Shown here one piece after another: positions 1 to 36,511 of a stretch of DNA of 36,511 nt. Made by a program: the position numbers and the translations under genes. The DNA comes from Bacillota bacterium (GTDB lineage: Bacteria; Bacillota; Dehalobacteriia; UBA4068): NCBI GenBank assembly GCA_024679955.1, contig JAILCQ010000010.1:79277-115787 (forward strand). The letters run 5' to 3'. Each line of letters starts with the position of its first letter. Within the stretch, counting starts at the first letter, position 1. Below the pieces are notes generated by a model. That model saw only the letters and a program-made list of their open reading frames with translations. It was not told where the DNA came from and searched no databases.

Positions 1-1
1 A

Positions 2-850
2 TGGTATCCCGGCCATATGGCCAAGGCCAAAAGGAATATAGAAAGCGATTTGGCTTTGGTGGACATGATCATCGAGGTGATCGACGCCAGAATCCCCGCC
101 GCCAGCCGCAATCCGGATCTCCAGCCTTACCTGGGACGGAAGGCCCATGTTTTGCTGCTGAACAAGGCGGATCTGGCCGACCCCCAATTGACTCAGCGCT
201 GGCTGGCCGCCTATCGCCGCCGCGGCTATTATCCGGCGGCGGTGAACGCCGCCCGCAAGCAGGGGGTGCGGGCATTGATCGCCGCGGTGGAAAAATCCGC
301 CCAACCCGTTTATCAAAAGCTGGCCGCCAAGGGCCGTTTGCCCCGGGGGGTGCGGGCCATGGTGCTGGGTATCCCCAATTGCGGCAAATCTACGGTGATC
401 AACGCTCTGGCCCCGGCCGCCGCCGCCAAAACCGGCAACAAACCGGGGGTGACCAAAGGCAAACAATGGGTAAAGACCCGCGCCGGTATCGAACTTTTGG
501 ATACGCCGGGCTTGCTGTGGCCCAAATTCGCCAGCGATGATACCGCTTTTAAGCTGGCGGTTTGCGGTTCTATCAGCGATTTGGTGTTCCCGGTTTACCA
601 GGTGGCGCGGCAATTGGCGGAGTTGTTGCTGCAAATCGACGCCCCGGCGCTGTGCCTTCGCTATAAGCTGAAGCAAGCGCCGGAAGACGGCGACGCCTTC
701 TTCGCGGATATGGCCGCCGCCCGCGGGCTGTTGGGGCCTGGGGGACGGTTGCGGACGGAAGACGCCGCCTCTGTCTTTTTGCAGGAGTTCCGCAGCGGCA
801 AGCTGGGACGCTTCACCTTGGAAAAGCCGGAGGAAGCTTTGGATGGATGA
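2..850 (+). CDS. rbgA: Ribosome biogenesis GTPase RbgA/YlqF (5' end cut by window edge)
   Basis: Circularly permuted GTPase that assists late assembly of the 50S ribosomal subunit. The reading frame is open from base 2 and begins W-Y-P-G-H-M-A-K-A-K, the usual N-terminus of the family just after the start. So only the first few codons lie outside the window, and the ATG at 17 is internal. The permuted G-motif order is visible: G4 NKAD (about residues 49-52 counted from that Met), then the G1 P-loop GIPNCGKST (about 118-126), then G3 DTPG in ELLDTPGLLWPKF. A C-terminal helical domain follows. It overlaps rnhB by 8 bp, so the two are probably translationally coupled. This gene order is common in Bacillota. 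Confidence 0.95.
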   Translation, partial: WYPGHMAKAKRNIESDLALVDMIIEVIDARIPAASRNPDLQPYLGRKAHVLLLNKADLADPQLTQRWLAAYRRRGYYPAAVNAARKQGVRALIAAVEKSAQPVYQKLAAKGRLPRGVRAMVLGIPNCGKSTVINALAPAAAAKTGNKPGVTKGKQWVKTRAGIELLDTPGLLWPKFASDDTAFKLAVCGSISDLVFPVYQVARQLAELLLQIDAPALCLRYKLKQAPEDGDAFFADMAAARGLLGPGGRLRTEDAASVFLQEFRSGKLGRFTLEKPEEALDG

Positions 851-1457
851 AAAAGAACTGTCCCGTTTGGGACAAATGAGCGTTTACGAACAGGATCTGG
901 CCGGTCGGGGATACCGTTTGATCGCCGGTGTGGACGAGGCCGGCCGGGGGCCTTTGGCCGGGCCGGTGGCGGCGGCAGCGGTGATTTTGCCCCCCGGCTG
1001 CCTGATCGAAAAATTGAACGACTCCAAAAAACTAAGCCCCGCCCGGCGTTTGGCCCTGGAACCGATCATCCGGGAAAAGGCGATCGCCTGTGCCGTGGCC
1101 ACGGTGGACAATCTTATCATCGATGAGATCAACATTCTGGAGGCTTCCCGCCTGGCCATGGTGAAAGCCGTGGAAATGCTGCGGCCCGCCCCGGATTATC
1201 TGCTGCTGGACGCCATGACCCTGCCCTTGGATATAGAACAAACCGGCCTGATACACGGCGACGCGCTGAGCGTATCCATCGCCGCCGCCAGTATCCTGGC
1301 CAAGAATCATCGGGACCGTTTGATGGTAGAGCTGGACGCCCTCTATCCCCAATACGGTTTCGCCAAGCATAAGGGCTACCCCACCGCCGCTCACCGGCAA
1401 GCGATCAAGCAATACGGTTTGTCGCCGGTGCACCGGCGGACGTTTCGCGTCAAATAG
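843..1457 (+). CDS. rnhB: Ribonuclease HII
   Basis: Endonuclease that cuts the RNA strand of RNA-DNA hybrids and removes misincorporated ribonucleotides. The family signature GVDEAGRGPLAGPV sits at about residues 29-42, giving the catalytic Asp31-Glu32 pair. A later LLLDAMTL segment provides the third acidic residue, and the AAASILAKNHRD segment is typical. At 204 residues it is a normal short RNase HII without the N-terminal extension seen in some Bacillus proteins. The ATG lies inside the end of rbgA (8-bp overlap). It is the second gene of the rbgA-rnhB-yraN-dxs-tlyA run. Confidence 0.96.
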   Translation: MDEKELSRLGQMSVYEQDLAGRGYRLIAGVDEAGRGPLAGPVAAAAVILPPGCLIEKLNDSKKLSPARRLALEPIIREKAIACAVATVDNLIIDEINILEASRLAMVKAVEMLRPAPDYLLLDAMTLPLDIEQTGLIHGDALSVSIAAASILAKNHRDRLMVELDALYPQYGFAKHKGYPTAAHRQAIKQYGLSPVHRRTFRVK

Positions 1458-1485
1458 GATACAAAAGCAATACGACCAAAAAACA

Positions 1486-1845
1486 ATGATGAAAGAAAAC
1501 AACAAAACCATCGGCCGGCAGGGCGAAGATATGGCCGCCCTGGCCTTGCAGCAAAAGGGCTTTCAAATCGTATGCCGCAATTACCGGAAAAGCTTCGGCG
1601 AAATCGATATCATCGCCCAAAAAAAGGACAAGCTGTATTTTGTGGAAGTGAAAGCCAGACGCAGCGGAGCTTTTGCCCGCCCGGCGGAAAGCGTGGGCCC
1701 AGCCAAACGCCGGCAGGTGACGCAAATGGCCCTTGCCTATATGGGGGAGCATGGCGGGGAACGGGATTGCTCGTTTCTGGTGGCCGAGGTATATTTGCAA
1801 GAAAAGAAAGTGCATTTTATTGAAGACAGCTTCGCGGAGGATTGA
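1486..1845 (+). CDS. yraN: YraN/UPF0102 family nuclease-fold protein
   Basis: Small (119 residues) protein of the UPF0102 family, which has a PD-(D/E)xK nuclease-like fold but no settled function. The family core is clear: GRQGEDMAALAL near the N-terminus, then GEIDIIA and FVEVKAR, which carry the acidic and Lys residues of the nuclease-like motif. It sits directly after rnhB with a 28-bp gap, a very common arrangement across bacteria. Two ATGs occur in tandem at 1486 and 1489, so the exact start is uncertain by one codon. Its stop overlaps an upstream in-frame TTG of the dxs frame. Confidence 0.92.
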   Translation: MMKENNKTIGRQGEDMAALALQQKGFQIVCRNYRKSFGEIDIIAQKKDKLYFVEVKARRSGAFARPAESVGPAKRRQVTQMALAYMGEHGGERDCSFLVAEVYLQEKKVHFIEDSFAED

Positions 1846-1877
1846 CGCCGTCGGCAGCGAAGCATGGAGGCAAACTT

Positions 1878-3749
1878 TTGAGCGAAGAGAAGAGCATACT
1901 GGCGCAAATCAACGATCCGGCGGATTTGCGCCGCTTAGACATAGAAGAATTGACGGCCCTGGCCCAGGAGATCCGCGATCTGATTTTGCAGGTGGTGGCG
2001 GAAAACGGCGGCCATTTGGCCTCCAATCTGGGCACGGTGGAATTGGCCTTGGCGGTGCATTATGCCTTCAACACCCCCTACGACCAGGTGGTATGGGATG
2101 TGGGGCATCAATGCTACGCCCATAAGATCATTACCGGCCGGCGGGACCGTTTCTCTTCGATCCGCACGGCGGAGGGCTTGAGCGGCTTTTGCAATGCCGA
2201 AGAAAGCGAATACGATTGCTTTACCACCGGCCATGCCAGCAATTCCATTTCCCTGGCCCTGGGTTTGGCTATGGCCAGGGACGCCAAAGGGGAAAAACGG
2301 CATGTGGCCGCCGTGATCGGCGACGGCGCTTTGACCGGCGGTATGGCTTTTGAGGCTTTGGATCACGGCGGGGAGCTGCAAACCCCGTTGATCGTGATTT
2401 TGAACGACAATAAAATGAGCATCGCCGCCAATGTTGGCGCTTTGTCCCGGCATTTGATGAAATTGCGTGCCGCTCCGGCCTATCACCGGGCCAAACGGGA
2501 CGTGGACGCCTGGCTGCAGAAAATACCCGGCGTCGGGCCCCTGATGGTCAAGGCCTTGCGCAAAGTCAAATCTGCCGGGAAGTATTTGATCAGCCGGGGC
2601 ATTTTGTTTGAGGAATTGGGCTATGTGTATTTGGGGCCCATAGACGGGCATGATTTGCCCCATCTGATCGAGCTTTTGGAAGTGGCCAAAGGCTCGGATT
2701 GTCCGGTGGTGGTGCATGTGCGTACGCAAAAAGGCAAAGGCTATGCGCCGGCAGAGCAAAATCCCAGCCGTTTTCATGGGGCCGCCCCCTTCTGTTTGGC
2801 CAGCGGCTATGAAAAGAAAAATGATCAGCCCGCCTTTACCGACGTTTTCGGCAAGACTTTGCTGGAACTGGCCGGGCAGGATCCGTCCATATGCGCCGTT
2901 ACGGCGGCCATGGCCGACGGCTCCGGTCTGAAGGAATTTGCCCGGTCTTATCCCCGGCGCTTTTTCGACGTGGGCATTGCCGAACAGCATGCCCTGAGCT
3001 TTGCCGCCGGTTTGGCCAAAGGCGGCATGAAACCGGTGGCAGTCTTGTATTCCACCTTTTTGCAGCGGGCCTACGATCAGCTGATGGAGGATATTTGCCT
3101 GCAGCAGCTGCCGGTGGTGCTGGCCGTGGACCGGGCCGGCGTGGTCGGGGAGGACGGCTATAGTCACCAGGGCGTCTACGATCTGTCCTTTTTGCGTTCC
3201 ATACCGGGTTTGACCGTCATGGCCCCCCGGGACGGCGTGGAATTGTCGATGATGCTGCGGGAGGCTTTGATCTGGCGGCGGCCGGTGGCCATTCGCTATC
3301 CCAAGGGCAAAGCCGATCAGGGCCTGCCTTTGCCCGCCCCGGTATGCTACGGCAAAGGGGAATTGCTGCGGGAAGGCCGGGACGTGGCCTTGCTCAGCTG
3401 CGGCGTTATGGCGGCGGCGGCGATGGCGGCCGCGGATATCCTGCATCGGCAGGGCGTGGAGGCGGCGGTGTTCCATAGCCGCTTTGTCAGCCCTCTGGAC
3501 GAAAGCGCCGTCATAAGCCTGGCCTCCGCCTGCGGCGGCCGGGTGGCGGCCCTGGAGGACAATATCGCCGAAGGCGGCTTCGGCGAGGCCTGCGCCGGGG
3601 CGCTGCGGCAGGAAAAAGCGGATATCCTCTCCATCGCTTTGCCCAAAAGCTTTATCGCCCAGGGAAAACGGGACGATATATTGGGGCGGTACGGTTTGTG
3701 CGGCGATAAGATCGCCCAAGCCGTTGCCGGCAAATGGTTTGCGAAATGA
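1878..3749 (+). CDS. dxs: 1-deoxy-D-xylulose-5-phosphate synthase
   Basis: Thiamine-diphosphate enzyme that condenses pyruvate and glyceraldehyde 3-phosphate, the first step of the MEP isoprenoid pathway. Visible family segments are GGHLASNLGTVELALAVH, WDVGHQCYAHKIITGR, the ThDP/Mg motif GDGALTGGMAFEAL (around residue 147), LNDNKMSI, and the catalytic-Glu segment FFDVGIAEQHALSFAAG (around residue 363). A transketolase C-terminal domain follows, for about 623 residues in total. I chose the TTG at 1878 because GGAGG lies at 1866-1870, 7 bases upstream, and the protein then starts like known Dxs proteins. An in-frame TTG at 1842, overlapping the yraN stop, would add 12 unlikely residues. Confidence 0.96.
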   Translation: MSEEKSILAQINDPADLRRLDIEELTALAQEIRDLILQVVAENGGHLASNLGTVELALAVHYAFNTPYDQVVWDVGHQCYAHKIITGRRDRFSSIRTAEGLSGFCNAEESEYDCFTTGHASNSISLALGLAMARDAKGEKRHVAAVIGDGALTGGMAFEALDHGGELQTPLIVILNDNKMSIAANVGALSRHLMKLRAAPAYHRAKRDVDAWLQKIPGVGPLMVKALRKVKSAGKYLISRGILFEELGYVYLGPIDGHDLPHLIELLEVAKGSDCPVVVHVRTQKGKGYAPAEQNPSRFHGAAPFCLASGYEKKNDQPAFTDVFGKTLLELAGQDPSICAVTAAMADGSGLKEFARSYPRRFFDVGIAEQHALSFAAGLAKGGMKPVAVLYSTFLQRAYDQLMEDICLQQLPVVLAVDRAGVVGEDGYSHQGVYDLSFLRSIPGLTVMAPRDGVELSMMLREALIWRRPVAIRYPKGKADQGLPLPAPVCYGKGELLREGRDVALLSCGVMAAAAMAAADILHRQGVEAAVFHSRFVSPLDESAVISLASACGGRVAALEDNIAEGGFGEACAGALRQEKADILSIALPKSFIAQGKRDDILGRYGLCGDKIAQAVAGKWFAK

Positions 3750-3767
3750 ACAGGTGGGAGCGATAGC

Positions 3768-4586
3768 ATGAAAAATAAAGGGGCGGATAAAGTACGTTTG
3801 GATGTGTTGCTGGTCAACAGAGGCCTGTTTCCTTCCCGGGAGCAGGCTCGGGGGGCGATCATGGCCGGCGAGGTGATGGTAGGGGAGCAAAAAATCGATA
3901 AGGCGGGGACTATGGTGGCGGCGGACGCGCCCCTGCGGCTCTTGGGGGAAAGATTGCCCTTCGTTTCCCGGGGCGGGTTGAAGCTGGACAAAGCCCTGGA
4001 TTGTTTCGCCATCGACCTGGGACAAAAAACGGTTTTGGATATCGGCGCTTCCACCGGCGGTTTTACCGATTGCGCCCTGCAGCACGGCGCTGCCAAGGTG
4101 TACGCGGTGGACGTGGGCTACAATCAGTTGGCCTGGTCCTTGCGGAACGATCCCCGGGTAGTGGTTTTGGAAAAAACCAACGCCCGCTATTTGCAAAGGG
4201 AGACCATAGGCGAGGATGTGGATTTTATCTGCTCCGACGTGTCCTTTATCTCCCTGCTGCTGGTGCTGCCGCCGGCGGTGGAACAATTGCTGAAGCCCGG
4301 CGGCCGGGTAGCGGCTTTGATCAAGCCCCAGTTTGAGGCCGGCCGGGAAAACGTAGGCAAAAAAGGTGTGGTGCGGGATAAACAAGTACACAAACAGGTG
4401 ATTTTAAAAATCATCGAGGGCTTTCGATCCATGGGCCTGACGGTACAGGGACTGAACTATTCGCCGGTCACCGGCGCAGACGGCAATATCGAGTACCTGA
4501 TTTGCGGCTGCAAAGGCGGCGGCGAAGCCCCGCCGCCGGATGTGGACGCCGTGATCGAAGAAGCCTGGGCCGCTCATGGCAAATAA
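3768..4586 (+). CDS. tlyA: TlyA-family 2'-O-methyltransferase (S4 domain + FtsJ-like)
   Basis: Predicted rRNA 2'-O-ribose methyltransferase of the TlyA/YqxC family (272 residues). An N-terminal S4 RNA-binding domain (about residues 8-65; RLDVLLVNRGLFPSREQARG...GEVMV) is followed by a Rossmann SAM-binding domain with VLDIGASTGGFTDCALQ (motif I) and YAVDVGYNQL. SDVSFIS and ALIKPQFE are typical later motifs. In mycobacteria TlyA methylates 16S and 23S rRNA and affects capreomycin sensitivity; in Bacillota the target is less clear. It lies 18 bp after dxs, the usual place for this gene next to isoprenoid genes. The following nadK/argR/recN genes often found here are absent: the strand switches instead. 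Confidence 0.9.
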   Translation: MKNKGADKVRLDVLLVNRGLFPSREQARGAIMAGEVMVGEQKIDKAGTMVAADAPLRLLGERLPFVSRGGLKLDKALDCFAIDLGQKTVLDIGASTGGFTDCALQHGAAKVYAVDVGYNQLAWSLRNDPRVVVLEKTNARYLQRETIGEDVDFICSDVSFISLLLVLPPAVEQLLKPGGRVAALIKPQFEAGRENVGKKGVVRDKQVHKQVILKIIEGFRSMGLTVQGLNYSPVTGADGNIEYLICGCKGGGEAPPPDVDAVIEEAWAAHGK

Positions 4587-4658
4587 GGGCAGATAGATGC
4601 CGGAAAATGCCGTATAGGCGACAATACGCGATCATAACAAAAAAGCGACAGCGAAGAT

Positions 4659-4698
4659 AAAAAAGCCGGATCCGCGCGGTAAAAGGCGCGGATCCGGC
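4659..4698 (-). terminator. Rho-independent terminator for the UPF0182 operon
   Basis: A perfect 13-bp stem (4665-4677 with 4686-4698; arm GCCGGATCCGCGC) with an 8-base loop. Read on the minus strand it is followed by six T residues (4664-4659). It therefore ends transcripts arriving from the small membrane-protein gene and UPF0182. On the plus strand no T-run follows, so it would be a weaker stop for the tlyA transcript. Confidence 0.85.
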
Positions 4699-4755
4699 GT
4701 CTGTATGCGGCCGGTGTTTGTTTGCCGGAAAGCCCGGCGATCGATGGACGATGAT

Positions 4756-4935
4756 TCAGGCTTTGCCGTCGCTGCCGTCCGTATCGTCCTCGATATCGGT
4801 AAACGTGCCGTCGATGATGGGCGCTTCGTCTTCCCGGGGCGCTTCTCCGGATTTGTTGGGAAACAGACGGTTCAGCACTTTGCCCCCCAGCAAAACCAAA
4901 GCCACCAGCAAAGCCATGCGTATCAGCAGTTGCAT
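4756..4935 (-). CDS. Small membrane protein with acidic tail
   Basis: A 59-residue protein with one N-terminal hydrophobic segment (MQLLIRMALLVALVLLGGKV) followed by a charged, Asp/Glu-rich tail ending in DDTDGSDGKA. I do not recognise a family. The ATG at 4935 is chosen because GGAGG (4942-4946) ends 6 bases before it; the in-frame TTG at 4941 directly touches the Shine-Dalgarno and is too close. The gene lies 34 bp downstream of UPF0182 on the same strand, with a shared terminator just beyond. It is therefore probably co-transcribed with the large membrane protein and could be a small partner or stabiliser of it. That role is inference only. Confidence 0.7.
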   Translation of the reverse strand: MQLLIRMALLVALVLLGGKVLNRLFPNKSGEAPREDEAPIIDGTFTDIEDDTDGSDGKA

Positions 4936-4969
4936 AGGCAACCTCCTTCCTTGATTGCGCCGGCGGGTT

Positions 4970-7903
4970 TTATTCCGGCAGCAAAGCGTTTTCCTGGGGC
5001 GGCGTTTCGGGGAGGCTTTCGCCTACCGGCGCCGCTTCCCCGCCGCCGGTGGTTTCGGCCAAGCCGTCGCCGGCGTCTTCCGGCAACAGCCGCTGCAAAT
5101 AACCGGCCAGCTGATCCAGATAGCGGCCGTAAGCGGCCCAGTTGCCGTCTCTTTGCGCCTGGATGGCGTCGTCATAGGCTTGTTTGGCCAATTGGGCGAT
5201 CTCTTCCGTGGACAGGCCGTCCGCTTCCGTCTTGGTCCCGTCGCTGCCGTCGCCGGCGGGTCGATAGTCCCCGCCGCTCAGCAGCGTGCCGATCTCGTCG
5301 CCGAACATATCGCCCAAAGCGTTGGCCAGGGTATCGGCATAGGCGATCCTTTCATTGTAGTAGACCACCACCCGTTTTACTTCCGGCAAACTGCTGGAAG
5401 CGGATTCCAGGTAAATGGGCTCCACATACATCAGGGAATCTTCGATGGGGATCACGAACAGATTACCCCGGCTGTAGATCGAACCGGCGGAGCTCCACAG
5501 GGTGAAATCCTGGGCGATCTTGGTATGCTGGTTGATTTGGGATTCGATCTGCTGCGGGCCGTATATCGTCCGGTCCTTGGGCAGTTGGAAGAGGATCAGA
5601 TCCCCGTAATGCTCTCCGTCGTTCCGGCCCACCAGCAATGCGGTCATATTGTATTTCCCGGAAGGCGTGTAGGGAACGGAAGTGATGAATTCAGCGTCTT
5701 TTTCATTGGGGAGCTTCATGATATAGTAACGGGGAACCATGGTCACGGTTTCTGTCCCATAAACCTCGGTGGCGATATTCCAGGCGTCTTCGTTTTGATA
5801 AAAACTGTTGACGTCGGTCATATGGTATTTGCTGTAGACCTTGGCCTGGATATTGAACATGGTAATGGGGTAGCGGATATGGGCCTGCAGCTCTTCCGGC
5901 ATTTCGGCGAAGCTCTTGAACAAAGCCGGGTAGATTTTTTTCAGGGTTTGGGCGATGGGATCTTCTTCGTCCACCACATAAAAACCGGTGTCGCCGTTAT
6001 AGGCGTCGATGACGATCTTTACCGAGTTGCGTATATAGTTGACGTCGCTTTTGTTCGAATATGGCTCGGAATAGGGGTAATAACTGCTGGCGGTATAGGC
6101 GTCGATCATCCAATACAGTTTGCCGCCGGCGGCGACGATATAGGGATCGTCGTCATAGTGCAGAAACGGGGCGATCCGATAGACCCGGTCCATGATTTTG
6201 CGGTTGATGATGATTTTGGATTCGCTGTCGATATTGGTGGAAACCAGCAGCTTCAGACTGCCTTCCCGCATGGAGAACAGCAGGCGGTTCAGGAAATTGA
6301 GGCGGATGCCCGCATTGCCGTCATAGGTGGTGTAAACATTGGCGTCGCCGCTGGGATAGTCGAATTCCTGCTCGTCGGTATTGACCACGATATAATTATC
6401 CGTGGTTTCGCCGAAATAGATTTCCGGACGCTCAATTTGTATCTCCTGAACGCTGGAAACCGGCGGTATGCCTTTGATCAGCATATCCGGCTGCCCGCTT
6501 TCCGTCACCTTATCCACCCGGGACAGGGTGATGCCGTAGCCGTGGGTGTATTTCAAATGCTGGGTCAGCCACTGATCGGTGGTGGCGTTTTCATCGATTT
6601 CCCTGGCGGAGAGGAAAACCTGCGTATATTCGTCGTTGATTTGGTACCGGTCCACATCCACGTCGTTGAATTTATAATACAGGCGTATGCTTTGGGTTTG
6701 GTTATAGAATTTTTCCGCCGGTTCAAAGTCATTGATGCGGATATTGGTGATGGTATCCAAATTGTTGGCAATATCCGCCGCCTGCAAATTGTTGGTGGCG
6801 GCAAAGTTGCGGATATCGATATCCTGCAAATTGTAGGCGGAACGGGTGAAAGAAATATTGTTTTGCAGATAGTTGTATTCTTTGCTGATCTCGTCCGGCG
6901 CGACCACCAGGCTTTGGATGGAAGCGGCGGCGATAGAGCCGAGGATCAGCACGGCCACCATGGCGGCAGGCATGATAAAGGCCTTTTTCCAGCTGCGCTT
7001 TTGCATGCCCCAGACGAACATGGCCGCACCGGCCAGGGCCATGAGCATCAGCAGGCGATAGACCCATAAGGTGATGTTGATATCGGTGAATCCCGCGCCG
7101 TATACCACGCCGGAGCTGCCGGCATAGAGCAGGGTGAACCGCTGCAGATAAAAGTGGAAGCCCACGGCCAAAAACAGCAAAGCGCCCAAAACCTTGATGG
7201 GGTTGGCGGCCAGGGATATCAATTTCCGCATGCTGTTTTTGTTGATGGTACTGTTTTGCCGCTCTCTGTCCTGCGCAGGACCGCCGCCGAACATTTGCCG
7301 GATGTTATCGCCGAAAGGGGACGTTTCCGGGGGCGGCGCGCCGCTGTCGATGATATGCGGCTTTCTGGCCGAAAGCAGCAGCAGATAAAAGAAGAATATC
7401 ACCGCAGCAAATCCCAGGATGATACTGACCAAAGAACCGTTGATATTGGCCAGGAAATCCAGCTTGAAAACATAGAAGGAAAGATCCCGGTGGAAAACCG
7501 GATCGGCGATGCCGAAATCCGTGCTGTTTATGAATTGCAGGATCTGGAACCACAGGCGGCCCACCACGTTGATGGTGACCAGCAGGGAAAAAACGGCGCT
7601 GATCAACATGGCCAATTGATTCAGACGTCTTTCGCTTAAGGTCTGATTGGATACCACTTGCAATACTTTGCTGTAGTAATTTTTTTTCAGCTTTTGCAAA
7701 TAAATGTAGCAAGCGGAAGTCAAAAGGATAAATACGGGAACGCCGATCTTCAATTGGGTAAGCAGCTTTTTGAAAAACACGCTTACATATTGCAATTCCT
7801 TGAACCAGAGATAATCCGTTAAAAAGTTGACAAGAGCGGTAAAGCCCAATAAAATCAATACTACCGCCAGAAAGACAATGGTTTTTGTTTTTTGCCTTTT
7901 CAA
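4970..7903 (-). CDS. UPF0182 (COG1615) family large membrane protein
   Basis: A 977-residue protein of the UPF0182 family, found in Actinobacteria, Clostridia and cyanobacteria and without an assigned biochemical role. The N-terminal third holds about seven hydrophobic segments, starting KTIVFLAVVLILLGFTALVNFLTDYLWFKELQY. The remainder is a large soluble, probably extracytoplasmic domain with family-like stretches such as IRLNFLNRLLFSMREG, RIAPFLHYDDDPYIV and YWMIDAYT. The C-terminus is Pro/Gly/Glu-rich and low in complexity. The start is TTG at 7903, preceded by GAAAGGAGCT (7911-7920). The leader to the predicted promoter is about 180 nt. It is divergent from the FHA-FtsW gene. Confidence 0.9.
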   Translation of the reverse strand: MKRQKTKTIVFLAVVLILLGFTALVNFLTDYLWFKELQYVSVFFKKLLTQLKIGVPVFILLTSACYIYLQKLKKNYYSKVLQVVSNQTLSERRLNQLAMLISAVFSLLVTINVVGRLWFQILQFINSTDFGIADPVFHRDLSFYVFKLDFLANINGSLVSIILGFAAVIFFFYLLLLSARKPHIIDSGAPPPETSPFGDNIRQMFGGGPAQDRERQNSTINKNSMRKLISLAANPIKVLGALLFLAVGFHFYLQRFTLLYAGSSGVVYGAGFTDINITLWVYRLLMLMALAGAAMFVWGMQKRSWKKAFIMPAAMVAVLILGSIAAASIQSLVVAPDEISKEYNYLQNNISFTRSAYNLQDIDIRNFAATNNLQAADIANNLDTITNIRINDFEPAEKFYNQTQSIRLYYKFNDVDVDRYQINDEYTQVFLSAREIDENATTDQWLTQHLKYTHGYGITLSRVDKVTESGQPDMLIKGIPPVSSVQEIQIERPEIYFGETTDNYIVVNTDEQEFDYPSGDANVYTTYDGNAGIRLNFLNRLLFSMREGSLKLLVSTNIDSESKIIINRKIMDRVYRIAPFLHYDDDPYIVAAGGKLYWMIDAYTASSYYPYSEPYSNKSDVNYIRNSVKIVIDAYNGDTGFYVVDEEDPIAQTLKKIYPALFKSFAEMPEELQAHIRYPITMFNIQAKVYSKYHMTDVNSFYQNEDAWNIATEVYGTETVTMVPRYYIMKLPNEKDAEFITSVPYTPSGKYNMTALLVGRNDGEHYGDLILFQLPKDRTIYGPQQIESQINQHTKIAQDFTLWSSAGSIYSRGNLFVIPIEDSLMYVEPIYLESASSSLPEVKRVVVYYNERIAYADTLANALGDMFGDEIGTLLSGGDYRPAGDGSDGTKTEADGLSTEEIAQLAKQAYDDAIQAQRDGNWAAYGRYLDQLAGYLQRLLPEDAGDGLAETTGGGEAAPVGESLPETPPQENALLPE

Positions 7904-8055
7904 AGTTCGTAGCTCCTTTCTAAAAGATAAGAGTAGCGCTTTTGCCGGGACAATAAAACCTGATGTTGTATTCTACGGGCAAGTGGAAAAATCTTGCCGT
8001 AAGAAAGCTTTTCCGGTAAAATTTATGATAAGCGTAGGATGAAAAGCACGGGATG

Positions 8056-8084
8056 TTGCCGGCCGGAAACAATGCCGGTATAGA
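8056..8084 (+). promoter_or_regulatory. Predicted promoter of the FHA-ftsW/pbp operon
   Basis: TTGCCG (8056-8061), 17 bp, TATAGA (8079-8084), about 60 bp before the start codon at 8146. The match to the sigma-A consensus is moderate. The region 7904-8145 otherwise holds only the UPF0182 leader and this promoter; I see no other gene in it. Confidence 0.5.
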
Positions 8085-8088
8085 TGCT

Positions 8089-8117
8089 ATTATACCATAG
8101 ATCGGAAAAAAAGCAAA
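8089..8117 (-). promoter_or_regulatory. Predicted promoter of the UPF0182 operon (extended -10)
   Basis: On the minus strand, TGGTATAAT (8097-8089) is a consensus -10 with an extended TGn motif. The possible -35 (TTTGCT, 8117-8112) is poor at a 17-bp spacing, which is typical when an extended -10 is present. It lies within a few bases of the opposing plus-strand promoter, so the two probably compete for polymerase. Confidence 0.55.
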
Positions 8118-8145
8118 ATAGCGTATAGCAAAAGAGGTTTTTGAT

Positions 8146-9918
8146 ATGAATTTAGGGGAAAGCATACTGACTGCCTTGACCGGATATGCCAGTTTCCAGG
8201 AAATCTGGGACGGCTTTCTGGCCTATGTGCCGTCTTTGTTCACGGCCTTGGTGCGGATCATCCTGCCGGTGCTGGCCATTTGGCTGTTGGTGCGGACGGC
8301 CCGTTCTCTGTTCGCCGGCAAAAACGAACCGGAGATCTGGGCCTGGCTGGTCATGAACGGCGATATGAAAGTGCCGGTGAAGCATTGGGAAAACGTGATC
8401 GGCCGGGGCAGTTCTTCCGATATATTGCTTACGCTGCCCACGGTTTCCCGCAGCCATGCGGCGCTGATCCGCGACGCCGCCGGCAATTGGACTTTGACCG
8501 ATTTGGCCGGCAAACACAGTTTGCGGCTGAATGGCAAGACCGTGGAAGGCAGCGTGCCGGCCCGTTACGGGGATGTGATCTCCGTAGGCGGCGTGGAGGC
8601 GGTGCTGACGGCCCTCAGCCCGGAAGAAGCCCGGGAACAAAGCGACAGCCGCACCAAGCCGGGAAAATTGGTATCCCCGGTAAAGTCCCTGTTTATACTT
8701 TGCCTCTTCGATCTGTTATTAGGGACGGAGCTGGCCTTGAACACTGATCACAGCCAATTCCCGGTGATCGCCTTATGCTTTGTCTGGCTGCTGGCCTTGA
8801 TGTTTTTGGTATATTTGCTGTTTCGCGGTATGCGCCGCCGGGCCTATGAAATCGAGACTCTGGCCTTTTTCCTCAGCTCTTTGGGGTTGGCGGTAGCCGC
8901 CAGCGCCGGCGCCCACGCCATGGTCAAACAAACCGTGGCCGTAACCATAGGGGTGGCCGGCTTTTTGATCCTGGGCCTGCTGCTGCGCAATCTGCAATGG
9001 GTCAAGGCTTTGCGCTGGCCGGTGGCCGGGCTGGCTTTGTCCCTGTTGCTGCTGACGTTTTTGTTCGGCGAGACCATTTACGGCGCCAGAAACTGGCTGC
9101 GCATCGGTTCCGTTTCCCTGCAAGCTTCCGAATTGGTGAAGGTGGCCTTTATCTTTGCCGGGGCAGCCACCCTGGATCGCTTGTTCGCCAGGCGCAATTT
9201 GTATTCGTTTATCCTCTATGCGGCGGCTATCGTCGGCGCTTTGGCGCTGATGGGGGATTTCGGCAGCGCCTCCATATTCTTTGTGGGCTTTTTGATGATC
9301 GCCTTTTTGCGCTCCGGCGATTTGGCTACCATCGCCTTAAGCTGCGCTGGGGCCGGTTTGGCCGGTTTTCTGGCTTTGACCGTCAAGCCCTATATCGCCA
9401 ACCGTTTCCAGGCCTGGCGGCATGTGTGGGAGTACGCCTATAGCACCGGTTATCAGCAGACCCGCACCATGGTGGCCTTGGCCAGCGGCGGCTTTTTGGG
9501 CTTGGGCGCGGGCAAAGGCTGGCTGCATCATGTGGCCGCCGCCGATACCGATCTGGTATTCGGCCTGCTCAGCGAAGAATTGGGATTGCTGATCGCCTTA
9601 TCCGCGGTGGCTTCCCTGATCATCGCCGCTTTGTTCGCCGTGAAAACCGCCTATAACGCCCGTTCCACCTATTATGTGATCGCCGCCTGCGCCACCGGGG
9701 CGATCCTGGTCTTCCAGATGATGCTGAACGTTTGCGGCTCCCTGGATTTGTTGCCGCTTACCGGCGTCACCTTTCCCTTCGTTTCCAACGGCGGTTCCAG
9801 CATGATTTCCGCCTGGATGATGTTGGCTTATCTGAAAGCGGCCGATACCCGGCAAAACGCCAGTTTTGCCATACCTTTGCCTAAGTTTACCAGAAAGGCG
9901 GGCCGGAAGAATGAATAA
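8146..9918 (+). CDS. FHA domain-FtsW/RodA fusion (SEDS glycosyltransferase)
   Basis: A 590-residue fusion. One transmembrane segment (about residues 31-52) is followed by a cytoplasmic forkhead-associated domain (about 78-155) with the phosphothreonine-binding motifs GRGSSSD (86-92) and SRSHA (101-105). A multi-span SEDS domain starts near residue 185. SEDS hallmarks are MGDFGSASIFF, GLGAGKG...DTDLVFGLLSEELG and LTGVTFPFVSNGGSSM. SEDS proteins polymerise lipid II glycan strands together with a class B PBP, and here the next gene is one, overlapping by 8 bp. The FHA domain suggests control by a PASTA-type Ser/Thr kinase, which is inference. FHA proteins beside rodA/pbpA are known in Gram-positives; the single-chain fusion is less common. 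Confidence 0.9.
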   Translation: MNLGESILTALTGYASFQEIWDGFLAYVPSLFTALVRIILPVLAIWLLVRTARSLFAGKNEPEIWAWLVMNGDMKVPVKHWENVIGRGSSSDILLTLPTVSRSHAALIRDAAGNWTLTDLAGKHSLRLNGKTVEGSVPARYGDVISVGGVEAVLTALSPEEAREQSDSRTKPGKLVSPVKSLFILCLFDLLLGTELALNTDHSQFPVIALCFVWLLALMFLVYLLFRGMRRRAYEIETLAFFLSSLGLAVAASAGAHAMVKQTVAVTIGVAGFLILGLLLRNLQWVKALRWPVAGLALSLLLLTFLFGETIYGARNWLRIGSVSLQASELVKVAFIFAGAATLDRLFARRNLYSFILYAAAIVGALALMGDFGSASIFFVGFLMIAFLRSGDLATIALSCAGAGLAGFLALTVKPYIANRFQAWRHVWEYAYSTGYQQTRTMVALASGGFLGLGAGKGWLHHVAAADTDLVFGLLSEELGLLIALSAVASLIIAALFAVKTAYNARSTYYVIAACATGAILVFQMMLNVCGSLDLLPLTGVTFPFVSNGGSSMISAWMMLAYLKAADTRQNASFAIPLPKFTRKAGRKNE

Positions 9919-11260
9919 ACTGAAAAGCAGAACGGTTTCTTTATTGATATTATGCGGATTGTTTGTCCTGCTGCTGTTTACTTTTCTGTTCGATTATGAA
10001 CAAAACGGCGCGAAATGGGCGTCCTTCCCCGGCAATCCCCATGCCTACAAAGACGGCGTCCTGGCCGTCGGCACGGTGCTGGATCGCAACGGCGTCATGC
10101 TATCTACTATGGAGGACGGCCGCCGCGTCTACAATGACGACAAAACCGTACGCAAAGCCACTTTGCATGTGGTGGGGGATACCGCGGGCAATATCGCCCC
10201 ATCCGCCCAGAAGTTTTTTGCCCACCGTCTGATGGGATACAGTATGGTCAACGGCGTCTTTTCATTGCATGGCGACGGGGACAAGGTGCATCTGACCGTC
10301 GATTCCCGGTTGAACGTGTCCGCCTATCAGGCTTTGGACGGGCGCAACGGCTGCGTCGGCGTTTACGATTATAACAGCGGGGAAATCCTTTGCTTGGTCA
10401 GCTCCGGCGGCTTCGATCCCGCCGATCCGCCTTCCCCCGATACAGCGGCGGAAGGGGTGTATATCAACCGCTTTCTTTCCTCCGCCTTCACGCCGGGCTC
10501 CATTTTCAAATTGGTGACTTTGGCCGCCGCCATCGAAAACATCGACGGTTTATCGGAACGGCAGTTTACCTGCGACGGCGTGTTGACCATCGGCGATGAA
10601 AAAGTCACCTGTTCGCAAAAGCACGGCGATTTGAGCATCGGCCGGGCATTAAGCGTCTCCTGCAACTGCGTGTTCGGCCAACTGGCCATGGAATTGGGGG
10701 CGGATACGCTGACCCGGTACGCAAAACAAATGGGGCTGCTGCAGCCCTTTTCCCTGGATGGCTATGACACCGCCGCCGGCTCTATGGCGGCGGACGACGC
10801 GGATCCGGGGCAATTGGCCTGGAGCGGCATCGGCCAGGGGCAGGATCTGGTCAATCCCTGCGCCATGCTGCGGCTGATGGGCGCCATCGCCAATCATGGC
10901 CGGGCCGTATCGCCGCGTCTGATCGGCAAGACCAACGCATTGCTGGGTATACCTTCGCTTCTGCGGAAAATCCCCCACAGGCATCGCTTGTTAGCGACGG
11001 CTACCGCCGATACCCTGGCCCGGATGATGCGGGACAATGTGGTGAATTATTACGGCCAGAGCAATTTCGGCGATTTGCCCGTATGCGCCAAATCCGGTAC
11101 GGCGGAGGTGGGCGGCGCTTCGCCCCATGCCTGGTTCGTGGGCTTTGTGGCGGACGAAGCCCATCCTTTGGCCTTTGTGGTGCTGGTGGAAAACGGCGGC
11201 GGCGGCAGCGCCGTAGCCGGTAAAGTGGCCGCTACGGTGTTGCGGGCGGCCTGCCAATGA
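9911..11260 (+). CDS. Class B penicillin-binding protein (PbpA/FtsI-like transpeptidase)
   Basis: A 449-residue membrane-anchored transpeptidase that cross-links peptidoglycan. There is one N-terminal membrane anchor (about residues 8-27), a short pedestal beginning GTVLDRNGVML, and a transpeptidase domain. The domain carries the three active-site motifs: S197-x-x-K200 (in TPGSIFKLVT), S250-C251-N252 and K394-S395-G396-T397 (in CAKSGTAEVG). It is shorter than typical PBP2/FtsI and resembles the PbpA type paired with RodA. The ATG at 9911 lies inside the end of the SEDS gene; upstream in-frame starts would remove the clean anchor position. It is the likely cognate transpeptidase of the upstream FHA-SEDS protein. 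Confidence 0.9.
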   Translation: MNKLKSRTVSLLILCGLFVLLLFTFLFDYEQNGAKWASFPGNPHAYKDGVLAVGTVLDRNGVMLSTMEDGRRVYNDDKTVRKATLHVVGDTAGNIAPSAQKFFAHRLMGYSMVNGVFSLHGDGDKVHLTVDSRLNVSAYQALDGRNGCVGVYDYNSGEILCLVSSGGFDPADPPSPDTAAEGVYINRFLSSAFTPGSIFKLVTLAAAIENIDGLSERQFTCDGVLTIGDEKVTCSQKHGDLSIGRALSVSCNCVFGQLAMELGADTLTRYAKQMGLLQPFSLDGYDTAAGSMAADDADPGQLAWSGIGQGQDLVNPCAMLRLMGAIANHGRAVSPRLIGKTNALLGIPSLLRKIPHRHRLLATATADTLARMMRDNVVNYYGQSNFGDLPVCAKSGTAEVGGASPHAWFVGFVADEAHPLAFVVLVENGGGGSAVAGKVAATVLRAACQ

Positions 11261-11342
11261 AGCGGCCGCGCCGGCAGTCAGGGCATGCAGGCAAGCCAGT
11301 GACGGCTTTGGCCGGTGAATAGAGGGTTTTGCATAAAAGAAA

Positions 11343-11378
11343 AAGCCGCAGATTCTCGCAAGGGAAAATCTGCGGCTT
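11343..11378 (-). terminator. Terminator of the gltA/nfnA operon (between convergent genes)
   Basis: A perfect 12-bp stem (11343-11354 with 11367-11378; arm AAGCCGCAGATT). On the minus strand the right arm ends in CTT and runs into TTTCTTTT, a good intrinsic terminator for gltA. On the plus strand the following bases (ACTTATTTTG) are only partly T-rich, so it may weakly serve the PBP transcript too. Confidence 0.8.
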
Positions 11379-11404
11379 ACTTATTTTGTGCTGGCGACGC
11401 TTGC

Positions 11405-12817
11405 TTATTTGCTCTTGATGTAGGCGTCGATGGAAGCGGCGGCCTGTTTGCCGGCGCCCATGGCCAGAATAACGGTGGCTGCGCCGGTAACGGCGTCGCC
11501 GCCGGCGTAAACGCCCTGGCGAGAGGTGAGGGCGTCCTCGTCGACGATGATGCCGCCGTATTTGTTTACGTCCAGACCTTTGGTGGTGTTTTTGATCAGC
11601 GGATTGGGATTGGTGCCCAGGGACATGATGACGCAATCCATTTCCATGTCGAACTCGCTGCCTTTGATTTCCACGGGACGGCGGCGGCCGTTTTCATCGG
11701 GCTCGCCCAGTTCCATCTTGATGCAGCGGATGCCGGTGACCGAACCGTTTTTGGGATCCCGGGGATCGTCGGGATTATTGTAGCCCAAAATGGCAACGGG
11801 ATTGGTCAGCAGGTGGAAGATGATGCCTTCTTCTTTGGCGTGTTCCACTTCTTCGGCACGGGCGGGCAGCTCTTTTTCAGAGCGGCGGTAGACGATGGTC
11901 ACTTCCGCGCCCATACGTTTGGCGCAGCGTGCCGCGTCCATGGCCACGTTGCCGCCGCCCACCACGGCCACTTTCATGCTGTGCTTGATGGGGGTGTCGG
12001 CGCCGTCGCGATAGGCTTTCATCAGGTTGATGCGGGTGAGGAATTCGTTGGCGGAGTAAACGTCATTCAGATTCTCACCGGGGATGTTCATGAACTTGGG
12101 CAGGCCGGCGCCGGAACCGATGAAGACGGCCTCGAAGCCTTTTTCATTCATCAATTCGTCGATGGTGATGGTTTTGCCGACTACGGTGTTGGTGCAGATC
12201 TCCACGCCCAGGGCTTTCAGACCGTCCACTTCCTGCTGGACGATGGCTTTGGGCAGACGGAATTCGGGGATGCCGTAAACCAGCACGCCGCCGGCTTTGT
12301 GCAGCGCCTCGAAAATGGTGACTTCATAACCCAGCTTGGCCAGGTCGCCGGCGCAGGTGAGCCCTGCGGGGCCGGAACCGATGACGGCTACCTTATGTCC
12401 GTTGGAGGCGGGCTTGACAGGCGCCGCGGTGGCATGGGAGTTATGCCAGTCGGCTACGAAACGTTCCAAACGGCCGATGGCCACGGGTTCGCCTTTGGCG
12501 CCCCGGACGCAGTACTGTTCGCATTGGCTTTCCTGGGGGCAGACGCGGCCGCAGACGGCGGGCAGATTGGAGGTGCGGTGTATCACTTCATAAGCGCCTT
12601 CAAAATCGCCTTCGGCGACCTTGGAGATGAAAGCGGGAATATCGATCTGTACGGGGCAGCCTTTTTTGCAGGGCATTTTCGGGCAGCCCAGGCAGCGGGT
12701 GGCCTCTTCCATGGCCATTTCCTTGGTATAGCCCAACGCCACCTCGTTAAAGTTGTGGCTGCGGACCTCCGGGTCCTGGGCGGGCATGGCGTGGCGGGGC
12801 ATTTTCATATCAGCCAT
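11405..12817 (-). CDS. gltA: NADPH-dependent glutamate synthase small-chain-like / NfnB-SudA flavoprotein
   Basis: A 470-residue FAD/NADPH/Fe-S oxidoreductase subunit. The N-terminal ferredoxin-like part has two cysteine clusters, C42-x2-C45-x4-C50-x3-C54 and C89-x3-C93-x5-C99-x3-C103, expected to bind [4Fe-4S] clusters. An FAD GxGxxG site (VAVIGSGPAGL, about 144-153) and an NADPH GxGxxA site (VAVVGGGNVAMDAARCAKRMGA, about 285) follow. Length and order match the SudA/NfnB type better than true GltD of a GltBD pair, since no gltB is present. The start at ATG 12817 has AGGAGG 9 bases upstream and leaves 1 base after the stop of the partner gene. The in-frame extension upstream overlaps the partner and is not used. 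Confidence 0.92.
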   Translation of the reverse strand: MADMKMPRHAMPAQDPEVRSHNFNEVALGYTKEMAMEEATRCLGCPKMPCKKGCPVQIDIPAFISKVAEGDFEGAYEVIHRTSNLPAVCGRVCPQESQCEQYCVRGAKGEPVAIGRLERFVADWHNSHATAAPVKPASNGHKVAVIGSGPAGLTCAGDLAKLGYEVTIFEALHKAGGVLVYGIPEFRLPKAIVQQEVDGLKALGVEICTNTVVGKTITIDELMNEKGFEAVFIGSGAGLPKFMNIPGENLNDVYSANEFLTRINLMKAYRDGADTPIKHSMKVAVVGGGNVAMDAARCAKRMGAEVTIVYRRSEKELPARAEEVEHAKEEGIIFHLLTNPVAILGYNNPDDPRDPKNGSVTGIRCIKMELGEPDENGRRRPVEIKGSEFDMEMDCVIMSLGTNPNPLIKNTTKGLDVNKYGGIIVDEDALTSRQGVYAGGDAVTGAATVILAMGAGKQAAASIDAYIKSK

Positions 12818-12818
12818 G

Positions 12819-13667
12819 TTATTTGACCTCCTTTTTAAACAGATTGCAGGCCTCTTCATAAGCTTTGCGCTCGAAATCTTTATAGATCGCGCCGCGGGAA
12901 ATCGCTTCGTCAAAGTCCACCTGGAAACCGTCGAAGTCGGGGCCGTCCACGCAGGCGAACTTGGTTTTGCCGCCTACCGTCAGGCGGCAGCCGCCGCACA
13001 TGCCGGTGCCGTCGATCATGATGGGGTTCATGGAGACCACGGTTTTAATGTTGTATTTTTTGGTGATTTCGCAGACGAATTTCATCATCAGCAAGGGGCC
13101 GATGGCGATGACTTCGTCATACTGATTGCCGGCCTGGATCAGTTCTTCCAGCGCCTTGGTCACCAGACCCTTTTCGCCGTAGGAGCCGTCGTCGGTCATG
13201 ACTTTGATCTGGTCGGAACAGGCCCGGAACTCATCTTCCAGAATCACAATATCTTTGCTGCGGAAGCCGATGATGGAATGAACCTCGCAGCCTTCGGCAT
13301 GGAGCTTCTGGGCTGCAGGCAACGCAATAGCGCAGCCTACGCCGCCGCCCACCACGGCGACCTTTTTCAAGCCCTCGGTCTCGGTGGCGTTGCCCAGAGG
13401 ACCCACAAAGTCCTGCAGGTATTCGCCTTCGTTTTTGGCGTTGAGCTTGACGGTGGTAGCGCCCACCACCTGGAAGATGATGGTCACCAGACCTTTTTCC
13501 CGGTCATACCCTGCAACGGTCAGGGGGATGCGCTCGCCTTCTTCGTCTACACGGAGGATGATGAACTGACCCGGTTCGGCTTTTTGCGCCACCATGGGGG
13601 CCTCAATGTCCATCAGCGTGACGGTAGCGTTGAGAGGCTTTTTTCTCGCGATACGATACATAAGCAT
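12819..13667 (-). CDS. Ferredoxin-NADP reductase-like subunit (SudB/NfnA)
   Basis: A 282-residue FAD/NAD-binding subunit of the sulfide dehydrogenase/dihydroorotate-dehydrogenase electron-transfer type. An N-terminal FAD-binding barrel (GQFIILRVDEEGERIPLT) is followed by a nucleotide-binding domain (VAVVGGGVGCAIALPAAQKL). A C-terminal [2Fe-2S] site has GTGMCGGCRLTV...FACVDGPDFDG. With the adjacent gltA-like subunit it forms a heterodimer homologous to NfnAB, which exchanges electrons between ferredoxin, NADH and NADPH. Whether it truly bifurcates cannot be told from sequence. Two ATGs (13667 and 13661) are possible; the first is nearer the ideal distance from GGAAGG. Confidence 0.9.
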   Translation of the reverse strand: MLMYRIARKKPLNATVTLMDIEAPMVAQKAEPGQFIILRVDEEGERIPLTVAGYDREKGLVTIIFQVVGATTVKLNAKNEGEYLQDFVGPLGNATETEGLKKVAVVGGGVGCAIALPAAQKLHAEGCEVHSIIGFRSKDIVILEDEFRACSDQIKVMTDDGSYGEKGLVTKALEELIQAGNQYDEVIAIGPLLMMKFVCEITKKYNIKTVVSMNPIMIDGTGMCGGCRLTVGGKTKFACVDGPDFDGFQVDFDEAISRGAIYKDFERKAYEEACNLFKKEVK

Positions 13668-13731
13668 ACCAATCCTTCCTGAGAGAATTATTTAAAAAAT
13701 TTGTTGTCAATGGTTCTGGACACACAAAAAA

Positions 13732-13760
13732 ATTATAGCACCATCAGCCCGGAAGGTCAA
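13732..13760 (-). promoter_or_regulatory. Sigma-A promoter of the nfnA-gltA operon
   Basis: On the minus strand, TTGACC (13760-13755), 17-bp spacer, TATAAT (13737-13732). This near-consensus promoter should start transcription near 13725, giving a leader of about 58 nt before the start at 13667. Confidence 0.8.
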
Positions 13761-14140
13761 GCAGCCGGAGACAGTTTGACAAAATCGTCGAAAACCGCCG
13801 CAAAAGCAAATTCCTTGGCGTTTTTGCCGGAAACAGCCAAGCAGAACGGTTTTTCACCCGGCTTTCGCCCCGGCCCCACATCTTTTTTGCCGCGGTATTT
13901 TTGTGATTTTCTGTGATTTTGTCCGCCAAACCATAGGATTTTTCTTTGCTTTCGCGAATTAAATAAATAGCACAAAGGTGTGCTGCGCCACGCGGCGGGA
14001 ATAAAGCGGCGGCAGGGATGTAAAAATAGTATAAACAACCATATCCAGCGGCGGAACGGTTCCGGTCGCGTCGACGCCGGCGGTGAAAGGTCTAGCGGAA
14101 CGGCTTCCGGCTGCAGCAAACCAGGCAGGAGGAAAAAGCC
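13761..14140. other. Intergenic region upstream of ptb
   Basis: About 380 bp with no credible gene. It should hold the ptb-buk promoter, but I do not find a convincing -35/-10 pair. Visible are two direct copies of TGTGATTTT one base apart (13902-13910 and 13912-13920), a small perfect hairpin AGCACA-N4-TGTGCT near 13970-13985, and a TATAAA at about 14030 without a good -35. The direct repeats are a possible activator site. Confidence 0.4.
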
Positions 14141-15067
14141 ATGGTATATCAAACGTTTGAGCAGGCGGCTTCGGCTTTGCGTGCATGCCGGGGCCAGCGG
14201 GTGGCGGCGGTGGCGGCCGCCGGTCACAGTTCGGTATTGCAGGCGGTCATCCAGGCCAAACGGCAAGGCGTCAGCGAGGCGATCCTCATTGGCAATGCGG
14301 CGGCGATCAAACGGGAGCTGGCGGCTTTGGGCGGGGACAGGGGCGATTACGATATCGTCAACGTCCCGGACCGGCGGCAGGCCGGTGAGAAAGCGGTGCA
14401 GCTGGCCAAGGAAGGACATGCAAATTATTTGATGAAAGGTATGATGGAAACCCGGGATATTTTGCGGCCATTGGTAAAAAAAGAAAACGGCATGAATACG
14501 GGGCGGATCATGTCCCATTTGGGATTCAATCAATTGCCCGATTATCATAAACTGATCGTCAACACCGACGGCGGTATGGTGATTTCCCCCAGCCTGCAGG
14601 AAAAAAAGGGCATCATCGAAAACGCCGTGGCCGCCTTTCACGCTTTGGGCTATGTTTCGCCGAAAGCGGCGGTGCTGGCCGGGGTGGAAAAAGTAAATCC
14701 CCGGATGCAGGAGACGGTGGACGCCGCCGCTTTGGAGCAGATGAACCGCCGGGGGGAGATCAGCGGCTGCATCGTCCGGGGGCCGCTGTCCTACGATGTG
14801 GCCATGAGCGCCCGCCTGGCCCGGGAAAAAGGCTGTTCCTGCCCGGACGCGGGGGATTTTGACATTTTGGTGGCTCCCAATCTGGCGGCCGGCAATATCC
14901 TGGGCAAATGCTGGAGCTGCAGCGCCGGCGCGATCATGGGCGGCATGGTGGTGGGGGCGAAAGTCCCGGTGATCCTCACTTCCCGCGGGGCCAGCGCCCA
15001 GGAAAAATACTATGCCATCGTCATTACGGCTTTGGTGGCCATGGGTATGGAGAAACAATATGAATGA
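14141..15067 (+). CDS. ptb: Phosphate butyryltransferase
   Basis: Converts butyryl-CoA and phosphate to butyryl phosphate and CoA (308 residues, phosphate acetyl/butyryltransferase fold). Family features include an N-terminal segment ending in ILIGNAAAIKREL, the central ANYLMKGMMETRDILRPLV, SHLGFNQLPDYHKLIVNTDGGMVISP and a C-terminal DILVAPNLAAGNILGKCWSC...GAKVPVILTSRGAS. An excellent AGGAGG (about 14128-14133) precedes the ATG. It overlaps buk, the next enzyme of the pathway. That makes butyrate production, or butyrate/branched-chain acid exchange, likely. The rest of the butyryl-CoA pathway is not in the window. Confidence 0.93.
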   Translation: MVYQTFEQAASALRACRGQRVAAVAAAGHSSVLQAVIQAKRQGVSEAILIGNAAAIKRELAALGGDRGDYDIVNVPDRRQAGEKAVQLAKEGHANYLMKGMMETRDILRPLVKKENGMNTGRIMSHLGFNQLPDYHKLIVNTDGGMVISPSLQEKKGIIENAVAAFHALGYVSPKAAVLAGVEKVNPRMQETVDAAALEQMNRRGEISGCIVRGPLSYDVAMSARLAREKGCSCPDAGDFDILVAPNLAAGNILGKCWSCSAGAIMGGMVVGAKVPVILTSRGASAQEKYYAIVITALVAMGMEKQYE

Positions 15068-16142
15068 TAAAGCGCATAAAAAAGATAAACTATTGATTGT
15101 AAACCCCGGCTCCGCATCGACAAAAATCGCCCTATATACCAGGCAGGGCCCGTTATGGCAGGAGGAGATTCTCCACGACCGGCAAACCCTGAACGGCCTG
15201 ACGTCCATAGAGGAGCAATTGCCCCTGCGTTTGCAGGTGGTGGAGGCGGTTTTGCAGGATAAAGCCCTGAACCGGCAGGAATTGGCGGGCACGGTGGGCC
15301 GTGGCGGCGCTTTGCCCCATGCCCGGGCCGGGGCCTATGAAGTGGATCAAAAAATACTGACGGCTTTGGCCCGATATCCCGTCACCCCCCACGCCTCCAA
15401 TTTGGGCGCGGCTCTGGCGTATGCGGTGGCCCATCCGTTGGGTATTCCCGCCTATATTTATGATCCGGTCACCGTGGATGAGATGATCGACGTGGTACGG
15501 ATCACCGGCTTGCGGGAGATCCGTCGCCGCGGCCAGGGGCACAATCTGAATATGCGCGCTACAGCCCTGCGCTATTGCCGGGAGCGGCAGCTGGATTACC
15601 GGCAAACCGATCTGATCGTGGCCCATCTGGGCAGCGGCATTACCCTGAGCCTGCACAGCCAGGGGCGCATCGTGGATATGATCACCGATTCGGAAGGGCC
15701 GTTTTCCCCGGAACGGGCCGGGGCTTTGCCCACCTATCCGCTGCTGGACATCATCCGGGAGCGGCCGGAACGCTTGCCGGCCCTGCAAAAGCGCCTGCGG
15801 CAGCAGGGCGGCCTGGCGGATCTGCTGGGGGAAACCGACCTGCGCCGGGTGGAGGAGAGAATGGCGGCGGGAGATCGGGAAGCGTCCACGGTGTATCAGG
15901 CCATGGCCCTGGCCGTGGCCAAATCCATCGCCGCTTTGGCCGTGGTGGTGAACGGCCGGATAGATTCCATCCTGCTCACCGGCGGCATGGCCAAATCGGC
16001 GCAGTTTTGCCGGTGCGTGGCCCAAAGGGTGTCGTTTATCGCGCCGGTAACGGTCATGCCCGGTGAAAACGAAATGCAGGCTTTGGCCCAAGGGGGTTGG
16101 CGAGTGATCGACGGCCTGGAAAAAACCAATCCTTACGATTAG
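15060..16142 (+). CDS. buk: Butyrate kinase
   Basis: Transfers phosphate from butyryl phosphate to ADP, making ATP and butyrate (360 residues, ASKHA acetokinase fold). Signatures are NPGSASTKIALY at the N-terminus, GRGGALPHARAGAYEV, VAHLGSGITLSLHSQGRIVDM, DSEGPFSPERAG and LLTGGMAKSA. The start at ATG 15060 overlaps the ptb stop by 8 bp and has GGAG about 8 bases before; an earlier in-frame ATG at 15012 would put 16 extra residues before the conserved start. Paired with ptb it gives the classical ptb-buk operon. Branched-chain acyl substrates remain possible. Confidence 0.93.
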   Translation: MNDKAHKKDKLLIVNPGSASTKIALYTRQGPLWQEEILHDRQTLNGLTSIEEQLPLRLQVVEAVLQDKALNRQELAGTVGRGGALPHARAGAYEVDQKILTALARYPVTPHASNLGAALAYAVAHPLGIPAYIYDPVTVDEMIDVVRITGLREIRRRGQGHNLNMRATALRYCRERQLDYRQTDLIVAHLGSGITLSLHSQGRIVDMITDSEGPFSPERAGALPTYPLLDIIRERPERLPALQKRLRQQGGLADLLGETDLRRVEERMAAGDREASTVYQAMALAVAKSIAALAVVVNGRIDSILLTGGMAKSAQFCRCVAQRVSFIAPVTVMPGENEMQALAQGGWRVIDGLEKTNPYD

Positions 16143-16238
16143 CGGCGAGGGGCTTGCGCCGCATATCCCGTCCGCCGCCGCATTGGATCGTATCCTGTGA
16201 GAAGCGGACAAAACGGTGTCATAGCCATGCAAAAAACT

Positions 16239-16268
16239 TTGACAAGGCAAAGCGGCCTATTCTATACT
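16239..16268 (+). promoter_or_regulatory. Sigma-A promoter of the AIM24-family gene
   Basis: TTGACA (16239-16244), 18-bp spacer, TATACT (16263-16268). It predicts a 5' leader of about 140 nt before the ATG at 16415. I see no named riboswitch in that leader. Confidence 0.7.
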
Positions 16269-16414
16269 TATATATGAAACGGACTCGAATACGTCTATGC
16301 TTTTTACCGTCCCAGATAGGATTGCAAGCCCAAACGCTGCGAAAATAGGTTGTTGCCGTAGCTATGGACGCATGATTGCGGTGTTTTAGAAAAAGAAAAA
16401 CGGAGGTATTGGTT

Positions 16415-17092
16415 ATGCAATACGAAATCATCGGCGGACAGCTTCCTGCTGTAAGATGCATTCTTGCCGCAGGCGAAACCATGATCACGGAAAAAGGCTC
16501 CATGTGCTGGATGACGCCCAATATGAAAATGGAGACCAGCACAAACGGCGGCCTGGGCAAGGCTTTGGGCAGAATGCTGTCCAAGGAATCCATGTTCCAA
16601 AACCGGTATACCGCCCAGGGCGGGGAAGGGGAAATCACCTTTGCCTCCAGCTTTCCGGGCTCTATTTTGGCTGTGGAGATCAGCCCGGGCCATGAAATGG
16701 TGGTGCAAAAATCCGCTTTCCTGGCCAGCGAAACCACGGTAGAGCTTTCCGTTGCCTTTCAGAAAAAGCTGGGCTCGGGATTCTTTGGCGGGGAAGGCTT
16801 TATCATGCAAAAGCTTAGCGGCAGCGGCATTGCCTTTATCGAGGTAGACGGCTTTGCTGTAGAGTATGAGCTGCAAGCCGGCCAGCAAATGATCGTGGAC
16901 ACGGGCTATCTTGCCATGATGACCGCCGGCTGCCGGATGGAGGTGCAAACCGTTCCGGGCGTGAAAAATGCGCTCTTTGGCGGCGAGGGGCTTTTCAATA
17001 CGGTGATCACGGGACCGGGCAAAATCGTCTTGCAAACCATGCCCATTTCCGCCGTAGCCGGCAATATCATACCGTTTATTCCCTCAAAGTGA
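16415..17092 (+). CDS. AIM24 / TIGR00266 family protein
   Basis: A 225-residue protein of the AIM24 family (TIGR00266), a beta-rich TRAP-like fold with unknown bacterial function; the yeast namesake is mitochondrial. Family stretches include GETMITEKGSMCWM, MSKESMFQNRYTA, ASSFPGSILAVEI, GFFGGEGFIMQKLSG and NALFGGEGLFNTVITGPG. The ATG at 16415 has GGAGG (16402-16406) 8 bases before it; an in-frame ATG at 16376 lacks one. The gene is monocistronic with its own promoter. A CCCTGGGG stretch followed by T6 just after the stop may be a weak terminator. Confidence 0.88.
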   Translation: MQYEIIGGQLPAVRCILAAGETMITEKGSMCWMTPNMKMETSTNGGLGKALGRMLSKESMFQNRYTAQGGEGEITFASSFPGSILAVEISPGHEMVVQKSAFLASETTVELSVAFQKKLGSGFFGGEGFIMQKLSGSGIAFIEVDGFAVEYELQAGQQMIVDTGYLAMMTAGCRMEVQTVPGVKNALFGGEGLFNTVITGPGKIVLQTMPISAVAGNIIPFIPSK

Positions 17093-17286
17093 TACGCGCT
17101 ATGCCCTGGGGTTTTTTGGCAAAAACGGTTACGAATAGGCTATCTTCATAAATCAAAACCACCGGTTGAACCGGTGGTTTGAACAGGCCCTATAAGGGCC
17201 TATCTCCTGTGGTGGCCCCCATATGGGGCACTGAAACAATCTAATAACCACGTGTTTATTGCTGGCAGCCTCCTACTCGGGGACTG

Positions 17287-17765
17287 TTAGCTTAGCTTTT
17301 TTACTGGCTCACCCGTAAACGGGTCGATGAATTCTTTAATACTTATCTGGTTATTTGTTATATCTTCCTGCAGTTGATTTCTTATATTCTCCCGTATTTT
17401 GCCCTCATATTTCCCAACCGTGTCCACATAATACCCTCGGCGCCAGAGGTGACGGTTCCCGTAGTTGTACTTCAGATTCGCATGTCTGTCAAATATCATC
17501 AGACTGCTCTTGCTTTTCAAATATCCCACATACTGTGCCACACTCAAATGCGGGGGAATCGACGCCAGCATATGAATATGTTCCGGACACGCTTCTGCTT
17601 CCAGTATTTCCACACCCTTGCGTTCACTCAATTCCCGCAATATTTTTCCTACATCCTTAATTTTCCCATATATCACTTGGCGGCGATATTTCGGGACAAA
17701 CCCAATGCTTGCAGCCTGCCTTTGTGTGTGGCTTGTTAGTTCCCCGTTGTTATGCTATCTTGTTA
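17287..17765 (-). pseudogene. tnpA: IS200-type transposase TnpA, 5'-disrupted
   Basis: Y1-transposase of the HUH family, which moves single-stranded DNA. The open part (129 codons, 17287-17676) keeps the HUH motif CPEHIHML and the catalytic-Tyr region RRGYYVDTVGKY, with the usual C-terminus DPFTGEPVK. Upstream, in the same frame, comes FVPKYRRQVIYGKIK, the start of the conserved core, but the preceding HTKAGCK is readable only in another frame. An apparent 2-base CA insertion and a deletion between TGCAAG and TTTGTCCCG break the N-terminus. No start codon with a ribosome binding site is visible. It is probably inactive and would depend on transposase from another copy; the 31.9-kb element is a different subtype. 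Confidence 0.75.
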
Positions 17766-17785
17766 GTTCCCCGTTGTTATGCTAT
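17732..17785. repeat. 27-bp perfect tandem duplication
   Basis: Two identical, adjacent 27-bp units (17732-17758 and 17759-17785), each beginning CTTGTTAGTTCCCCG and ending TATGCTAT. They lie at the upstream edge of the decayed IS200 copy. The second unit plus the following AAT forms a promoter-like TTGTTA-17-TATAAT facing the SLH gene. Confidence 0.9.
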
Positions 17786-17788
17786 AAT
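17760..17788 (+). promoter_or_regulatory. Predicted promoter facing the SLH-protein gene
   Basis: TTGTTA (17760-17765), 17-bp spacer, TATAAT (17783-17788), pointing out of the IS200 remnant into the leader of the SLH gene. The -35 lies in the second copy of the 27-bp duplication. Confidence 0.55.
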
Positions 17789-17790
17789 TA

Positions 17791-18216
17791 TTATTATATT
17801 TTTGTATGTATTTTTACTGACATACGAAAGAGCAACAGCAAAGGAAAAACGGAGGGCGCGAGCCATGCGGTTTTACAGGGAAAACCTTATGAAGCCCCTT
17901 GATAAACGCGAAAAAATGCGCATGATCGCTGTGCGCACGGAACGCGGAGCGCGGATAAGGGTAGATATACCCTTTTTTCGGCGTGGAAAAATGACAGAAT
18001 GCATGGAGCGCACAGGGGCGATGGGAGCACTTTGCTTTCCCGCTGCCATGCGCTTTTTGGTTTGAACGGTGGTGGTTTTCCGTGGACGGCTCCCATTATT
18101 CCAGTGGGGACGACCCGCGCCTTTATCGTTATTCTGAGAGCGAAGCGACGAAGAACCTTGCAGGAATTGATCCAGAAATAAAGCTGCAGAAAAAATTGAA
18201 AAGAGGGGGCTATCTG
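17791..18216 (+). promoter_or_regulatory. Long structured leader of the SLH gene, with two terminator-like hairpins
   Basis: About 425 bp without a recognised gene. Hairpin A (17957-17974, 7-bp stem AAGGGTA/TACCCTT) runs into T6. Hairpin B pairs 18001-18010 with 18041-18051 (10 bp, one bulge), has an inner GGA/TCC stem, and is followed by GCTTTTTGG. A smaller GGTTTT/AAAACC hairpin lies at 17869-17886. A possible 66-codon ORF starts at ATG 17864 (GGAGGG upstream) and ends at 18065, but it contains both hairpins and matches nothing I know. Near 18135-18165 is a CTGAGAGCGAAGCGACGAAG stretch resembling dispersed intergenic repeats of other bacteria. Confidence 0.5.
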
Positions 18217-21200
18217 ATGAAACACAAATCAAGAATACGGTTTTATACGCTTCTCGCCATATTGCTCGCTGCCGGGATCATGCTTCCCTGGCAGTCCGCA
18301 TATGCCGATGATGGGGCAGGCGGCAACGCATCGTTGACCTATGTATATCCCAACGGCTCCACAACCATTACGGATTACAACGTCGTGGAAAGCAGCGACG
18401 CCGTTTGGGATGGGAACAGCGATGGCAGTCCCTATTATGTTGTTGCAAGCAACGTAACGCTTGAAAACTGCGTGACCGTCAAAGGGAATGTGATCTTGAT
18501 CCTCTGCGACGGTACGGAGCTTAACGCCGCACACGGACTGAATGTAGAGGCAGGAAACAACGCTTGCCTTGAAATATTTGCGCAAGAAAAAGGGACCGGA
18601 AAGCTGACCGCGCAGGGCGATGGGCTTCGAGCTGGGATCGGCAGCGGCGATAACCGTAGCGGCGGAAAGATCGTCATAAACGGCGGCGTCATTAACGCCA
18701 CCGGCGGCTATAAAGGCGCAGGCATAGGCGGCGGCAGACGAGCATCCTCCACAGAGGTTATCATCCGCGGCGGCGATATTACCGCCACCGGAAATGCCGG
18801 CGCCGCCGGGATCGGCGGCGGATGTGCAGGGAACGCAGATAATCCTGCCGGCAACGGTGGTAAAGTCAGTATATACGGTGGTACGGTCAATGTCAGAGGT
18901 ATAAATAAGGCAGCAGGCATCGGCGGCGGTGGTCCTACTAGCGGCAATAACGGCGGAGCCGGCGGAGACGTGGCGATATACGGCGGCACCGTTATCGCTT
19001 ATTCAAACAATGCCGAGGCCCACGCCATCGGCGCCGCCGCGGGAAACAGCAACAACGGTTCATTGACTGTTTACGAAAACGCCGTGGTCCATTCAGGCAG
19101 AAATGAAAATAACGCTGAGCCCGTTTCTGAAACAAACGGTATCAACGACCGCGTAAACGCCTGCAGAAGCCCTTACGCAAGAATATCCGCATGCGAAAAC
19201 CACAGCTATACGGTTTTCAAGGATATTACCAAAACAACGCACACCCCGGTCTGCGCCTATTGCAGGCACGTAGGCGAGCCTGAAGGACACAGCTACGGTG
19301 ACGACGATACATGCGCCTGCGGCGCGCGCCAATATAACGTTACCGTTCAGAATGGCACGGCGGATAAGATAAAGGCGTTGGAAGGCGATACCATTACCGT
19401 CACAGCCAATAATCCTGCGGAGGGTGTGGCCTTCGTCCAGTGGGCATACGTTGAGGGCGTGAACTTCAGCCGCATGGATGCCATAGAGACCACCTTCCCC
19501 ATGCCCGCAAAAGACGTGACGCTCACCCCGGTCTACAAAGAGATAACCCCTGAAGAATTGGATGATCAGGTCTACACCGGCAAAGCCATTGAGCCCACGT
19601 TTGGCCTGTTTGGCATGACGCTTGACGGTGTGGACGCCGTATTCCCCGACAAATATGACCTGTCGTATGCGGACAATGTTGACGTCGGAGAAGCGAAGGT
19701 GATCATAACATTAAATGATGGTATGGTGGGGACCAAGACAGTCTCCTTCAACATCCTCCCCGCCGAAATCGAAGTCACCACCGGCAGCGCAACGAAGGCG
19801 TACGACGGAACGCCGCTGACCCAGGCTGATGGGACAATAACGGGCCTGGTGAACAGTGAAAAGGCGACCGTTACGACAAGCGGCAGCCAGACCTACGCCG
19901 GCTCCTCGGAAAACGGTTACACCATCGATTGGGATACGGCAAAAGCCAGCAATTACAACATAAAAACGGAAAACCTGGGCACGCTGACAGTCACCGCTGC
20001 GCAGCAGGAACCGACCATCACGCCGACGGTCAAGCTATACCGCGGCGGCAACGATTTTGACCTGAGCACCCTTGTTTCCGACGCCCAGGGCGACGTGAGC
20101 TTCACCGTCAAGAGCGGCGACGCGGCGACCATTTCCGGCACTACGCTGACGCCAAGCGCAAGCGCCACCGGGGAAGTGATCATCACCGTGAACATCACGG
20201 AAAAAGATTTGGGGGGCGACGCTGCACCGGAATATTCCGCCTACACCGCCGACGGAGCGATCACCGCTACCGTCGTGAAAAAGGAGAATGCGGCCGTCTC
20301 CATCGCAGGGGGCAACATTAGCAAAACCTACGGCGACCCGGACTTCCGCCTTGCCGCCACCGCGGCCAACGAAGGCGAAAACGGCGTCTGGACATGGCGC
20401 AGCAGCAACGAAGCCGTGGCGAAGGTGGATAATAACGGCAAGGTGACCATCGTAAGAAAAGGCAACGCCAGCATCACGGCGGTTTATGAATCCGCTACCA
20501 CGCTGGGAGAGGCGACCGTCAAACTGACGGTCAAGCCCAAGTCCAATCCCTCCTCCGAAGGCACGTCCACCCGTTATAGCCTGACCTACGAGACCAACGG
20601 CGGCAGCAGCATAGCGGCGGCCAAACACGACAAAGGGGCAGCGGTGAGCCTCAGCGAAACGCCGACGAAAGAAGGCTACACCTTCACTGGCTGGTACGCC
20701 GACAAGGCTTTGACGGAAAGAATCACCTCCATCAAGATGGACGGCAACAAAACCGTATATGCCGGCTGGAAAGAAAATGAGAAGCCCGTTGAACCCGGCC
20801 ATGACTGCCCCTCCGTGCATCTGACCGACGTGAACGAGGGCGACTGGTTCCATGCGTACGTAGATTATGTGATAGAAAAAGGCCTGATGCAGGGCGTATC
20901 TACGAATGAATTCGCGCCCAACAGTCCTTTGACCCGAGGCATGATCGTCACGATCCTCTACCGGCTGGCAGGCAGTCCGGCGGCGGCGGGAGACAATCCC
21001 TTTGAAGATGTGGCGGCCGGCCAGTGGTATGCCGACGCTGTGATTTGGGCGAACCGGAACGGCGTCGTGGAAGGCTATGGCAACGGCAAATTCGGGCCGA
21101 ATGACTTGATCACCCGTGAACAGTTCGCTGCCATCTTGTATCGTTACGAGCAAAATAAAGGCGGCGGCTTCACCGGCGCGTGGATGTTCCTGCTGGATTA

Positions 21201-21366
21201 TGAGGACGCCGGCCAAATCAGCGAATGGGCGGACGAGGCTATGCACTGGTGCGTGATGAAGGAGATCATCACCGGCCGCAGCGCAACGACACTTGTGCCG
21301 CAAGGCAACGCTACCAGAGCGGAGGCGGCGGCCATGCTGATGCGGTTCATCGAAAACGCAGAGTAA
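18217..21366 (+). CDS. Secreted SLH-domain cell-surface protein with beta-helix and repeat domains
   Basis: A 1049-residue exported protein. The signal peptide is MKHKSRIRFYTLL...SAYA, with cleavage expected near residue 30. Domains in order: a Gly-rich right-handed beta-helix-like region (about 110-285) with repeated GGxI/V...GAGIGGG turns; a His/Cys-containing stretch (CAYCRHVG, CACG); a KAYDGTPLT MBG-type domain (about 515-590); a bacterial-Ig-like domain (about 690-775); a Listeria-Bacteroides repeat (about 785-850; GYTFTGWYADKAL...VYAGW); and three SLH repeats (about 866-1049), the third divergent. SLH domains bind pyruvylated wall polymer, so the protein is likely an S-layer-associated adhesin. 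The ATG at 18217 has AGAGGGGG upstream. Codon use differs from neighbouring housekeeping genes. Confidence 0.9.
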   Translation: MKHKSRIRFYTLLAILLAAGIMLPWQSAYADDGAGGNASLTYVYPNGSTTITDYNVVESSDAVWDGNSDGSPYYVVASNVTLENCVTVKGNVILILCDGTELNAAHGLNVEAGNNACLEIFAQEKGTGKLTAQGDGLRAGIGSGDNRSGGKIVINGGVINATGGYKGAGIGGGRRASSTEVIIRGGDITATGNAGAAGIGGGCAGNADNPAGNGGKVSIYGGTVNVRGINKAAGIGGGGPTSGNNGGAGGDVAIYGGTVIAYSNNAEAHAIGAAAGNSNNGSLTVYENAVVHSGRNENNAEPVSETNGINDRVNACRSPYARISACENHSYTVFKDITKTTHTPVCAYCRHVGEPEGHSYGDDDTCACGARQYNVTVQNGTADKIKALEGDTITVTANNPAEGVAFVQWAYVEGVNFSRMDAIETTFPMPAKDVTLTPVYKEITPEELDDQVYTGKAIEPTFGLFGMTLDGVDAVFPDKYDLSYADNVDVGEAKVIITLNDGMVGTKTVSFNILPAEIEVTTGSATKAYDGTPLTQADGTITGLVNSEKATVTTSGSQTYAGSSENGYTIDWDTAKASNYNIKTENLGTLTVTAAQQEPTITPTVKLYRGGNDFDLSTLVSDAQGDVSFTVKSGDAATISGTTLTPSASATGEVIITVNITEKDLGGDAAPEYSAYTADGAITATVVKKENAAVSIAGGNISKTYGDPDFRLAATAANEGENGVWTWRSSNEAVAKVDNNGKVTIVRKGNASITAVYESATTLGEATVKLTVKPKSNPSSEGTSTRYSLTYETNGGSSIAAAKHDKGAAVSLSETPTKEGYTFTGWYADKALTERITSIKMDGNKTVYAGWKENEKPVEPGHDCPSVHLTDVNEGDWFHAYVDYVIEKGLMQGVSTNEFAPNSPLTRGMIVTILYRLAGSPAAAGDNPFEDVAAGQWYADAVIWANRNGVVEGYGNGKFGPNDLITREQFAAILYRYEQNKGGGFTGAWMFLLDYEDAGQISEWADEAMHWCVMKEIITGRSATTLVPQGNATRAEAAAMLMRFIENAE

Positions 21367-21454
21367 AGAGCAAATCGTTTTAGCGGCATGGCGGCGGGGA
21401 AAAATCGCCCTGCGCCTCTATGCGCCGGGAAGCACGGTACAACAGAGCTTTTCG

Positions 21455-21516
21455 AACCGATACACATAAAAAAACGGCATAGTTTCCGCTATGCCGTTTT
21501 TTTATGTGTATCGGTT
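21455..21516. terminator. 28-bp perfect palindrome, bidirectional terminator
   Basis: Left arm 21455-21482 and right arm 21489-21516 are perfect reverse complements over 28 bp, with a 6-base loop. The stem has a GC core (ACGGCATAG/CTATGCCGT), an A7/T7 run and an outer ATGTGTATCGGTT segment. It can stop the SLH transcript and the convergent thioesterase transcript. The outer segment is longer than a terminator needs. Confidence 0.85.
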
Positions 21517-21578
21517 GGCAGATGACGTCGTTATATGCTGGCCTGCCATCTTTTTGTTCTCCGGCGCAGGTTGCGGTG

Positions 21579-22040
21579 CTATTCCCGTTCCGTGTACGCC
21601 GCTTCCGCCTTCGGCAGTTCAAATTTTACGGTATAGCCGTTGATCAGCATTTCGGCGCAGGGGGTTTGCATTTCGTCGCTGATATGGATTTGATACAGGC
21701 AGGTTTTATGCCCGGCGGAAACCTTTTTCGCGGTGGCGATCAAGCGTTTGCCCCGAGGCTGTTTGACAAAAGAAATGCTGCTGCTGAGGCTGATCGCCAA
21801 ATAACCGGTTTTTCCCAGCAGATTGGCGGCATTGGAGGCAACGGCAAAACAAAAATCGCCCAGGGTAAAAAAAACGCCGCCCTGCACCGCCTTGCTGAGA
21901 TTGCAATGGGATGGGCCGATATCCACATGGCAAACGGCCCCGTCTTCGGAAAAATCGTCGATAACGATGCCGGTTTCCATGGCGAAACGGTCGCCGGATA
22001 AAATATCTCTCACGGTTTGCAATTGTTCCTGTTTATTCAT
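21579..22040 (-). CDS. PaaI-like hotdog-fold thioesterase
   Basis: A 154-residue hotdog-fold protein of the PaaI/acyl-CoA thioesterase type. The characteristic helix GGVFFTLGDFCFAVASNA is preceded by HCNLSKAVQ, and the strand ISFVKQPRGKRLIATAKKV follows. Family members hydrolyse acyl- or aryl-CoA thioesters; the substrate here is unknown. The ATG at 22040 has AGGAG 7 bases upstream. The frame extends to 22286 but would overlap the upstream nitroreductase and carries no family sequence there. It is 56 bp downstream of the nitroreductase and probably co-transcribed. Confidence 0.82.
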   Translation of the reverse strand: MNKQEQLQTVRDILSGDRFAMETGIVIDDFSEDGAVCHVDIGPSHCNLSKAVQGGVFFTLGDFCFAVASNAANLLGKTGYLAISLSSSISFVKQPRGKRLIATAKKVSAGHKTCLYQIHISDEMQTPCAEMLINGYTVKFELPKAEAAYTERE

Positions 22041-22096
22041 GCTTTTGCTCCTGTTTCCCGATTTGGCAATGCCTTCTTTCTCCGACGTGCCTATGC

Positions 22097-22624
22097 TCAG
22101 CGAAAATCGGCCATATCCTCCAAGCTTTTTCTTTTTTTCGGCCGATGAGTGTCGTCCTCCGCCGCTATGCCCAGGGCGATGACCACTCGGATATGATTGG
22201 TAATGCGCAGCGCCTTTTGCAGATCCTTTTCCGCAAACCATCCCAATATGCAGGTGGCCAGTCCCTGCTCCTGGGCGGCCAGACAAAAATGTGCGACAGC
22301 GATGCCGATATCCAGACTGCGAAAATCCTGATGTTTGATTTTACTGCCGGCGGCGGCGGCGGGGGAATAGGCCTCTTCGCTGACCACCGCAAAGCAGGGG
22401 ACTTGATCGGTGAATCTATTCATGCCCATGCCCTGGGTGGTTTTGGCTACCGTCCGCGCCAAATCCCCCCGGCAGACGGTAAAATGCCATGGCTGGCTGT
22501 TGCAGGCGCTGGGCGCCACTCTTGCCGCCTCCAGACAGGCCGTGATCTGTTCCGTGCTCGGCTGCTTTGTCGAGGAAAAGTTGCGGCAGCTTTGGCGGGC
22601 TTCCGCCAGTTGATAGAAATCCAT
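22097..22624 (-). CDS. Nitroreductase-family FMN oxidoreductase
   Basis: A 175-residue FMN-dependent oxidoreductase of the nitroreductase superfamily. It starts MDFYQLAEARQSCRNF, with the phosphate-binding Arg/Ser region, followed by ARVAPSACNSQPWHFTV and C-terminal LDIGIAVAHFCLAAQEQGLATCILGWF. The ending IALGIAAEDDTHRPKKRKSLEDM is typical. The substrate cannot be inferred. An AAGGGGCGAAGGA purine stretch precedes the ATG. It differs from the second nitroreductase at 34.5 kb. Confidence 0.87.
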   Translation of the reverse strand: MDFYQLAEARQSCRNFSSTKQPSTEQITACLEAARVAPSACNSQPWHFTVCRGDLARTVAKTTQGMGMNRFTDQVPCFAVVSEEAYSPAAAAGSKIKHQDFRSLDIGIAVAHFCLAAQEQGLATCILGWFAEKDLQKALRITNHIRVVIALGIAAEDDTHRPKKRKSLEDMADFR

Positions 22625-22900
22625 ATCCTTCGCCCCTTTCCGATAAATCCAGATGAAAGATTATTTTTGCCCCCAAGGCGAAAATCCTGCCACCGCCGGA
22701 AAATCCTTGTATTTTCTCAGGCTTTGCCCGGTGAAAACAGACGTAGCCGCGGCCGGCGCAAAAGTTTTGCCAAAAGCGGCAAACCGACGTTGCTTCCCTG
22801 ATTAAGGCGGAAGAACGGCCATGCAAGAGAAAAATACGCTTGCATGGCCGTTCTTTGGGGATGGGGTGTTTTTTAGACAGGGACATTTGGTATGTAAGGG
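22625..22900. terminator. Intergenic region with a 17-bp hairpin
   Basis: No gene is visible. A perfect 17-bp stem (22811-22827 with 22839-22855; arm AAGAACGGCCATGCAAG) with an 11-base loop lies just past the end of iscU. It has only a short T-run on the plus side and none on the minus side. It could act as an RNA-stabilising 3' end or a weak terminator for the iscS-iscU transcript. Confidence 0.5.
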
Positions 22901-23287
22901 TTAGTCAGAAACTATCCCGGCCCTTCTTTGGTAATCTTCCAAGGCGGATTGTATGGCTTGTTCAGCCAAAACGCTGCAATGCATTTTGTAGGCCGGCAGC
23001 CCGTCCAGGGCTTCCGCCACCGCCTTATTGGTCAGTTTCATGACCTCGTCTACAGGTTTTCCTTTGATCAGTTCCGTGGCCATGGAGCTGGAAGCGATGG
23101 CGCTGGCGCAGCCAAAGGTCTCAAATTTTACATCTTCCACGATATTATTCTTGATCTTCAGATACATTTTCATAATATCCCCGCATTTGGCATTGCCCAC
23201 TTCGCCGATACCGTTGGCGTCGGCCAGCACGCCCACATTGCGGGGATTGCGGAAGTGATCCATTACTTTTTCGCTATATAAAGCCAT
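22901..23287 (-). CDS. iscU: Fe-S cluster assembly scaffold IscU/NifU-like
   Basis: A 128-residue scaffold on which [2Fe-2S]/[4Fe-4S] clusters are built from sulfur supplied by IscS. The three ligand cysteines C35, C60 and C104 and the cluster-lability Asp37 are present (AKCGDIMKMYL, FGCASAIASSS, HCSVLAEQAI). It is of the Clostridia-type NifU N-terminal-domain form: it lacks the C-terminal Nfu domain. It follows iscS by 13 bp on the same strand. Confidence 0.95.
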   Translation of the reverse strand: MALYSEKVMDHFRNPRNVGVLADANGIGEVGNAKCGDIMKMYLKIKNNIVEDVKFETFGCASAIASSSMATELIKGKPVDEVMKLTNKAVAEALDGLPAYKMHCSVLAEQAIQSALEDYQRRAGIVSD

Positions 23288-23300
23288 TTTGACTGCCTCC

Positions 23301-24485
23301 TTACAGAATAAATTCCTTTTTGCCGTTGATCAGATCCCGCCAGATCGGCGAAATGCTGCGCAGATATGAGACGGTTTCTGTTACCGCTTGGATGATATAT
23401 GCCGTATCCGCTTCGGTAATATCTTCGCCGATGCTCAAACGCAGGGAGCCGTGGGCCACGTCATGGACTCTGCCGATGGCCAAAAGCACATGGCTGGGAT
23501 CCAGGGAGCCGGAGGTGCAGGCGCTGCCGGAGGAAGCCTGGATGCCTTTGTCGTCCAACAGCAGAAGCAGGGATTCCCCTTCGATGCCTTCGAAGCAGAA
23601 ATTGACGTTTCCGGGCAGACGCTGCCGCGAATCGCCGTTTAGCGCCGAATGGGGGATTTGGCGGAGTCCTTCTATCAATTTGTCCCGCATCCGTATGAGA
23701 TGCGCGCTGTTTTCCGTCATTTTGGCATTGGCTTCGGTCAGGGCTTCCGCCATGGCGGCGATACCGGGCACATTTTCCGTGCCCCCGCGTTTGCCCCGCT
23801 CCTGAGCGCCGCCTTCTATCAGATTGGCGAGCTTGACGCCGCTCTTTGCGTAGAGAAAACCCACGCCCTTGGGGCCGTGAAATTTATGAGCGGAAGAGGA
23901 GAGCAAATCGATATTGTCCTTTTCCACGTCTACCGGGATATGCCCCACCGCCTGCACAGCGTCTGTATGGAACAGTACGTTTTTTTTGCGGCAGATGGCG
24001 CCGATCTCCCGTACCGGCTGTATGACGCCGATCTCGTTATTGGCGTACATGATCGTTACCAGGCAGGTATCCTCGCGGATGGCCGCGGCCAGCTCCGCCG
24101 GAACGATACGCCCGTTTTCATGCACGTCCAGCAGGGTGATGGCAAAACCCTCTTTTTTCAGCTTATCCAATGTATGCAAAACGGCATGATGTTCAAAAGC
24201 GGAGGAAATGATATGCATTTTCCCGTTTTTCCTGCCCAATGCGGCTGCAGAAAGAATGGCTTGGTTGTCCGCCTCACTGCCGCCGGAGGTGAACAGGATC
24301 TCTCCCGGCTCCGCGCCGATCACGGAAGCCACTTTGGCCCGGGCCTCTTCCAGCGCTTCCTTGGCTTTCTGTCCTGTTCCGTACAGGCTGGACGGGTTCC
24401 CCCAGCAGTCCCGGATAACGGTATTCATGGTATCGATGGCCGCATCGCTCATTTTGGTGGTGGCGGCGTTATCCGCATAGATCAT
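23301..24485 (-). CDS. iscS: Cysteine desulfurase (NifS/IscS)
   Basis: A 394-residue PLP enzyme that removes sulfur from L-cysteine as a persulfide. It begins MIYADNAATT, has His100 in the SSAFEHHA segment, the PLP Lys201 in SSSAHKFHGPKGVGF, and the catalytic Cys323 in the flexible loop SSGSACTSGSLDPSHVL. That loop length fits group I (NifS/IscS) enzymes. The ATG at 24485 has AAGGAG about 9 bases before it. It is first in a short iscS-iscU operon divergent from an Rrf2 regulator, with the cysteine biosynthesis operon beyond. Confidence 0.95.
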   Translation of the reverse strand: MIYADNAATTKMSDAAIDTMNTVIRDCWGNPSSLYGTGQKAKEALEEARAKVASVIGAEPGEILFTSGGSEADNQAILSAAALGRKNGKMHIISSAFEHHAVLHTLDKLKKEGFAITLLDVHENGRIVPAELAAAIREDTCLVTIMYANNEIGVIQPVREIGAICRKKNVLFHTDAVQAVGHIPVDVEKDNIDLLSSSAHKFHGPKGVGFLYAKSGVKLANLIEGGAQERGKRGGTENVPGIAAMAEALTEANAKMTENSAHLIRMRDKLIEGLRQIPHSALNGDSRQRLPGNVNFCFEGIEGESLLLLLDDKGIQASSGSACTSGSLDPSHVLLAIGRVHDVAHGSLRLSIGEDITEADTAYIIQAVTETVSYLRSISPIWRDLINGKKEFIL

Positions 24486-24518
24486 GATGCTTATCTCCTT
24501 TTCAAAGCCTACACGCTG

Positions 24519-24547
24519 ATTATAATCATATTCACCTACTGTGTCAA
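24519..24547 (-). promoter_or_regulatory. Consensus promoter of iscS-iscU with CCTACTGT box
   Basis: On the minus strand, TTGACA (24547-24542), exactly 17 bp, TATAAT (24524-24519): a perfect sigma-A promoter. A CCTACTGTGT box (plus-strand reading, about 24535-24544) overlaps the -35. The same 8-mer CCTACTGT recurs at the divergent regulator promoter, so it may be the Rrf2 operator. Confidence 0.85.
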
Positions 24548-24566
24548 TATGTTTTTATAAAATATC

Positions 24567-24595
24567 TTGATTTATCCATTTGCCTACTGTATAAT
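24567..24595 (+). promoter_or_regulatory. Promoter of the Rrf2/iscR gene with CCTACTGT box
   Basis: TTGATT (24567-24572), 17-bp spacer, TATAAT (24590-24595). The box CCTACTGT (24583-24590) runs from the end of the spacer into the -10, a good position for autorepression. Confidence 0.78.
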
Positions 24596-24637
24596 TGGAT
24601 AAACGAAAGAATCGGAACAAGGAAAGGCGGATTTGCT

Positions 24638-25039
24638 ATGATCTCGACCCGTGGCCGGTATGCCATCCGCGTAATGCTGGATTTGGCCAAAAACAAAACC
24701 GGCGGCTATACGCCCTTAAAGGACATAGCCGCCCGGCAGGGTATCTCCAAAAAATATCTGGAAATCATCGTAAAAGAGATGGTGGCCGGCGGCCTGCTGG
24801 TGGGAGCCAGCGGCAAAGGCGGCGGTTATAAGCTCTGCCGGGAGCCCCAGGACTACACCATTGGCGAGATACTGGAACGGATGGAGGGTTCGCTGAATTC
24901 GGTGGCCTGCCTTTCCGCCGGCGCGGCGCCTTGCCCCCGAGCGATGGATTGCGAAACCCTTTCTCTCTGGGCAGAGTATGACAAGCTGACCCATGATTTT
25001 TTCTACGGCAAGCGCCTCAGCGACTTGTTGCAAAAATGA
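24638..25039 (+). CDS. iscR: Rrf2-family Fe-S regulator (IscR-like)
   Basis: A 133-residue Rrf2-family transcription factor. The N-terminal winged helix (MISTRGRYAIRVMLDLA...SKKYLEIIVKEMVAGGLL...GKGGGYKL) is followed by three cysteines, C91-x7-C99-x5-C105, which can ligate an Fe-S cluster in IscR-type members. It lies divergent from iscS-iscU and upstream of the cysteine genes, so it is expected to sense Fe-S or cysteine status and repress iscSU. A CymR-like role over cysteine genes is an alternative, but CymR lacks the three cysteines. Confidence 0.9.
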   Translation: MISTRGRYAIRVMLDLAKNKTGGYTPLKDIAARQGISKKYLEIIVKEMVAGGLLVGASGKGGGYKLCREPQDYTIGEILERMEGSLNSVACLSAGAAPCPRAMDCETLSLWAEYDKLTHDFFYGKRLSDLLQK

Positions 25040-25117
25040 GGCAGCCGCAAAAAGCGCCTGACTGCAGGTATCTGTTCCGGGCAGAGCCGCCTTCGCGAAA
25101 TCCTGGGCAAAAAACCG

Positions 25118-25146
25118 TTGACAAAACAAGCGGCATATGTTATAAA
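25118..25146 (+). promoter_or_regulatory. Promoter of the cysteine operon
   Basis: TTGACA (25118-25123), 17-bp spacer, TATAAA (25141-25146). It predicts transcription from about 25153 and a leader of about 255 nt before the CMD gene at 25410. The leader holds a uORF and a terminator-like hairpin, but no T-box signature (no AGGGTGGNACCGCG-like sequence). Confidence 0.8.
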
Positions 25147-25200
25147 CATATTAAACCACTATGTTTATTCCAGCGATTATGATTTGAGCGGGAGGCTGTT

Positions 25201-25284
25201 ATGAAAAGGGAGATCTGCAGCGGTATTCGCATATGTTGTCCCATGGGCCGGAAACGGTGCATGCGCTTTGCCGTACCCGTTTGA
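25201..25284 (+). CDS. Cys-rich 27-residue leader peptide (candidate attenuator uORF)
   Basis: A 27-codon ORF with a strong GGAGG (25191-25195), 5 bases before ATG. The peptide starts MKREICSGIRICCPMG and has four cysteines (codons 6, 12, 13 and 20), about 15% Cys. It is too short for ordinary gene finding. It ends 23 bases before a GC-rich hairpin plus T-rich tract, and all downstream genes concern cysteine. A stretch in the uORF, CCGGAAAC (25248-25255), can pair with the right arm of that hairpin (GTTCTCCGG, 25324-25332) with a single bulge, so it could act as an antiterminator. The role is inference; the ORF, Shine-Dalgarno and Cys codons are directly visible. Confidence 0.6.
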   Translation: MKREICSGIRICCPMGRKRCMRFAVPV

Positions 25285-25307
25285 GATCTCTGTTTGCCTG
25301 TATGCAG

Positions 25308-25342
25308 CCGGAGAGCCCGATGGGTTCTCCGGTTATTTGTTT
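25308..25342 (+). terminator. Attenuator-like hairpin before the CMD gene
   Basis: An 11-bp stem with one G-T wobble (25308-25318 with 25322-25332; arm CCGGAGAGCCC), a three-base loop, then TTATTTGTTT (25333-25342). It looks like an intrinsic terminator inside the 5' leader, between the Cys-rich uORF and the first enzyme gene. CTTTGCC in the uORF (25266-25272) is also complementary to GGCAAAG (25343-25349) just beyond it. Confidence 0.6.
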
Positions 25343-25409
25343 GGCAAAGGGATATCCGATCATTTACGCCGCTGACCCGTTAACTTTAGAACGAAAAGGA
25401 GAAGATACA

Positions 25410-25964
25410 ATGGCCAGAGTAAAACTTGTAGAGCAAAACCAGGCAAAAGGCGCGGAAAAGGAACGCTATGACGAACTGGCGGCAAGAAACGCCGTCACCA
25501 ATATGAAAAAGGGACTTTTGAACGACGCAGCCACCTACGACGCCTATATGGCCTGGTACACCTCCTGGAACCGGCTGGTAGAGGTGGTCGGGCAGAAGGA
25601 CGCCATCCTCTATGCCCACGCCATTTCCACCACCAATTCCTGTCAGCTTTGTTCCCTGTTCTTTATCAGCGATGTAAGAGGCCTGGGCCTGGATCCGGAA
25701 AATCTGCACTATGACGAGAAAGAACAGGTCTTGACCGAGTTGGCGCAGGCGATCGTCAAGAACCCCACCGCCGTCCCGGACGAACTCTTTGACCGGTTGA
25801 GAAAGTTCTTTGACGACAGGGAGATCGTGGTGATCGTAGGCTTCGCCGGTCAGATGATCGCCACCAACAATTTCAACTCCGTGTTGAGAATCGATGTGGA
25901 CCAGCGCCTGCTGCCGCTGCTGGATCAGTTCAAACCCGCCATATGGAGAGACTCTATACAATAA
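25410..25964 (+). CDS. Carboxymuconolactone decarboxylase / AhpD-like family protein
   Basis: A 184-residue helical protein of the CMD/AhpD family, with the redox motif C78-x2-C81 (STTNSCQLCSLFF) preceded by AHAIS, the usual context of the active-site dithiol and general base. AhpD-like members are thiol peroxidases or peroxidase partners. The position before cysK-cysE suggests a job in thiol or peroxide handling linked to cysteine synthesis; that is inference. The ATG at 25410 has AAAAGGAG close upstream. The frame extends back to 25233, but that part overlaps the leader hairpin. Confidence 0.8.
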   Translation: MARVKLVEQNQAKGAEKERYDELAARNAVTNMKKGLLNDAATYDAYMAWYTSWNRLVEVVGQKDAILYAHAISTTNSCQLCSLFFISDVRGLGLDPENLHYDEKEQVLTELAQAIVKNPTAVPDELFDRLRKFFDDREIVVIVGFAGQMIATNNFNSVLRIDVDQRLLPLLDQFKPAIWRDSIQ

Positions 25965-25984
25965 CGCCAAAGGAGATTTTACCG

Positions 25985-26047
25985 ATGTCCCATATAAAAA
26001 AACGATGTTGCCCGGATGAATCGTTTGAATGCCATATGCTGTTTTAG
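25985..26047 (+). CDS. Second Cys-rich 20-residue uORF, directly before cysK
   Basis: A 20-codon ORF with AAAGGAG ending 9 bases before ATG 25985. It contains adjacent Cys codons 8-9 (KKRCCPDE) and a third Cys (FEC), so 3 of 20 residues are Cys. It lies between the CMD gene and cysK and stops 34 bases before the cysK start. AAACGAT/ATCGTTT can form a 7-bp hairpin around the Cys-Cys codons, but no clear terminator follows, so any control would be translational or by stability. It could be a chance ORF; the Shine-Dalgarno and Cys bias argue against that. Confidence 0.5.
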   Translation: MSHIKKRCCPDESFECHMLF

Positions 26048-26081
26048 AATTCAATCCATCATGCATTAGGAGGGAAACATC

Positions 26082-27014
26082 ATGTCTAAGATCTATACAT
26101 CCGTCGATCAACTGATCGGCCATACACCGCTGCTGGAACTGACCCATATCGAGAAAGAAGAAGGGCTGGCCGCCAAGCTTTTGGCCAAGCTGGAATATCT
26201 GAACCCCGCCGGTTCCGTGAAAGATCGTGTGGCCAAGGCCATGATCGATGACGCCGAGGCCAAAGGCCTGTTGAAAGAGGGCTCCGTCATCATTGAGCCT
26301 ACCTCCGGCAACACGGGTATCGGTCTGGCCGCCGTGGCGGCGGCTCGAGGCTATCGCCTCATCATCGTCATGCCGGAAACCATGTCAGTGGAGCGGCGCA
26401 TACTGATGAAAGCCTTTGGCGCGGAACTGGTGCTTACCGAGGGCAGCAAAGGGATGAAGGGCGCCATCGCCAAAGCGGATGAATTGGTAAAGACCATTCC
26501 CAACGCCTTTATTGCCGGCCAATTCGTCAATCCCGCCAACCCCGCTGTCCACAAAGCGACCACAGGCCCGGAAATCTGGGCGGACACCGATGGCAAGGTG
26601 GATATTTTTGTGGCGGGCGTTGGCACCGGCGGCACCATCACCGGCACGGGCGAATACCTGAAAGCGCAGAATCCCTCTGTTCGGATCGTAGCCGTGGAAC
26701 CGGCCGATTCGCCTTTCCTTTCCAAGGGGATCGCCGGCGAGCATAAGCTCCAGGGCATCGGAGCGGGATTTGTGCCCGATGTGCTGAACACGGACGTATA
26801 CGATGAAATCATCACGGTAACGACTGAAGACGCCTTTGCGGCAGGGAGAAAAGTCGGTCAAGCCGAAGGAGTGTTGGTGGGGATCTCCGCCGGCGCGGCG
26901 GTATGGGCTGCCGTCCAGCTGGCCAAGCGCCCGGAGAACAAGGACAAAACCATCGTGGCGCTCCTGCCGGATACCGGCGACCGGTATTTGTCCACGCCGC
27001 TGTTTGCCGATTAA
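26082..27014 (+). CDS. cysK: Cysteine synthase A (O-acetylserine sulfhydrylase)
   Basis: A 310-residue PLP enzyme that makes L-cysteine from O-acetylserine and sulfide. It starts with IGHTPLLEL, has the PLP Lys47 in NPAGSVKDR, the substrate loop [11 protein letters not shown], the phosphate cup GTGGTITG, and ends with [19 protein letters not shown] (26068-26074) precedes the ATG. The next gene, serine acetyltransferase, starts one base after the stop, so the two make a compact cysKE pair that turns serine into cysteine. The product feeds IscS encoded 1.6 kb upstream. Confidence 0.96.
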
Positions 27015-27015
27015 T

Positions 27016-27894
27016 ATGGAACAGACCCTTTCCCTTTTGATCCGGCTGACAGCCCATGAACTGGAGCAAGAGGATGCGACCAATTGCAAGCGGCCTATCG
27101 ATTACTATGGCCTGCGGCAGGAGGTGGAGCATATCACCGATCTGCTGATCGACGCCATGTTTCCCCGCTTTGCCGCCGAACCGGTATCGAGAGAAGAACG
27201 TTTGCAGCAAGCGGTGGAAGTATTGAACGGCATCCTTACGCGCATCCCTTCCAAGCTGCGTCCAGAAGAAGTTGTCCTTGCTCTTCTGGAAAACCTGCCG
27301 GAGGTCAGGCGGCAGTTGCGAACGGATCTGACCGCCGCCTATCAGGGAGACCCCGCCGCCAAAAGCATAGACGAGGTCATCCTCTGCTACCCGGCCTTTA
27401 TGGCCATCAGCACCTATCGTTTGGCCCATGTTCTGTACCGGGTGGGGATGCCGCTTCTGCCCCGTATGATGACAGAATATGCCCACCGCCTGACGGGGAT
27501 CGACATTCACCCCGGGGCGGTTATCGGAGATTCTTTCTTTATCGATCACGGCACCGGCGTGGTGATCGGCGAGACCACCACCATCGGCTGCAAGGTCAAG
27601 CTGTACCAGCACGTTACCCTGGGCGCCAAGAGCTTTGCCGTGGGGCCCGACGGCAGCCTGGTCAAGGGGGTCAAGCGGCACCCCGATATCGGCGACCGGG
27701 TGGTGATTTATGCCGGCGCTACCATTCTGGGCGGCGAAACGCGCATCGGCAACGACTGCATCATCGGCGGCAGCGTGTGGCTGACCCATTCCGTGCCGGC
27801 CGGAAAGATGGTTTTGGCCAGAACAGCCGTTACGGATACGCCTTTGACCAAAGATATCATGGTCAATCCCATTCTGGATTGCGCCATGCTGTAA
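27016..27894 (+). CDS. cysE: Serine O-acetyltransferase (CysE/EpsC type)
   Basis: A 292-residue acetyltransferase that converts serine and acetyl-CoA to O-acetylserine, the substrate of CysK. A long helical N-terminal region leads to a left-handed beta-helix of hexapeptide repeats: IDIHPGAVIGDSFFIDHGTGVVIGETTTIG, then LYQHVTLGAKSF. The segment with the catalytic His (FIDHGTG) is present. Its length and insert match the EpsC-type serine acetyltransferases of Clostridia. No Shine-Dalgarno precedes ATG 27016; the junction TAATATG implies translational coupling to cysK. The C-terminus is short, so the usual cysteine-feedback tail may differ from E. coli CysE. Confidence 0.93.
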   Translation: MEQTLSLLIRLTAHELEQEDATNCKRPIDYYGLRQEVEHITDLLIDAMFPRFAAEPVSREERLQQAVEVLNGILTRIPSKLRPEEVVLALLENLPEVRRQLRTDLTAAYQGDPAAKSIDEVILCYPAFMAISTYRLAHVLYRVGMPLLPRMMTEYAHRLTGIDIHPGAVIGDSFFIDHGTGVVIGETTTIGCKVKLYQHVTLGAKSFAVGPDGSLVKGVKRHPDIGDRVVIYAGATILGGETRIGNDCIIGGSVWLTHSVPAGKMVLARTAVTDTPLTKDIMVNPILDCAML

Positions 27895-27957
27895 AAAGCT
27901 TTGCGGCAGGGTAAATCGGGATGTCGGCGCATACAAAAGAATCATAGTACCCTTTCC

Positions 27958-27988
27958 GCTTCGGGGAGCGTTTATCGCTCCCCGAAGC
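27958..27988 (+). terminator. Terminator of the cys operon
   Basis: A perfect 13-bp stem (27958-27970 with 27976-27988; arm GCTTCGGGGAGCG) with loop TTTAT, then TGTTTG. It lies 63 bp after cysE. The region 27895-28145 holds no gene. Confidence 0.8.
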
Positions 27989-28047
27989 TGTTTGTAATGC
28001 CTGTTTCCGGTTTGGCCGCTTTTGCCTGCCTCTTCTTGCCATACCGG

Positions 28048-28086
28048 AAAAGGGGCATTGCCGCTGTTTGCGGCGATGCCCCTTTT
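28048..28086. terminator. Second hairpin, bidirectional terminator
   Basis: A 17-bp stem with one G-T wobble (28048-28064 with 28070-28086); the outer end is AAAA/TTTT around GGGGCAT. It can stop the cys operon read-through and the convergent ATPase gene. A further CCCC-N6-GGGG followed by TATTTTT lies near 28112-28132, and a CCGGCCG/CGGCCGG stem spans the stop codon of the ATPase. Confidence 0.7.
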
Positions 28087-28145
28087 GTCAAGAATGCGAT
28101 TTCTATTAAGCCCCCGTCAAGGGGTATTTTTACCGCCGGCCGGGA

Positions 28146-29228
28146 TCACGGCCGGTTTTCCTGCTCCGCCGCCAAAGTCAACAGCCGGTTGAACAGGCGT
28201 TTGCCGGCCAAATCCACCGCCTCGTAGTCCATGGCCTGGCTGTAGCAGCTTTCCAGCTTGTCGTGGATCAGTTTGGCCTCGCTTAATTTGCCGGCGGCTT
28301 TGTCGGCCAGGTCGTTCAGCTTTTGTTTGAAGGCAAGGGTTTCCCCATCGTCGGTTTTTTCATGGCTCAGCTCCGTACAATCGATCACCACGTCTCCCGG
28401 CTGGCTTTCCCGGGAACAAAGGAACAGATCCGCCAGCGCCGTGCCCAGCTCCGGCAAAACCACGGCTTCGATATGCTGCGGCTGCAAGGCGCTGTGATAG
28501 ACCTGGGCGGCCAGGCCTTTTTCCGCGGCGGCGTCCGCCACGGCCTGCAATATCTTTTCTTTACCGCAGCCGGGCGGGCCGTTGAGGATATAGCGGCGGG
28601 GATAGACGCGGGTCAGGGCGTCCGCCAGGCTGATCAATCCCCTGGGCGTCACCGCGGAAGCAAACAAATGCCGGCAAACGGCGCCTGTGGGCACAAACAA
28701 TTCATCCAGCAATTGATGGATTTTGTCGTTCAGCTTTTGGCTGTCCAGCCGCTTTTCTTCCCGGCGGCAGGCTTCCGCTGTGATTTCGCCGATGGCCGAC
28801 AGATCCTCCTGCGCCGCGGCATAGGCCTGCTGCAGCGATTCATAGAGGTGCAGGATGCTCTGTTTTTGCCGGCGCAGGCTTTGGGACGACCAATGTTCGC
28901 CCAAATTGATGATTTCATCCACCACGCCCGGATAGACCGGGTCTACGGTATGGGGCGCGGTGCCGTCGATCACCGCTGCGGACAGACCTTTGACGATCAC
29001 GCCGTCCAGGGAATCGTTGTCGGCGCTGCATTGCCAGAATTCCACGTCATATCCCCGTTCCAGCATGGCGGAACCGATTTTCCGCATCAGCGTGGATTTG
29101 CCGCAGCCGGGGCTGCCTTTCAATATATATATATGCTCCAGACCCTGCAGGCCCTGGCGGTAAAAAGACTGAAACCCCAAAGCGGTATTGCTGCCGGGAA
29201 AAACATAAGTGGATCGGCCTTGACGCAT
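28146..29228 (-). CDS. Two-P-loop ATPase of the PRK06851 type
   Basis: A 360-residue protein with two Walker A motifs: GSPGCGKST (about residues 39-47) and GPPGCGKEK (about 225-233). The second has Glu where Thr/Ser is usual and may bind but not hydrolyse. The two halves look like tandem P-loop domains joined by a charged helical linker (about 110-190; EACRREEKRLDSQKLNDKI). It resembles a conserved Bacillota family (PRK06851) with no known function. The ATG at 29228 is chosen: GGAAG lies 9 bases upstream, whereas an in-frame GTG at 29237 touches it. It is divergent from an Ala/Glu-rich protein; a 7-bp inverted repeat CCTATGC/GCATAGG spans their shared intergenic region. Confidence 0.75.
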   Translation of the reverse strand: MRQGRSTYVFPGSNTALGFQSFYRQGLQGLEHIYILKGSPGCGKSTLMRKIGSAMLERGYDVEFWQCSADNDSLDGVIVKGLSAAVIDGTAPHTVDPVYPGVVDEIINLGEHWSSQSLRRQKQSILHLYESLQQAYAAAQEDLSAIGEITAEACRREEKRLDSQKLNDKIHQLLDELFVPTGAVCRHLFASAVTPRGLISLADALTRVYPRRYILNGPPGCGKEKILQAVADAAAEKGLAAQVYHSALQPQHIEAVVLPELGTALADLFLCSRESQPGDVVIDCTELSHEKTDDGETLAFKQKLNDLADKAAGKLSEAKLIHDKLESCYSQAMDYEAVDLAGKRLFNRLLTLAAEQENRP

Positions 29229-29364
29229 GCCCAACACTTCCTTTTTTGCTTTATCCTATGCGGCTTGCCCCCGGTTGTGCTTGGCTGTAGCCGGAAAAAG
29301 TGAGGCATATTCCCCGGCGGCCGGGCATAGGCTTTGTCAGAAAAGGCTTTGCGGAGGTTTTTTT

Positions 29365-31032
29365 ATGGCCGAGTATATTGTACCGCTGTCGCGCACGGTT
29401 TTTTTGCCCCCCGGTTCTCCGGGTATCGGCCTGGTGCAGGAAATGAAAGCCGATATCGGGACCTATCATGTGGACTGTGAGCAGGGGATGATATACTGTG
29501 ACGGCGAAGCCGATCTGCTGATCGATTATATCTCGTTTGCCGGCGATAGCAGCAAAAGCCAGGCGGAGGCCGCAGAGCCCGGCGGCAAACAATGGCAGGC
29601 GCTGCTGACCTTGCCCTTTGAGATCCGGGAAAACGGCGCGGTATCCGGCGATCCCCAGGTGACGGTAAACGCCCTGGACTGGTTCTTGGTGGGGGAACGG
29701 GCGCTGGAAATGGAAATGGAATTGAAGATCGCCGCTGCCGGGCCGGACATGGAGAAAGCGGATGCGCCTGCCGCTCTTTGGCCTTCCGCGCCGCAGCAAA
29801 ACCCGGCCGTAGCGGCGGAACATAAGCAGGCCGCCGGCCGACGGCACAGCAAACCGCCGCTATGGACTATGGTCACCATCGACCGGCAAGCCATCAAACC
29901 GCTGCAAGGTCCTGAAGGGAAAAAACAAGCGCAAAAAGAGGGGTGGCAAATGGTGGAGATCAAGCAGTCGCCGCAGAATACGGCGGAAAACGGCAAGCAA
30001 AGCAGGGAAACGCCGGAGGAAAACCGCGCCGCCGTTCCCGCAGCAGCCGCCGCGGAAGAAAAAGCAACAGCGAAGGCGGAAAAGGCGGCGCCAGGGGAAT
30101 GGATCATGGAAACCCAGGTGGAAACGACAGGGATAGAGGAAAACCAGACGGCGGAGACGGTTGCGGAAGCAACGGCAGCCGGATCTGCGGCGGCGGAGGC
30201 CGGCGAAAAGGCGGGGGAGGAACGGTCGGATGGCGCGGCCGGCGCAGATCATGGGCAGGCGCAGCCGGACAGCGGAGCAGGCGGAAGGGAAACCGCGGTG
30301 AAAATATCTTTCGGCGATAGCCGGGATGAGGCGTTTCTAGCTCCGGCGGAGACCGGGAAAGGGCCGGAAACAACCCTTGCGGACAGCTGTGCGGCGGACG
30401 TAAGCAAGTCAGAGGCTGAAAGCGAATCAGAGGCCGAAAGCGAGACAACCGCAGCTTTGGCCGCCGTCCAGGTGGAAGCTGCCGTGATATCCCCAGAAGT
30501 CCCGGAAACAGAGGGGCCGCAGGCGGAAAGCCGCTCCGCCGTCGCCGCCATGACCGATGCGGTAAGCGACAAGGTGGGCAATGTGGCGGAAACGCTGGAA
30601 AACGTGGTGGCCGAGGCGGCTGCCGTGGCCGGTATCGTGGAAAAAGTGGCCGACGCGGCCGCTGCCTTGGATACATTGGAGCATAGGGCCGGCGCGGAGG
30701 CGGCGGTGGCTGCCGCGGCGGTGGTGGCGGCTTCGGAATTGCTGCCGAAGCTGTTGGGCGGCAAGGACGGCAAAGCCCTGGATGTGGAAACGGATACAGA
30801 AACAGATGCTGAAACAGAAAGAATAAATAGAAATATGGAGGAGAAAGCCGCAGCGGCTTTGCCTGAGGCCGCCGCCGGGCCGTCGAAGGAAGCGCCGCCG
30901 CAGGAAGAGCTGCCTGCACAAGCAACCCCGGAAAAATGCCGGAAACGCCGCCGGGCCATGGGCTTGCCGGAACTCACGGTGGAAAAAGTCGAGGCGGATC
31001 GGGGCGGCTATGCCATCTCCATAAAAAAATGA
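29365..31032 (+). CDS. Ala/Glu-rich protein with possible SPOCS (DUF3794)-like N-terminus
   Basis: A 555-residue protein. The N-terminal 120 residues (starting MAEYIVPLSRTVFLPPG) contain alternating strands with the pattern of a DUF3794/SPOCS domain found in spore-coat proteins such as SipL: a DCEQGMIYCDGEADLLIDYISF-like strand pair, LTLPFEI, then VTVNALDWFLVGERALEMEMELKI. I rate this similarity as moderate to weak. Residues about 125-520 are low-complexity, rich in Ala and Glu with some Gly, Thr and Ser, probably disordered or helical. The C-terminus is short and basic (KCRKRRRAMGLPELTVEKV...YAISIKK). GGAGG (29353-29357) sits 7 bases before the ATG; a strong terminator follows. Function unknown. 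Confidence 0.65.
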   Translation: MAEYIVPLSRTVFLPPGSPGIGLVQEMKADIGTYHVDCEQGMIYCDGEADLLIDYISFAGDSSKSQAEAAEPGGKQWQALLTLPFEIRENGAVSGDPQVTVNALDWFLVGERALEMEMELKIAAAGPDMEKADAPAALWPSAPQQNPAVAAEHKQAAGRRHSKPPLWTMVTIDRQAIKPLQGPEGKKQAQKEGWQMVEIKQSPQNTAENGKQSRETPEENRAAVPAAAAAEEKATAKAEKAAPGEWIMETQVETTGIEENQTAETVAEATAAGSAAAEAGEKAGEERSDGAAGADHGQAQPDSGAGGRETAVKISFGDSRDEAFLAPAETGKGPETTLADSCAADVSKSEAESESEAESETTAALAAVQVEAAVISPEVPETEGPQAESRSAVAAMTDAVSDKVGNVAETLENVVAEAAAVAGIVEKVADAAAALDTLEHRAGAEAAVAAAAVVAASELLPKLLGGKDGKALDVETDTETDAETERINRNMEEKAAAALPEAAAGPSKEAPPQEELPAQATPEKCRKRRRAMGLPELTVEKVEADRGGYAISIKK

Positions 31033-31061
31033 ACGGCAAACCGTTTATTTTTGCCGCTTTG

Positions 31062-31108
31062 AAGCAAACTAGAAGCGAAAAATCACGCTTCCGGTTTGCT
31101 TTTTTTTC
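31062..31108 (+). terminator. Strong terminator after the Ala/Glu-rich gene
   Basis: A 16-bp stem with a G-T wobble and an A-C mismatch (31062-31077 with 31086-31101), an 8-base loop, then seven further T residues (31102-31108). It ends only 20 bp before the GTG start of the next gene. Confidence 0.85.
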
Positions 31109-31128
31109 ACCGGGGAAAGGAAGATACG

Positions 31129-31569
31129 GTGTACCAGTGGTTGTTTTTGGCTTTGGCCGCCGCCGCCGGCGTGGCTATGGCCGTCCAGGGCTCTTTGAAC
31201 GGCGCTTTGGGCAAAACCGTCGGCGTTTGGAAAGGCGTATTTTTGGTGCACGCCATCGGCTTGGCCGTGGTGGCGGTATTATTGTTTGTATGCGGATTGG
31301 GCAAGGGCGATTTAAGCAAAATCGGCGAAGCGCCCTGGTATTTGTATTTGGGCGGCGTTGTGAATGTGCTGATCATTTTCGGCGTGATGTCCGCCGTGGC
31401 CAAGCTGGGAGCGGGCAACGCCACCACGGCGATTATCGTGGGCCAATTGGCCATGGCCATGCTGGTGGATCGCTTCGGTTGGTTCGGCCTGGCGCAAGCG
31501 CCCTTTACCTGGTCCAGAGGGGCGGGACTGCTGCTGATGGGCCTGGCGGCGAAATTGCTGCTGGCCTGA
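31129..31569 (+). CDS. Half-size DMT transporter (YdcZ/DUF606 family)
   Basis: A 146-residue membrane protein with about five hydrophobic segments (LFLALAAAAGVAMAVQGSLNGALG..., WKGVFLVHAIGLAVVAVLLFVCGL, YLGGVVNVLIIFGVMSAVAKLG, ATTAIIVGQLAMAMLVDRFG, GLLLMGLAAKLLLA), matching DUF606/YdcZ proteins of the drug/metabolite transporter superfamily. Such halves often act as pairs; no second half is adjacent. GTG at 31129 is chosen because GGAAAGGAAG lies just upstream; an ATG at 31096 falls inside the terminator hairpin. No promoter fits between the terminator and the start, so expression may depend on read-through. Confidence 0.8.
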   Translation: MYQWLFLALAAAAGVAMAVQGSLNGALGKTVGVWKGVFLVHAIGLAVVAVLLFVCGLGKGDLSKIGEAPWYLYLGGVVNVLIIFGVMSAVAKLGAGNATTAIIVGQLAMAMLVDRFGWFGLAQAPFTWSRGAGLLLMGLAAKLLLA

Positions 31570-31612
31570 GAGAAGGCGCTAATAAAAAAGTTTGAAAAAA
31601 AGAATATTTTTC

Positions 31613-31641
31613 TTGACTTTTTATAAACTTTTTCGTACAAT
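31613..31641 (+). promoter_or_regulatory. tRNA operon promoter
   Basis: TTGACT (31613-31618), 17-bp T-rich spacer, TACAAT (31636-31641), 18 bp before the 5' end of tRNA-Met. Confidence 0.75.
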
Positions 31642-31658
31642 AAAAAAGCAGCGTTTGC

Positions 31659-31735
31659 GGCGGTGTAGCTCAGAGGTTCAGAGCACTCGGCTCATACCCG
31701 GGGTGTCGTTGGTTCAATTCCAACCACCGCTACCA
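31659..31735 (+). tRNA. tRNA-Met (CAT)
   Basis: Full cloverleaf: acceptor GGCGGTG/CACCGCT (first pair G-T), D stem GCTC/GAGC, anticodon stem CTCGG/CCGGG with loop CTCATAC (anticodon CAT, 31693-31695), T stem GTTGG/CCAAC, and encoded CCA. The 5' part (GGCGGTGTAGCTCAG) resembles Bacillus elongator tRNA-Met. An initiator is unlikely because the three stacked G-C pairs at the anticodon are absent; a tRNA-Ile with lysidine-modified CAT cannot be fully excluded. Confidence 0.92.
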
Positions 31736-31739
31736 ATTT

Positions 31740-31816
31740 GGCGCGTTGGAGAAGCGGCTTAACTCACCAGCCTTTCACGCTGGCATTCATGGGTTCGAAT
31801 CCCGTACGCGTCACCA
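31740..31816 (+). tRNA. tRNA-Glu (TTC)
   Basis: Acceptor GGCGCGT/ACGCGTC (one G-T pair), D stem GAG/CTC, anticodon stem CCAGC/GCTGG with loop CTTTCAC (anticodon TTC, 31774-31776), T stem ATGGG/CCCGT, and encoded CCA. It follows tRNA-Met by 4 bp and is co-transcribed with it. Confidence 0.92.
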
Positions 31817-31819
31817 TAT

Positions 31820-31858
31820 AAAAACCTCTTTTGTCTATCAAGGCAAAAGAGGTTTTTT
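31820..31858 (+). terminator. Terminator of the tRNA operon
   Basis: A perfect 14-bp stem (31820-31833 with 31844-31857; arm AAAAACCTCTTTTG) ending in a T-run. The IS200-type element begins about 8 bp further on. Confidence 0.85.
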
Positions 31859-31917
31859 GTAAAAAGAGAACCACGCGACTATCGCGTGGTTCTAAAAAGC
31901 TTAAGCGATGAACAAAA

Positions 31918-32026
31918 CCTCCTAATGTGCTAAACTATTCACAAGCCTGCCAGCTAGCAAATAATAAAAACATTAGGAGGCCATTCTATGCCAACGCAAC
32001 AGAATGATGTGAATAGTTTAGCACAT
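31918..32026 (+). promoter_or_regulatory. RBS-masking stem and competing 18-bp inverted repeat of tnpA
   Basis: CCTCCTAATGT (31918-31928) is perfectly complementary to ACATTAGGAGG (31970-31980), which contains the tnpA Shine-Dalgarno, so the leader can hide it. The adjacent 31925-31942 is also a perfect 18-bp complement of codons 8-13 of tnpA (32009-32026). The two pairings share bases and exclude each other. RBS masking is known for Salmonella IS200; the second pairing is a direct observation here. Confidence 0.8.
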
Positions 32027-32458
32027 ACAAAATGGAATTGCAAATATCATGTGGTATTTGCTCCGAAGTATCGAAGAAAGGTTTTCTATGAAGAGAAACG
32101 TGCGGATATACGAGAAATCTTTCGTACACTATGTCAGTGGAAAGGCGTAGAGATAATAGAGGGAGAGATATGCCCCGATCATGTGCATCTTCTACTAAGT
32201 ATACCGCCCAAAATGAGCGTTTCGGGATTTATGGGATATCTGAAAGGGAAAAGCAGCCTGATGATATTTCAGAAATATGGGAATATGAAATACGCATACC
32301 GAAACCACGAATTTTGGTGTAAGGGATATTATGTAGACACTGTGGGAAAGGACACAAAAGCAATCAAAACGTATATAGCAAATCAATTGAAACGGGATCG
32401 GGAAGCAGACCAGATAAGTATATTCGACCCCCAAGACCCTTTTAAGGGTAGCAGATAA
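31988..32458 (+). CDS. tnpA: IS200/IS605 family transposase TnpA
   Basis: A 156-residue single-stranded-DNA transposase of the Y1 HUH family. It has the full N-terminus (SLAHTKWNCKYHVVFAPKYRRKVF), the HUH motif CPDHVHLLLSIPP, the GYLKGKSSLMIF helix and the catalytic-Tyr segment CKGYYVDTVGKD, ending in a basic/acidic tail. All catalytic residues are present, so the copy looks active. AGGAGG (31975-31980) precedes ATG by 7 bases but lies in the masking stem. The sequence is clearly different from the decayed copy at 17.3 kb, so the two represent separate acquisitions. Confidence 0.93.
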   Translation: MPTQQNDVNSLAHTKWNCKYHVVFAPKYRRKVFYEEKRADIREIFRTLCQWKGVEIIEGEICPDHVHLLLSIPPKMSVSGFMGYLKGKSSLMIFQKYGNMKYAYRNHEFWCKGYYVDTVGKDTKAIKTYIANQLKRDREADQISIFDPQDPFKGSR

Positions 32459-32603
32459 AAGATGCATGGCTGGCAGGCCAATCCATGCGCACTTGTGCGC
32501 AGCCAATAGTATTAGGGCTATGCCCGAAAAGGAAAAACCCCCGGCTATGCCGGGGGATATTTTTTCTTGCTTTTGGGGCAAAAATCAAGGCAAATACAGG
32601 GGG

Positions 32604-32650
32604 ATCGGGCTTCGGAGCAGTCGATTGGCTGCTTCGGAGCCCGATTTTTT
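32604..32650 (+). terminator. Hairpin terminator downstream of the IS element
   Basis: A 17-bp stem with two G-T wobbles (32604-32620 with 32629-32645; arm ATCGGGCTTCGGAGCAG), loop TCGATTGG, then a T-run to 32650. From 32651 to 32869 no gene is visible; an 8-bp TTTGTTCT/AGAACAAA hairpin followed by GGTGTAGGAGG lies near 32702-32738. Confidence 0.75.
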
Positions 32651-32869
32651 GCTTTCAACGGCAGGGACAGCCCGAAAACGCTGGTGTACTTTTTCGTTTC
32701 TTTGTTCTGTAAAGAAAGAACAAAAAGGTGTAGGAGGTGGGAGTCTAACTATTATCAGAGACAGAGATCGGGATAAGACTCAAATACGATGCTGCCTTCT
32801 GGTAAAAGAACACGAAACACAATGCTCTCCGCAACGGCATATGGTCAAAGTCCAGGGCATATATTATGC

Positions 32870-33400
32870 TTATTGTTCAGCAAATAATATCGAACGCATA
32901 TTCTCAGGCATGGAAGCAAACATCATTTTCACGACGGTTTCGGCGGATGTGATATTATCCTCCAGCACCCATTCCCGGGTCATACCAACGGCTCCCATGC
33001 AGTAAAGATGGATGCTGAAAGCAGTTTGCGTATCAATCGTATCCGCACCTAGCTTTTCCTTAACAATTGCCGTATATCTGGCGACAAAGTATTCAACCAT
33101 GTAACGCCACAAAGCATTTTGAGAGGAATCCTCATATGCGCGCTTGTAGAAGATCATATCGCTTTTCATCTTGTTCATGCTCTGCGCCGCGGACTCCACA
33201 GAGATCACATCCGTCTCGTAAGCACTGTGATAGAACATCCACGCCACAAGGTCATATTTGTCGTTAAAGTGATAGTAGAACGTAGGACGCTCGATTTCCG
33301 CTGCCTTGCAGATTTCCGTCACGCGGATTTTATCAATGGATTTATGTTTCATCAATTCACGCATTTTTTCTGCGATCCAAAGCTTTGTAATCTCCGCCAT
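32870..33400 (-). CDS. TetR/AcrR-family transcriptional regulator
   Basis: A 176-residue regulator with an N-terminal HTH (about residues 5-52; ITKLWIAEKMRELM...KIRVTEICKAAEIERPTFYYHFNDKYDLV) and a helical ligand domain resembling the TetR_C_8 (DhaS-like) type. The HTH core TVTEI-like CKAAEIERPTFYYHF is intact. AAGGAGG precedes the ATG. It is divergent from the four-gene redox cassette and shares an AT-rich control region with TTTACA/TGTAAA repeats, so it most likely represses the cassette and itself. The inducer is unknown. Confidence 0.9.
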   Translation of the reverse strand: MAEITKLWIAEKMRELMKHKSIDKIRVTEICKAAEIERPTFYYHFNDKYDLVAWMFYHSAYETDVISVESAAQSMNKMKSDMIFYKRAYEDSSQNALWRYMVEYFVARYTAIVKEKLGADTIDTQTAFSIHLYCMGAVGMTREWVLEDNITSAETVVKMMFASMPENMRSILFAEQ

Positions 33401-33416
33401 ATTCCGACCTCCTTGA

Positions 33417-33483
33417 TTTTACAAAATTTGTATTCTGTAAAAAATACTATCATAATTATATTTCTGTAAATTGTAAAAATCAA
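33417..33483. promoter_or_regulatory. Divergent promoters and TetR operator candidates
   Basis: Minus-strand promoter for tetR: TTGATT (33483-33478), 17 bp, TATAAT (33460-33455). Plus-strand promoter for the cassette: TTGTAT (33428-33433), 17 bp, CATAAT (33451-33456). The two -10 elements overlap. An inverted repeat TTTTACA (33417-33423)/TGTAAAA (33436-33442) covers the plus -35, and further TGTAAA-type half-sites at about 33465-33478 lie within the minus promoter. Confidence 0.65.
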
Positions 33484-33532
33484 GCGGTCGAAATAAAATG
33501 GAATCACAAACAAAAAAGGAGTTGCGATAATT

Positions 33533-34483
33533 ATGAACCGTGTATGTGAAATTCTGAACATAAAATACCCCGTGATTCAGGGACCGATGGCATGGATCAC
33601 TTCATCGGAGCTTGTGGCGGCGGTTTCAAACGCAGGAGGGCTCGGTGTGCTCGGAACCAGCGCCGATGCCGAGGAGATCGTGCGCGGCATCCCCGAATCC
33701 GTTGAGGAAATGCGTAAGGCGATCCGCAGTACGAAAAAGCTGACCGACAAGCCCTTCGGCATCAACGTGTTTCCCGCAGCTGGCGATCCCTACGGCTTCA
33801 GCAAGGCAATGGTCGCGCTGGCCAAAGAAGAAGGCGTGATGATCCTGGTTGTTGCGGGCGATGTCTCCCCCGGCGAAATCAAAGCGTGGAAAGAAGACGG
33901 CTTTACCGTCATTATGCGTGAAGCGAATCCGACGATCCGCGGGGCACAGCTTTCCGAGGCAGCGGGCGCGGATATAATTGTAGCGACCGGCTGCGACGAG
34001 GGCGGCTGCATGCCCGGGCTTTCCACCGGCACGACTGCGATCACGGCGCTGCTTGCTGATGCCGTCAGCATCCCTGTTCTTGCCGCAGGCGGTATTGTAA
34101 ATGAAAAATTGTCAAAAGCCGTGCAGATCGTCGGCGCGGAAGGCGTTTTTGTCGGTACGCGTTTCATCCTGTCGAAGGAATGCCGTGCAGCGGACGCTAC
34201 CAAAAAGGATATCATGGATACCCACCCCGACGATTTTATCGTTTTTACGCAGTCGAACGGGTATTCCAAGTGGAGAACCACGCCGCATAAGCACGGCAAG
34301 GAAGGTCTGGAAGCCAATAGAAACGGTGATATGAATCCGCCCTCCGGCAGCTTCTACTACGGCATGCTGAAGGGTGACCCGGACGCGGGGGTGAACACCG
34401 TCAGCAACCTTTCAGGGCTGATCAAAAGCATCGATTCCTGCGATACGATCGTAAAAGAGCTCGGTGCGCCGTTTATGGAATAA
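33533..34483 (+). CDS. Nitronate monooxygenase/FabK-like flavin oxidoreductase
   Basis: A 316-residue FMN TIM-barrel protein of the nitronate monooxygenase/enoyl-ACP reductase II superfamily. It begins with YPVIQGPMAWIT, has NAGGLGVLG, PFGINVF, and the phosphate-binding VLAAGGIVNEKL and GAEGVFVGTRF. The usual catalytic loop (D/E)AGGHxG here reads DEGGCMPG, with Cys159 in the place of the conserved His. It may therefore catalyse a different reaction or accept a different hydride-transfer route. First gene of the TetR-controlled cassette; AAGGAG lies near the ATG. Confidence 0.85.
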   Translation: MNRVCEILNIKYPVIQGPMAWITSSELVAAVSNAGGLGVLGTSADAEEIVRGIPESVEEMRKAIRSTKKLTDKPFGINVFPAAGDPYGFSKAMVALAKEEGVMILVVAGDVSPGEIKAWKEDGFTVIMREANPTIRGAQLSEAAGADIIVATGCDEGGCMPGLSTGTTAITALLADAVSIPVLAAGGIVNEKLSKAVQIVGAEGVFVGTRFILSKECRAADATKKDIMDTHPDDFIVFTQSNGYSKWRTTPHKHGKEGLEANRNGDMNPPSGSFYYGMLKGDPDAGVNTVSNLSGLIKSIDSCDTIVKELGAPFME

Positions 34484-34493
34484 GGAGGCAGTT

Positions 34494-35018
34494 ATGGATT
34501 TTCTGGAGCTTGCAAAAAACAGATACTCGGAGCGTTTCTTTGACAGCCGTCCCATAGAGCAGGAAAAGCTGGATAAAATATTGGAGGCTGGGCGCGTAGT
34601 TCCCACCGCCTGTAACTATCAGCCGCAGAAGTTTTATCTGATTCGTAGCGAGGACGGACTGAAAAAGCTTAAAACTGTCACGCACTTCCACTACAACGTA
34701 CCGCTGATGATTCTAGTCTGCTACGATGCCCGTGAAGTTTGGACGAATCCCGGCGACCGGTATTACCGGAACTACAATTCCGGCGAGCAGGACGCTTCCA
34801 TCGCGGCAACAACTATGATGTATGAAGCGGAGGAACTTGGTGTCCATACCATCTGGATCAGAGGCTTTGATTCCAAGACCGTTGTGGATACCTTCGGCCT
34901 GCCGGATTATATGATCCCCGTGATGATGCTGGGGCTGGGTTATCCCAATGACCGGGCCAAGGCCAACGGCTGGCATTACAAAAGAAAGCCCATCGAAGAT
35001 TTCGTATTTGAACTGTAA
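34494..35018 (+). CDS. Nitroreductase-family protein
   Basis: A 174-residue FMN-dependent oxidoreductase of the nitroreductase superfamily. It begins MDFLELAKNRYSERFFDSRP, with the FMN-phosphate Arg/Ser region, then VVPTACNYQPQKFYLI, SIAATTMMYEAEELGVHTIWIRG and VMMLGLGYPND. AAGGAGG lies 5-6 bases before ATG 34494. An in-frame start at 34464 overlaps the upstream stop. It follows the flavin oxidoreductase by 10 bp. It is not closely similar to the nitroreductase at 22.1 kb. Confidence 0.88.
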   Translation: MDFLELAKNRYSERFFDSRPIEQEKLDKILEAGRVVPTACNYQPQKFYLIRSEDGLKKLKTVTHFHYNVPLMILVCYDAREVWTNPGDRYYRNYNSGEQDASIAATTMMYEAEELGVHTIWIRGFDSKTVVDTFGLPDYMIPVMMLGLGYPNDRAKANGWHYKRKPIEDFVFEL

Positions 35019-35030
35019 GAGGTGCGAAAT

Positions 35031-35912
35031 ATGCATTTTACTGATACGGTATACCGCAATCCATACTGGCCCACGTTCCCGCTTTTGCAGATCACGCAGG
35101 GCTGCACCCACAATCGCTGCAAGTTCTGCACTATGTACAAGGGCGTACCCTTCAAACTGCAGCCGACGGAGTGGATCGAGGAAGACTTGAAGGAACTGGC
35201 CGAGGGCGTCCCGGACGCAAAAACGATCCAGCTTCTCTCGGCGAATCCGCTCTGCATGACTTATGATAAACTGGCTCCGATCCTTGAGATGATAGGCAAG
35301 TATCTGCCGAAGATGGAGTACATCTATGCCGCCACGAGAGTGACCGACATCCGCAACAAGACGGTCGAGCAGCTGAAGAGCCTGAAGGGAATGGGACTTC
35401 GTGAGATTTCCCTCGGCGTGGAGAGCGGCGATGACTGGACGCTGGATCGGGTGGTTAAAGGCTATCATGCGGAAGATATTATTGAACAGTGCGGAAAGCT
35501 GACGGAGGCGGGTGTCGATTTCTGGATGTCATTCCTCAACGGCGTGGCTGGTAAAGAACACAGCATGGATCACGCGATTCACTCTGCGGAGGTATTCAGC
35601 CGGTGCAAGCCCATGCTCGTCGGCACCGGCGGGTTGGTACTGTTTCCCGGCACACCGCTTCTTGAGGAAGCCGAGCGCGGCGAGTTCACCCCGCTTTCCG
35701 AAAAAGAAATGCTGATCGAGCTGAAAACCTTCGTGGAACATCTGACCTGCAACTGCACCTTTATTACCCACCATACCGTATCCGGCAAGAATCTAACCGG
35801 GCCCAACTTCCTTGCAATGAAAGAGAATATCGTCTCCACACTGGATGACGAAATCAAGCACGGGGACATGGATCGAATGGCGGCGATACGCAGAAGCAAG
35901 AGGACGCTGTAA
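35031..35912 (+). CDS. Radical SAM protein with CX4CX2C cluster motif
   Basis: A 293-residue radical SAM enzyme. The 4Fe-4S motif is C25-x4-C30-x2-C33 (GCTHNRCKFCTMY), one residue wider than the classical CX3CX2C and characteristic of a little-studied family with GC(S/T)HNRC. EISLGVESGDD and LFPGTPL are typical SAM-barrel segments. The reaction is unknown. The ATG at 35031 has AGAGG 8 bases upstream; a GTG at 35022 is within the Shine-Dalgarno. It lies 12 bp after the nitroreductase and overlaps the next ATG by one base. Confidence 0.87.
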   Translation: MHFTDTVYRNPYWPTFPLLQITQGCTHNRCKFCTMYKGVPFKLQPTEWIEEDLKELAEGVPDAKTIQLLSANPLCMTYDKLAPILEMIGKYLPKMEYIYAATRVTDIRNKTVEQLKSLKGMGLREISLGVESGDDWTLDRVVKGYHAEDIIEQCGKLTEAGVDFWMSFLNGVAGKEHSMDHAIHSAEVFSRCKPMLVGTGGLVLFPGTPLLEEAERGEFTPLSEKEMLIELKTFVEHLTCNCTFITHHTVSGKNLTGPNFLAMKENIVSTLDDEIKHGDMDRMAAIRRSKRTL

Positions 35913-36457
35913 TGAAAAGCGAGTTTAACAGAACAGACAGCTTGTTTTCGCTTTGCGGTTTGAACTGCGGACTGTGTCCCATGCAGATTCGGGGAGAATG
36001 CAGTGGGTGTTTCAACGGCAGCACCTGCTATCAGACTTGTCCTATAGCGCCATGCAGCGTCAGACACGGCAACGTGGAGTATTGCTTTCAGTGCAATGAA
36101 TACCCCTGTAAGAGATATGACGGCATTGAGCGGCACGATTCGCTGATCTCACACAGGAACCAGAAAAAGGACATGGCAAAAGCAAAAGAGATCGGGATCA
36201 AGGCGTATCTTGCGGAACAGCGGGCAAAGAAGGATATCCTGACCCGCTTTCTGGAAGACTATGACGACGGGACAAAGGATGTGTTCTTTTGCCTTGCGGT
36301 CAATATGTTGGATGTAGAAGATCTACAAGATGTCCTTGCCCGTATGGCTTCCCAGAGTGATACGTTAACCAGACATGATAAGGCGGAGCACCTCGAGAGA
36401 CAGCTCCAGGATTGTGCTGTCGGTAAGCAAATTCCGCTTGAGCTTCGCCCGTGGTAG
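35912..36457 (+). CDS. DUF3795 domain-containing Cys-rich protein
   Basis: A 181-residue protein with a Cys-rich N-terminal half (C15, C19, C22, then ECSGCFNGSTCYQTCPIAPC and YCFQCNEYPC) typical of DUF3795, which may bind zinc or an Fe-S cluster. The C-terminal half is helical and charged. The start ATG overlaps the preceding TAA (TAATG), showing translational coupling to the radical SAM gene. Function unknown. Last gene of the cassette in view; only 54 bp follow, without a visible terminator. Confidence 0.85.
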   Translation: MKSEFNRTDSLFSLCGLNCGLCPMQIRGECSGCFNGSTCYQTCPIAPCSVRHGNVEYCFQCNEYPCKRYDGIERHDSLISHRNQKKDMAKAKEIGIKAYLAEQRAKKDILTRFLEDYDDGTKDVFFCLAVNMLDVEDLQDVLARMASQSDTLTRHDKAEHLERQLQDCAVGKQIPLELRPW

Positions 36458-36511
36458 GCGATACGCAAATGAACGTAGGCGTGTCTTTCATCTTTTGCCG
36501 GAAGCCCGTTT

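Follow-up and report, generated by a model that had tools for sequence, protein, structure and literature searches.

Candidate cysteine leader peptides have been proposed in Actinobacteria for the cys operon of Mycobacterium and Propionibacterium acnes and for cbs of Bifidobacterium (PMC1262725). In the passages of that paper that treat them, the Cys codons lie near the stop codon ahead of cysteine genes, no terminator hairpin was found, and the authors propose the involvement of Rho. In mycobacteria, the polycysteine short ORFs that precede cysteine genes have been tested (Canestrari et al. 2020, cited in PMC9094748 and PMC13236596). As outlined in the citing papers, these ORFs are leaderless, contain runs of Cys codons, precede sulfur-assimilation genes and respond to the cysteine supply. 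The classical attenuators—the his, trp and ilv leaders—consist of a short peptide with a Shine-Dalgarno (SD) sequence and codons of the pathway product, followed by a terminator and a mutually exclusive antiterminator, the choice between which is set by the ribosome position. Histidine leader peptides have also been reported in Firmicutes (PMC2965389), a group in which T-boxes are usual; these carry His codons, belong to the hisS/hisZ genes, and have terminators. Among open-licence papers, we found no description of Cys leader peptides before cysK in Clostridia.

Here we analysed a 36,511-nt stretch of a Bacillota contig (JAILCQ010000010.1), hereafter called the window, in which a short upstream ORF with three Cys codons (uORF2) lies directly before cysK. 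Judging from the sequence comparisons presented below, uORF2 is probably a cysteine-responsive leader peptide of cysK.

Organization of the CMD-cysK-cysE operon

The locus has sulfur-related surroundings, with nifU and nifS leftward, an Rrf2-family regulator gene, and then the CMD-cysK-cysE operon. Its features are as follows (window positions).

24638–25039, just upstream of the operon: Rrf2-family regulator gene
25118–25146, + strand: operon promoter, TTGACA-N17-TATAAA, from the sequence
25142–25168, + strand: perfect inverted repeat ATAAACATA-N9-TATGTTTAT, over and after the −10 element, from the sequence; candidate Rrf2-family operator
25201–25284, + strand: uORF1, peptide MKREICSGIRICCPMGRKRCMRFAVPV, with the SD GGGAGG at 25190–25195, from the sequence
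25306–25334, + strand: intrinsic-terminator-like hairpin, then ATTTGTTTGG, before CMD, from sequence and folding
25410–25964, + strand: CMD/peroxidase-related (AhpD-like) gene, TIGR01926 (below its cut-off), with homologues at 79–86% in rumen Clostridia
25969–25975, + strand: SD of uORF2, AAAGGAG, with a 9-nt spacer to the ATG, from the sequence
25985–26047, + strand: uORF2, peptide MSHIKKRCCPDESFECHMLF, 20 codons, from the ATG at 25985 to the end of the TAG stop at 26047, from the sequence
26003–26008, + strand: CGA-TGT (Arg-Cys) codon pair of uORF2, followed by TGC (the second Cys) and common to other cysK uORFs, from the comparison of cysK-upstream regions
26004–26013, + strand: GAUGUUGCCC, containing both Cys codons and able to pair with GGGAAACAUC at the cysK SD (9 of 10 pairs), from folding
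26068–26084, + strand: cysK SD and start, AGGAGGGAAACATCATG, from the sequence
26082–27014, + strand: cysK, cysteine synthase A, TIGR01139 (453 bits against a cut-off of 351)
27017–27894, + strand: cysE, serine O-acetyltransferase, TIGR01172 and EpsC (scores just under both cut-offs for the submitted frame)

The promoter at 25118 escapes a scan in which the sixth position of the −10 element must be T. The repeat at 25142–25168 is a candidate operator of the Rrf2/CymR type, to which the product of the Rrf2-family gene just upstream may bind. Similar repeats are located after the cysK promoter in other genomes (L168 and L172). An Rfam search of the whole window matched two tRNAs and nothing else; the leader thus has no Rfam match to a (tRNA-Cys) T-box. 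Elsewhere in the window, an IS200/IS605-family transposase gene (31988–32458) adjoins two tRNA genes (Met and Glu, 31659–31816).

uORF2 in the gap between CMD and cysK

Between the end of the CMD stop codon at 25964 and the start of cysK at 26082 lies a gap of 117 nt. The initial annotation placed in this gap a 20-codon ORF with its own AAAGGAG, a Cys-Cys pair, and a third Cys, and the sequence confirms this description. uORF2 occupies most of the gap: 20 nt separate its start from CMD, and 34 nt separate its end from cysK. The SD of uORF2 begins 4 nt past the CMD stop; the span from the uORF2 start to the cysK start is 25985–26081. The Cys codons are TGT at 26006, TGC at 26009, and TGC at 26030, and the first two form CGA-TGT-TGC (26003–26011) with the preceding Arg codon. 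An overlapping short ORF in another frame, MNRLNAICCFRIQSIMH (26016–26069), also contains Cys-Cys; as it has no SD, we took it as a chance ORF.

Could uORF2 itself be a chance ORF, in which the Cys codons and the SD coincide within 117 nt? Of 5000 dinucleotide-shuffled versions of the gap, 0.44% contained an ATG ORF of 8–45 aa with Cys-Cys, and 0.02% one that also had an SD and three or more Cys. Our genome-wide count rests on a pattern search of 1.92 Mb for GGAG-ATG-(0–30 nt)-TGY-TGY in frame, which gave 22 matches, nearly all within genes; about five of these are short ORFs that are plausibly intergenic, and uORF1 and uORF2 are two of the five. Coincidence is also opposed by the fact that the operon contains another Cys uORF, and by the codon pair CGA-TGT of uORF2, which is strongly enriched and frame-specific before cysK, as described below. 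The evidence in favour of chance comes from the relatives: most cysK regions have no such uORF, and in none of 80 CMD loci (79–86% identical) is CMD preceded by a Cys-Cys uORF with an ATG and an SD. We regard a chance origin as unlikely. The initial annotation had likewise judged two short Cys ORFs in one operon improbable by chance, and both the rarity among the gap shuffles and the recurrence of CGA-TGT upstream of cysK bear this out.

CGA-TGT uORFs before cysK in other bacteria

We examined 189 upstream regions of cysK relatives, mostly 60–83% identical to the cysK of the window. SD-led short ORFs that end in or contain Arg-Cys recur in them, including MNKKNMAWRC, MMNIIVRRIMRC, MTRYISGFRC, MKYPLPLRCRRC, MNIPVKYRRCCRCL, MVRKFKWLCSSGGLLRCWRQVI, MFDVKKISAKANTRCCHLAIEPQLNNCI, and others. 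An SD-led ATG uORF with an in-frame CGATGT is present in 13 of the 189 regions, as compared to a mean of 0.23 and a maximum of 2 in 60 shuffles. Such uORFs were seen in about a dozen other bacterial genera, and their presence is patchy, at about 7% of the sampled cysK genes, which weighs against a leader function. In a 170-region set, CGATGT ranked first among all 4096 hexamers for in-frame uORF occurrence, with 14 occurrences against 3 or fewer for the permuted hexamers. The hexamer is in frame 17 times, occurs once and three times in the other two frames, and is not found on the reverse strand. Moreover, 12 of the 19 Arg-Cys pairs are encoded by CGA-TGT, though CGA accounts for only 20 of the 91 Arg codons in the same ORFs.

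The motif was first noticed in an early subset of the cysK regions. CGATGT was present in 6 of the 40 regions fetched thereafter, and in none of the 19 regions added last, several of which are more distant. We also scanned 248 genomes for the pattern without using cysK as a criterion. Among the in-frame matches that were listed and checked, three lie outside genes (G367, G581, and G590), all directly before cysK, and three more lie inside or overlap other genes. In two within-genus pairs, MMNIIVRRIMRC/MMNIIMRRNIRC and MNRMYLCPAAGGLARC/MKQLCVCMAAGGLVRC, the RC-stop ending is kept while other residues are altered. Most CGA-TGT uORFs are located just after a promoter and an inverted repeat, within 150 nt of cysK. 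Cys-Cys uORFs before cysK are also enriched (7 of the 189 regions, against a shuffle mean of 1.4). At L346, L363, and L196, cysK is preceded by Cys-rich SD-led uORFs without CGATGT (MQTAISIVADKTLMNDSMRCCCRCLYCC, MKLAKSKQYNVVCCAYCCMRLFAMPKNSCQETVVLIPV, and MSQPNEAFKIVLCLCCSPV).

The initial annotation had proposed a search of related genomes for SD-led ATG ORFs with CCP upstream of cysK. SD-led Cys ORFs do recur there across genera, but the conserved feature is CGA-TGT, not CCP. We rejected CCP and CCPx5C as conserved motifs: among the in-frame matches listed and examined in 398 genomes, only in-gene ones were found besides the two in the window.

uORF2 is an SD-led ATG ORF of no more than 45 codons, starts within 300 nt upstream of cysK, and contains CGA-TGT in frame. 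Since its position, SD, and codon pair agree with those of the other uORFs, we assign it to the CGA-TGT class. It lacks one trait that is typical of the class, although not required for the count, namely a location directly after a promoter with an inverted-repeat operator. In the window, this place is taken by uORF1, and uORF2 sits inside the operon behind CMD, unlike the others, which speaks against the leader reading. The recurrence of CGA-TGT and its frame dependence nevertheless argue for a translated leader that reads cysteine.

The location behind CMD suits another explanation, in which uORF2 is translated but merely couples or re-initiates translation from CMD to cysK, while its cysteines sense nothing. 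The SD only 4 nt past the CMD stop and an ORF that bridges most of the gap are what such coupling would lead one to expect, and leader ORFs have been proposed to boost downstream translation through re-initiation (PMC4833913). We consider this explanation quite unlikely, as it leaves the three Cys in 20 codons and the recurrent CGA-TGT unexplained, and in other genomes the transcript opens with the uORF, so that no upstream gene is there for coupling. It is very unlikely that CGATGT is an RNA element (a protein-binding, cleavage, or pairing site) whose reading-frame position is incidental: the hexamer is conserved beyond the need for Arg-Cys (12 of 19 pairs) and has a downstream complement in the window and a perfect one in G590, but its frame dependence is strong (17 versus 4), it stands behind SD-led ATGs and in many cases ahead of a stop, and most leaders show no more complementarity than expected by chance.

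A general pairing of CGATGTTG with downstream sequence was rejected, as the summed z of 2.6 is largely due to G590. At that locus (L398), the uORF ends in CGATGTTGA, and CAACATCG, a perfect 8-bp complement, follows about 30–35 nt on, shortly before the cysK SD.

uORF1 and CMD

The initial annotation had noted that CCP also occurs in the first peptide. This is correct, and both peptides read C-C-P-x5-C; the shared CCP is weak evidence of kinship, as shuffled peptides match equally in 8–16% of trials. The DNA sequences of uORF1 and uORF2 do not align with each other, and we rejected the homology of the peptides, because their alignment is not significant against shuffled peptides. uORF1 contains Cys-Cys and lacks CGA-TGT.

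An attenuation mechanism before CMD, as initially suggested, gained no support from folding. A strong terminator hairpin is present at 25306–25334, and its stem forms with P of about 1 at every simulated ribosome position, while an antiterminator competing with it was found at none of these positions. uORF1 thus has the terminator of a classical attenuator without the alternative structure that the ribosome position would select.

CMD homologues with 79–86% identity are present in at least 80 rumen Clostridia genomes, and in several of these loci (within L028–L107) the gene is near rrf2, nifS, cysE, or cysK. Nearly all members of the window's own family, in contrast, lack the gene. This distribution and the neighbours of CMD suggest that it is a transferable gene linked to sulfur metabolism. 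In a genome of the same genus as the window, CMD is missing and the only cysK is a distant one; the CMD-cysK operon is absent from it. At one other locus, L064, CMD directly precedes a cysK, and the gap of 48 nt is too short for a uORF.

Possible route of the signal to cysK

How could uORF2 affect cysK? We infer that uORF2 is translated and that it responds to cysteine, and likewise the direction of its effect and the route of the signal, and propose the following sequence of events. Ribosomes starting at the uORF2 SD would soon meet CGA-UGU(-UGC). If charged tRNA-Cys runs short, they would pause there, the A site holding UGU and the P site CGA, which is decoded slowly. Such a pause would raise cysK expression, most likely via translation initiation or the fate of the mRNA a short way downstream. 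Pairing is possible between the Cys codons and the cysK SD region, and the paused ribosome would mask these codons. When Cys-tRNA is plentiful, the ribosome would finish and leave 34 nt before cysK, and the expression would stay low. In an enteric his-leader assay, CGA was decoded more slowly than CGU and CGC (PMC4046918), and because of this slow decoding, CGA before a Cys codon could sharpen the sensing.

Folding gave a mixed picture of this scheme, with no persuasive switch. The predicted helix between GAUGUUGCCC and GGGAAACAUC has an energy of about −12 to −13 kcal/mol, and a simulated waiting ribosome removes it (P falls from 0.60 to 0 in the longest stretch folded). The average exposure of the cysK SD shows no predicted rise upon simulated stalling, a rival helix can form with the first codons of uORF2, and structure is no better than in shuffles (z of +1.0). 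Nor is this pairing with the cysK SD a general trait of the other leaders. Between 25335 and cysK, no terminator was found on the + strand, so uORF2 is not a classical attenuator, and in most relatives the gap between the uORF and cysK is too short for a terminator. Neither an antiterminator for uORF1 nor an SD switch for uORF2 is supported by folding.

Two-tier control of the operon, by attenuation before CMD and by translational or stability control before cysK, had been suggested at the outset. The part that stands is that uORF2 exceeds chance and that Cys uORFs recur before cysK, while the analysis provided neither an antiterminator for uORF1 nor a terminator or a change of SD exposure for uORF2. 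Two-tier control in the uORF1-CMD-uORF2-cysK operon is plausible and unproven.

Relation to described leaders and significance

The mycobacterial polycysteine ORFs, as they are outlined in the citing papers, share with uORF2 a Cys-codon uORF before sulfur-assimilation genes. They differ in being leaderless and in their Cys runs, whereas the uORF2 class is SD-led, contains CGA-TGT, and occurs in other bacteria, with one copy, uORF2, inside an operon. The Actinobacteria leaders of PMC1262725 resemble uORF2 in having Cys codons before cysteine genes and no terminator hairpin, but they belong to another phylum, and the passages on them describe Rho and no CGA-TGT signature. In the Firmicutes His leaders, the likeness lies in leader-peptide control within a T-box group, and the codons, genes, and terminators differ.

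Tentatively, and with rather less confidence than in the leader function of uORF2, we propose that these uORFs may represent a widespread, previously undescribed class of cysK leaders in Clostridia-type bacteria. They would act as terminator-free codon-pair sensors, in which the P-site CGA primes the wait for tRNA-Cys at UGU, and in the window Cys uORFs would be stacked twice. In the literature that we found, leader-peptide control of cysteine synthesis is described for Actinobacteria; a recurrent SD-led Arg-Cys uORF before cysK elsewhere, among others in relatives of gut and rumen species, would represent a further, separate lineage of such control. As a conserved synonymous codon next to the one that senses, CGA would provide a clear natural example of a P-site codon that tunes amino-acid sensing. 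CGA-TGT also offers an easy sequence criterion for locating genes of this kind, which are missed in annotation owing to their size.
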